A stretch of DNA of 64,000 nt from the NCBI RefSeq assembly GCF_964340395.1, contig NC_135555.1, positions 25,362,725 through 25,426,724 of the forward strand. Reading direction: 5' to 3'. Positions 1 through 64,000 of this stretch are shown in pieces. The translations under genes were made by a program, and so were the position numbers. The notes under the pieces were generated by a model. That model searched no databases. It saw only the letters and a list, made by a program, of their open reading frames with translations, and was not told where the DNA came from. Numbering within the stretch: position 1 is the stretch's first letter; each line of letters begins with the position of its first letter. Source of the stretch: Glandiceps talaboti. Its lineage: Eukaryota > Hemichordata > Enteropneusta > Spengelidae.

Positions 1-1885
1 GAGTTGTAACAGTTCGGTGAGAAGGGTTGCAATTCTGAGTTTGGGCCATTCAATGAGTTGTAACAGTTCAGTGAGAAGGGTTGTAATTCTGAGTTTGGGC
101 CATTCAATGAGTTGTAACAGTTCGATGAGAGGGGTTGTAATTCTGAGTTTGGGCCATTCAGTGAGTTGTAACAGTTCAGTGAGAAGGGTTGTAATTCTGA
201 GTTTGGGCCATTCAATGAGTTGTAACAGTTCAGTGAGAAGGGTTGTAATTCTGAGTTTGGGCCATTCAATGAGTTGTAACAGTTCAGTGAGAGGGGTTGT
301 AATTCTGAGTTTGGGCCATTCAATGAGTTGTAACAGTTCAGTGAGAGGGGTTGTAATTCTGAGTTTGGGCCATTCAGTGAGTTGTAACAGTTCGATGAGA
401 GGGGTTGTAATTCTGAGTTTGGGCCATTCAGTGAGTTGTAACAGTTCGGTGAGAAGGGTTGCAATTCTGAGTTTGGGCCATTCAATGAGTTGTAACAGTT
501 CAGTGAGAAGGGTTGTAATTCTGAGTTTGGGCCATTCAATGAGTTGTAACAGTTCGATGAGAGGGGTTGTAATTCTGAGTTTGGGCCATTCAGTGAGTTG
601 TAACAGTTCAGTGAGAAGGGTTGTAATTCTGAGTTTGGGCCATTCAATGAGTTGTAACAGTTCAGTGAGAAGGGTTGTAATTCTGAGTTTGGGCCATTCA
701 ATGAGTTGTAACAGTTCAGTGAGAGGGGTTGTAATTCTGAGTTTGGGCCATTCAATGAGTTGGAACAGTTCAGTGAGAAGGGTTGTAATTCTGATTTTGG
801 GCCATTCAATGAGTTGCAACAGTTCAGTGAGAGGGGTTGTAATTCTGAGTTTGGGCCATTCAATGAGTTGTAACAGTTCAGTGAGAAGGGTTGTAATTCT
901 GAGTTTGGGCCATTCAATGAGTTGTAACAGTTCAGTGAGAAGGGTTGTAATTCTGAGTTTGGGCCATTCAATGAGTTGTAACAGTTCAGTGAGAGGGGTT
1001 GTAATTCTGAGTTTGGGCCATTCAATGAGTTGTAACAGTTCAGTGAGAGGGGTTGTAATTCTGAGTTTGGGCCATTCAATGAGTTGGAACAGTTCAGTGA
1101 GAAGGGTTGTAATTCTGATTTTGGGCCATTCAATGAGTTGTAACAGTTCGATGAGAGGGGTTGTAATTCTGAGTTTGGGCCATTCAGTGAGTTGTAACAG
1201 TTCAGTGAGAAGGGTTGTAATTCTGAGTTTGGGCCATTCAATGAGTTGTAACAGTTCAGTGAGAGGGGTTGTAATTCTGAGTTTGGGCCATTCAATGAGT
1301 TGTAACAGTTCAGTGAGAAGGGTTGTAATTCTGAGTTTGGGCCATTCAATGAGTTGTAACAGTTCAGTGAGAGGGGTTGTAATTCTGAGTTTGGGCCATT
1401 CAATGAGTTGTAACAGTTCAGTGAGAGGGGTTGTAATTCTGAGTTTGGGCCATTCAATGAGTTGGAACAGTTCAGTGAGAAGGGTTGTAATTCTGATTTT
1501 GGGCCAATCAATGAGTTGCAACAGTTCAGTGAGAGGGGTTGTAATTCTGAGTTTGGGCCATTCAATGAGTTGTAACAGTTCAGTGAGAAGGGTTGTAATT
1601 CTGATTTTGGGCCATTCAATGAGTTGTAACAGTTCAGTGAGAAGGGTTGTAATTCTGAGTTTGGGCCATTCAATGAGTTGTAACAGTTCGATGAGAGGGG
1701 TTGTAATTCTGAGTTTGGGCCATTCAGTGAGTTGTAACAGTTCAGTGAGAAGGGTTGTAATTCTGAGTTTGGGCCATTCAATGAGTTGTAACAGTTCAGT
1801 GAGAGGGGTTGTAATTCTGAGTTTGGGCCATTCAAAGAGTTGTAACAGTTCAGTGAGAAGGGTTGTAATTCTGAGTTTGAACCAT
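1..1885. repeat. 54-bp satellite, about 35 copies, running off the left edge
   Basis: The unit starts gagttgtaacagttcagtga and has period 54 (18 codons), so one frame stays open for 650 codons. Variants (ttcgatgagagg, ttggaacag, ctgatttt) recur in blocks, which implies duplication of multi-unit segments. There is no sign of a real protein: no domain, and the open frame follows from the period being a multiple of three. Confidence 0.97.
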
Positions 1886-3333
1886 TTTCAGAGTTATCTA
1901 TCATTTAGTGGAGTGTTGTATAATATGTGTGTTGCAGGCTGCAAACACCTGATGAAAAGCAACAAATAAATACAATAGCTTTCTACATGTTTCATTTATG
2001 TTGTTTCTTTATTCCAAATTTGGTTTTAAAAATCAAATGACAGTTAAACCTACACCACAAATTATGTGAAAAGAAAATGAAAAACCCACCTAATGTCTAC
2101 TGAAAGCATTACAAATTTGATACAGACAATGCCTCTACACTGAATAACAATAGATAGACAAAGCCTCTACACTGAATAACAATAGATCTGTTCATTCAAT
2201 GATGTTGGTCATACACATGGCCATTGAATACTGATAACTGCCAGTACTACTAAGGCATCCGTATTCACTTGTTCTATATTTTACATTTCTAATTAGCTTG
2301 GTGTTACTCACTGGTAAAGAAAACAGACCATGCCATACTGTGGTGTTTGTTAGAAGTTGATGCATTGAAAAGAGTGTGTGCAATTAACAAATACATGTAA
2401 GGTACTGTCTACTGCAAATACAGCCACTCCAACATCCTAGAAAGTCACAGATATAAAACTACCAACATTTTTTTACAGATGATCTGATCTTTGTTTATTT
2501 GACAAACCAATAACTGTCTACTGTATGTAACTTTAATATCTGCATTCCAGAATATCTTAGAAAATGAGCATGTGTTTTTAGTAAAATCTATGTCAGCGTG
2601 TTGTTAAAATCACCACTTGACAAACCTATACATACATTGTACAGAATACATTTTGAATTATTATAAGCAACTATTAACAGTTTCAACTGGTGTCCAAAAT
2701 ATGTCAAAATATGCCATCTTCTAAAGTATTGTCATTAAACTTTGTTTACTTGTACATTACCAAGTGACACACCAAAATATAGACTAAATGTGACATGAAC
2801 CACATACCAAGATAACAAAACCAACATTGTACTATCACTGTCTGTGTATCTAGAGTTGTTCATAATCAATAGGTTGCATACTACAATAATAGTCATTATA
2901 ACAATTCCATCTTGTCATAACATCTCAGTCCAGTTTGTGACAAGTGTTGATTTATTAGTTACAAAGTAAAATAAGTGTGAATACCCAAGTAAAGTGATTG
3001 AATTAGGCCATTCATTTCTTGTTTTCATATCTGGTGTTAAATAAACTTTAACAATAATGCCCCCATTATGTGACCGTTCTCACAGTGAGATGCTAGTATC
3101 ACAACCATCATTACATTATTAGTTCTCCAGAAGATCTAGACAATGTCTATGGTATCATTCTTTGTTGTTTTACTTGCACCCTGTAGCATTGTAAATAAAA
3201 ATAATCAAAAAATAGTGATGCAAAACAATTGTATTTTTGACAAAGTTGTCCTATGTATATAGATGGAGTCACATTTTTCCCATCTCCATACTACTGGACC
3301 AAATTTTCCAACAAAATAGCAACAATGGCGTTG

Positions 3334-4371
3334 TAGCACAACTGTATTTGGCTGTTGCTATGGGCATGGTTTTATTGCAAGACAGACTTGTTTAAATTTT
3401 TTGAATGTTTATTTGCTTACCTATTAATCCGTTATTTTTATGATATACACCACCATTTAGCTGTTGCTATGGGCGTGGTCTTGTTGCTAGGCATATTTGC
3501 TTACATTTTTTGAATGTTCATTTGCTTACCTATTAATCCGTTATTATTTTTATGATATACACCACCATTTAGCTGTTGCTTTGAGTGTGGTCATGTTGCT
3601 AGGCATATTTGCATACATTTTTGGAATCTTCACTTGGCTACCCATCCAGTTTTCATGTTTGCAATATAAACCATCATTCGGCTGTTGCTATGGGCGTGGG
3701 CAAGTTGCTAGGCATACATTTTTTTTATTCTTTATTCACTTACCTATCCCTGTTATCTTTGTAATATGCATCATCATTTCACTTTTGCTAAGGGCATGGT
3801 TATGGTTGCTCGGGTCAGTTATTTGAACAATAATTGCAAAATAACACCTCCAGTGACATCGCTACCAAGTTTCAGCTCCAATAATCATGTACGTTTCAAG
3901 ATACAAGTTTTAGACCTAATTTGCATATTGCTGATGGGATGATCATATCATAACCCCCTAATAACACTCCAACCAAATTTTAGTCAAATCTGCTCAGTAA
4001 TTTTGGAATTATAGATTTTTGACCAAAAAGACACACTTTTAGCCCTAATTTGCATATCACTGATGGGATCATCACATCATGAATACTTCTTAATCTTAAC
4101 ACCCCTTAGAACATTCCCATCAAATCTCAGCCCCATCTGCTAAGTACTTTTGGAATTATAAAAAGTCAAATTTTTGACCTAAGTTGCATATCACTGATGG
4201 AAAAAGCATGTCATGAACAATTCTTAATCTACAACACCCCCCTCCCCAGGAACGTCCTCACCAAATTCCACGCCAATCTGCCCGGTACTTTTGGAGTTTA
4301 AGTCATTTACACACACACACAGACATTTCACCATGCCTATAGAACTACTGAACCTCAGTTCAGTTGTGCTA
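3334..4371 (+). mobile_element. Dispersed element with TAGCACAACTG inverted ends, copy 1
   Basis: The element starts TAGCACAACTGTATTTGGCT and ends in CAGTTGTGCTA, an 11-bp terminal inverted repeat. The left third holds four degenerate copies of a segment reading gctgttgctatgggcgtggt; the right part repeats 'aatttgcatatcactgatgg' paragraphs. A second copy lies at 23284-25567 and fragments at 5213, 6058, 17438 and 28833. There is no coding capacity and target duplications are not clear. The class is uncertain (non-autonomous DNA element?). Confidence 0.6.
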
Positions 4372-5212
4372 AAAAGTGACTTTAAACGTTTACATTTTGA
4401 AAAGCAGCGAATGTTGACAAGTTTATTATAAAGTGTACACATACGGAAATATCTAAAAGTTGAATATGTGAAATAATAAATTTGAATTAAAGTTTTCTCT
4501 ACTCTAGCCTGTTTTGATGGCATTTATAAAATCAAAATGACTCACTCCTATGTGTTGATGTCCTACAAATTTGCATAAACAAATCACAACAGACATTAAG
4601 AGACAAGTGTTTGTTGCAGTCTGTATTATTGCTTGAAATACTAGACAAGATAAATTAAAGAACACCTGTTTTATAAAATACCTCCATTAATATTTACGCA
4701 CAACTGTTTCACTTTCAGTCATAAAGATGGTCAATTTTTCATTACATGTAGGGTTATTGTGCTATGTAGTAAAACTGACTCCATTGAAATCTATCTTGTT
4801 GCTTTGAACAACTTGCAGCAAAATGCCAAACAAGCACCATTGCATTCAGTCCAGCACACAGGTCACATGATATGTATGCCAAAATTATAGTCACCAAATA
4901 TTAGCAAATGTAATATTATGGTATCTATAGTAACATTCAAATCATACACATGGATAATACACAATGTAGTTTTTTGACCAAAAATCACACTTAATTTGCA
5001 TATAAATAGTGCTATCTTGCCTTTCACAGTATATTTACCCAGAACATCAAAATCACAATTTGCACATTAGTTTGTGAGTTAATATTTTGACTAAAAAATC
5101 ACATCTCTCTAGGCCTGTGCCTATCAACAATGGGATATATTTAGTTCTAGAATGCTAGCCCATCACACTATCCATCACTTTGGTTACCAATTGCAAATAA
5201 CACTGTTGGTTC

Positions 5213-5397
5213 GCTACTGATATTGGCATGGCCATGGTTGCTATGTGACACTACTGCTTGGCTACTGATATTGGCATGGCCATGGTTGCTATGTGACACT
5301 ACTGCTTGGCTACTGATATTGGCATGGCCATGGTTGCTATGTGACACTACTGCTTGGCTACTGATATTGGCATGGCCATGGTTTCTATGTGACACTG
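5213..5397. repeat. 48-bp tandem repeat, four copies
   Basis: The unit contains ttggcatggccatggttgct. It resembles the gttgctatgggcatggtc segment of the TAGCACAACTG element, so it probably arose from an old copy. Confidence 0.9.
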
Positions 5398-6057
5398 TAA
5401 AATATTTTACCCACATCTCCCCCTGATTTGTACTCTCACATATAAGCATCCTCAATTCAGACAATTCTCACTAGTGTACAAGTTTTGTGAAAACATTTTT
5501 GTCATTTTCGATTGATACTTTTGTAAGTCACATGTTTTTGAATACCCATTACCATTGGTTCAATTATCAATTATTGTTTGTATGAGATCACTTCAACATA
5601 CTTTCTTGAAAGGCATTCAGAATATTTGCAAGGAAACTAAAGAAAATATTTGCACCTGTTATTACTTCACCAAAGATATTGATTTCTCTGAATAGGTATA
5701 ACAAAAGAAATTTACATGTTAAAACTCTGTATACAGACTGACTACCCAAACTGGGATTACTTGATGTTGAAAAGTACTTTATTCAAAGCATGTGTTTCAT
5801 TAAGTTTTGGTTTCAAAATTTGCACCTTTCTTTTTTATTCTAAATTGTACTTTTGGTACATATTATTCAAACGTAATTGCTATGCTTCAAATGTTCAGAA
5901 ATATTACTTCTCTTGGAAGTTTTAAAATAAGGAACATCTGAGCATACAGATCAGAGAGAATTGTGGGTAAAATATGGTACAGTGACACTACTTGTAATTT
6001 TTCAATGTTCACCTAATAATTCACTACAAATCAATAGTTACAATTGTAAATGATAAT

Positions 6058-6205
6058 GACATTTGGCTGTTGCTATGGGCATGGTCTTCAATGCTGGCCA
6101 TAATTTGATCTGTGTACATCAGTATTACAATTACAAACACACATCTAGATGGACATTTCATTGTATTTCAAATAGTAGTCAATCTTAGTTCAGTTGTGTG
6201 AAAAA
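6058..6205 (+). mobile_element. Short internal-deletion copy of the TAGCACAACTG element
   Basis: Begins tttggctgttgctatgggca and ends cttagttcagttgtgtg, joining the left and right ends of the 1-kb element with most of the middle missing. Confidence 0.5.
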
Positions 6206-6742
6206 AAGTGACGAAAACGATCTCAATATTCACAAAAACTTTTACAAAATGCATTACACCACTACTGTCATGACATGGGGATATAAAAACAGATACAAAC
6301 ACCGTACTTGGCAACTTTTTCACACAGCTTTTATTTGCTTGCACTGACAGTTAGCAATTTTTGAGATTGTCTTCTGACAAAAAAAATCCCATTTTCATTC
6401 ACTTTGTATACTTTTCATGTAATCATTGTGTTATGAATTCTGTATCAATGATTCACCAAAAGTAGAATTCTCATGTGACAAAATATGAAGGCAATCAATT
6501 AAAGCATTCACACCCACACACATCAGTGCAGACAAGATATTTGTACCATGCCTTTACACCTAGTCAGAGCCAAGTTGAAAACTGTGCTGAAAACTAGATT
6601 CTAAATTCTAATTCTAAATTCATGTCATCACATAATAACCATGACTGTCCTATAACTCTATATACAAATACTCATAGTTGACAATATTTGATGCTGGTAA
6701 GAAAACTAGAAATGTCAATCTTGAATATCTTTGTGTCTGTTA

Positions 6743-6955
6743 TCAGTGCAGAGGTGATGTCTGAAGGTGTGTTGTGTTCAGTGCAGAGGTGATGTCTGAA
6801 GGTGTGTTGTGTTCAGTGCAGAGGTGATGTCTGAAGGTGTGTTGTGTTCAGTGCAGAGGTGATGTCTGAAGGTGTGTTCTCTTCAGTGCAGGGGTTATGT
6901 CTGAAGGCGTGTTCTCTTCAGTGCAAGGGTTATGTCTGAAGGCGTGTTGTGTTCT
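6743..6955. repeat. 35-bp tandem repeat, six copies
   Basis: Unit cagtgcagaggtgatgtctg followed by aaggtgtgttgtgtt. The last copies drift (aggggttatg, aaggcgtg). Confidence 0.9.
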
Positions 6956-7696
6956 CTATCATTGAAATCTGTTCATCACTCTAGTACATCTTGCTTAATA
7001 CTAGCTACAAGCAAAAAACAAACAAACAATATCTGCCTAGTATTCTATTATAAAGATCACACCTTGTGACCATCTGTTTCACGTCACTTTTATTTTGCAA
7101 GTCTCCCCTTTGAAAAACAACAATTGAAATCTTTTCATTTATCATGTTGTAAAATTCATCATAGGTTTAATTGAATGGAAATCACAGAGTTGAGACTGCA
7201 TTGAATTGTATATACATTTGTATATCTTATGACAATTTGATAACACCTGTAACAATATAATGTTCAAAAGTTGAAGTTTTTGTTTTCTATCTTCAGCACA
7301 CATCAGTGGTAGACTCAATTTGGGAGTCAAATTATTTGATAATTTCAGCAAGTCTCCGTCAAACACATAGAACAAGCTTCTTTACTGTTGTACATTTTTC
7401 ACATAATTTGGGTTGTCATTCAGTCAAGTGATATGAGCAATGTCATATCATGTATTACCTTTTCAACAAGATATCAAGAAATTGGTCACAATCAATAGTG
7501 ATTATATTCCAAACTGTACTTGCCTTTGTCCATTGGGGCTAAAACTAGCCTCAATGCAACTAACACTTTACTGAAATTATTTCCATATGGTCTTTCAATG
7601 TTAGAGAATAAACTGCATAAGACTAGATCACACATGTTTTAGCCATCATTACAGTTGCCACAAATTCAATGACAGCTACACACTCATTTTCTTAGA

Positions 7697-7860
7697 TTGC
7701 CAAACAAGCATATCTACAAGATTTCAAGTCTAGCCATTGTTATAGTCATGGCTGTATGTGATTAATGCTTACTTCCTTGCCAAACAAGCATATCTACAAG
7801 ATTTCAAGTCTAGCCATTGTTATAGTCATGGCTGTATGTGATTAATGCTTACTTCTTTGC
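7697..7860. repeat. 80-bp direct duplication
   Basis: Two adjacent copies beginning ttgccaaacaagcatatcta and ending attaatgcttacttc are almost identical, with a third start at 7857. Confidence 0.9.
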
Positions 7861-8802
7861 TATGTGCAAATAAAGCATGGTAGATACACCAGCTAGTACA
7901 GTGCAATGCATACATCCCATAAACATTGTACACATTATATTTAGAAATCACAATTTGTTCATGTGTATAAAAATGATGAAAACACTGGAAGACTGACGGC
8001 TTCCAAGACAAGATAACAGATAAACCCTTACTGTACATCAGATAGCATTCCTCATATAACCCTCGGTATCTAATCCAGTGGGGAAATCCCTAATAATCCC
8101 CCTCTCCCTCCCCCTCATTAATCCTCAAACTAAATGGCAGTCATCAACTGCACCCTGATGAGTTGACAATGATTCATTGCTATCTGATATACTACCAACT
8201 AAAACTAGGTTTAGATTACCTACAATTTAACACACAACTTTATTACCTATTTAAATCTTCTATTTTTTTGTCAGTTTTTTCATTTACAAAAATCAAAAAT
8301 CTCCTTTACTGATTGCAATCTTGTAGCTATTACGTTTCTACTACATAACTGCAATTAATTTACATATTAGTCTATAACAAAGCACTCACATAGTTGGTGT
8401 CATATTATTTCCAATGTTTGTTTTTCATGTTATGAATGATTACCACGACAACAAACAAAGTCACGTTTTCACTGACATTGCAAATGCTACTCATTTTGTT
8501 TTCATTCTGTGGTTTTTAACATTTGTTAAGGCTGGTTGATATCATCACTCTGACAAGATCTCTTTCAACAAGCTAAGATAGAATCAAAGTCAACTATTAT
8601 AGTGCTATGTTTATATACTTATACTCACAGTTCAATGGTTGTCTACAAGTCAACCCATACAGTCGATTATTTGTGGTTATGTAAAGTGTACATTTCTGAG
8701 ACTGTACTGATAACCGGGTGATTGTACTGGCATCACCCATCATTATCACCCACATATGTTACCTACAACATGCCACAATAATATTTTATTTTGTGAGTGT
8801 TA

Positions 8803-8968
8803 ACTTGTGAAAGTTAGGTTGCCATAGTTGTAGTTAACTTGTGAAAGTTAGGTTGCCATAGTTGTAGTTAACTTGTGAAAGTAAGGTTGCCATAGTTGTA
8901 GTTAACTTGTGAAAGTAAGGTTGCCATAGTTGTAGTTAACTTGTGAAAGTAAGGTTGCCATAGTTGTA
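8803..8968. repeat. 34-bp tandem repeat, five copies
   Basis: Unit ttaacttgtgaaagtaaggt followed by tgccatagttgtag. Two copies read gttagg instead of gtaagg. Confidence 0.92.
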
Positions 8969-10046
8969 TAAGTCATGAAGGGTAAAGAGGTTGTATATTG
9001 AATATTGAGTACTAACAGCAGTACAGTGAATTTTGACAATATTATAAGACTACTTTCATGTTTTACCATAGACTGACAGATTCAACACCTGTTAATCACC
9101 ATCAGTGCTCATACTATAGTAACAAGTCTGTCTGTCTAATTTCATCCCGTCCGTCTGTCCATCCATCCATCCATCCATCCATTCATCCATCCATCCAAGT
9201 TAGTTTTTAACACTAATTAAATTGCTTTGTTTGGTCTGCAATTACTGTAAATGTAGTTATTACAACTAAGACTATCTAGTAATGACATAACCAGGTTACT
9301 ATAGATATGGGTAGGAAAACAAATCACCAATCTTGTAACAGCCCTACACAAAAAAAGTTAGGCAACATTTGGTACGATTTTGAAAAACTGTTTGATGTAT
9401 GTTGCTGTACTCGTCAACACACATTGTATACACAGCTGAACTGGTAAAACTATGCAAAGAAATTCTACAAAATAGTCTTTGCACAAGATCTATCTTGACC
9501 CATTCCAGATGAACATTTGTATAAGGATCAACTGACTGTGCTCACTGCTGTAAAACTTTACTTAAATTGGAAGACGTCACGTCACCTTCATTATATACAT
9601 TTTTTTTCTGTTTCTCATCTCAAAATGTTTGAAGAGACTTGCCACTGTAAACAGTCTCCATACTACCAAGCTATTTTTTTTTTATTATTTCAAGTAGAAA
9701 GAAAATATTGCACAAATATCACAACAGCTTCTTTTTTTCTGCAAAGGACTTCAAATTCTCAGCTTCAGCATTCTAATCAAAGAAGGTTTGATATTTTTTT
9801 TTCTGTTGGTACTACATCTGTACAGCTTTGTAATCATTCCCTACACCACAAAAAATACCAAAATTGCTTAATTTACACGTCCATGCAATCTACGTGATTT
9901 CTCATTTGTCAAAACTAGCACAACAAAATTAGAAAAGATAGAGATACACTGTTCTTATTCATTGTTGGTTTACCAATGAATTCATTGAACAATGTCTTGA
10001 TAAAGGACAACAAATGTCAAATGATAAGACCCTGTAAAATAGTAGA

Positions 10047-10052
10047 TTTAAT
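10047..10052 (-). terminator. USP10: Candidate USP10 polyadenylation signal (ATTAAA)
   Basis: On the minus strand an ATTAAA hexamer lies about 235 bases past the stop codon. An AATAAA at 9681-9686 is a second candidate. Such hexamers are common by chance in AT-rich DNA, so either could be false. Confidence 0.25.
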
Positions 10053-10284
10053 GACAAACTACATAATGTAGTCTTTTCTAAACATTTGGCGACAGCTATT
10101 TAGGGACTTGCAGAGACAAACTTTGCATCTATATGCATCTCTTCAGTCCAATCATAGTTAATATCATCATACCCTGGAGAAGACATAGCTATAAATTCTT
10201 TTCTCTAGAGGGGTAAACTGAAAGTACATATATACTCCAGATTGTACAGATATATCAGTATATGCTTACACTGGGAGTGGCTGG

Positions 10285-10472
10285 TTAGATGAGATCACAC
10301 CTCCTATAAAAGAGTAGATACGGAACCTTTGGTGGAGCGGGTCTTAGTATACTGGTGATGGTGACTGCTTTCACATTGTTGTCATCGGTACGGATCCAAC
10401 CATTGATACCAGGATGGTAGAAATCACATGTATAGTGACCTCCACTGGCATTCTTTCCATGGTGGTATACAA
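10285..10472 (-). CDS. USP10: USP10 exon 15, catalytic His box and stop
   Basis: The exon reads [20 protein letters not shown] and then [14 protein letters not shown], and ends [11 protein letters not shown] and TAA. It matches human [34 protein letters not shown] and YLLYYRRVDLL. The His in GGHYT and the acidic residue in RTDD are catalytic by homology. The acceptor is ttatag. The ending has the same length as in human, so the gene is not truncated. Confidence 0.95.
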
Positions 10473-13400
10473 CTATAATACAAAATACATTGTGTACATG
10501 TTATGGCATCATCCTGTATGCAACATATTTGGACTTGAACAACACACAAAGTATGTCCTCTGGTAATGGGCTATGTATGAATACCAGGTCATTGCATTAA
10601 TGTTATCTTATCAGGTAATGGGCTATGTTTGAATACCAGGTCATTGCATTAATGTTATCGTATCTGGTAATGGGCTATGTTTGAATACCAGGTCATTGCA
10701 TTAATGTTATCTTATCAGGTAATGGGCTATGTATGAATACCAGGTCATTGCATTAATGTTATCTTATCAGGTAATGGGCTATGTTTGAATACCAGGTCAT
10801 TGCATTAATGTTATCTTATCAGGTAATGGGCTATGTATGAATACCAGGTCATTGCATTAATGTTATCTTATCAGGTAAAGGGCTATGTTTGAATACCAGG
10901 TTATTGCATTAATGTTATCTTATCAGGTAATGGGCTATGTTTGAATACCAGGTCATTGCATTAATGTTATCGTATCTGGTAATGGGCTATGTATGAATAC
11001 CAGGTTATTGCATTAATGTTATCTTATCAGGTAATGGGCTATGTATGAATACCAGGTTATTGCATTAATGTTATCTTATCAGGTAAAGGGCTATGTTTGA
11101 ATACCAGGTTATTGCATTAATGTTATCTTATCAGGTAATGGGCTATGTTTGAATACCAGGTCATTGCATTAATGTTATCTTATCAGGTAATGGGCTATGT
11201 ATGAATACCAGGTCATTGCATTAATGTTATCTTATCAGGTAATGGGCTATGTTTGAATACCAGGTCATTGCATTAATGTTATCGTATCTGGTAATGGGCT
11301 ATGTTTGAATACCAGGTCATTGCATTAATGTTATCTTATCAGGTAATGGGCTATGTATGAATACCAGGTCATTGCATTAATGTTATCTTATCAGGTAATG
11401 GGCTATGTTTGAATACCAGGTCATTGCATTAATGTTATCTTATCAGGTAATGGGCTATGTATGAATACCAGGTCATTGCATTAATGTTATCTTATCAGGT
11501 AAAGGGCTATGTTTGAATACCAGGTTATTGCATTAATGTTATCTTATCAGGTAATGGGCTATGTTTGAATACCAGGTCATTGCATTAATGTTATCTTATC
11601 AGGTAAAGGGCTATGTTTGAATACCAGGTCATTGCATTAATGTTATCTTATCAGGTAATGGGCTATGTTTGAATACCAGGTCATTGCATTAATGTTATCT
11701 TATCAGGTAAAGGGCTATGTTTGAATACCAGGTTATTGCATTAATGTTATCTTATCAGGTAATGGGCTATGTATGAATACCAGGTTATTGCATTAATGTT
11801 ATCTTATCAGGTAAAGGGCTATGTTTGAATACCAGGTTATTGCATTAATGTTATCTTATCAGGTAATGGGCTATGTTTGAATACCAGGTCATTGCATTAA
11901 TGTTATCTTATCAGGTAATGGGCTATGTATGAATACCAGGTCATTGCATTAATGTTATCTTATCAGGTAAAGGGCTATGTTTGAATACCAGGTCATTGCA
12001 TTAATGTTATCTTATCAGGTAATGGGCTATGTTTGAATACCAGGTCATTGCATTAATGTTATCTTATCAGGGCTTTCTGCATATACTAAAAGTGCCATCA
12101 TGGCAATACATGGTGTGGTTGAGTAGACATGACATACTCCGAGTCCATCAACACAACGCAAACAGACTAATATGGCGACTAACAGAGAATAATGTTATAT
12201 AACAGGAATTTGCTGTTGGTCTACATGGGCAGAATGCATTACTTTAAGCCAATCAAATATCATGATAGTAACTTTTGCCACCCTGACAGGACCTCGTGTC
12301 TACATTGTTGACGGCAGTGTCAAATTACGAAATTTTTTGTTTGAAATGTAAATCAAAGTTGTGTGTCTGTCAGTTTGATTAAAGTATAGCCAGTATTACT
12401 GACAACTAATCTACATTTAGCCCTGTTCCTCTGATGTCTGAATGACGCAAGTCTAAGTTTTTTATACTGCTATTAATGCCCAAATTCCACCTGCTAAATG
12501 TAGGTAAATCTAAATTTTCACTGGCAAAGTGTTGGTAATTAGAGACATTCACCAGCATGGCTCATTTATTACCAGCAAATGCCGGTAATTACCGGCAACT
12601 TCCTTGGCTGCCCAATTGTCACAGTTAGAATTTCTGACATAGCATACTGTTGTTTACTGACTGGACGTTTTTATGGCTACGTTTCTGCGTAGTATGCATT
12701 GGTGGTACCATATTGTCATTTAATTTCTGAAACAAGTATTTCTTAGCACTTGTATTGGTGAGTTTCTTGCTGGGTTCCGTAAGCCTGCTATCTGATGACA
12801 TATTCTTCATAATATTAGCGAATGTACTTGTCCCATAGCCTGCCACTTGAACCATGTTTTTTTCAAAGGGTTGGGATATATTATCTTTGATGCCTTTAAG
12901 TAGAATGGGTGTCAAGTCCGTTAAAAATCAGTAGGTCTCAAAAAGATTTGTAGACTATATAGAGCACAACAGAGATTGTAGTTTCAATTCTACATTACAC
13001 AGTATTCTATTCACCAATTATATGTAGCAGGGGTCGAAATAATGAACAAACTTCGCTTGTCCACTGGGCAAGTAGAAAACAAAAAGTGCTTGCCCATTCC
13101 AAATAGTGGGGTATTTTTCTTGTGTGGCTTACAAATGCACTGTTGTGATTGATTGGGCATTCTTTTGTTTATTATCAAAAAATGTCACTTTGAAAGTTTC
13201 TGTGGGTACTGAAAATTTCTCTCCACAATAAACAGGTGTCCTAAAATAATATTAATTTTCATGGTCTAATTAATATTCATACTATAGCATAGCATACAAT
13301 TTTTTGTTCACTTGTAAAAAGTAGTTGTTAAAATAATGTTTTCAACACTTTCATAAGCTATCAATATAAAAATTAACATTTATTTCAACACTGATGTAAA

Positions 13401-16400
13401 ATCTTTCTAAGTATTTCCTTTTCCACCATGTCAATATATTTTCTTTCCTTCCTCATCCACACCAACTATTTTTCTCCCAGTGTGATTTGTTTATATTTTC
13501 CTAGTAATATTTTCAAATAAAATGACTGTTGTAAAATTTGCAGTTGATGCAAACACCGAAAACCTGAAAAATCATGCTGTAATTTACTATTGTTGAACAA
13601 TATTCAATGAGTCACTGGTCATTCCAGGTATGTTTTCTTGATAGAGTAAACAAAGTACGTTAAGGACAGCAGGTCCAGATTGTTTTGAAAAGTGATCAGT
13701 CAAGAAAGACTGCTTCTCAATATTGATACAATGTTATAATTTTCCAGACTTGTTGGCACCAAGGTTATACAATGTATCCAAAATCCTATCAGACATGTGC
13801 AGTGTCTGATAAGTACAGCATGAACACAGGCATAAACTCATCCCTGATCAATAATCATATGAAATTCTCCTTGCCCCTTGGGACAAGTACTTTTCAAAAC
13901 AACTTGCCCAAGCCTTGAAATCACTTGCCCAGGGCAAGTAAAAGGCCATTATTTCGACCCCTGTGTAGGTCGGCGGACTACGTAATATAATAAACTGTCA
14001 ATCATATGTAGGTCGGCGGACTATGGAATGGAATAAACTGTCAATCATATGTAGGTCGGCGGACTACGGAATGTAATAAACTGTCAATCATATGTAGGTA
14101 TGCTGACTATGGAATATAATAAACTGTCAATCATATGTAGGTCTGCAGACTACGGAATGTAATAAACTGTCAATCATATGTAGGTATGCTGACTACGGAA
14201 TGTAATAAACTGTCAATCATATGTAGGTCTGCAGACTATGGAATGTAATAAACTGTCAATCATATGTAGGTATGCTGACTATGGAATGTAATAAACTGTC
14301 AATCATATGTAGGTATGATGACTATGGAATATAATAAACTGTCAATCATATGTAGGTATGCTGACTATGGAATGTAATAAACTGTCAATCATATGTAGGT
14401 CTGCTGACTATGGAATGTAATAAACTGTCAATCATATGTAGGTCGGCGGACTATGGAATGTAATAAACTGTCAATCATATGTAGGTCTGCTGACTATGGA
14501 ATGTAATAAACTGTCAATCATATGTAGGTATGCTGACTATGGAATATAATAAACTGTCAATCATATGTAGGTCTGCGGACTATGGAATGTAATAAACTGT
14601 CAATCATATGTAGGTCTGCTGACTACGGAATATAATAAACTGTCAATCATATGTAGGTCTGCTGACTACGGAATGTAATAAACTGTCAATCATATGTAGG
14701 TCTGCTGACTATGGAATGTAATAAACTGTCAATCATATGTAGGTCTGCTGACTATGGAATGTAATAAACTGTCAATCATATGTAGGTATGCTGACTACGG
14801 AATGTAATAAACTGTCAATCATATGTAGGTATGCTGACTATGGAATGTAATAAACTGTCAATCATATGTAGGTATGCTGACTACGGAATGTAATAAACTG
14901 TCAATCATATGTAGGTCTGCTGACTATGGAATGTAATAAACTGTCAATCATATGTAGGTATGCTGACTATGAAATGTAATAAACTGTCAATCATATGTAG
15001 GTATGCTGACTACGGAATGTAATAAACTGTCAATCATATGTAGGTCGGCGGACTACGGAATGTAATAAACTGTCAATCATATGTAGGTCGGCGGACTACG
15101 GAATGTAATAAACTGTCAATCATATGTAGGTCTGCGGACTATGGAATGTAATAAACTGTCAATCATATGTAGGTCTGCAGACTACGGAATGTAATAAACT
15201 GTCAATCATATGTAGGTATGCTGACTACGGAATGTAATAAACTGTCAATCATATGTAGGTATGCTGACTACGGAATGTAATAAACTGTCAATCATATGTA
15301 GGTATGCTGACTACGGAATGTAATAAACTGTCAATCATATGTAGGTATGCTGACTACGGAATATAATAAACTGTCAATCATATGTAGGTCTGCGGACTAT
15401 GGAATGTAATAAACTGTCAATCATATGTAGGTCTGCTGACTATGGAATGTAATAAACTGTCAATCATATGTAGGTCTGCAGACTACGGAATGTAATAAAC
15501 TGTCAATCATATGTAGGTATGCTGACTACGGAATGTAATAAACTGTCAATCATATGTAGGTCTGCGGACTACGGAATGTAATAAACTGTCAATCATATGT
15601 AGGTCTGCGGACTATGGAATGTAATAAACTGTCAATCATATGTAGGTCTGCTGACTACGGAATATAATAAACTGTCAATCATATGTAGGTCTGCTGACTA
15701 TGGAATGTAATAAACTGTCAATCATATGTAGGTATGCTGACTATGGAATGTAATAAACTGTCAATCATATGTAGGTATGCTGACTATGGAATATAATAAA
15801 CTGTCAATCATATGTAGGTCTGCTGACTACGGAATATAATAAACTGTCAATCATATGTAGGTCTGCGGACTAGGGAATGTAATAAACTGTCAATCATATG
15901 TAGGTCTGCTGACTACGGAATATAATAAACTGTCAATCATATGTAGGTATGCTGACTATGGAATGTAATAAACTGTCAATCATATGTAGGTATGCTGACT
16001 ATGGAATGTAATAAACTGTCAATCATATGTAGGTATGCTGACTACGGAATGTAATAAACTGTCAATCATATGTAGGTCTGCTGACTACGGAATATAATAA
16101 ACTGTCAATCATATGTAGGTCTGCTGACTATGGAATGTAATAAACTGTCAATCATATGTAGGTATGCTGACTACGGAATGTAATAAACTGTCAATCATAT
16201 GTAGGTCTGCGGACTACGGAATGTAATAAACTGTCAATCATATGTAGGTATGCTGACTATGGAATGTAATAAACTGTCAATCATATGTAGGTATGCTGAC
16301 TACGGAATGTAATAAACTGTCAATCATATGTAGGTATGCGGACTATGGAATGTAATAAACTGTCAATCATATGTAGGTATGCTGACTACGGAATGTAATA

Positions 16401-19400
16401 AACTGTCAATCATATGTAGGTATGCTGACTACGGAATGTAATAAACTGTCAATCATATGTACGCCTACAGTCTACGGAATTAATATCATCAGGTAAAGGG
16501 CTATGTTCCAGATCTGAAACTGGTTGTCTCACACTCTCAGTTTGCAGGAATGTCACAATAATATGATCCCTTTTCATACCTACATTTTAATCCTAATCCA
16601 AAGAGTGGCTTTAACATTTCAATCAAAATGTGACATCAATTTCAAACTTCTACACCTTTTGCAAATTTCACTGTGTATATGTAAAGCTCATAGAAATAAT
16701 GTTAGCTGGAAGTTCAATACCACAGTTTTCCAACACTTCTAGTAACTGTTATTCCTATGGTCTTCAAATGCGTGTACATTGAATGTATCATAACATGATG
16801 TTTTCATCTATGCCTTTCAAGGCTGTAACAGGAAAAACAGTTGGGTGGCTTAGAACTACACAAATCTTTGCCTTGTGTAGCTGACTGTACAGTAAAGAAA
16901 GCAATACATATACTTTTCAGAAGAGATATTTTAGATGTACGGTGATAAACTAAGTATAAGTTTGGTACTTACTGGCAAACAACTTATAAGATGTACGATG
17001 ATAAACTAAGTATAAGTTTGGTACTTACTGGCAAACAACTTGTAAGATGTACGATGATAAACTAAGTATAAGTTTGGTACTTACTGGCAAACAACTTATA
17101 AGATGTACGGTGATAAACTAAGTATAAGTTTGGTACTTACTGGCAAACAACTTGTAAGATGTACGATGATAAACTAAGTATAAGTTTGGTACTTACTGGC
17201 AAACAACTTATAAGATGTACGGTGATAAACTAAGTATAAGTTTGGTACTTACTAGCAAACAACTTATAAGATGTACGATGATAAACTAAGTATAAGTTTG
17301 GTACTTACTGGCAAACAACTTGTAAGATCGTTGAGTCATACTTAGTTTGGACTTCACCACCGAGGACAATAATTCTACAAGACAAACAACAAATTATGTT
17401 TAGTACTTACAACAATAAAGAGTGCCAATGGCACTGTAGCACAACTGCACAGTTGGGAAGGAATTAGGGTGAAGCAATTTTATTGAGTCTCATTGTGTTC
17501 TAAGTGTAAGCAGTTTTTGATGTGTGGACTGTAAATATCGCAGTTCGTGTTCATCGTGGTTACAGGTGTGTACGGACTATAAATATCGCAATTCATGTTC
17601 ATTGTGGTTACAGGTGTGTATGGACTGTAAATATCGCAATTCATGTTCATTATGGTTACAGGTGTGTATGGCCTGTAAATATCGCAATTCATGTTCATTG
17701 TGGTTACAAGTGTGTATGGACTGTAAATATTGCAATTCATGTTCATTGTGGTTACAAGTGTGTATGGACTGTAAATATCGCAATTCATGTTCATTGTGGT
17801 TACAAGTGTGTATGGACTGTAAATATCGCAATTCATGTTCATTATGGTTACAGGTGTGTATGGACTGTAAATATCGCAATTCATGTTCATTGTGGTTACA
17901 AGTGTGTATGGACTGTAAATATTGCAATTCATGTTCATTGTGGTTACAGGTGTGTATGGACTGTAAATATTGCAATTCATGTTCATTATGGTTACAGGTG
18001 TGTATGGACTGTAAATATCGCAATGCATGTTCATTGTGGTTACAGGTGTGTATGGACTGTAAATATTGCAATTCATGTTCATTGTGGTTACAGGGGTATA
18101 TTTATATCATAATAGAGCCTCCCACTATTACTTACATGTATCAATTTCTCAGTAGGTGGTTTCTATGCTAATTATCAACTTCAAAAGGTATGAGAGGCTG
18201 GTAATAGTGAATGAATGTAGTTGAATGTAGTGGAGTGACAGATTCAGTCAGTAGACAGGCCATAGTGAATGAGTGTAGTGGAATCACAGATTCAGTCAGT
18301 AGACAGGCTATAGTGAATGAGTGTAGTGGAATCACAGATTCAGTCAGTAGACAGGCTATAGTGAATGAGTGTAGTGGAATCACAGATTCAGTCAGTAGAC
18401 AGGCCATAGTGAATGAGTGTAGTGGAGTGACAGATTCAGTCAGTAGACAGGCTATAGTGAATGAGTGTAGTGGAATGACAGATTTAGTCAGTAGACAGGC
18501 TATAGTGAATGAGTGTAGTGGAGTGACAGATTCAGTCAGTAGACAGGCTATAGTGAATGAGTGTAGTGGAATGACAGATTTAGTCAGTAGACAGGCCATA
18601 GTGAATGAGTGTAGTGGAGTGACAGATTCAGTCAGTGGACAGGCTATAGTGAATGAGTGTAGTGGAATCACAGATTTAGTCAGTAGACAGGCTATAGTGA
18701 ATGAGTGTAGTGGAATCACAGATTCAGTCAGTAGACAGGCTATAGTGAATGAGTGTAGTAGAGTTATAGATTTAGTCAGTAGACAGGCTATAGTGAATGA
18801 GTGTAGTAGAGTTATAGATTTAGTCAGTAGACAGGCTATAGTGAATGAGTGTAGTAAAGTCACAGATTTAGTCAGTAGACAGGCTATAGTGAATGAGTGC
18901 AGTGGAGTCACAGATTTAGTCAGTAGACAGGCTATAGTGAATGAGTGTAGTTGAATCACAGATTCAGTCAGTAGACAGGCTATAGTGAATGAGTGTAGTG
19001 GAGTGACAGATTTAGTCAGTAGACAGGCTATAGTGAATGAGTGTAGTGGAGTGACAGATTCAGTCAGTGGACAGGCTATTGTGAATGAGTGTAGTGGAGT
19101 GACAGATTCAGTCAGTAGACAGGCTATAGTGAATGAGTGTAGTAGAGTTATAGATTAGTCAGTAGACAGAGTATAGTGAATGAGTGTAGTGGAGTTACAG
19201 ATTCAGTCAGTAGACAGGCTATAGTGAATGAGTGTAGTGGAGTGACAGATTTAGTTAGTAGACAGGCTATAGTGAATGAGTGTAGTGGAGTCACATATTC
19301 AGTCAGTAGACAGGCTATAGTGAATGAGTGTAGTTGAATCACAGATTCAGTCAGTAGACAGGCTATAGTGAATGAGTGTAGTGGAATCACAGATTTAGTC

Positions 19401-22400
19401 AGTAGACAGGCTATAGTGAATGAGTGTAGTGGAGTCACAGATTCAGTCAGTAGACAGGCTATAGTGAATGAGTGTAGTGGAATCACAGATTCAGTCAGTG
19501 GACAGGCTATAGAATGAGTGTAGTGGAGTGACAGATTTAGTCAGTAGACAGGCTATAGTGAATGAGTGTAGTTGAATCACAGATTTAGTCAGTAGACAGG
19601 CTATAGTGAATGAGTGTAGTGGAGTGACAGATTCAGTCAGTAGACAGGCTATAGTGAATGAGTGTAGTGGAGTGACAGATTCAGTCAGTAGACAGGCTAT
19701 AGTGAATGAGTGTAGTGGAGTGACAGATTCAGTCAGTAGACAGGCTATAGTGAATGAGTGTAGTGGAGTGACAGATTTAGTCAGTAGACAGGCTATAGTG
19801 AATGAGTGTAGTTGAATCACAGATTCAGTCAGTAGACAGGCTATAGTGAATGAGTGCAGTGGAGTGACAGATTTAGTCAGTAGACAGGCTATAGTGAATG
19901 AGTGTAGTGGAGTCACAGATTCAGTCAGTAGACAGGCTATAGTGAATGAGTGTAGTGGAGTCACAGATTCAGTCAGTAGACAGGCTATAGTGAATGAGTG
20001 TAGTGGAGTGACAGATTTAGTCAGTAGACAGGCTATAGTGAATGAGTGTAGTGGAGTGACAGATTCAGTCAGTGGACAGGCTATAGTGAATGAGTGTAGT
20101 GGAATCACAGATTCAGTCAGTGGACAGGCTATAGTGAATGAGTGTAGTGGAGTGACAGATTCAGTCAGTAGACAGGCTATAGTGAATGAGTGTAGTGGAG
20201 TGACAGATTTAGTCAGTAGACAGGCTATAGTGAATGGGTGTAGTGGAGTGACAGATTCAGTCAGTGGACAGGCTATAGTGAATGAGTGTAGTGGAATCAC
20301 AGATTCAGTCAGTGGACAGGCTATAGTGAATGAGTGTAGTGGAATCACAGATTCAGTTAGTAGACAGGCTATAGTGAATGAGTGTAGTGGAGTGACAGAT
20401 TCAGTCAGTGGACAGGCTATTGTGAATGAGTTTAGTGGAGTGACAGATTTAGTTAGTAGACAGGCTATAGTGAATGAGTGTAGTGGAGTGACAGATTTAG
20501 TCAGTAGACAGGCTATAGCGAATGAATGGAGTCACAGATTTAGTCAGTAGACAGGCTATAGCGAATGAATGGAGTCACAGATTTAGTCAGTAGACAGGCT
20601 ATAGAATGAGTGTAGTGGAGTCACAGATTTAGTCAGTGGACAGGCTATAGAATGAGTGTAGTGGAGTCACAGATTTAGTCAGTAGACAGGCTATAGAATG
20701 AGTGTAGTGGAGTCACAGATTCAGTCAGTAGACAGGCCATAGTGAATGAGTGTAGTGGAGTCATAGATTCAGTCAGTAGACAGGCTATACTGAATGAGTG
20801 TAGTGGAGTCATAGATTCAGTCTGTAGACAGGCTATAGTGAATGAGTGTAGTGGAGTGACAGATTCAGTCAGTAGACAGGCTATAGAATGAGTGTAGTGG
20901 AGTCACAGATTCAGTCAGTAGACAGGCCATAGTGAATGAGTGTAGTGGAGTGACAGATTCAGTCAGTGGACAGGCTATAGTGAATGAGTGTAGTGGAGTG
21001 ACAGATTCAGTCAGTAGACAGGCTATAGCGAATGAGTGTAGTGGAGTGACAGATTCAGTCAGTAGACAGGCTATAGTGAATGAGTGTAGTGGAGTGACAG
21101 ATTCAGTCAGTGGACAGGCTATAGTGAATGAGTGTAGTGGAGTGACAGATTCAGTCAGTAGACAGGCTATAGTGAATGAGTGTAGTGGAGTGACAGATTC
21201 AGTCAGTGGACAGGCTATAGTGAATGAGTGTAGTGGAGTGACAGATTCAGTCAGTGGACAGGCTATAGTGAATGAGTGTAGTGGAGTGACAGATTCAGTC
21301 AGTGGACAGGCTATAGTGAATGAGTGTAGTGGAGTCACAGATTTAGTCAGTAGACAGACTATAGTGAATGAGTGTAGTGGAGTGACAGATTCAGTCAGTA
21401 GACAGGCTATAGAATGAGTGTAGTGGAGTCACAGATTCAGTCAGTAGACAGGCTATAGCGAATGAATGGAGTTTAGTCAGTAGACAGGCTATAGAATGAG
21501 TGTAGTGGAGTGACAGATTCAGTCAGTAGACAGGCTATAGAATGAGTGTAGTGGAGTGACAGATTCAGTCAGTAGACAGGCTATAGTGAATGAGTAGTGT
21601 CCAACCCCACACAGGATTCAGTAATACCTTTATATGGTAACCTACCTTTGCTGATTTCCAAATCCACATTATATTCAATTTTCTTCTGAAGTTTCTGGCA
21701 TCCACCACTCTTGTCATACACAAATCTCTTTAAATGGAGCACTAACACTGGTGGCAGAACTTCTAGTGTGATCCTTCGGAAAGTTTCAACCTAACAATGA
21801 TGAAAGAAAGAAAACAACAATGAAGTGCATGACAAAGTAGTCTTGCTGCTCATGCTCCCTTGAGGCAGTGCCCTGCATATAGGCCTGAGTTAAACAGTGA
21901 ATTATGAATTAAACACTTAATTCACATCCTAATTCTGTACCACACTTAATTCACATCCTAATTCCATACCACACTTAATTCACATCCTAATTCCATACCA
22001 CACTTAATTCACATCCTAATTCCATACCACACTTAATTCACATCCTAATTCCGTACCACACTTAATTCACATCCTAATTCTGTACCACACTTAATTCACA
22101 TCCTAATTCCATACCACACTTAATTCACATCCTAATTCCATACCACACTTAATTCACATCCTAATTCCGTACCACACTTAATTCACATCCTAATTCCGTA
22201 CCACACTTAATTCACATCCTAATTCCGTACCACACTTAATTCACATCCTAATTCCGTACCACACTTAATTCACATCCTAATTCTGTACCACACTTAATTC
22301 ACATCCTAATTCTGTACCACACTTAATTCACATCCTAATTCCATACCACACTTAATTCACATCCTAATTCTGTACCACACTTAATTCACATCCTAATTCT

Positions 22401-25400
22401 GTACCACACTTAATTCACATCCTAATTCTGTACCACACTTAATTCACATCCTAATTCCATACCACACTTAATTCACATCCTAATTCCATACCACACTTAA
22501 TTCACATCCTAATTCCATACCACACTTAATTCACATCCTAATTCCATACCACACTTAATTCACATCCTAATTCCATACCACACTTAATTCACATCCTAAT
22601 TCCATACCACACTTAATTCACATCCTAATTCCATACTACACTTAATTCACATCCTAATTCTGTACCACACTTAATTCACATCCTAATTCCATACCACACT
22701 TAATTCACATCCTAATTCCATACCACACTTAATTCACATCCTAATTCTGTACCACACTTAATTCACATCCTAATTCCATACCACACTTAATTCACATCCT
22801 AATTCCATACCACACTTAATTCACATCCTAATTCCATACCACACTTAATTCACATCCTAATTCCATACCACACTTAATTCACATCCTAATTCCATACTAC
22901 ACTTAATTCACATCCTAATTCCATACCACACTTAATTCACATCCTAATTCTGTACCACACTTAATTCACATCCTAATTCCGTACCACACTTAATTCACAT
23001 CCTAATTCTGTACCACACTTAATTCACATCCTATGTAATGATTTGTCAATACATAGTCACATAACACTGATCACTTTTACACTGTTATTCTGAAAGTGAC
23101 ATCAATTAAGAATGCTTGAAATGGTGCCTGTATAGATAAACTAATGACTGATAATGTCAAATACATATGCATAGATGTTTTAAACAGTAGACAAATATGG
23201 TATCTACAGATGTATAGATGTTAGTTTTGAAACTCTAGGATTTTTGCAACCCTTGTCTTGAAAATAGCATGAAATGGCATTAAAGCACAACTGTATTTGA
23301 CTGTTGCTATGGGCGTGGTCTTGTTGCTAGGCCTATTTGCATACATTTTTTGAATCTTTATTGAATTACCTACCCATCCCTGTTATGTAAAATGCATCAT
23401 CATTTCACTGTTGCTAAGGGTCATCGTTGATAGGACCAATTGTGTCAAAATGTTTTCAATAACAAATCATTGAGAATGATATAGTCCCCGCTATAATTGG
23501 GTTTTAAGGAATTATCACTACTCTGATCACGCAACAACATTTGTGAACCTAAAACAAACAGACTTAGATATGTTGTGTGTGCTTGTTGGGCATGGAATAT
23601 GCCTCCAACAATAAAGGATTGGTTGGGTATGGGGGATCATATCACGATGAAAATGGAGTCTGAGTTATGGCTTTGGACATGGAAAATTCACAAACAAAAT
23701 GGCTGCCAGGCAGCCATATTGGATCGTATCACGACGAAAATGGATATGCACATGTATGTCATAGAACGCTGTCCTAATACCAACTTTGAATGAGATCTGT
23801 TCAAGCATGTCTTAGTAATGGCTTTGGACATGGAAAATTCACAAACAAAATGGCTGCCAGGCAGCCATATTGGATCGTATCACGACGAAAATGGATATGC
23901 ACATGTATGTCATAGAACACTGTCCTAATACCAACTTTGAATGAGATCTGTTTAAGCATGTCTGAGTTATGGCTTTGGACATGGAAAATTCACAAACAAA
24001 ATGGCTGCCAGGCAGCCATATTGGATTGTATCACGACGAAAATGGATATGCACATGTATGTCATAGAACACTGTCCTAATACCAACTTTAAATGAGATCT
24101 GTTCAAGCATGTCATGGCTTTGGACATGAAAATTCGCAAACAACATGGCTGCCAGGCAGCCATATTGGATCGTATCATGACGAAAATGGATATGCACATG
24201 TATGTCATAGAACACTGTGCTAATACCAACTTTGAATGAGATCTGTTTAAGCATGTCTGAGTTATGGCTTTGGACATGAAAATTCGCAAACAAAATGGCT
24301 ACCAGGCAGCCATATTGGATCATATCACAATGAAAATGGATATGCACATGTATGTCATAGAACACTGTCCTAATACCAACTTTGAATGAGATCTGTTCAA
24401 GCATGTCTGAGTTATGGCTTTGGACATGAAAATTCACAAACAAAATGGCTGCTAGGCGGCCATATTGGATCGTATCATGACAACAATGAATATGCACATG
24501 TATGTCATAGAACACTGTCCTAATACCAACTTTGAATGAGATCTGTTCAAGCATGTCTGAGTTATGGCTTTAGACAGGGAAAATTCGCAAACAAAATGGT
24601 TGCTAGGCGGCCATATTGGATCGTATCATAAAACAAATTGACGTGCATATGTATGCCATAGCATGTTGCTCCTGTACCAAGTTTGAAAAAAATCGGTCCA
24701 GGCATCTCCAAGAAACGGCTGCGGGCGGACGGACGGAACCCAATCCATAAGTCCCCGTTCCGGACTTCGTCCGCGAGGACTAATAACTGCAGAGTAATAC
24801 TGCCAGAAACATACCCACAAAGTTTCAATCCCATTCACCATGCAGTTATTTTTGTTTTTTTACCAAACTTGAGATTTTTTGACATAATTTGTATATTGCT
24901 GATGGGATCACAACATTGTGAATACCTTCATCTACACATCCCCAGATATGTATCCCCGATTACATTTCAGCTCAATCTGCTCAGTAGTTTTGGAATTATA
25001 GATTTTTGACCAAAATGAAACACTTTAGCCCTAATTTGCATATCACTGATGGGATCACCATGTCATGAACAATTCTTAATATAAACATCCTGAAGAACGT
25101 TCCAACCAAATTTCAGCCTAATCCGCTCAACGGTTTTGGAATGAAAGATTTTTTACCCAAAAAGACAAACTGTTACACCTAATTTGCATATCAATGATGG
25201 GATCATCATGTTATGAACAATTCTTAATCTAAACACTCCTAAGAACATTTCCACCAAATTTCAGACTGATCTGACCAAAATCACATTTTTTAAAACCCAA
25301 ATCAAACACTTGTTGAAAATCATTTTGATCTGAACAATTTCCCAACTAGACACCCAAGGTAATACATCCACCAAATATCATGGCAATCGGTCCAGCAATA

Positions 25401-25415
25401 TGTGACTTCACGTTG

Positions 25416-25452
<37 letters not shown>

Positions 25453-28400
25453 CACACTCCTACACACACCCCTATACACACACACACACACACACACATC
25501 CACATCCACAGACAGACACTTTGCCATGCCTATAGCACTACTAAACCTTATCAGTTCAGATGTGCTAAAAGGGACTTGGTAAAGACACATTTGACAATTA
25601 TTAAAAGAAGTAAGGTTTTGCAGATTCCTGTGTTGTTCCATGGACAACTTACACTGTTTTCATACGACATCCCTAGGGAACTGTACCGAATAGGTGGATC
25701 TGAAATGAATATGCATGTACCCTAGATGTTTTAGGCCAGACATACAATGCAGGAAATGTGTTACACCAAACACATTGTCTGATCGTACTCATGTAAAACC
25801 ATACATCAGTTTCCCTTGGACCTGTGGATCACACAAATACAGACTGTTTACCTTAAACTCCGCAATGACATCACAGTCTCTCCAAAGTAGACACTTGATG
25901 TTGCCCTTGTGATAAGTCAACACGCACACAATCAAAGTTTATTATTCCATTTGAAGCCTGTCTGGAGATGATGACTTACCTCTGTCTTGGTCTTTGGACT
26001 GGTATAATCATGAAGAGTTTCACGACTTACAAGTGACTGTAGGGCATCCTTCACTGACCATATCTTATCAGACTAAGAAAGGCAACAAAAACGCAATAGT
26101 GATATAATTATATCCATGCGGGGTGGTGTGGGTGTGGGAGGGTGAAATTAAGTTTGTGGTTGCCATGGTCATTTTAAATGATTGCTAGAGATTTCTAAAA
26201 TTAGTTACCTGAAATTATACTATAAGTTATTTTGACCCCAACTCCCATGTTAACCATTAGTTACCAGGGTTACATGTTCTTTTAGCCACCCACTGTGATA
26301 GGCAGGAATTGGCTGGAATTTGATAACTGACCCCGAAGGTCAAAGGTCAAGGTCTCCAAAGATAGCTTGTATATGAGAATATGGGATAGACACTTGTATG
26401 GAGAGTCTGTGCATTACAGTTTTTGAGTTATGCAGTAAATGTTGGTTTTTAACTACAAATATGGCCGCCATTTGCTCAAATTTGCATATATAAAAAAAAC
26501 AAATATGTCCCACATGATATGCCATCTTTGTGTCAGAATTGAAAGAAATCAGATATTGCATGTATGAGAATGATGTACAATGGATGGATACCTGAATGCA
26601 CAGATGTATGGACAGAGTCCATTGTAAAAGCACCTCATAAACACAAACTGACGTGCATATGCACAGGACATTATTTGATGTTTACTGAAAGTTTGGTTGG
26701 AATTGGCCCATGCGTATTTGAGATAGACGTGGACATGGACAGACATCTTTGCCGTTTTGGCTAATAAACTTGTTGTTGATTTGTGATTGTTGCATTTTTG
26801 TACAACAGATATTTCACATTATGGCTTGTCGCCATAGCAACACAACAAATTACACCTTTTACTTCAACATTAATTGAGAAAATACTTGACTCACCTGAAT
26901 GTCCAGCTGTAGAGTAAAGAATGGCTGAAGTGTTGCCGACTCTTTAGAGCCATGTTGATGTAAAGCTGATCTCATCTGTCCTCCAAATATGTCAGATATC
27001 AAAGACTGAGTGAAGTTGGCCTATAACATTGATCAGATATTAAAGACTGAGTGAAGTTGGCCTACGACAATAACATTGATATCAAAGACTGAGTGAAGTT
27101 GGCCTACGACAATAACATTGATATCAAAGACTGAGTGAAGTTGGCCTACGACAATAACATTGATATCAAAGACTGAGTGAAGTTGGCCTATGACAATAAC
27201 AATGATATCAAAGATGGAGTGAAGTTGGCCTACGACAATAACAATGATATCAAAGACTGAGTGAAGTTGGCCTACGACAATAACAATGATATCAAAGACC
27301 GAGTGAAGTTGGCCTACGACAATAACAATGATATCAAAGATGGAGTGAAGTTGGCCTATAACAATAACAATGATATCAAAGGCCAAGTGAAGTTGGCCTA
27401 TGACAATAACAATGATATCAAAGACTGAGTGAAGTTGGCCTACGACAATAACAATGATATCAAAGATGGAGTGAAGTTGGCCTACGACAATAACAATGAT
27501 ATCAAAGACTGAGTGAAGTTGGCCTACGACAATAACAATGATATCAAAGACTGAGTGAAGTTGGCCTACGACAATAACATTGATATCAAAGGCCGAGTGA
27601 AGTTGGCCTACGACAATAACAATGATATCAAAGATGGAGTGAAGTTGGCCTATAACAATAACAATGATATCAAAGACTGAGTGAAGTTGGCCTACAACAA
27701 TAACAATATCAAAGACTGAGTGAAGTTGGCCTACGACAATAACAATGATATCAAAGATGGAGTGAAGTTGGCCTATAACAATAACAATGATATCAAAGAC
27801 TGAGTGAAGTTGCCCTACGACAATAACAATGATATCAAAGACTGAGTGAAGTTGGCCTATGACAATAACAATGATATCAAAGACTGAGTGAAGTTGGCCT
27901 ACAACAATAACAATGATATCAAAGACTGAGTGAAGTTGGCCTATAACAATAACAATGATATCAAAGACTGAGTGAAGTTGGCCTACAACAATAACATTGA
28001 TATCAAAGACTGAGTGAAGTTGGCCTACGACAATAACATTGATATCAAAGACTGAGTGAAGTTGGCCTATGACAATAACAATGATATCAAAGACTGAGTG
28101 AAGTTGCCCTACGACAATAACAATGATATCAAAGACTGAGTGAAGTTGGCCTATGACAATAACAATGATATCAAAGACTGAGTGAAGTTGGCCTATGACA
28201 ATAACAATGATATCAAAGACTGAGTGAAGTTGCCCTACGACAATAACAATGATATCAAAGACTGAGTGAAGTTGGCCTATGACAATAACAATGATATCAA
28301 AGACTGAGTGAAGTTGGCCTATGACAATAACAATGATATCAAAGACTGAGTGAAGTTGGCCTATGACAATAACAATGATATCAAAGACTGGGTGAAGTTG

Positions 28401-31400
28401 GCCTACAACAATAACAATGATATCAAAGACTGAGTGAAGTTGCCCTATGACAATAACAATGATATCAAAGACTGAGTGAAGTTGGCCTACAACAATAACA
28501 ATGATATCAAAGACTGAGTGAAGTTGGATTTAACCACACCTACAAGACTACTGCATCTTAGTTCAGTTGGGCTATAAAATAAATGTCAAGGTTTGGTTGC
28601 TTACACTTCTTGTAATGCTACTTTTATTCTTAGGTCCTACTTGTTCCCACTCTTCATCATTATCATCTTCATCTTCATCAACAGTTGATGATACCACCAC
28701 TCCATCTGATGGTCCATTGGAGTTTTGAAGGGATGGACCATTCATATTATTGGGTTCTAAAATCAAAAAGAGTGAAGGCACTGTGTGAGTACAGTACAAC
28801 TCTGATTATCCGAGCCTCTCCGGGATTACTGAACCTTAGTACAGTTGTGCTGAAAACACTACAAGCTCATGAAAACTTGTTTTGCATCATTCTTTTACTG
28901 TTTATTTGTATAAAGTACATGTATGGTCAGCAAAAATATACAACATACTACAACTATTTTCTTAAATTAATTTGTTCTAGAGATATTACTATATTACTAG
29001 CAATAACCATGCATTTCTCTTCTAGAGATACATGTATTACTAGAGTTATTACCAGCAATAACTATGTATTTCCCTTATTACTAGCAATAACTATGTATTT
29101 CCCTTATTACTAGCAATAACTATGTATTTCCCTTATTACCAGCAATAACTATGTATTTCCCTTATTACTAGCAATAACTATGTACTTCCCTTATTACTAG
29201 CAATAACTATGTATTTCCCTTATTACTAGCAATAACTATGTACTTCCCTTATTACTAGCAATAACTATGTATTTCCCTTATTACTAGCAATAACTATGTA
29301 TTTCCCTTATTACCAGCAATAACTATGTATTTCCCTTATTACTAGCAATAACTATGTACTTCCCTTATTACTAGCAATAACTATGTACTGTGAACCGGAA
29401 AATTATTGCGCAGTCTTATTTTCACGCTTTGGGAGATCACGGTGATTACGCGCAGTTTAATTTTCGCGCAAGGCCGTCAGTGGATTTTTTGTGTGAACAT
29501 AAACAATACGTTGAGCTGAGAACAATGAAATTTGACACTGATTGATGGGCAGTATTGCTCTGTCGGCATCCGTCAGTTGCAGTGCTCTATTGTTTCCAAC
29601 TGCGAAGATACTGTGACACGTTGACTTGTGACAAATGTAGGTGTTAATTTGTTCAATTATGTACTAAACAAGTTACCAGATCACACAATACGAAAGTCGG
29701 GTAGCTCACAGCCTCAAAGCAGGAGCCGTCAACACACATGCGTCAATATGGTACAGTCACACGTTTGGTGAAACACTAATCAAATCACGTCATTGTCTCT
29801 GTTTTGCGTCTTTTTGGAATGAAGTTCAAAAGGTCACGTTGGTTACATTTTGATACTCAGTATCCGAAGTCACAGAGAATGATCCGATTGCTACACGTTA
29901 CTTACAATACTGTATATGATAAGTGACACAAAACAACAGCCGGTGCCTCTGATGTCGGTTGACGGAAAGCTTTATGACTTAGTTTATATCTGTCATGTTC
30001 TAAAATAAACTCCCACGGTGTTCTAGGACTGTTCATGCTGTCAACGTGACTTCCTTTATTGCTGATAACATTAGATAAGATTGTACAAGACGCACCATAG
30101 CACATACCATTTCTCCGTAGGGTTGGTCTTTGAATTTTGAAATGTTACATCTTAATGTTGGTGAAATGAAACCGAGTGGTGTGTATTTTTGATTATGGAA
30201 TGTTTAGTCTATTACAAAATAATTGGCAAGAAATAGCATTTATTACTTAGATACACGTACATTAGTGTTATCAATGCCCACACAACACACAGCCAAAATG
30301 GAATGAGCGATGGGAAGAGAGATACTGTTAACTTACGTATACTGACAGCAAACTAAGGCCCGTACACCACACACGTGTTTGTACAGTCACATAATGTGTC
30401 GACCAGAATTGAAGTCATCTTTTTGCAAATCAGAGGTAGCAAAGATGTCGGAATTACATGTACCAAGCGAGGACAACAGTATATGATTTGGTATAGCATG
30501 TTTACAGAAGGCATTGTTTACCCTTGCATGCCGATGGGAAAGCCAAAGTCAATTATCTACATGTCGAGGTCAACGAAAACATCGATGCGTGCCTCATCAA
30601 AACAAACAACGGTTCTACAAAACGGAAGCGAGGGTCTTATCAGCAGTACTCCTCTGAGATTCTTTCCAAAATTGGAAATAAAGATTCATAATTCTTTGTA
30701 AAACTTCGTTGCAAATACTTTATTGGGTGTTGTCTGAAAACTCGTGTGTCAGTGTGTTTGCGTGTACCGTGTGTGGTTGTATACGGAGTGATTGTAACAA
30801 AAAAGAAAGAAGTTAAATACTTGCCGCATGGGGGCGCACACAAGTACATCCGCGCAGTTTTAATTTCGCGGTCACGGTCGAGCGCGAAATTGCGCGAAAT
30901 TAAAAATGCGCGAATAATTACCCGGAGTACAGTATTTCCCTTATTACTAGCAATAACTACGTATTTCCCTTATTACTAGCAATAACTATGTATTTTCCTT
31001 CTGGTGAATGCAAAGTGGAAAGTAGTGTTTCCTGATGTATTCTAACAATAAATAGTTATCATACTACCATCATCAATAACTGGAAATATTTAGTTTGAAG
31101 TGTATGAATCATTTCACCAGACAATCCCCTCCATCTCCCTCTAATTGTTTGCACTTAGTCTGTTATATAGAAACAATTATAAGCAGTGTGTGAACTTCAG
31201 GGAAAATGACTACTGGTCATAAGGACCGACATGTAGCAAATGCTACTGGTCCTTAAGGAAAACTGCTGGTCCATACTCAATGCAGTTCACATTCACAACC
31301 TGTATCTACATCACGACACCCCCCCCCCCCTCCACTTACAGATCAAATGATTTTGAACTTTAATATGATACAACATATCTTTTGATATCTAAAGTAAAAG

Positions 31401-34400
31401 ATAGTACAACAAATTGTTTACTATCCACTTTTATTTCATCAATCTGTTCTTACAATTGAAACTTTCCACTCACAGAGTCAAAAAATTACTTGGAAGCAAA
31501 TTTTGGATTCGCAACCAAGTAATTTTTGACTTTGTGAGTAGAGATTTTCATTTGTAAATATGAACCCAGAGACTATGAATATTCATTCTCGCATAATCTG
31601 TTCCTATAGATTATGGTCTTAGACTGAATGTATTCATTCCGGGCCATAGAAGTACAGATACATAGATTGTAGATAATATGGGTGAATGAATCAATAAATC
31701 TACATTGCATGTATCTGCAATCTCTAAGAGATCACAGTCCTCTCCTTCCTCACTCTACGATTCACTAAATTCTGAATCACATAATCCAAAGTCAGATTCA
31801 TCATCTGTGGCAACAGCTGATGTAGCTTTCCATCTCTTAGTGAACGTACACCAACAAATTCATCATAGCAGAAAGTTTTGTCAGATAACTATCCCTCTTG
31901 AAAACTATGTATTTGTTTAATTTCAATTTCCATCCACACAGTGACACGGAGCAGTTTCGTCTTCTTTCAATGTTTACAAAAATGTACTGAATTGTTGTCA
32001 TGTTAGTTCTTGTCAATACACATCTATGTAGGGATTGCAGAGGTTGAATGAAGGTCAAAGACAAGATCATTTAAGTTTCAAGTACCCTACATCATATATG
32101 ATTAAAATACTATAACTCAATTTGACATACTTGTTTCTTCTTTACTACTGTTGACATATCGTGTACAGGACAACATTTCTTCATGTAAACCATTGAGTAT
32201 AAACCCAAGGAATTCCTCGGCATCTTCTTGTCTTCCCTATACAGAGAATACAGACAAATAAATAAGAATTACAGAGGACTTCTCAACGATGACGGATCTT
32301 TTCATAAACATTTGTGAGAATAGGTTTATGTTAAAATGTACAAGTGACCTTCCTGTTGAGATAGCCACAAATTAAAGTGCATGATCTTATTCATATGAAA
32401 GTATTCCTATCCTCTTTTCTCAAAGATACAAGTGTAAGCTTACCCGTATGGACATGCTTGATTTCAGCATAGTCAACAGATTGTAGATATAAGTGGGTTC
32501 AAACGGTGCTCCTGGACGTAAATCTTGTGCAGTTCTCTTGCCGCCTGTTATACAATAGAAACAATATCAAAATATTAGGTATAAAACTTGTACACTACAA
32601 CCCATACTATATTTACAATTTCAATCAGTTAGTTAGCTTTGTGTAGCTAGTTATCTCAATGAGTTAGTTAGCTTTGTGTAGCTCACTATCTCAATGAGTT
32701 AGTTAGCTTTGTGTAGCTAGTTAAGTCAATGAGTTAGTTAGCTTTGTGTAGCTAGTTATCTCAATGAGTTAGTTAGCTTTGTGTAGCTAGTTATCTCAAT
32801 GAGTTAGTTAGCTTTGTGTAGCTAGTTAACTCAATGAGTTAGTTAGCTTTGTGCAGATAGTTATCCCAATGAGTTAGTTAGCTTTGTGTAGCTAGTTATC
32901 TCAATGAGTTAGTTAGCTTTGTGTAGCTAGTTAACTCAATGAGTTAGTTAGCTTTGTGTAGCTCACTATCTCAATGAGTTAGTTAGCTTCGACCAAGACA
33001 GATCAAGAGCTCAATGCTAGAAACTTTGAACTGCTTGTGTATTATATAACCTTTGTAAATCAGTCTTGGTCATATACAAATGTACATGTATATGTAGTCT
33101 TGGTGGTGATGTCTAGTATTCCCTGATGTAATGTCTTCATACCAAGAACCTAGCTATTTGAACCAAGCTCACATATACTTTAAATATTCATCATGTACAT
33201 GTATTATATTTTCACACCAATTCAAGCAAGGGTCAATACTAGCATATATATTTGTAAAACTAAGATTGCAAGTAAATAAAACAACACATGCATGCTGGTA
33301 TGGGGGGGTTGGGGGTTGTATACCACCCCATCCATTTGTACACCACCACCCCTCTTAGTTTTCCCATTCCACAAACGACAAACAAAACTTCAATCGTTGT
33401 GTTGACTAATAGAATGACAACAATAATATTACTTACCAGGTTTAGGTGGCATTGGCAGAAATTCATTGACAAATTCCCCTCTGAAATGAAATAATAGAAT
33501 AAATTGTGTTTACTTGATTTTTTTCAACAAAAGGAACAGGTTTTAGTATGTACAGTATCATCAGACAATAGTTACCGATGGTGACTTTTTAATGAATGAC
33601 AAACTCGTACATCTGTAATACTAGTTTTTTTTTTCGTTCGGGGCAGTAGTCGGGGGGGGGCAGTTGTCCGGGGGCAGTTGTCCTTCGGGGGCAATTGTCC
33701 TTCGGGGGCAATTGTCCGGGGGCAATTGTCCGGGGGGCAGTTGTCCTGTTACCATATCCCCCATCAAATACCAAGCCAATTAGTTTCAAATTGGCCGTCA
33801 AACTTCCCAGACTCACATCAGGGCCGCCATACATGTATTGCATATCAATGGAAAGCTCTAGAATAACACTAAACCATCAGACTAAGCATATCGCCTTCAA
33901 CAATATAGTATAACGATGACATGGTCCTGAACGCGAATGGAACTTTGTGTTGTCCACAGATGCAAAAATTACGGTCACTAATTTGCATATATATTAGCAT
34001 ATTAATTTGCATAAATGTGCAAGCAGTATATTATGCACTAGCTACTCAAATGATCCAGCACATTATACTTTACTTGTAGAATTATAATAACCTGGCCTGG
34101 GCTAATAGCCTGGCCTAGTCTACTCATAGCATGGCCTGGCAACTTATAGCATGGCCTAGTCTACTCATAGCATGGCCTGGGCTACACATAGCATGGCCTG
34201 GGCTACTCATAGCATGGCCTAGTCTACTCATAGCCTGGCCTAGTCTACTCATAGCCTGGCCTAGTCTACTCATACATGTAGCCTGGCCTAGTCTACTCAT
34301 ACATGTAGCCTGGCCTAGTCTACTCATAGCCTGGCCTGGGCTACTCATAGCATAGCCTAGTGTACTCATAGCCTAGCCTGGGCTACTCATAGCATAGCCT

Positions 34401-37400
34401 AGTCTACTCATAGCCTGGCCTAGTCTACTCATAGCCTAGCCTAGTCTACTCATAGCATAGCCTAGTCTATTCATAGCATAGCCTGGACTACTTATAGCCT
34501 GGCCTAGTCTACTCATAGCCTGGCCTGGCTACTTATAGCCTGGCCTAGTCTACCCATACATGTAGCCTGGCCTAGTCTACTCATAGCATGGCCTGGGCTA
34601 CTCATAGCATAGCCTAGTCTACTCATAGCATGGCCTGGGCTACTCATAGCCTAGCCTAGTCTACTCATAGCATAGCCTAGTCTACTCATAGCCTAGCCTG
34701 GGCTACTCATAGCATGGCCTAGTCTACTCATAGCATAGCCTAGTCTACTCATAGCCTAGCCTGGGCTACTCATAGCATAGCCTAGTCTACTCATAGCCTA
34801 GCCTGGGCTACTTATAGCCTGGCCTAGTCTACTCATACATGTAGCCTGACCTAGTCTACTCATAGCATAGCCTAGTCTACTCATAGCATAGCCTGGGCTA
34901 CTCATAGCATAGCCTAGTCTACTCATAGCTTAGCCTGGGCTACTCATAGCATAGCCTAGTCTACTCATAGCTTAGCCTGGGCTACTCATAGCATAGCCTA
35001 GTCTACTCATAGCTTAGCCTGGACTACTTATAGCATGGCCTGGGCTACTCATAGCATGGCCTGGCTACTTCTTGCCTGGCCTGGCTACTTATAGCCTGGC
35101 CTAGTCTACTTATAGCTTGGCCTAGTCTACTCATAGCATAGCCTGGGCTACTCATAGCCTAGCCTGGGCTACTCATAGCCTGGCCTGGCTACTTATAGCC
35201 TGGCCTAGTCTACTCACAGCATGGCCTGGGCTATTCATAGCATGGCCTAGTCTACTCATAGCAGGGCCTGGGCTATTTATAGCATGGCCTGGGCTACTCA
35301 TAACATGGCCTGGACTACTCATAACAGGGCCTGGGGTACACGTACTCAGAGCCTGGCCTGGGCTATTCATAGCATGGCCTGGGCTACTCATACCAGGGCC
35401 TGGGCTACTCATAATCATAGCAAATACTTACAAACTATCCATCATTGGAGTTGAACTTTGACCTCGTCTGGACAGTGGTGTAACTGGTAGTGATTTCAGT
35501 AAATTGTATAGTGGTGGGCATGCCAACAATGCCTGTAAAATCTGTAAGTCACTGATTAAGGAATTTACTGAGGAAAAAAGACATTCAATATAAAACTTGA
35601 ACTACTTGTGCTGGCATGGGAGCCCCACATGTAAGCTATCTTATAATTTACAGTTCTCAAACAGGGCTGGGAACTGCCTCATGCAATGGTGAGATTTTAT
35701 GTTCACAGAAAGAAGGTTTTCAAAATGAGTGTTTCAAATGTTTTTTTGAAGTGGCACAATGCTTGCAGCCAAACCTGTTTTCTGTTTACTAAGAATTCAA
35801 TAAACTGTTACGTTTATGAATGTTGTCAACCATACTAGATCAGTTGCCTGAAGAACTGTCCAAGACAGAATGTAAAGTGTTGCCACTAAAAATACCTGCC
35901 AAGTCCAGCACAATAGATTGTAATAACTCCATTATCAATGACATATTCTTTGCCAGAAAAGTTGGAGACAAACAGTCCCTCTATCACCAGTCTGGAAATG
36001 CGCATTGTTAAAAGACGTGAATGACGTCAATATGTATTAGTTTTTGAGTTATACAGAAATTATTGACTTAGAAATCCAAATATGGCCGCCATTTGGTCAA
36101 ATTAGCATATTCGCAAAACAAAGCGATGGCTTTATGTACCATGTCGGGGTCAAAGTCAGCATGTTGCTTTGTAAATGCTTTGTGGGAATATGTTATAAGT
36201 GTGGCTGGGGACTGACCAGGGTTAACCCTATATACGTATGTCCACTACTAAAGGATACTGCATTAACATAGCACCAGTTTCCTACATTGTTTAACCCTCT
36301 TGGCTGAAATGCCAGTGCACGGTATGGAAACTTGACAGTGAGTAAGAACTCTGAAAAATAAACAAATAAGGAGGATATTAGTTGTATTGTATATCAGCAA
36401 ACAGCATTTTATCTACCATTATAAAGAACATCATTAATTCTGTGAAATATGGTAACATTTTTGTGTTTCAGTATAGTTTTTCCATCACGTCCTGGTGAAA
36501 TTAGCCTGACAGACACAACACAAACCATAATTCCTATAGCCCTATTAAAACTACAGATACAGGCACACAAACCATAATTCCTATAGCCCTATTAAAACTA
36601 CAGATACAGGCACACAAACCATAATTCCTATAGCCCTATTAAAACTACAGATACAGGCACACAAACCATAATTCCTATAGCTCTATTAAAACTACAGATA
36701 CAGGCACACAAACCATAATTCCTATAGCCCTATTAAAACTACAGATACAGGCACACAAACCATAATTCCTATAGCCCTATTAAAACTACAGATACAGGCA
36801 CACAAACCATAATTCCTATAGCCCTATTAAAACTACAGATACAGGCACACAAACCATAATTCCTATAGCCCTATTAAAACTACAGATACAGGCACACAAA
36901 CCATAATTCCTATAGCCCTATTAAAACTACAGATACAGGCACACAAACCATAATTCCTATAGCCCTATTAAAACTACAGATACAGGCACACAAACCATAA
37001 TTCCTATAGCTCTATTAAAACTACAGATACAGGCACACAAACCATAATTCCTATAGCCTATCAAACTTTTTCCAACATGGCTAGGGCTAGTAACAATTAA
37101 ATACCTAATGCTAATGCTGAAACTAGGGTGAAACATGCATAATTTGCATTTAGTTTTTCATATTGACAGGAGTAGCTCCACATATTTATTGGTTTGATTT
37201 ACAACATGTAGGTCCCACAAACAACAAGAAATCTTCCTTTCTGTCATGGTTTGGTCATTGAGTTTTAAGGGAGTTGCACAGGCTAGGACGTCAGTTAAAA
37301 TTCTCAATAAAAATATGTAAATTCCATTCAATAAATGTATATATACATAGTAATGTAGTTCAATGAGATCACTTAGATTCTATTGAGTACTGTACTATAT

Positions 37401-40400
37401 AATTCAATGAGATCACTTAGATTCTATTGAGTACTGTACTATATAATTCAATGAGATTACTTAGATTCTATTGAGTACTGTACTATATAATTCAATGAGA
37501 TCACTTAGATTCTATTGAGTACTGTACTATATAATTCAATGAGATCTCTTAGATTCTATTGAGTACTGTACTATATAATTCAATGAGATCACTTAGATTC
37601 TATTGAGTACTGTACTATATAATTCAATGAGATCACTTAGATTCTATTGAGTACTGTACTATATAATTCAATGAGATCACTTAGATTCTATTGAGTACTG
37701 TACTATATAATTCAATGAGATCTCTTAGATTCTATTGAGCACTGTACTATATAATTCAATGAGATCACTTAGATTCTATTGAGTACTGTACTATATAATT
37801 CAATGAGATCACTTAGATTCTATTGAGTACTGTACTATATAATTCAATGAGATCTCTTAGATTCTATTGAGCACTGTACTATATAATTCAATGAGATCAC
37901 TTAGATTCTATTGAGTACTGTACTATATAATTCAATGAGATCACTTAGATTCTATTGAGTACTGTACTATATAATTCAATGAGATCTCTTAGATTCTATT
38001 GAGTACTGTACTATATAATTCAATGAGATCACTTAGATTCTATTGAGTACTGTACTATATAATTCAATGAGATCACTTAGATTCTATTGAGTACTGTACT
38101 ATATAATTCAATGAGATCACTTAGATTCTATTGAGTACTGTACTATATAATTCAATGAGATCTCTTAGATTCTATTGAGCACTGTACTATATAATTCAAT
38201 GAGATCACTTAGATTCTATTGAGTACTGTACCATATAATTCAATGAGATCACTTAGATTCTATTGAGTACTGTACTATATAATTCAATGAGATCTCTTAG
38301 ATTCTATTGAGTACTGTACTATATAATTCAATGAGATCACTTAGATTCTATTGAGTACTGTACTATATAATTCAATGAGATCACTTAGATTCTATTGAGT
38401 ACTGTACTATATAATTCAATGAGATCACTTAGATTCTATTGAGTACTGTACTATATAATTCAATGAGATCACTTAGATTCTATTGAGTACTGTACTATAT
38501 AATTCAATGAGATCACTTAGATTCTATTGAGTACTGTACTATATAATTCAATGAGATCTCTTAGATTCTATTGAGTACTGTACTATATAATTCAATGAGA
38601 TCACTTAGATTCTATTGAGTACTGTACTATATAATTCAATGAGATCACTTAGATTCTATTGAGTACTGTACTATATAATTCAATGAGATCACTTAGATTC
38701 TATTGAGTACTGTACTATATAATTCAATGAGATCTCTTAGATTCTATTGAGTACTGTACTATATAATTCAATGAGATCACTTAGATTCTATTGAGTACTG
38801 TACTATATAATTCAATGAGATCACTTAGATTCTATTGAGTACTGTACTATATAATTCAATGAGATCTCTTAGATTCTATTGAGTACTGTACCATATAATT
38901 CAATGAGATCACTTAGATTCTATTGAGTACTGTACTATATAATTCAATGAGATTACTTAGATTCTAGATATGAGCACAGAGTGTCCCACTTCTTTTGGTG
39001 ACACAGGCCACAACTTTTGATTTCCATATAACCTAGCAAATCAGCCGTTAAGATTGTGTTTTTTTCACAATACTGTGTGCAATACTGCTAACTTAGTATC
39101 TCCATGGAAGTAGAACCCCAGGAAGGACAACTGGCTTAATCCGATTTAAAATCTTTTGTTTTAGACCAAGTTAATCCCTTTGTCTCTATTGTGTTGAGTC
39201 CCTTTTGTACAGTCATCGCCTCCGCGGTTCAAGAACGCCCTTCTTCTGTTGTTAAGGCGTTCCAAAAGCCAGGGTCGTTGCTATGCAAGCGCAGTTGAAT
39301 AGGGGGGTCAATGCGACTGCGCAGAGTGTTTCAGCAGTTAGATTGCGTCACTACGAGCTTGGTCGTACCAAACATTTGAAAATCAGGCGACAACTAGATA
39401 AGTTATGAAGATTTTTAACTTCCATGCCATTTTTTGTGAGTTAATTCCACCTCCCGACTGTTTTCTTCGCGACAATCTCCGAAAGAAGTTTCTTAGTAAA
39501 ATTTGAAGCGCTGATTATAAGCTTTCCGATGACACCAAAATCTTTCAGCTGCAGATTGCTGCAAAGCTTCAAATGGCTGTCAAAAGTCGCCGATTTTCAA
39601 GGTTATTACGCGTAATGTTGTGATCACACCCGACTGTTTATGTTTATTTCGTTATTTCCAACATGACAACCTTCGCCGTCACACGTTATCATTGAGCCCG
39701 ACTCCGGGCCCTTACATACACAAAAACACCCCTCTTCCACAATAGCACTTTCAATAGTATCAGCATCGTTCGTGTTGAAAGAATTTTCCTCATAGTCAAA
39801 GTCAGAAGTCACGCATGCCATGCCACAGAATTGCTTGTCGATGGCCATGTTTAGATCAATGATGCGTCATGACGCTACCGATAATAGTCGAGAACACCCG
39901 AACAAAACCTGGACGCCCTCATCAATATGCTAAGCTTGTTACGATCTTTAAAAGTTGCTGTTCACACCCCAGTACTACGAAAAGAAACTTGTTTTCTTAG
40001 CAAACAGCGGAGGCGATGACTGTCCCTTTGATCTATGACCAGTTGTCCTTCCTGGGGTTCTACTTCCATGGTATCTCTGAAACCAAGTGAATATGCTTAC
40101 CTCCCAATTCCTTTGCTAGTTTATCTTCTTCCGGAGACACTGGTTTATCCTGTACAAAAGCTTCATCTGGACTTTTCTTAGCAACTGTCTGAGTTTTAGC
40201 AGGTTCATTGACACTGCTACTAGCATGACTGACATAAGCAATTGGGCCACTGGCAGGAGTGGCAGTATTTTTGAACAAGCCAGCCCATGATGAAACTTTG
40301 GGTTTAGAAATGCTGTCATTATCACTTTGAGAGTCAATTGCTGTGATTTCTTGCACACCCTCTGATAAGGAAGTCTCAGGTTTGACTACTAATGGATTCT

Positions 40401-43400
40401 TTTCATCTGAAATGGCAGGACTATCTGTGGGTACAGACTGACTTGGCACAGCTGTACTTTCTAGTTTATGTAATTCTTCTTCTGCAGTATGCAGTGTACT
40501 GTCAGCAGATATAGGACCACAAGCATCCTCATCATCAATGGTTTTACTTGAATTCTGTGAGACTGAGGCTTCTTTTTCATCCTCTATGCTAATAGTTATG
40601 CCTTGATCACCTTTTATGGTCACATTTTCAGACATGCTATTTTGATTGCCGATTGTTTGGGGAGTTGTATTTGATTCAACAGAAAGCGTTTTGTCCACCT
40701 CAAGAATGGAGGCAGCTTCAGTAGATAAAACTTGAACATTCTGTTCTTTAGTCCTTGGGGGTACTGGCTCTGTGTCTAAGGGTGAATTGCTGCGTAGTTG
40801 CTGTGAGTTTATGTTATTTGTGATCACAGAAATCTGCCCTGTAGAAGTGTCACTATCTGTTTCTTTGCTCCTGTCAGGCACAGATGAGTCAACTGTACAA
40901 GCACCTTGCAAATCACTTTCAATTCCTCCACCAGCAGAATCAGATTTCTCTAATGGCACATTTTGTATCTCTCCTAGTTCTGTTTGATAGTCCATTCTCC
41001 TGCCATTTTTGGCATCCCTCTCACTGTTTTCATTATGATAAAGCTCCGGATTATCATAGTATTTCAAGTAATAACTGGGGTCTCGTTTCTTTTTGCGTCG
41101 ACGTTTGCCCCCATTATTGCCAATGCCTGTTCCACCAGAGTCTTCATCTCCATTACCGAAGCCAACAGAATAGTCTTCTGTAGAAGTTTGTTCAGTAGTT
41201 CCTTCACAGAAGTTCTCTTTTGAGCTTTCAGCAGTGGTTGTTTGTTCGTTGACAAGTAGCAAGCTTCCCTCATTCTGACTAACAACATTTGGTACTGGTT
41301 TTGATGAATCTAAAGATGATGTAGTTGTCTGTGCATCAGTCACTACATAGTTACTAGTATCACTTACAGGAATCTCTTCTGAGTAGAAAACAAAACAATG
41401 AAAATATTGTAAGCCATTGTAGGGTTATTGAAAATAGTGTTCACACAACAATTTTACATGCTCATATCCTTACATGCCATGTTCAAAGATACCGCCAATG
41501 ATGTTGTAATACAACCGCAAAGTTTGGGTAGGGTCCAGCTCACCACCACTCACAATTGCCAACCTTGACTCAGAGGTTGCTGACCTTAACTACTTGACAT
41601 GAATTTTTCTCCTTCCCCTTGTGTTGATCCATCATTGTCACCTAAGTTTTCCACCCATCCATGCATATTGATTGACTTAAAGGATACTGAACAACAAAAA
41701 TGTCTTTCAGAAAAGAACAATGTAGATGACCATTAATTACAATAATGACAAATACTCGACTATTTATAAAGACGAAGTGTGAATTGACCACAGCTGACGC
41801 TATACATTGATATCTGCATGTCTGGTAATGTGTGAATTAGATGGCAAACATGATATTGTAGACTTTTGACTAGCATTCATCATCATCAAAAAAGTATAAC
41901 AGCCTCATATACCTTTTGATAAAATGGTGGCATTGTGTCCGATCATTAGTTTTCAGTTAAATTTTACTCTGAAAACACTTTTCGTTAATAGTTTGATATA
42001 GTACATCATGCGACAATGAAAGCATGTATTTTCCAACACAGAGGGTAACAACGTCACAAACTATTGCGAGATTTTTGAGTCCTCAATAGTAACATATAGC
42101 AAGCAGGGTTTTACATGATGCAATATATTGCGTCTTTTACGCATTATTATGGCCTTGTGACCCTCATAAAAATCAGGAGTGCGTCCTATCAGACACAAGA
42201 ATTTCGGCGCAAGATATAATATTCCTCTCCGTTTGAAGTGATTGCATTAGATTCTGATTACAGTAGAAACCCCCCAACTTGAAATGAAAAGTTCCAGAAC
42301 TTCATTATTTATTCATCAGGATGTCGCCATTTGCACCAATAGCAAGATATATACTGTGTCGGTGCTTTGTTTCGATACTTTTTCAAACTATTAACTTTTT
42401 TTCTGATTGGGTTAAACATTTCCAATGGTTTTCAACTTTTTAAAATGGCCACTGGTCCGAGACGATAGTTTCTTCGGCGGCGGCAGGCTGTCTGACACAG
42501 ACTCTGCCGTGGTACTAGTACGAAGTCACCAGTTTTACCGACGAAGGATTGAACTTTCAACAATGGGTGGCTCAGTCGTTTTAAATGGTGTTGTCACTTG
42601 TCCAATCTGATTAGATAGGCTACGTAGTACTTCCATGCGTCCTTGTAATTACGTCTTTTACGTACGTATTTTGTCTTCCGGGTGTTACCGCCTATCTCAC
42701 CAGTAACAACCGGAAGAAAAAAGACGTATGTATAAGACGATGAAGTAAAGGTAAATAAAAGAAACGTAGCCTATCTACACATCGGATTTTAATCAGATTG
42801 TTACTTGTCAGACCGTAATGTCATGTTTCAAAGCAAAAGGAAAAAAATTCTTTTTCTGAATTGTGTTCAAATTTCAGAAACTCAACTCTTACACGAAATC
42901 AAGACTCTAGAAGTCACATAAACAGTGTTTGTTTGTTGTCCATGAAGTTGGACTTTACTACAGATCGTCAGGTAACAAACGGGAGGAAATCTCAAGAGAT
43001 GAGTGACAATGTAATATCATAGTCACTGTCATACTCAACTCAACAGCGAACTGTTAACATGTTTATGTTATGATATAATGGCTAAACAAGATCTCCCTTG
43101 CGATCATGTATAAATGCTGATTTCATGCATGTTCAAACAATGGTTTGCCAGGGAGTTCAAGGAATGCATTGAACAGGTACTTTCAAAATCTCTATAATTT
43201 GAATTACGAACGATAAAAATGTAAATGTGTGTTATAACAAAGTTCGTATCTCATGGGTGAATAAAGACTGGGATTAATTATTTGTTTTTTCATTTGCCTT
43301 CTCAATTTCATTCAAATCAATTTAATTCTGTTCTGGCTTATTTCAATCGCTCCATTGTACTATTTCCCCATCTTACAGACATTAATTGCTTGGTTTTGTG

Positions 43401-46400
43401 AATGACCCCCAGATTTCCAGCTGTGACCCCCAAATTTTCAGACCCTGGGTCACAAAGATCCCCATCACCAAAAAGTGATGTAAAACCCTGAGCAAGTCTC
43501 ATGTATCACAAGATTTTGACCAGACGCGATGTGTACATGTACATATAAACAACTTTTTAGTTTTGAAACTGTTCTCGTCTTTGGACATTTAGTTTGAAAT
43601 CATTTTAGCTTTCCTGAGAAAACTAATCAAAAACTGTGATTTGAAAAAAATTGATGTGCAAAGATTGAGTTCAAAATTATAAATTTGCAAAGAAAGAAAA
43701 CTGGGTTACCTTTTTCGTTGGCTACTTTGATTGCACATCACATACTTTGATTGTATCATTAATTTATTCATGAATACCAGCAAATTAGCATGAATATTAA
43801 TTAGCGACAGGGACTATTCTCAAGCTTGGCAGAACCCTGTTTTGGCATGGATTCATGGTATTTATGGTTAGCATGACTGACAAGTCATCATTCTATCTTG
43901 GTAGAGTAATCAATTGGTTGTTATCTTTGCAGTGTTGATGATTGTTACTATGAGCATGGTCAGTTACCAGCTGTTAAACTGATTTGTATATATATTTGTT
44001 ATACTGTTTGTGATTATTTTTCACTGTTTATTCATCTGAATTTACCAGACTATTGTATCTTTTGAAAAGATACTGGTATTTGGCTGCTGCCATAACTGCT
44101 ACGCATAATACATGTAGCTTTTTTTACAGCTCATTCATTTTCCTATCTAGCAATGTTGCTATAACTGCTATGCATGATAGCAATTTTTTTAAACTCATTC
44201 ATTTGACTAACCAGCAATGTTGCAGGGTTTTACATCACTTTTTGGTTATGGGTCTTTGTGACCCAAGGTCTGAAAATTTGGGGGTCACAGCTGGAAATCT
44301 GGGGGTCATTCACAAAACCAAGCAATTAATGTCTGTAAGATGGGGAAATAGTACAATGGAGCGATTGAAATAAGCCAGAACAGAATTAAATTGATTTGAA
44401 TGACATTGAGAAGACAAATGAAAATACAAATAATTAAGTTTTATCCCAGTCTTTATTCACCCATGAGATAGGAACTTTGTTATACCATACATTTACATTT
44501 TTATCATTTGTAATTCAAATTATAGAGATTTTGAAAGTACCTGTTCAATGCATTCTTTGAACTCCCTGACAATCTGGGGCTGTCTGTAATAGTCAGTGTC
44601 TAAACCATTCAAAGTTTGAACATGCATGAAATTGGTATTTATACATCATGATCACAAGGGAGATCTTGTTTTGCCATTATATCATAACATAAACATGTTA
44701 AAAGTTCACAGTTGAGTTGAGTATGACTATGATATTACATTGTCACTCATCTCTTGAGATTTCCTCCCGTTTGTTACCTGACGATCTGTAGTATAAGTCC
44801 AACTTCATAGACAACAAACAAACACTGTTTATGTGACTTCTAGAGTCTTGATTTTGTGTAAGAGTTGAGTTTCTGAAATTTGAACACAATTCAGAAAAAG
44901 AATTTTTTTCGTTTTGCTTTGAAACATGACATTACGGTCTGACAAGTAACAATCTGATTAAAATCCGATGTGTAGATAGGCTACGTTTCTTTTATTTACC
45001 TTTACTTCATCGTCTTATACATACGTCTTTTGTCTTCCAGTTGTTACCGGTGAGATAGGCGGTAACACCCGGAAGACAAAATACATACGTAAAAGACGCA
45101 ACGTAGCCCATCTACACATCAGATTTTTATCAGAGTGGACAAGTAACGACTGAGTCACCCATCGTTGAAAGTTTGATCTTTCATCGGTAAAAACGGTGAC
45201 TTCTTACGACAGAAACTGTGTCAGAAAGCCTGCTGCCGAAGAAACTATTGTCTCGGACCAGTGGCCATTTTAAAAAGTTGAAAACCATTGGAAATGTTTA
45301 ACCCAACCAGAAAAAGGTTAACAGTTTGAAAAAGTATCGAAACAAAGTACCGGCGCAGTATAAATCTTGCTATTGGTGCAAATGGCGACGTCCTGATGAA
45401 TAGATAATGAAGTTCCAGAACTTTTCATTTCAAGTCGGGGGTGGGGGTGGGTTCTACTGTAGTCAGAATCTAATGCAAGTGAATGTAATCACTTCAAATG
45501 GAAGGGAATGTTGCACAGAAATTCTTGCATCCGATAGGACTCACTCCTGATTTTTATGAAGGTCACAAGACCATAATAATGCGTAAAAGATGTAATATAT
45601 TGCGTCATGTAAAACCCTGAATGTTGCTATAACTGCTATGCATAATAGCAATTTTTTAAAGCTCATTCATTTGCCTATCCAGCAATGTTGCTTTTCAACA
45701 GACAGTTGCATTTGGCCATTGCTAAGGGCTCAGTAATGGTTGCTATGCACATTTAGTTTATATTTTAATGTTTTACACTTTCCCACCCATCAGTTTCACT
45801 GTTATCTGTACAAAAGACAATCAAAGTTTTCATTGTTAGTATGGGTTGGCCATGGTTGTTCTAACGTGATTCAGAAATTACTTACCTATGCTTAAAGCTT
45901 GGATTCCTGATTGTATATATTCTTCTTCATTCCATGGAAACTATAAATTACAGAAATGAAAAGGTGGAAATCTGATAAAATCTATAAAAGTTTGGATAGC
46001 ACTGTTCATACATGTACATGTACTTTACAATGTTACATTATAAAATGGTCATGATAATGCTCAGTCCATGTCAGTATGTGAAGCATTCTGGTAACTAAGC
46101 TTCTGTTGTTCAGGGGTTATTACTCTGGCAGACTTCTTGTTTAGGTCTTATCATGACAATATTGTGATCTGACTCATCAATGACAACTTCAAGAAGATAG
46201 GGTAATGTTTTCTTCCACGTTATCTTAATTATGCAGCAAAAAGTGTGTCATCAGTTAAAATAACAACAGGCTAGAAATCTATCTTCTACATTTGGGAGTC
46301 AGATTTAGGCATGAGAACAGATTCAACTATAATCTTCTACTGATTTCCAATGGTCTTACAGACTACCACCTTATAAATTTGGTACTCTAGATACAATGTT

Positions 46401-49244
46401 TAGTAGTCTGTGTGTCCTGGACTACTGCTAATTTGGTAGTCTAGATACCATGCTAAGTAGTCTGTGTGTCCTGGACTACTGCTAATTTGGTACAATGGTA
46501 GTCTAGATAGTAGATACCACATTTAGTAATCCATGTGTCCTGGATTACCACTAATTTGGTAGTCTAGATACAATGTTTAGTAATCTATGTGTCCTGGACT
46601 ACTACTAACTTAGTAGTCTAGATACAATGTTTAGTAGTCTATGTGTCCTAGATTACCACTAATTTGGTAGTCTAGATACCATGTCTAATAGTCTATGTGT
46701 CCTGGACTACTGCTAATTTGGTAGTCTAGACACAATGTTTAGTAATCTATGTGCCCTGGATTACGTACATTCTTACTGTTTGACTACATGTACAACTGTC
46801 TGTTTAGATAAATGTACAACTTTGAAAAATCAGGTAGGTGGGGGGTGGGGAGGGGGCAACGACTACAGTTTGATGTGTGATAACACACCAATAATTATGT
46901 GTATCTGGTCGTACACTGATCCAGGTTTACAAATTAGAGGGCTAATCAGTTGTCATACTTTTGGGTAATGCAAAAAATATTGATTGTTGAAGAACACTTA
47001 CCTGTACTTTGTTATTACTCAGTGGTCTACTCAAAGTACTGAAGAGTTTCTTGTACTCTTCTTGACTAAGCCCACTAAAATCCCCAAATGATAATTCCTG
47101 CAGAGAAAGGAAAATTAAAAGAAATTATCATCCTGATATTGATAGTTGGCTTGATCTTTTCCAGTTACATCAGTGCCCTTCCAAATAAATTGCAGAAAAA
47201 TTCACACCTGCACCACCAGTTTTCAATCTTAGGTTGATCTTTTCCAGTGTCAGTGTTTGCCACCTATTTTTTGTTTTGAAACATACAGCTTGGAACAACT
47301 TTGTTATACCAGAATAGCTGTTTTGGAGAGTACATCGCATATAACTGTACATGGTAACTTGTCATTTGCATATGAAAATTACTGTGATTATATAATAGCT
47401 TGAATGTTTGCAGACAACAAAAAGTTTTCCAAAATGCCCTCAAAACACAAAGCAACAACTTGAACAAGTCAATTTTTCAAGACAGTTTTGTCAACCACAC
47501 AAGTATAATTGACAAGAAAACCAATTTTCAACACTAACGAATCATGGTAGTAGTGCTGAAGTTCTTCGGACGTGCAACTTTAAGTTTGAAAGACAAAACG
47601 TAAACTATTGTACATTGTATGTTGGCATGTTACAGAAACTAGATATACTTGTGAAGTCCGTTGCAACCTAGTTTTGATAAATTCTACCAATTGTTAATTA
47701 TTATGTTCCAGTCATACGAAAAGATAGCCATGCCAACAATTTTTTGAAAGATTAGACTCGGTATTTATTTCGACATCCAGTTCACTTTTTTCATATTTCA
47801 TTCCAAAATATTGACCAATGTGGATTTGCAGCACTTTATTGTGGATGACTTATTTTTTCTGAATTTGTCAGTTATCAACAGGAACTCAAGTATTTTCACC
47901 CACTTACCATGTACATGTATGTAGATAAGTGTTGGTAGTCAGCAAACCAATCAGCTACTCAACAATAATTGATTTCAGGAATTTGTTTTAAAATCATATT
48001 TCATTGATTGATAGATTCTTGGGTCCTGTTCATAGATATAATTACCTACTTTTCATATTTGTCCAGCAAACAATGTACTCTTCAAATTACCTACACTCCT
48101 GCTTACATGTGAATGTTTCCCTTTCTCTTTGTAAGATTATTTTCCCTTTCTCTTTGTAAGATTATTTTCCCTTTCTCTTTGTAAGATTATTTTCCCTTTT
48201 CTTTGTAAGATTATTTTCAATCCATTTTCATTTCATATCCAGCATACTACCATGTCTGCTTTGCTTAATCAAATGATCCTGATTGCTGAACAATTTCCTT
48301 GAATTTTATCAAGATTTTTGCCTTTGTTTGCCCATCTTCATTTTTGTTATGCTTCCTTTTGACATTGCTAAATTGCACTTTTACCACTACAACCACTTCA
48401 GCAGTGACTGACATGTCAGTGTTGGCCTTCATGGCATTTTCCACAAAAAAAAAATCATTATACTAAGTAATAGTGAAATTAGTCAAGCTGGCGTGCATGC
48501 TCCACATAATAAATATAACAATGGCAAGTCAGTATAATGGGCTAGAGTGACAACCATTTTGAAGAAACAGTAGTGAAGACATGTATATTCAATATGGTTT
48601 ATGACACTTCCATTTACAGTATAAATATATTGATACAAGTTCTTGTATTTTTTGTACATATTATTATTAAAAACTTAAAAGTTTAAAATGATTGCATTCT
48701 TTCTGAACTTTGCAAATTCAAATAACCAAGACATTAAAAAGACAATGATTACTTCAGCACCATGTCAGGCCATGGAGGTAGAGCTTAGAAGGAATTCAAC
48801 ATTGTACCGTCATGGTCACACTGTGAGATGTTTGCTAGATCGATGGCATTATTTGGGTGGTCGATGGCATTTATTTTCGCCCTCAAATACATTTTATATG
48901 CATTGGTGTAGTTTTCTGTATGTGCTTTCGCTGTACGGAGAGTGAAGGGACATGTCAAAACCAAACATGGATTATAGCATTCCTACCCATGAAATGGATT
49001 GGGGAACAGGACTTTCCTACCAATATACTACTACTATTAGTATTTCTGGTCCGAGAGTGGTCGTTTATTCCGTGCAACCAGACAAGATATTATCGTACTG
49101 ATTTCAATACGGCCAAGACGACCATTCCAGCTGCTAAACTAACCGAAAATTAAATTCTGTCAACTATTACTCTTGTTCTTCAGATTAACACCTTATTCTA
49201 AAAACAAAATTGTAGGTGGCACATACCGTATGAGAAAGAGACAT
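10285..49244 (-). CDS. USP10: USP10, ubiquitin carboxyl-terminal hydrolase 10 (complete, 15 coding exons)
   Basis: This gene encodes a cysteine deubiquitinase of the USP (peptidase C19) family. Known orthologues remove ubiquitin from p53, endosomal cargo and ribosomal proteins and bind G3BP in stress-granule control. I assembled it by hand from 15 exons: 49227-49244, 47002-47097, 45886-45940, 40101-41378, 36259-36350, 35432-35541, 33437-33480, 32444-32544, 32131-32236, 28605-28756, 26895-27020, 25980-26072, 21646-21790, 17309-17374 and 10285-10472. All junctions are GT-AG, the phases are continuous, and the 2670 nt give 889 residues (human about 798). FGDF lies at residues 10-13, the same position as in human USP10. 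The catalytic Cys is about 509, the His about 840, and the acidic DD pair about 857-858. The [11 protein letters not shown] and QPRGL motifs are specific to USP10. The extra length lies mainly in the low-complexity exon 4. Introns are expanded by minisatellites and transposons. Family identity is very secure. Exon borders are inferred, not confirmed by RNA. Confidence 0.95.
10560..12070. repeat. 52-bp minisatellite, 29 copies, in USP10 intron 14
   Basis: Unit ggtaatgggctatgtttgaa, then taccaggtcattgcattaat and gttatcttatca. Variant positions (gta/gtt, ggtc/ggtt, taatgg/taaagg, cttatca/cgtatct) recur in blocks, indicating higher-order duplication. A stray unit fragment at 16484-16507 suggests that the array was once longer or interrupted. 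Confidence 0.97.
12071..13022. other. Unique intron sequence between two arrays
   Basis: USP10 intron 14 sequence with no recognised gene. It includes an open frame on the minus strand (12625-12915) without domain matches. Confidence 0.5.
13028..13963. mobile_element. Non-autonomous hAT-like transposon (936 bp)
   Basis: Perfect 17-bp terminal inverted repeats CAGGGGTCGAAATAATG. A 5-bp target duplication TGTAG lies at 13023-13027 and 13964-13968. Subterminal repeats with cttgccc/gggcaag form further inverted pairs. There is no transposase. The CAGGG start and 5-bp duplication suit hAT-type elements with 5-bp sites. The insertion lies in the first unit of the 43-bp array. Confidence 0.82.
13964..16480. 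repeat. 43-bp minisatellite, about 58 copies, in USP10 intron 14
   Basis: Unit gtaggtctgctgactatgga, then atgtaataaactgtcaatca and tat. Variation is concentrated in the gg(t/a)(c/t)(t/g)gc(t/g/a)gac window; the rest is nearly invariant. Confidence 0.97.
16481..16931. other. Intron spacer carrying a stray piece of the 52-bp unit
   Basis: Positions 16484-16507 read taatatcatcaggtaaagggctat, the same order as the 52-bp unit whose array ended at 12070. The remainder is unique sequence without a gene. Confidence 0.55.
16932..17330 (-). repeat. 56-bp minisatellite built from the exon 14 / 5' splice-site junction
   Basis: Seven units of 56 bp begin near 16932, 16988, 17044, 17100, 17156, 17212 and 17268, ending in exon 14. 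On the minus strand each carries ttgtttgcca then gtaagtacc, the end of exon 14 and its donor. One copy (about 17250) has a base change in gcca. The authentic donor is at 17308/17309. Confidence 0.93.
17309..17374 (-). CDS. USP10: USP10 exon 14; its donor seeds a minisatellite
   Basis: The 66-nt exon ends in [11 protein letters not shown], matching human CHRTYRLFA just before the His box. The acceptor is cttgtag and the donor gtaagt after gcca. Phase 1 joins exon 15 to give KLFAIVYHHG. The last bases of the exon and the donor recur about seven times downstream (16932-17330). The true donor is the first in transcript order. Confidence 0.9.
17522..18092. repeat. 48-bp minisatellite, 12 copies
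   Basis: Unit tgtgtatggactgtaaatat, then cgcaattcatgttcattgtg and gttacagg. The period is a multiple of three, so four frames are open for about 160-215 codons; none looks like a real protein. Confidence 0.96.
18207..21597. repeat. 48-bp minisatellite, about 70 copies, the largest array here
   Basis: Unit agtgtagtggagtgacagat, then tcagtcagtagacaggctat and agtgaatg. Some units lack the tgaa step (ctatagaatgag), breaking the frame, and these cluster at 20580-20710 and 21400-21550. The array lies in USP10 intron 13 and stops about 50 bp from the exon 13 donor. Confidence 0.97.
21646..21790 (-). CDS. USP10: USP10 exon 13, core of the catalytic domain
   Basis: The 145-nt exon encodes [20 protein letters not shown] and then [17 protein letters not shown], nearly identical to human [37 protein letters not shown]. 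The LHLKRF block is conserved across USPs. The acceptor is tgttag and the donor gtaggt. The 48-bp array at 18207-21597 begins about 50 bp into the following intron. Confidence 0.95.
21921..23033. repeat. 29-bp minisatellite, about 38 copies
   Basis: Unit taccacacttaattcacatc followed by ctaattcca. The last triplet position alternates between cca, ccg and ctg. It lies in USP10 intron 12. Confidence 0.97.
23560..24785 (-). mobile_element. Hairpin-headed element with about seven 150-bp internal units (reverse)
   Basis: In minus orientation it starts with a hairpin head (24752-24783: AGTCCTCGCGGACGAAGTCC, then GGAACGGGGACT). Next come a short (TCCG) remnant, a segment matching 62880-62990, and about seven units of 148-150 bp, each with the near-palindrome ATGGCTGCCAGGCAGCCAT. 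The plus copy is at 62780-63322. No protein is encoded; open frames in the units exist only because of their spacing. Confidence 0.6.
25421..25499. repeat. CA dinucleotide microsatellite
   Basis: Runs of (CA)n broken by aaacacactcctac and cccctat. Confidence 0.95.
25980..26072 (-). CDS. USP10: USP10 exon 12
   Basis: The 31-codon exon starts [19 protein letters not shown], matching human SDKIRTVQDALESLVARES. The acceptor is tttcttag and the donor gtaagt; both borders are phase 0. Confidence 0.93.
26895..27020 (-). CDS. USP10: USP10 exon 11; its first 26 bases seed a minisatellite
   Basis: The 126-nt exon encodes [20 protein letters not shown] and continues [22 protein letters not shown], matching human [33 protein letters not shown]. 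The acceptor is gttatag and the donor gtgagt. The first 26 exonic bases plus the acceptor AG recur about 36 times in the adjoining intron. The true acceptor is the one nearest the exon body. Use of any upstream copy would add a unit with an in-frame TAG. Confidence 0.92.
26996..28527 (-). repeat. 42-bp minisatellite built from the exon 11 / 3' splice-site junction
   Basis: About 36 units, minus-strand unit GCCAACTTCACTCAGTCTTT, then GATATCATTGTTATTGTCGTAG. Each unit repeats the first 26 bases of exon 11, preceded by an AG acceptor within a T-rich tract. The array begins inside exon 11 itself and fills most of intron 10. Units vary at gtcgtag/gttgtag/gtcatag/gttatag and actgag/atggag/ggccga. 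Confidence 0.96.
28605..28756 (-). CDS. USP10: USP10 exon 10, acidic linker with [11 protein letters not shown]
   Basis: The 152-nt exon encodes a polar insert and an acidic run, then [17 protein letters not shown], nearly the same as human DEWEQVGPRNKTSVTRQ. This is the linker inside the USP10 catalytic domain and is diagnostic for the orthologue. The acceptor is attttag and the donor gtaagc. The intron that follows consists mostly of the 42-bp array made from the exon 11 acceptor. Confidence 0.94.
28833..28852 (+). mobile_element. Right-end fragment of the TAGCACAACTG element
   Basis: Reads actgaaccttagtacagttgtgct, like the right ends at 4371 and 25567. A second fragment lies near 28556-28574. 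Confidence 0.45.
29030..29387. repeat. 29-bp minisatellite, about 13 copies, interrupted by a transposon
   Basis: Unit ttattactagcaataactat followed by gtatttccc. It continues for two more units at 30933-30990 after the inserted element, in the same phase. Confidence 0.95.
29388..30932. mobile_element. 1545-bp DNA transposon with TA target duplication, nested in the minisatellite
   Basis: It starts CTGTGAACCGGAAAATTATT and its reverse end starts CTGTACTCCGGGTAATTATT, giving imperfect terminal repeats of about 27 bp. TA flanks both sides (29386-29387, 30933-30934), as in Tc1/mariner-type insertions. Ends are CpG-rich (gcgcgaaatt). The interior shows no transposase. The host array resumes exactly after the element. 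Confidence 0.8.
30933..30990. repeat. Resumed 29-bp minisatellite, two copies
   Basis: Same unit as at 29030-29387, separated from it by the TA-flanked transposon. Confidence 0.9.
30991..32130. other. USP10 intron 9 remainder
   Basis: Contains a C10 run (31320-31329) and a foldback: 31468-31492 and 31519-31542 are inverted copies (ctcacagagtcaaaaaatta against taatttttgactttgtgag) around a loop of about 26 bases. No gene seen. Confidence 0.6.
32131..32236 (-). CDS. USP10: USP10 exon 9
   Basis: The 106-nt exon begins [20 protein letters not shown], almost identical to human [20 protein letters not shown]. This is the Gln/Asp-rich conserved block of USP catalytic domains. The acceptor is gtatag and the donor gtatgt. 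It ends in phase 1, which makes a Lys codon with exon 10. Confidence 0.94.
32444..32544 (-). CDS. USP10: USP10 exon 8
   Basis: The 101-nt exon encodes [20 protein letters not shown] and then [13 protein letters not shown], matching human [23 protein letters not shown] of the USP catalytic core. The acceptor is ataacag and the donor gtaagc. A 35-bp minisatellite array begins about 60 bp upstream of the acceptor. Confidence 0.93.
32612..32988. repeat. 35-bp minisatellite, about 11 copies
   Basis: Unit gttagttagctttgtgtagc followed by tagttatctcaatga, in USP10 intron 7 near the exon 8 acceptor. Units alternate among tatctca, taactca, taagtca and cactatctca. Confidence 0.96.
33437..33480 (-). 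CDS. USP10: USP10 exon 7 (44 nt)
   Basis: This microexon encodes [14 protein letters not shown] with split codons at both ends. It matches human MNEFTNMPVPPKP. The acceptor is atttcag and the donor gtaagt. It is too short for an ORF search but forced by phase and by the neighbouring exons. Confidence 0.9.
33640..33748. repeat. G-rich 17-bp repeat (cgggggcaattgtcctt)
   Basis: About six units alternate G5-G8 runs with the caattg/cagttg core. Plus-strand G runs are dense enough for quadruplex formation. It lies in USP10 intron 6, so the transcript carries the C-rich strand. Confidence 0.85.
34090..35425. repeat. 21-bp minisatellite, about 62 copies, beside exon 6
   Basis: Unit catagcctggcctagtctact, with variants catagcatagcctgggctac and inserted catgta. 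Pairs and triples of variants recur, so multi-unit duplications are likely. It ends within about 10 bp of the exon 6 donor at 35431. Confidence 0.96.
35432..35541 (-). CDS. USP10: USP10 exon 6
   Basis: The 110-nt exon begins [16 protein letters not shown] (human TLQALVACPPMYHLMK) and ends STPMMDS. Two acceptors 9 bp apart are possible. The upstream one (cttacag, exon start 35541) keeps ILQ of the conserved NAxLQ Cys box, so I chose it. Use of the downstream one (exon start 35532) would delete ILQ. The donor is gtaagt. A 21-bp minisatellite begins within about 10-25 bp inside the intron. Confidence 0.92.
36259..36350 (-). CDS. USP10: USP10 exon 5, catalytic Cys box
   Basis: The 92-nt exon encodes [19 protein letters not shown] followed by [11 protein letters not shown]. 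It covers the USP start motif QPRGL and the Cys box; the Cys of NWCY is the catalytic nucleophile by homology (human QPRGLINKGNWCYINA). The acceptor is tttttcag and the donor gtatcc (weaker than its neighbours). The box is completed by ILQ at the start of exon 6. Confidence 0.93.
36520..37058. repeat. 47-bp minisatellite, about 11 copies
   Basis: Unit acagatacaggcacacaaac, then cataattcctatagccctat and taaaact. Nearly identical copies (only ccc/ctc changes) suggest a young array. It lies in USP10 intron 4. Confidence 0.97.
37352..38967. repeat. 44-bp minisatellite, about 37 copies with a 3-4 unit superstructure
   Basis: Unit attcaatgagatcacttaga, then ttctattgagtactgtacta and tata. Units with gatctc appear at ordinal positions 5, 9, 12, 15, 19, 22, 28, 32 and 35, so they recur every 3-4 units. 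Very low divergence. Confidence 0.97.
39102..40071. mobile_element. 970-bp inverted-repeat transposon carrying a PHD-finger fragment
   Basis: Perfect 33-bp terminal inverted repeats (39102-39134 and 40039-40071, starting CCATGGAAGTAGAACCCCAG). A second perfect 17-bp inverted pair lies at 39209-39225 and 40007-40023. A 5-bp duplication TATCT flanks it (39097-39101, 40072-40076). It lies in USP10 intron 4, ending 30 bp from the exon 4 donor side (40101). It contains a minus-strand open frame (39624-39848) described separately. Superfamily not assigned. Confidence 0.85.
39624..39848 (-). pseudogene. Fragment of a PHD-finger protein inside the transposon
   Basis: A 74-codon frame starting [20 protein letters not shown]. 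Residues about 42-62 read [20 protein letters not shown] followed by C. That is C-x1-C-x10-C-x4-C, the first half of an ING-type PHD zinc finger, with the SGSMI..CD signature. The second half (His and remaining Cys) is missing: after GCHV the frame continues [11 protein letters not shown]. It could be the residue of a transposon-encoded or captured gene after internal deletion, or a first exon. Confidence 0.6.
40101..41378 (-). CDS. USP10: USP10 exon 4, long disordered N-terminal region
   Basis: The 1278-nt exon encodes about 425 residues rich in Ser, Thr, Glu and Asn, predicted to be disordered. Two conserved USP10 islands are visible. One is a basic block followed by Tyr residues ([19 protein letters not shown], human RKKKKKRPPGYYSYLKD). 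The other is SSWAGLFKN near the end (human KSWASLFHD). The acceptor is ctactcag; the donor gtaagc follows KELGG. The exon lies 30 bp upstream, in gene direction, of a 970-bp inverted-repeat transposon. Confidence 0.93.
41379..42103. other. USP10 intron 3, unique part
   Basis: No gene. A piece at 41500-41520 (gatgttgtaatacaaccgca) resembles a decayed left end of the TAGCACAACTG family. Confidence 0.5.
42104..43490 (+). mobile_element. 1.39-kb transposon, copy A, inverted partner of 44223-45619
   Basis: Ends CAGGGTTTTACAT and ATGTAAAACCCTG form a 13-bp inverted repeat. AGCAAG precedes and follows it (6-bp duplication). Inside, around 42608-42790, nested inverted segments (taggctacgt with acgtagccta; gtcttccgggtgttac with gtaacaaccggaag) make a long hairpin. 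No transposase is visible. Probably a hAT-like non-autonomous element. Confidence 0.78.
43491..44222. other. Spacer between the inverted transposon copies
   Basis: 732 bp of intron 3. It contains two roughly 70-bp direct repeats starting gcaatgttgctataactgct (a third lies beyond the second transposon), plus a TAGCACAACTG-like 'tatttggctgctgccata' segment near 44079. No gene. Confidence 0.55.
44223..45619 (-). mobile_element. 1.40-kb transposon, copy B, inverted relative to copy A
   Basis: Same 13-bp ends as copy A and close identity throughout by eye, in opposite orientation. AATGTTG flanks both sides (44216-44222, 45620-45626). The neighbouring tandem copies of the target show the empty site gcaatgttgctataac, which confirms the 7-bp duplication. 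Confidence 0.8.
45886..45940 (-). CDS. USP10: USP10 exon 3
   Basis: The 55-nt exon encodes [18 protein letters not shown] plus one base. The acceptor is ttatag and the donor gtaagt. It enters in phase 0 and leaves in phase 1, matching exon 4, which starts with two bases completing a Glu codon. No known domain is visible; it links the FGDF region to the long disordered exon. Confidence 0.85.
46363..46765. repeat. Roughly 55-bp minisatellite, about seven diverged copies
   Basis: Unit core atttggtagtctagatacca, then tgtttagtagtctatgtgtc and ctggactactgcta. Copies differ by substitutions and small indels, so this array is older than most here. It lies in USP10 intron 2. Confidence 0.9.
47002..47097 (-). 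CDS. USP10: USP10 exon 2, G3BP-binding FGDF motif
   Basis: This exon has 32 codons and starts [19 protein letters not shown]. In human USP10 the FGDF tetrapeptide docks on the NTF2-like domain of G3BP1/2, and the motif is intact here. The acceptor is ctctgcag and the donor gtaagt, both phase 0. The short acidic/basic helix after FGDF matches the arrangement of the human protein (FGDFSPDEFNQFF). Confidence 0.93.
47098..49226. other. USP10 intron 1
   Basis: About 2.1 kb with a 25-bp repeat (48116-48218) and no recognised gene. Short open frames at 48688-49153 show no family signature. Confidence 0.6.
48116..48218. repeat. 25-bp tandem repeat, four copies
   Basis: Unit tttccctttctctttgtaag followed by attat; pyrimidine-rich on the plus strand. 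Confidence 0.93.
49227..49244 (-). CDS. USP10: USP10 coding exon 1 (six codons, MSLSHT)
   Basis: The exon reads ATG TCT CTT TCT CAT ACG and is followed by a gtatgt donor. It joins exon 2 in phase 0 to give MSLSHTELSFGDF, which aligns in length with human MALHSPQYIFGDF and puts FGDF at residues 10-13 in both. The exon is too short for ORF finders and was chosen because of that alignment and the good donor. The 5' UTR continues upstream and contains a TISU-like upstream ORF. Confidence 0.82.
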
Positions 49245-49259
49245 TGCGATGCAAAATGG

Positions 49260-49289
49260 TTAATCACGCCATGCTCTTAGGGCCGCCAT
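49260..49289 (-). CDS. Upstream ORF MAALRAWRD in the USP10 leader, TISU context
   Basis: Ten codons including TAA, starting 45 nt upstream of the USP10 ATG and in the same frame. The start context CAACATGGCGGC fits the TISU consensus SAASATGGCGGC exactly. TISU is known to direct efficient initiation on very short leaders and coincides with a YY1 site. Whether the leader includes this ATG depends on the transcription start site, which is not known here. Confidence 0.5.
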   Translation of the reverse strand: MAALRAWRD

Positions 49290-49324
49290 GTTGAGAATAG
49301 TGACGTTTTACTCGGCGCATGCGC
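49282..49324. promoter_or_regulatory. USP10 core promoter: YY1-like site and NRF1 palindrome
   Basis: The perfect palindrome GCGCATGCGC at 49315-49324 is the NRF1 core. GCCGCCATGTT at 49282-49292 is a YY1-type site (reverse AACATGGCGGC). Both motifs are typical of TATA-less housekeeping promoters and sit 40-80 bp upstream of the USP10 start codon. A TGACGT half-CRE lies between them (49301-49306). With PUS1 on the opposite strand starting near 51.1 kb, the region may be bidirectional, but that is inference. Confidence 0.55.
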
Positions 49325-50385
49325 CATAATTTCTTCTTCTGGAGTTGTACGTTCAGTACAACATTTTTCATTGGTTAAAGAAGGCGAATGGTATTGCTTA
49401 GTCAATGAATGCGGTGTCAATTAAAGCAACATTTGTGGTCAAAATATTTTAACTTTCTCCTGTTATAAATTCCAAAACTTTCTAAATGTGAAGAACCTAC
49501 GATATGCAATACTTTTGGGTAAATCGTCGCAAATTATATTAGAGAGTACCAAGGATTGACCAATCAAATGGACTTTTATAAAGTAGGCGTGTCCTCCGAG
49601 GTCGCGCTTTCGATGGCAAGCCGGTAGACATCCATGCATCCGTGTAAAAGCGTCGTTTCTGACAAAAACGAAGTTTTGATTTTAAAACGATAATTCATTA
49701 AAGTACGTAACTGAGAAATTAAATGTTATTTTTATTCCTGTATGCAATATGCAATCGGAGCAATTTTTGAACAAATCTAAGTATACCTGTATCTTTTTAT
49801 TACAAGTTAGAGGAGCCTATTAAAATCGTGAGGAACTTCGGGAATTTTAGTCAGTGAATACGAGTTTGGGTGCCAGTGCGGTGGAAGGGTACCACATCGT
49901 CTTGTATTTCTCAGAGACTTTTAATTATCATGTCTTATAAAGTTATTACGGATAATATAGCACCCTCAGATATTGGAAATATTAGACAATCTACAGCGCC
50001 CTCAAACACTGACCTATAAAAATTTCACGTGTTTCAAGATCCTTTCTATTTACATGTGTACAACAGTACATCAAGCGCTACATGCACAGTACAGCCTACA
50101 GTCAAATACTAGGTATGTTGAGCAATGGTACGGTCTTCTATCATGTATGTAATGAGAAATGTCAACTGTCACTGTGTTTACAATTTTGATAAGTCCTGTG
50201 GTCTTATCTAGTCAAGATATACATGCATGTACATATACAGTATTCAGAAGTAGTCTGTAGTGTACCGTGTACGTTAAAATGTATATATTATAAAAACAGT
50301 CTTAGCCTTGGAGTAATTATACTGGCTGGTTGAGCCATTCACACCAACATGTTGTCATGAGGACAGTCTTAGACTATTATGTTCA

Positions 50386-50466
50386 TCCTCCTCCTCCTCC
50401 TCCTCCTCCTCCTCCTCCTCCTCCTCCTCCTCATCATCATCATCATCATCATATTATTATTATTAT
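50386..50466. repeat. Compound trinucleotide microsatellite
   Basis: (CTC)n followed by (ATC)n and (TTA)n in direct succession, in the USP10-PUS1 intergenic region. Confidence 0.97.
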
Positions 50467-50546
50467 ACGTATGTTGTACTTGTAGGTCAATGACCTGTTC
50501 AGTGTTCATGTTAAATCATATTTCACATTGTTGATAGATGATTATA

Positions 50547-50614
50547 GTCTGGTTTCCTCTCAATCTGTGATTTTCTTCTCTCCACACAAAATCACAGATT
50601 GTTATGTAGCCAGA
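50547..50614. other. Imperfect hairpin, unknown role
   Basis: gtctgg pairs with ccagac, and aatctgtgatttt pairs with aaaatcacagatt, around a 13-base loop with an internal loop between the stems. The size is near that of a microRNA precursor, but the mismatched middle and lack of conservation data make that weak. It may be a relic of a foldback element. Confidence 0.3.
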
Positions 50615-50856
50615 CTAAGATGACGATAATAAATGATATCGTTCTTGTACTAGTTGAGGTGCATGTATATGTTTTATCAGCAAGTATGATGTATACATTT
50701 TTGTATTATCTTACAAATATCATAACTAAAACTACACATATAGCATCCTCCAACATATTGCTAGGTAACGTATATATTCACATTCAGTAGATCACCAGTA
50801 GTTCATAACTGCCTTGTCTGTACAGTATGAATTTAATATTCATACATTGGTGAAAA

Positions 50857-50975
50857 TATAACAATACAATACAATACAATACAATACAATACAATACAAT
50901 ACAATACAATACAATACAATACAATACAATACAATACAATACAATACAATACAATACAATACAATGCAATACAAT
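50857..50975. repeat. (ATACA)n pentanucleotide microsatellite
   Basis: About 23 near-perfect repeats, with one change (caatgcaatac) near the right end. Confidence 0.98.
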
Positions 50976-51102
50976 GAATAGTTGTTGGTTTTTTTAGGAA
51001 AAGCTGGAAAAACTCCATAGATGATTTTGATATTTAAACTACAATTGTTGATAACCTGAATACATGACATTGTGTATCTGATACAGATTGCTGAATTTTC
51101 CC

Positions 51103-51363
51103 ATGATAGTTTCTAGACTGATCAAACTCTTCAGACATTACATCAAGAAAGGTATACCACTGAAACCTCACTGTATAAGCATGGCTGAATCAAGTCCAAC
51201 TGAACCTGTGTCAAGTCCAACTGAACCTGTGTCAAGTCCAACTGAACCTGGGTCAAGTCCTACTGAACCTGGGTCAAGTCCTACTGGTGGAGCTGAAAAA
51301 AGATCTGCTGATAGTACATCAAATGATGCACTAATAGTAAACAAGAAATTGAAAACAGATAAG
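51103..51363 (+). CDS. PUS1: PUS1 exon 1: possible mitochondrial presequence and SSPTEPx coding repeat
   Basis: ATG at 51103 gives [20 protein letters not shown], a basic, amphipathic, acid-free start that looks like a mitochondrial targeting peptide. A second in-frame ATG at 51181 begins MAESSPTEP. Mammalian PUS1 makes mitochondrial and nuclear forms from alternative starts, so both may be used here. Residues after the second Met hold four SSPTEPV/G units (21-bp coding minisatellite, 51190-51285), then a basic KRSADS...NKKLKTDK stretch that could be a nuclear signal. The donor is gtacaa. An upstream noncoding exon is possible, because an acceptor-like cag lies at 51084-51086. Confidence 0.75.
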
Positions 51364-54300
51364 GTACAAGTTATATTAGTTTTCAGTTTTCACTTATATT
51401 ACAATGGCCAGACTCAGTTTGATGAGTAAAAGAACATTATTAGATGCTTTGATCTTATCTTAATAAACAAGAACTTCCTCAGCAATATGAGACATAATTA
51501 TCATATTGTCTTGTTTACAAATTTGACAAGATTCAAAACCAATGTTTTGCACAATATTTAAACCTGTGTAAAATTGACCACTAATTACACAGGTACAATG
51601 TCTTTTTAGTCCCCTTTTTAGGGGACTTGAATTGCATGTTGGGTTCTGTCCGTGCGTCCATCCATCCATGCTTGCATTCACCTTCATATCTCTGGCATGC
51701 ACCAACTGATTTCAACCAAACCTGAACATAGTATGTGAGAGATGTGTACTCTACTTTGTTTAATGGCCAAATGACAGCCAAATTTCACAATATGCATCAT
51801 AACTTTGGAGGTACATGTATACTACGTAGTGACTCCATACAAGTGCATACACCCATATTATCAAATATGAGCTTTCTTTTAAGACCTTTGACCTTGAATG
51901 TTTTTTCAAGGTCAAAGCCAAATTTGGGTTAACTTCATACCTTTTTGAATCAAATATTTCAAGTGATGAGGATATTTTTATCATTACTTGCTGTTTACCT
52001 TCCATATTAGGAAGGTTATGTATAAGGGGTGAAAAGTCTGTATGTGTGTGTGTATTTGTCTGTCTGTGTGTCTGTATCACCATTTTCTAAAAAAACGGTT
52101 AGCTCAATTCAAACAAATTTGGGTTAACTTCATACCTTTTTGAATCAAATATTTCAAGTGATGAGGATATTTTTATCATTACTTGCTGTTTACCTTCCAT
52201 ATTAGGAAGGTTATGTATAAGGGGTGAAAAGTCTGTGTGTGTGTGTGTGTATTTGTCTGTCTGTGTGTCTGTATCACCATTTTCTAAAAAACGATTAGCT
52301 CAATTCAAACAAAATTTGGTACATATGTTCTGTAGGGTAATGGTAAGAACTGATTAGCGTTTGGTAAACATGCCATGAATATTAATGAACAATTTGTGTA
52401 ATTAATGGTTTTCGGTAATTCGGCTATATCTCAAGAATGCACGCTTCAAATTCAATATAATGTGGTACATACATTTGCGATACCTAAGCACATCTGTCCT
52501 GAAAATATTATCAATGTAGCTTTTAGTTTTAATATAATATTGGCATATTTTTGGTAATTCGACATGTAGGCCACAAAAAAGAAAGTTGTTGTTTCTGGTC
52601 AGAATACGTTGTCTAAAGTAGTGTGATGATGCGAATTTTTTTTTAATTGTTGATTTGTTCTGCAGATGTCTTCCTGAAGGAGCAATTGATGTAGGGAGAG
52701 TTATTTTGTGTTTTCCCTTGGATCTGCAGTCTACATGTACATTGGCTTGACAAACACGAGTAAAAAAAAGATCGAAGCAGAGTATTTAAGTGATGCAAAA
52801 TGACCAGAAACAATTCTTTTTTTTTCTTGGCTTTAAAAACTCCCACCGTGAGATCTGTGCTCCAACGTTCTTTAAAAGCTTCACATTATTACATGTTGTG
52901 GTTGGTCGTAAGATCGCATCTGTAGGCAATCATGCTGGATAATTCGCCCACATAACTTCATACAATCTCTTCACTATTTCAAAATTGAAAATCTCGTTTT
53001 TACTTCATTCGATACTCTGCTACTGCAGCTTGCTCATCATGTACCTAAATGTATACCTCAAATATCTTTTATTTCATAATGACAAGACTCCAGCAGACAT
53101 GGCAGATGCGAAACAGATCAGAATTCCTAAAAGAAAAGTTGCTATATTACTTTCTTACAGTGGAAAAGGTTACATGGGAATGCAAAGGTATGTGAACATT
53201 TTGTACACATCATGTAATCTACCAGAGCTTTTGCTAAGGGTGGTAAGCAGGTAAATTCTGCCTGAGTTCCCCTGTCTACCAATGTTCTTGTTAAGGGCAG
53301 TAAGTAGGTAAAATCTGCCTGAGTTGCCCTGTCTACCAATGTTCTTGTTAAGGGTGGTAAGTAGGTAAGATCTGCCTGAGTTCCCCTGTCTACTAATGTT
53401 CTTGTTAAGGGTGATAATTAGGTAAAATCTGCCTGAGTTCCCCTGTCTACCAATGTTCTTGTTAAGGGCAGTAAGTAGGTAAAATCTGCCTGAGTTGCCC
53501 TGTCTACCAATGTTCTTGTTAAGGGCAGTAAGTAGGTAAAATCTCCCTCTGTTCCCAAGTCATATTACCAGCCTGAGAGTTCCTACTGTGTTCTTGTTAT
53601 GGGTCATAAGTAGGTAAAATCTACCTGATTTCCCCTGTCATTTTATAGGGGAAATAGCCAAATTTTGTTGTCGTGGGTCAAAATGAGACATTTCTTGTGC
53701 ATCACCACATAGTGAGAGATAGGGGAACACCAAATCTTGGTGTGTCACTAGAAATTGTGTGCATCACGGGCTCAACAAATTGGCTTAAGTTGTCCCTACC
53801 AATGTTCTTGTTGTGGATGGTAAGTAGATAAAATCTACATGAGTTCCCCAGTCAATTTACTGGTGTTCTCCACCACAATTATGATAGTGTATTAGAAACC
53901 ACAAATTGTGACCTGATTTCAACTTGGTATATTTACTACAGAAACAAAGGCGTACGAACCATTGAAGAAGACCTGTTATCAGCCCTTGTAGCAATTGGAG
54001 CCATCCCACAGGATCATGCTAATACGCCACAGAAAATGCAGTTCCAACGATGTGCCAGAACAGATAAGGGAGTGTCAGCAGCTAGACAAATTGTCTCCTT
54101 GAAAATGTTATTAATAGAAAATGGTGTTGAAAAAATAAACCATCACTTACCACCAGCTATCAGAGTCATCAGTGAGTAGAACTTATGTCACATAATTTGT
54201 ATTTTAAGAATCAAACAGTAGATATGTCAAGTCAGATTTCAGAATCTATTAGTTGAATTTGTTGTAGGCATGTATAGATTCAATTGGAAAGTGCACTTTT

Positions 54301-56874
54301 AACATGAACATTTCAACTTGCTAATACCTATGAATAGCTATAACATTTGTTTTGATAAGAAAAGATAAACACAAACTGTTAATTAATTATTGAGGTATGT
54401 TGTAGAATATATAAATAGGCAGGGCTCGAAATTAGCAGTAGTCTCTCAATTGACTACCAGTTTTTCCAAAATGACTACCAAGTTCGAAAACTGGTAGTCA
54501 TCCTTGACTACCACGAAAATCCTGGGGACGCCAACCCACTGTATGCATGGAAGGCCTGCTGACAAGTTGGTGATGTAGTGTGAGCGCTGGACTCTAAAGC
54601 TACATGTGATTAGATATGGCTGGCATGTTTGATATTGCTTACTTTGTAAGTTTGTAGTCAATAACAATTGCTTGGTAAAATGAACAAAATACATGTAGCT
54701 TATACAGTATGTGATGTTACAAACGTCATAACGTCTACTCAAATGCAACACTCTATTGATTTCATGACTGTTCATTGTCTTTTTCATGTCACACAGTGTC
54801 ACTGTGTGATATTTACTTACTATGATACTAGTATGATATTACATGTAGTATTTTAGGACAGGTCAAATGTTTGCATAATATGAATGTCACTAATTTCATG
54901 AAAAAAAACTTGGGTGTTATCAGAACGTTTATTACTTAATGTTTTGTTTATGCCTAAATTATTAAATGCTGAAAAAAAGAATGACGACCAAATCTTCCCT
55001 GTTGACTACCAGTTTTAAAAAGTGGTAGTCAAAGTGACTACCAACTAAAAAAGTTAATTTCAAGCCCTGATAGGTGATCCATTTATCTTAATAATACCAA
55101 ATTGAATATAATCACCCTGTAATAGGAATAGTGTAAACATTGGACAATGTATAGACAAAATGGACAATGGAAGACAATGAAAATGTACTGGCAGTCTAGG
55201 GAAATAACATATTGTATTGACCTTCTTAGATAAACACTGGAAGTCTACATGAAATAAAATATTGTATTGACCTTCAGATAAACACTGGAAGTCTACATGA
55301 AATAAAACATTGTATTGACCTTCAGATAAATACTGGAAGTCTACATGAAATAAAACATTGTATTGACCTTCTCAGATAAATACTGGAAGTCTACATGAAA
55401 TAAAATATTGTATTGGCCTTCTTAGATAAATACTGGAAGTCTACATGAAATAAAACATTTTATTGGCCTTCTTAGATAAATACTGGAAGTCTACATGAAA
55501 TAACATATTGTATTGGCCTTCTTAGATAAATACTGGAAGTCTACATGAAATAAAACATTTTATTGGCCTTCTTAGATAAACACTGGAAGTCTACATGAAA
55601 TAAAACATTGTATTGACCTTCAGATAAACACTGGAAGTCTACATGAAATAAAACATTGCATTGACCTTCAGATAAACACTGGAAGTCTACATGAAATAAA
55701 ACATTGCATTGACCTTCAGATAAACACTGGAAGTCTACATGAAATAAAACATTGCATTGACCTTCAGATAAACACTGGAAGTCTACATGAAATAAAACAT
55801 TGCATTGATCTTCAGATAAACACTGGAAGTCTACATGAAATAAAACATTGCATTGATCTTCAGATAAATACTGGAAGTCTACATGAAATAAAATATTGTA
55901 TTGACCTTCTTAGATAAATACTGGAAGTCTACATGAAATAAAATATTGTATTGGCCTTCTTAGATAAATACTGGAAGTCTACATGAAATAAAACATTGTA
56001 TTGACCTTAGATAAATACTGGAAGTCTACATGAAATAAAACATTGTATTGGCCTTCTTAGATAAATACTGGAAGTCTACATGAAATAAAATATTGTATTG
56101 ACCTTCTTAGATAAACACTGGAAGTCTACATGAAATAAAACATTGTATTGACCTTCTTAGATAAATACTGGAAGTCTACATGAAATAAAACATTGTATTG
56201 GCCTTCTTAGATAAATACTGGAAGTCTACATGAAATAAAACATTGCATTGGCCTTCTTAGATAAATACTGGAAGTCTACATGAAATAAAACATTGTATTG
56301 GCCTTCTCAGATAAATACTGGAAGTCTACATGAAATAAAACATTGTATTGGCCTTCTCAGATAAATACTGGAAGTCTACATGAAATAAAACATTGTATTG
56401 ACCTTCTTAGATAAATACTGGAAGTCTACATGAAATAAAACATTGTATTGGCCTTCTTAGATAAATACTGGAAGTCTACATGAAATAAAACATTCCATGA
56501 CATACACTGTGTACGTTGATGTACAGTCAGAAATAAAACCAATATTTTCACTGTTGGCTATGCAAATGAGATAAATTGAGATAAAATAGAAGATCCTAAT
56601 GCAAAACCAATCCCTGATCATGGGATTCTTGTATCTGATAAGAAAACAATGAGAGATATACTGCATGTGATTCTTCTATCTTTCTGAGACAGTGTAAATA
56701 TTAAGGTAGATATTAAAAATGTGTTTTTCTTTATTTATCTACAAGCATATAAACGAACAACGGGTGGATTTAACTCAAAGAATGCGTGCAGTCATAGAAC
56801 ATATTCCTACATGGTACCAACATTTGCTTTTGCTCCAAAAGAACAGTTTACATCAGAGAAATACAGAATAACAG
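51103..56874 (+). CDS. PUS1: PUS1, tRNA pseudouridine synthase (TruA family), 5' part, four exons
   Basis: The product isomerises uridines to pseudouridine in tRNAs (and some mRNAs and snRNAs) in the nucleus and mitochondria. Exons: 51103-51363, 53087-53187, 53942-54171 and 56746-56874, with GT-AG borders and consistent phases (721 nt). Diagnostic blocks are [20 protein letters not shown] (human [20 protein letters not shown]), [20 protein letters not shown] with the catalytic Asp (about residue 162), and [20 protein letters not shown]. The family continues with GTHNFHNFT and the C-terminal half, which I did not find before 64000. The gene is therefore partial in the window, or its remaining exons lie in the repeat-rich 57-64 kb. 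It is divergent from USP10. Confidence 0.92.
51608..52640 (+). mobile_element. Hairpin-headed dispersed repeat with internal 195-bp duplication
   Basis: Begins AGTCCCCTTTTTAGGGGACT (7-bp stem). It continues with gggttctgtccgtgcgtcca and a (TCCA) run, as in the family at 62780. A 195-bp segment beginning aaatttgggttaacttcata occurs twice in tandem (51920, 52115). It lies in PUS1 intron 1. The right end is uncertain. Confidence 0.5.
53087..53187 (+). CDS. PUS1: PUS1 exon 2
   Basis: The 101-nt exon encodes [18 protein letters not shown] and [15 protein letters not shown], with Arg split over the donor (gtatgt). [20 protein letters not shown] is the first conserved TruA motif. The acceptor cataatgacaag was chosen because it keeps phase 0 with exon 1; its pyrimidine tract is modest. 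Confidence 0.9.
53215..53640. repeat. 57-bp minisatellite, about six copies, 30 bp past the PUS1 exon 2 donor
   Basis: Unit accaatgttcttgttaaggg, then cagtaagtaggtaaaatctg and cctgagttgccctgtct. Each unit carries an agtaagtaggtaaa stretch that resembles a 5' splice site. Degenerate copies continue to about 53860. Confidence 0.93.
53942..54171 (+). CDS. PUS1: PUS1 exon 3, catalytic Asp motif
   Basis: The 230-nt exon encodes [20 protein letters not shown], then [20 protein letters not shown] and [12 protein letters not shown]. The Asp of RTDKG is the invariant catalytic residue of pseudouridine synthases. The acceptor is ctacag and the donor gtgagt. Confidence 0.95.
54420..55069. mobile_element. 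650-bp hAT-like MITE
   Basis: Inverted ends CAGGGCTCGAAATTA and, reversed, CAGGGCTTGAAATTA. A 5-bp duplication ATAGG lies at 54415-54419 and 55070-55074. Subterminal gactacca/tggtagtc motifs repeat in both orientations. The ends resemble the element at 13028. It lies in PUS1 intron 3. Confidence 0.8.
55185..56490. repeat. 50/48-bp minisatellite, about 26 copies, two length classes
   Basis: Unit ctggaagtctacatgaaata, then aaacattgtattgaccttct and tagataaata. A 48-bp class (ccttcagataaa instead of ccttcttagataaa) forms clusters at 55260-55330 and 55610-55870. It lies in PUS1 intron 3. Confidence 0.96.
56746..56874 (+). CDS. PUS1: PUS1 exon 4
   Basis: The 129-nt exon encodes [20 protein letters not shown] and then [22 protein letters not shown], matching human [28 protein letters not shown]. 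The acceptor is ctacaag and the donor gtgaga. It exits in phase 1. The next PUS1 exon is not identified in the window. Confidence 0.92.
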
Positions 56875-58769
56875 GTGAGAAAAAAGATGAGCGATAAGCC
56901 CAGTAAACCTCTTGTGATTAACTCAAAGGATTGTCAAGATCAACTTGTAGTGTTTTGAGGTAGGTATAGAACTCCGAGATTCCTACTTGCTTTCTTATCG
57001 AGTAACTCATTGATAGCCATATTTGCCACAATGAATAAAGTCAATCCCAAGTGGTTTTAACAATCATGGGTTCCAACTTCCATGACTCTTGTGTAATTGT
57101 CCAATCGCCGAGATTGATTGACAGATGCCATTGACCAATCAGTGAGTGTAATTCTGCCATGTGCACTTGCATGTGTCATAGCCTATGACAAACAAAGCAA
57201 TCTGTCATAGCTTATCGATCAGCGTGGAGCGTGTATTCAATGCTGAAGGACCTTGACCTTACCATCAGTTGTCTTACATAATCTTTGTTTACAAACATTG
57301 AAATTATCATGACATACTGGTATAATAAACACGATCACTATCCCGAAGTGTAGAGAAGTTAAATCTTATTTTTACACTTTCTGAAGCCAAAAACTATCGA
57401 CAATGTTGACCTGCTTGATCAAGAAGATGGACTGCCATTACGTGCATTTGTTTTGAGGTATGTATGTTGATATATTACTGTGAGTCAAACTATTTCATCG
57501 ATCTACTCATAAAATATCAATTTTTCAGCCCAAACTGCCTCTGATTAGTGCTTAATCTTGTCGGTCATGGTGGCCGAATTAAATGTTGGCCATACCATGC
57601 AAGATATTGCCATAGTTTCCTTCATACAGACGTGCATATACATGTATATCATGACTTGTATGTGTAATATCATGGTTACAAACCAGTCATACTGGCAAAT
57701 AATATATGAAAGGGGTAAAATAACACGGGTTTCTAGGATCGTGTAAGTCCACACATCACAAAACATTCTTTGGGTATACCCAGTGCTTTGTGTACGTGTG
57801 CCACATTTTAGACTCAAGTAAGACTTCATGTAAATTTTGACATCTAAATGCTAAAACATTCCTCGCGCAAAAAGTTTGGCCTGCAGAAATCCATTGTCGA
57901 CAGTCAAACTTGTAGGAGTACGAGTGTATGCAGTGAATGGTTCGGTCTGTGTTTGAACCGTACTATATCCATGGTTTGACTGGCAAGCACGATCAACCTT
58001 CAGGAGGTTAAAATTACTGTGAAAATGAAATTTTACTGGATATGTGCAAGGACATAGTTTGGTAACAGCAATGAACATCCTATCTGCATTCTTTTTATAC
58101 TAGCCTTCTGCATGTTGCCCTTTGAAAGAAAGTCTCACTGTGTGCATTTGTGACCTTTTGACGGGAATGACACACAAGGGTGACCTTCAGGCTTCATGCG
58201 ACTTTATTTATTGTTCACATTTTATATTCATTTCTCCCCATTTATATATGTACTCTTTGGTCTCAGGAATCACAGCAACAATGTGATATATTTGAATTGT
58301 GAAAGTATATATATATAATTATGTAATGTTGTTGGGCCTACACATTCAAGCATTTTAGTATTACCATTTTATTTTGACTGTTTATACTGTTACCTCTTTG
58401 ACAAATTTCTATCTCAATTAGTAAATCCTGTTTGCTTTAATGAATCCAGATTCAAAACAAAAATGTCAAGCTAGCATCAAGATTGCAACTGGATATCAAT
58501 TTGTAGATATCACTGACATGGCTCAAAATCAAAGTTTATATTGTTACAATATTTACATCACTACTTGTCCATGTTTCCCATTTCATTTTCAGTAATTTTT
58601 TTATTGAAATAAGCGAAGTAACAAATAATGTGATAAATTTCTTCTGCAACAACCACCCCAAAAAATATATGAGTAAATAAATGTAAATAAATAAACAATA
58701 AAACAAACTGTAGATGGTTTGTACATGGGGCAAGTATTTAGACTTGTATAGTAGTGGCCTATTTTAATT
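56875..58769. other. Stretch downstream of PUS1 exon 4 without recognised exons
   Basis: Presumed PUS1 intron. I looked for the next family motif (GTHNFHNFT-like) and did not see it. Small open frames lack family features. Confidence 0.5.
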
Positions 58770-59905
58770 TCTACAACTGGTACAGACATAGTGTAATCAT
58801 TTCTACAACTGGTACAGACATAGTGTAATCATTTCTACAACTGGTACAGACATAGTGTAATCATTTCTACAACTGGTACAGACATAGTGTAATCATTTCT
58901 ACAACTGGTACAGACATAGTGTAATCATTTCTACAACTGGTACAGACATAGTGTAATCATTTCTACAACTGGTACAGACATAGTGTAATCATTTCTACAA
59001 CTGGTACAGACATAGTGTAATCATTTCTACAACTGGTACAGACATAGTGTAATCATTTCTACAACTGGTACAGACATAGTGTAATCATTTCTACAACTGG
59101 TACAGACATAGTGTAATCATTTCTACAACTGGTACAGACATAGTGTAATAATTTCTTCAACTGGTACAGACATAGTGTAATAATTTCTACAACTGGTACA
59201 GACATAGTGTAATCATTTCTACAACTGGTACAGACATAGTGTAATAATTTCTACAACTGGTACAGACATAGTGTAATAATTTCTACAACTGGTACAGACA
59301 TAGTGTAATAATTTCTACAACTGGTACAAACATAGTGTAATAATTTCTACAACTGGTACAGACATAGTGTAATAATTTCTTCAACTGGTACAGACATAGT
59401 GTAATAATTTCTACAACTGGTACAGATGTAGTGTAATAATTTCTACAACTGGTACAGACATAGTGTAATAATTTAGTCAACTGGTACAGACATAGTGTAA
59501 TAATTTAGTCATGCACACTTGTACAGTAGTGGCCTATTTTAATTTCTACAACTGGTACAGACATAGTGTAATAATTTCTTCAACTGGTACAGACATAGTG
59601 TAATAATTTAGTCAACTGGTACAGACATAGTGTAATAATTTCTTCAACTGGTACAGACATAGTGTAATAATTTCTACAACTGGTACAGACATAGTGTAAT
59701 AATTTCTACAACTGGTACAGACATAGTGTAATAATTTCTACAACTGGTACAGACATAGTGTAATAATTTCTACAACTGGTACAGACATAGTGTAATAATT
59801 TCTACAACTGGTACAGACATAGTGTAATAATTTCTACAACTGGTACAGACATAGTGTAATAATTTCTACAACTAGTACAGACATAGTGTAATAATTTAGT
59901 CATGC
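58740..59905. repeat. 32-bp minisatellite, about 35 copies, with its left flank duplicated inside
   Basis: Unit ttctacaactggtacagaca followed by tagtgtaataat; the first third has aatcat, the rest aataat. The flank cttgtatagtagtggcctat (58744) reappears at 59519 as cttgtacagtagtggcctat, so about 780 bp of flank plus array was duplicated in tandem. Confidence 0.96.
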
Positions 59906-60826
59906 AAAAGTTGACCTTAACCAGAAATTAAGGTATGATAGAGAATAATTCTTATAAAGTGATAACCCTTTGTAGTAACACTTTAGCAATATGTCAGACA
60001 TACTTCATTCAGATTGTCAGGAAAATATTACAAATAACTAGATATGTATATCTCATTGTTGTGAAAATAAATCAAAATTTTAAAAAAAGAACGTTTGTTT
60101 TCAATATTTTCAGAAGTGTTCAAATTTGATACAGATACATTTCCTTTCTTCACATTCCTTGAATGACTTGTGTGTTGATAATCCGTCTAACACCTAATGG
60201 TGACCTCAGCCTAGCTACCCACTGCTGTCATAGCAACTTGACAACAGTCAACTCATTTTTTAGAAAGAACATCTCCACAAGCAATGCTTCAGTTGATTGA
60301 TGCCTTGAACATTAGATACAGAAGTTCTGTCTGTAAAAGAACAAAAAAGTATATGAAACATGAATATTAATATGTTATCTACTTTCATATATTTTCAGGA
60401 GTGGTTTCTAGTGGATATGTTGGCTAGCAGAGTAATAAAGTAACATGGAAATGTGTTTAAATTTGAAATCCACTGACTATTAATTAAAAAGGAGATCCTA
60501 TATTGTTTCTGATTTAATATTTAGGATGAAGTTTACAGCTGATGAATTACATGGCTTGAGTATCAAAAATATTCTACAAGCTACATGAAAACTTCTTTCA
60601 TAATTTGCTACACCATTTTCTGGACAGTATTAACAATTTCTTTGAACCCTCTTTTGTGTTTATTAGCTCCGCTGTCAGCAAAAGCTGAAAGCGTAGCTTT
60701 AGGTATAGGTGTATATTAAGGTATAGAGTATAGGTGAATCATTGGTGTCCGTCAACTTTTTATATTTTCATCATCTTCTCCGAAAGTGACAGTCAGAATT
60801 CTTCGATATTTGGTGTGCATGTTCCC

Positions 60827-60859
<33 letters not shown>

Positions 60860-62779
60860 CTGCCCCCCTGAGACTTTGGAAAAAAGAAAGAAAAAAGCTA
60901 CTTTTTGAATACATAGCGATGCTATTAAAATCTTTAATTACGTGATGATTCCTAGCATGCACGATTTAAATGGATATTTCACTAAAGTGACTGTACACTG
61001 CTGACTCCTGGCTAATATGTATCTTATATCGCTATTGTACCCTGGCTTAACTTTGAATAAAAATGTGTCCAGTTAAAATTGTAACTTTTTGCAGCAAATT
61101 AAAAATTCTTTGTGCGGGAAAGTATAAAAGAAGTGCGCACATGCACTGTGCATTTTCCGTGAGTAACAGTAGTCTTGAAAGTCTCTTTCATTTGAAGATA
61201 GCAAGTCGGAATTATAATGTCAGCGAGTGAAAAAAAAAAAAAAACGGAAAAAGTCGTTCAACGTGAGGTCGCCTGCTATGCTGCATGCAGTGACTCCAAA
61301 GATGCGCTCGATCTCATTTACATCTTGTTCCTTAAATATTAAAACATTTCATACTGATAAAATGGCAGATCTCTTCTTGGAATATTCGGTGGCCTTGAAA
61401 AACTATTAAACTAGGTACGCAGTTTAAGATCCACTATTTGAAGATATTTCTTTCAATAATTGTGTTCGACATTGTCTTTGGTTAAAATGTTGTTTGACAC
61501 AATTATCTCATTGCACACTGACACTAGCGTTATTCCGCAATTCGTTTTTAAGCGATAATTCAAGTTGCTATGGAAAGAATGGCCTTGAATTTGTTAACAG
61601 AGCTGTACCTTCGACATCAAAATCCAAACTTCAATTTCCATTATAATGAAAATAACAAGGAGAATTCACTGAGTTAACCTTTGATTCCGACATAAAGGAG
61701 GCCATAACAGTTTTGGGAGTTGGATAAAGAAAATGATTATTTTGTTGTGTTACTTATTTGAGAAAGCACCATCCATTTTTTTTTACTTTGAATGTGACAT
61801 CTTTTCGGCAACTACTTTGAAAGATACGACATTAGGCCAGAAAAAATGAAAAATGCTGTTTAACCTACCCATGTGATGGGCAATATATCCTCATGCGGGC
61901 TTCACATTTTTTTTTTCAAAATTAAGGATATTTCTTTATATTTTCTGAATAGTACATGTAACAATATACTAACAATATACATTTGAGTCTATTCCAAATA
62001 ATATAATATCTTATACAGTGGTTTACTTGGCTCTGATGTTGCATACACGCATGAATTGAGATTAAATATCCAATGTGCACTAAAAAGAATTGAACAAAAG
62101 TTTATGACCATTGGGCCATCAAAAGTCTGAAAGTCTTGAAATGTTTTGCTCTTTATTCAGGATTTTTTGGAACCAAATTAAACTTCAGGAGAAGTCATTT
62201 ACCATGTGCACATCCGCACAATTGTTTCAATTCTGGTATTTTATTATGTCTATGGTTTGATATTTTATGCTTCTAAATGGCCTCCTACACTGTCTTATTT
62301 TCATTTTTTTCACCTTTGCAGTTGTCTCCTTCCAATGCATCATTGTACCATATGATTTTATATCTTCACATGACATTCACAAGCCATTAGCGGTCCAAGT
62401 GCAACAAACCCGCGGGCTTGCCTGGCGAAAACGGGTGTCATAAAAGTTGTTTGCATCTCTAAAGCTGTTTGTAGCGTTACTTATAATAGCCTAATAAATT
62501 GATAACAACTGATATAAGACGGAGATAAGGTTTGCCTCAATTGCAGTCCATGCAGACGGCCGAATAGAGGTTTTACAGCTGTTTACTTGTGTTATGTAAG
62601 AGCCCATCATCACATGTGTAAATATTGGTACTCTTTGATAACAAGTCAACTTGCTTGGGTAATGGCTTGTCCCAGTAATGACTGTAGTGTAGGTGACAGA
62701 AGGGGTGGCTAAAATAATGCTTATTGGCGGGGCTTAACATTTTTTGAGAAGAGAGGGTCAGAGGAACTACACAGTTTGT
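59906..62779. other. Gene-poor stretch with a hairpin head and poly-G
   Basis: A hairpin AGCTCCGCTGTCAGC/GCTGAAAGCGTAGCT lies at 60665-60697, and a G29 run follows at 60828-60856. No exon could be supported. A weak candidate at about 60262-60347 is discussed under rejected items. Confidence 0.5.
60828..60856. repeat. Poly-G tract (29 G)
   Basis: An uninterrupted G homopolymer followed by cagctgccccc. Such runs are unstable and prone to sequencing error; the exact length may not be reliable. Confidence 0.9.
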
Positions 62780-63322
62780 TAGTCCCCACGGACGAAGTCC
62801 GGAACGGGGACTTATGGATTGGGTTCCGTCTGTCCCTCCGTCCGTCCGTGCATCCGTCCGTCCGTCCGTCCGTCCGTCCGTCCGCAGCTGTTTCTTGGAG
62901 ATGCCTGAACCGATTTTTTTCAAACTTGGTACAGGGGCAACATACTATGGCATACATATGCACGTCAATTTGTTTAATGATACGATCCAATATGGCTGCC
63001 TAGCAACCATTTTGTTTGCGAATTTTCCCTGTCTAAAGCCATAACTCAGACATGCTTGAACAGATCTCATTCAAAGTTGGTATTAGGACAGTGTTCTATG
63101 ACATACATGTGTATATCCATTTTCGTCGTTATACGATCCAATATGGCTGCCTGGCAGCCATTTTGTTTGTGAATTTTCCATGTCCAAAGCCATAACTCAG
63201 ACATGCTTAAACAGATCTCATTCAAAGTTGGTATTAGGACAGTGTTCTATGACATACATGTGCATATCCATTTTCGTTGTGATACGATCCAATATGGCTG
63301 CCTGGCAGCCATTTTGTTTGCA
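62780..63322 (+). mobile_element. Hairpin-headed element, plus copy with at least two 150-bp units
   Basis: Head AGTCCCCACGGACGAAGTCC followed by GGAACGGGGACT forms a hairpin. A (TCCG)n run at 62832-62884 follows, then cttggagatgcctgaaccga and 150-bp units with the catattgg...ggcagccat pattern, as in 23560-24785 (reverse). It breaks off abruptly at 63322 in unrelated sequence. Confidence 0.6.
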
Positions 63323-64000
63323 CCCCTTCTACATAATCAGCCAGTCCGCAATACCCTTATTTGCATACAATCTATCCTCCAGATAGTGACCGTTACACTT
63401 TGAATGGCTGCTCACGGGCCTTATTTTTCGGTATTTTCAACTTGCCGTAACTTTCACTAGAGTCCCCCATTTTAGATACTGAAAACGCCTAAACCTCAAC
63501 TGACATCTCTTCTTTCCTGCCAGCAAAATAAATTTTGGCATTACATTTTGGAATACTGATTTTCCGACGAATTCGGGACGCATACTTTCGACCCGGTTTT
63601 TCGCTCATAGTTTCCTCAATACGGACCGGAAAGTTTACAAATTTCACAAAAAGGTGGATTTTTATGTATTTTAAATAACCATGGCAAGTAAATTTAGTAG
63701 GATCGTTGTGTAACGGTCTGGACCGTTCAAGAATTTTCAGTAGAAAACAGCTGATTTGACCCGAAAGTTGACGCTGGCCTTGTTTGATCGGGCAATTTTC
63801 CACAGCCAGCAGCAACGCGGGAGTTCTTGGTATTCACTAAAATCATACTTCAGACCCAATATAAAACTTTGATGTTTTCAGATAACATGTAACTTGTGAT
63901 TAATTCTATATTGTCGTGCAATTTGGAGTGACAGTGAACTAGAATGAAGACAACTTGTGTAAGCAAGGCAAGGCATGCCTAGGCCATAGAGGCGTGCAGG
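63323..64000. other. Unassigned right edge
   Basis: A minus-strand open frame (63489-63815, 108 codons) shows no family I recognise. The sequence has more CpG than its surroundings. It may be repeat-derived or a 5' exon; I cannot decide. Confidence 0.35.

Follow-up and report, generated by a model that had tools for sequence, protein, structure and literature searches.

How does the spliceosome find the start of an exon when the intron in front of it offers dozens of copies of that same boundary? The question is raised by intron 10 of USP10 in the hemichordate Glandiceps talaboti, which lies in the 64-kb window analyzed here (the whole stretch of DNA, 64,000 bases). The intron is largely occupied by a 42-bp minisatellite (TRF 26995-28527, period 42, 36.6 copies, 93% matches), and unit-by-unit cutting of the minus strand yields 36 head-to-tail units running from 28528 to 27021, with the true exon start following at 27020. 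The array is real by both approaches. Thirty-four units measure 42 bp, one 39 and one 41, and each combines 26 exon-start bases (GCCAACTTCACTCAGTCTTTGATATC) with 16 intron-end bases carrying a TAG; the first-pass annotation, which had described a T stretch, an AG and the first 26 bases of exon 11 in every unit, was right about this reiterated acceptor anatomy according to the unit list.

26996..28528, minus strand: 42-bp minisatellite repeating the exon 11 acceptor, 36 units followed by ~25 bases of the true exon start (TRF, unit list)
27062..28528, minus strand: units 1-35, whose AGs make up the 35 decoys; TGATATCA palindrome over the candidate branch site TTGAT in 34 copies
27021..27061, minus strand: unit 36, the 41-nt boundary unit, without the TGATATCA palindrome; TTAAT (-19) and CTGAT (-12) precede the true AG
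27692..27730, minus strand: unit 20, 39 nt, besides unit 36 the only unit without the palindrome; exon start at 27691

The true acceptor is indeed the last of the series, whereas the original estimate of about 36 decoys among about 37 acceptors has to be lowered: an AG precedes 36 of the 37 exon starts (unit 1 lacks one), leaving 35 decoys plus the true site. The copies had also been called near-identical, which does not hold for unit 36, with its different 3' half; this unit has more exon sequence (ATATCTGA) in common than the others, and unit 1, at the far end, shows no difference beyond its first base and one shared variant. The 42-bp units, 34 in number, fall into 16 distinct types in irregular order. 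A genome search with a 29-base unit motif, allowing up to two mismatches, returned at least 35 matches, all of them, among those listed, in the USP10 array, which thus probably originated at the exon 11 boundary.

The junction at 27020, proposed from the outset, is borne out by a stop-free 12-exon gene model and by the NCBI protein of this species (P0121), which is 100% identical over the 406 aa of the catalytic part and passes from ...SITRS to ANFTQ... at this point; the protein is annotated and possibly homology-guided, so that splicing is here inferred from an annotated product, and its domain assignment is the precomputed Pfam annotation of the record. Stripped of the array, intron 10 would measure only ~76 nt. 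A protein search with the disordered N-terminal USP10 exon and a PDB search with exon 11 each returned no match.

26895..27020, minus strand: USP10 exon 11 (exon 8 of the 12 modeled), 126 nt, acceptor 27021/27020, donor GTGAGT at 26894 (gene model, NCBI protein)
28605..28756, minus strand: USP10 exon preceding exon 11, donor GTAAGC at 28604 (gene model)
36259..36350, minus strand: USP10 exon with GNWCYVNA, which we take to be the Cys box (gene model)
10285..10472, minus strand: last USP10 exon, with GGHYTCDF, presumably the His box; absent from any decoy-acceptor product

As computed on the sequence, all 35 decoys lead to a premature stop. The earlier claim that any upstream copy inserts one stands, yet its proposed route, through the in-frame TAG that closes the decoy's own unit, applies to the 34 decoys at the starts of units 2-35; the nearest decoy, at 27061, instead lengthens the exon by 41 nt, which throws it out of frame and brings a stop at codon 21. 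Since the unit consists of 14 codons and ends in the acceptor's TAG, the stop follows by construction. The TAG ends all 36 units, but 32 of the 42 unit columns are likewise invariant and three given columns would all be so by chance with a probability of 0.43; we thus reject TAG invariance as evidence of selection and find nothing to suggest that the decoys are maintained by it.

Nor does acceptor strength set the true site apart. The T-rich stretch noted in each unit is modest, with 10-11 pyrimidines among the 16 positions from -20 to -5 in decoys, nine at the true site and a median of 12 in 43 other acceptors. On a matrix built from 43 acceptors, of which 32 are chaperonin sites chosen by rule near HMM match edges and at least one (L043) looks mispicked, the true site scores 2.7 bits and the decoys 4.1-8.0. 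The idea that the true site is the strongest is therefore not supported, as all 35 decoys score higher, though the result is soft under resampling: the full ranking persists in 745 of 1000 training-set bootstraps with the full scoring window and in 606, 968 and 878 of 1000 with three shorter ones, and the bootstrap interval for the nearest decoy includes zero in all four. Since the true acceptor has no scoring advantage over the decoys, strength is unlikely to be the reason for the choice, which, judging from these scores, is probably positional and made via exon definition.

An array of this sort has precedents. In amphioxus, minisatellites known as "mirages" duplicate intron/exon boundaries and are said to leave splicing undisturbed, with cases in Adh3, the globins BflGb6 and BflGb9, TnC and PGBD5 according to passages of PMC3087553 and PMC3902484. 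As described there, they lie at 3' or 5' sites, the authentic boundary is said to be used, and the boundary units escape homogenization; a mirage is further expected to be unstable in length between haplotypes or cells. The USP10 array is likewise a tandem minisatellite (42 bp x 36.6) laid over a boundary (16 intron and 26 exon bases), with its splice signal kept in many copies; its boundary units, too, appear excluded from homogenization, with support from one end only (unit 36; unit 1 barely differs). It therefore belongs to this known kind and adds an occurrence in Hemichordata, no hemichordate mirage being named in the titles or abstract openings among the papers listed in our literature search. 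It differs in having 36 units of 42 bp against haplotypes of 6 and 3 units of 150-160 bp reported for BflGb6; in addition, USP10 itself holds two mirages, and another locus of the genome sample (L018) an array of 58 copies.

16933..17328, minus strand: second USP10 mirage, a 56-bp array with seven copies of the exon end and the GTAAGT donor, the true donor being the first (TRF)
17309..17374, minus strand: USP10 exon 14 (exon 11 of the 12 modeled), ending in YKLFA, donor GTAAGT at 17308 (gene model)

This second array spans a donor as the first spans an acceptor, and GTAAGT is present in 7/7 copies. Beyond USP10, arrays spanning splice boundaries were found at 5 of 88 domain matches examined, comprising 49 of 75 PF00443 matches (in 20 fetched regions, selected on their matches prior to the array survey) and 39 of 63 PF00118 matches, 33 of them in five genes chosen for compactness, a bias against arrays, and six in one long gene with ~250 nt taken on each side; some matches contain stops and hence span more than one exon. 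Like architecture is seen at both donors and acceptors in other genes, and over seven arrays 114 of 115 decoys are intact. The uniqueness implied by the first-pass annotation was thus mistaken, since mirages had been described before and this genome holds them in some number. A further relative is the human IFI6 (6-16) minisatellite, which provides multiple splice donors (Turri 1995, title in PMC4526556) and whose downstream repeat units are reported to be used as donors, giving three mRNAs (PMC4526556); like the exon 14 array it repeats a splice signal at an exon edge, whereas USP10 has one annotated product that we see and its main array repeats acceptors. Tandem repeats and gene structure in human are treated in PMC2812944.

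In NAGNAG tandem acceptors, the competing AGs lie 3 nt apart and are resolved in the second step of splicing. The unit AGs of the USP10 array, at 39-42 nt, fall outside that class.

We consider it likely that the array is such a mirage, that exon 11 is chosen by exon definition and that expansion has been nearly neutral. A segment of the intron/exon 11 boundary would have been duplicated in tandem and expanded within the intron, placing dozens of intact acceptors upstream of the true one; recognition of the real exon as a unit (126 nt plus donor GTGAGT), rather than any weakness of the decoys, would lead the spliceosome to the acceptor attached to that exon. Any leak would presumably be low, and its stop-bearing products would be removed by nonsense-mediated decay, making expansion into the intron nearly neutral. 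For competing human sites of similar strength, passages of PMC9225289 describe an exon-centered proximity rule under exon definition, with the choice made by distance across the exon; that work used human site pairs and minigenes, whereas USP10 offers dozens of natural competitors. Between the two alternatives posed initially, strictly proximal choice or an array that tunes the amount of full-length enzyme, proximal choice is favored by the annotated protein, which uses 27020, and by the amphioxus cases said to splice normally (PMC3087553, PMC3902484). It is important to note that two points count against this reading: the preference for upstream 3' sites is, in the same passages of PMC9225289, said to fall significantly in the class of long introns, with a reversal left unstated, so that 35 upstream competitors should leak; and with intron 10 at only ~76 nt, an early, short array would have found itself in an intron-definition regime favoring the upstream, wrong acceptor.

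RNA structure, rather than exon definition, might make the choice if copies of the 8-nt palindrome, present in 34 units, base-pair across units and thereby occlude the decoys' branch regions while the boundary unit stays open. The predicted unpaired fraction at -25 to -16 averages 0.17-0.19 in decoys against 0.48-0.65 at the true site and is lower at 35/35 decoys whichever of the four parameter sets is used; 210 nt of array sequence fold better than their dinucleotide shuffles (z -2.41, 2/200 folding as well); and the decoy of palindrome-less unit 20, at 27691, which also has the top matrix score among decoys, is predicted to be the most exposed of them (0.48, the next 0.30). However, the units are near copies, so that these contrasts effectively amount to a single comparison or a pair of them; among 42 ordinary acceptors, 7 to 20 have values under the mean of the decoys; and the branch sites are pattern matches rather than mapped sites. 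Structure as a general rule for such arrays is not supported either: contrast is absent from the predictions for L025, L027 and the exon 14 donors, the L018 donors have equal means (0.30 true, 0.31 decoys, yet with 34/45 decoys below the true site) and the L028 donors show a slight contrast (0.31 true, 0.22 decoys, 5/8 below), exact motifs having covered 45/57 and 8/10 decoys at these last two, respectively. We therefore regard choice by structure as rather unlikely, although positional choice is perhaps helped by the palindrome, which the last unit lacks and which is predicted to occlude the branch region in the decoys. More speculatively still, and in our view improbable, a tandem splice site might silence itself in this way, internal copies pairing with their neighbors and only the palindrome-less boundary unit being competent, so that array length or palindrome loss, as in unit 20 (27691), would set a graded leak, a structural rheostat arising from ordinary minisatellite turnover.

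That the decoys tune USP10 dosage, with array length setting what share of transcripts is diverted into premature-stop products, would fit the stop behind every decoy and the intact, no weaker decoy sites; we nonetheless find it improbable, as the stop is automatic, TAG conservation is not in excess, similar arrays occur at unrelated exons and the NCBI record bears no isoform label. Tandem arrays are prone to misassembly, and an aberrantly assembled draft mirage is on record in PMC3087553, but an inflated or misplaced array is very unlikely here given the irregular order of unit types, the distinct boundary unit, arrays of like kind at other exons and a contig from a 47-contig, 590-Mb assembly. 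A coding or alternative exon is scarcely credible: the 498-aa stop-free minus-strand frame through the array in the ORF listing differs from the exon 11 frame, a unit divisible by three with one stop-free frame yields such a length automatically, and the NCBI protein skips the array.

Competition between near-identical splice sites is usually studied with engineered minigenes, whereas USP10 supplies 36 natural acceptor copies and seven donor copies. The genome sample suggests many more natural cases, which would make the exon-centered proximity rule testable at scale. As an extreme mirage, the array is a natural test of how the right site is picked among many look-alikes; it extends an oddity described in amphioxus to Hemichordata and warns that minisatellite turnover can put stop-bearing decoys beside essential exons.

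Minisatellites make up 35% of the window (25 arrays hand-picked from 50 TRF rows, 22,573/64,000 bases), and tandem arrays average 16% over 20 other gene regions (L017-L036), or 0.175 when eight loci on the USP10 array itself are included. With such density, overlap between arrays and splice sites is expected: chance cannot plausibly produce such an array, but it can place one over a splice site. Indeed, arrays in the window cover fewer splice edges than chance, 2 of 30 (seven of the edges being approximate tblastn ends, three N-terminal USP10 and four PUS1) against a mean of 10.6 under circular shifts, two or fewer occurring in 0.7% of shifts.

On the minus strand of the window (C8:25362725-25426724 in an assembly of 47 contigs and 590 Mb), a 12-exon stop-free model accounts for the greater part of USP10, and 11/11 introns have GT-AG ends. 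Over its catalytic part of 406 aa the model matches the NCBI protein of the hemichordate Glandiceps talaboti at 100% identity, that of Ptychodera flava at 84% and that of Saccoglossus kowalevskii at 79%. The NCBI Glandiceps USP10 sequence joins exon 10 to 27020, in line with the first-pass annotation in placing the real acceptor last, at that position; the exon number 11 that it assigned is correct if the first six residues occupy an exon of their own, two N-terminal exons having been placed.

Features of the window
10285-10472, minus strand, USP10 model exon carrying the His box
16933-17328, minus strand, 56-bp array of 7 copies repeating the end and donor of USP10 exon 14
34105-35413, 61-copy 21-bp array starting 19 nt from the donor of the USP10 exon that ends at 35432
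36259-36350, minus strand, USP10 model exon carrying the Cys box
~47097-47002 and 45940-45887, minus strand, two N-terminal USP10 exons outside the 12-exon model
53231-53556, plus strand, 57-bp array 43 nt past the donor of an exon of a gene taken to be PUS1-like

TRF places a 42-bp array of 36.6 copies at 26995-28527 of the window. Cut at every unit on the minus strand, it resolves into 36 units running from 28528 to 27021, with the exon start next at 27020; 34 units are 42 bp long, unit 20 is 39 bp and unit 36, adjoining the exon, is 41 bp. The unit consists of an exon part, GCCAACTTCACTCAGTCTTTGATATC (26 nt), followed by an intron part, ATTGTTATTGTCATAG (16 nt). Since no AG precedes unit 1, the array holds 35 decoy acceptors plus the true one, so that the repeated acceptors described at first pass are real but their count of about 36 decoys is not. 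Near-identity, claimed for about 37 acceptors, likewise holds for most units but not for unit 36, which has a longer exon match (ATATCTGA) than the others and a divergent 3′ half, as would follow if units at the array ends are spared homogenisation in the way described for amphioxus mirages, minisatellites that duplicate an intron/exon boundary (PMC3087553). Ten of 42 columns vary, and the 34 units of 42 bp fall into 16 types; TAG is invariant, which carries no weight as evidence (0.43 by chance). As a genome search with a 29-base unit motif (up to 2 mismatches) returned at least 35 matches, all within this array, it was probably born from this exon 11 boundary rather than moved in. Just outside it, an extra AG at 28571 (minus strand; TTTATTTTATAG followed by CCCAACTGAACT) resembles the junction between units and may be what is left of an outer copy that has decayed. 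A 498-aa frame through the array was rejected as coding, being a by-product of the 42-bp unit lacking stops in that frame.

Starting at units 2-35, the exon frame runs into the unit-ending TAG, at codon 14 in 33 cases and at codon 13 for unit 20, and a start at unit 36 (+41 nt) is out of frame and terminates at codon 21. With a stop after each decoy start, the His box is, from the conceptual translation, predicted to be absent from the product of any of the 35. The in-frame TAG before the catalytic His proposed earlier thus applies to 34 decoys, the nearest one acting by frameshift.

On a matrix trained on 32 chaperonin and 11 USP10 acceptors (43 in all) from this genome, the true site scores 2.7 bits, which places it at the 12th percentile of real sites, while decoy scores span 4.1-8.0 bits (median 6.6); because all 35 lie above it in 745/1000 bootstraps, the safe statement is that the decoys are not weaker than the true site. 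Choice of the true site fits exon definition, exon 11 being 126 nt long between introns of 1584 and 822 nt. Under exon definition the sites nearest across the exon are described as preferred, and in minigenes with two identical donors the exon-proximal one was used exclusively; at 3′ sites the upstream preference is described as significantly reduced (PMC9225289). On this analysis donor mirages would therefore be readily accounted for, and acceptor mirages less readily. Since intron 10 minus the array measures ~76 nt, the array itself may have shifted it from intron definition to exon definition. A local second factor, rival or helper to exon definition, could be burial of the decoy branch region by palindrome pairing: in 34 units (not 20 and 36) the perfect palindrome TGATATCA covers TTGAT, the candidate branch site, and local folding predicts the -25 to -16 region to be unpaired at 0.17-0.19 in decoys vs. 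0.48-0.65 at the true site, with 35/35 decoys below the latter in each of four settings. Ordinary acceptors average 0.27-0.42 unpaired, with 7-20 of 42 falling under the mean for decoys. Burial is therefore not what decides the choice, and the predicted folds of the other mirages offer no clear contrast between true and decoy sites. The most exposed decoy, 27691 (0.48), also has the highest matrix score.

The array is a genuine, striking case of a known kind, showing four of six features listed for mirages. Of the other two, undisturbed splicing, which is reported for amphioxus mirages (PMC3087553, PMC3902484), may hold here too, as the NCBI protein has the expected junction, and length instability is a population-level trait. 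The uniqueness implied at first pass is contradicted by a second mirage in USP10, the exon 14 array, where GTAAGT occurs in 7/7 copies and the real donor is the first, and by five more at USP-domain matches elsewhere. Outside the window, 49 of 75 USP-domain and 39 of 63 chaperonin-domain matches were examined, and an array unit contained a junction in 5/49 and 0/39, respectively, leaving out a ten-base repeat that touches chaperonin match L038.

Mirages at USP-domain matches outside the window, junctions assigned by eye from homology and GT-AG
L028, donor mirage, 42 bp, 11 copies
L018, donor mirage, 64 bp, 58 copies, all GTAAGT
L025, acceptor mirage, 55 bp, 5 copies
L027, acceptor mirage, 94 bp, 3 copies
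L026, acceptor mirage, 93 bp, 2 copies, the upper one without AG

Across the seven arrays together, AG or GT is kept in 114 of 115 decoys, and such arrays do not look rare in this genome. Titles and abstract openings of the literature searched contained no earlier report of a mirage in Hemichordata. A regulatory reading of the array may be entertained, though no finding here supports it. In the human IFI6 minisatellite several donors are described as usable, showing that copies can be used (PMC4526556).

The 25 arrays taken occupy 35% of the window, and their overlap with splice sites is not above chance: they cover 2 of 30 splice edges vs. 10.6 expected from circular shifts, 0.7% of which cover as few as 2. 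Arrays are therefore depleted at splice edges, as would result if purifying selection removed the majority of such events. Several arrays end a small distance away from an exon, namely 19 nt from the donor at 35432, 43 nt from the PUS1-like donor and 51 nt from the donor at 21646. In the 53231-53556 array, whose units are not copies of the exon, four of them carry a sense-strand GTAAGT; the one at 53357 scores 12.2 vs. 9.4 for the real PUS1-like donor. A 21-bp repeat at 51190-51286, encoding SSPTEP[V/G] four to five times, lies inside a long open frame that is possibly the start of this gene. One 151-bp tandem repeat family, which may be a dispersed element that is repetitive internally, occurs on opposite strands at 23658-24628 and 62978-63321. 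The 22-nt element GTTGTGCTACARYGCCATTGGC, perhaps a dispersed repeat ending near acceptors, lies at 17445 (minus strand) and at L045:503 (minus strand), shortly upstream of the acceptor in each of two unrelated genes, at USP10 exon 14 and in a chaperonin gene. USP-domain matches on contig C20 sit amid tandem arrays, which make up 60% of L018 (L018:1-3800, minus strand) and 94% of L017, where two of them have 103 and 138 copies. Two further loci with a ubiquitin-hydrolase match, L013 (C5:4273363) and L014 (C19:12857275), hold stop-free frames of the same length, 2197 aa, and are possibly a mobile element or a recent duplicate.
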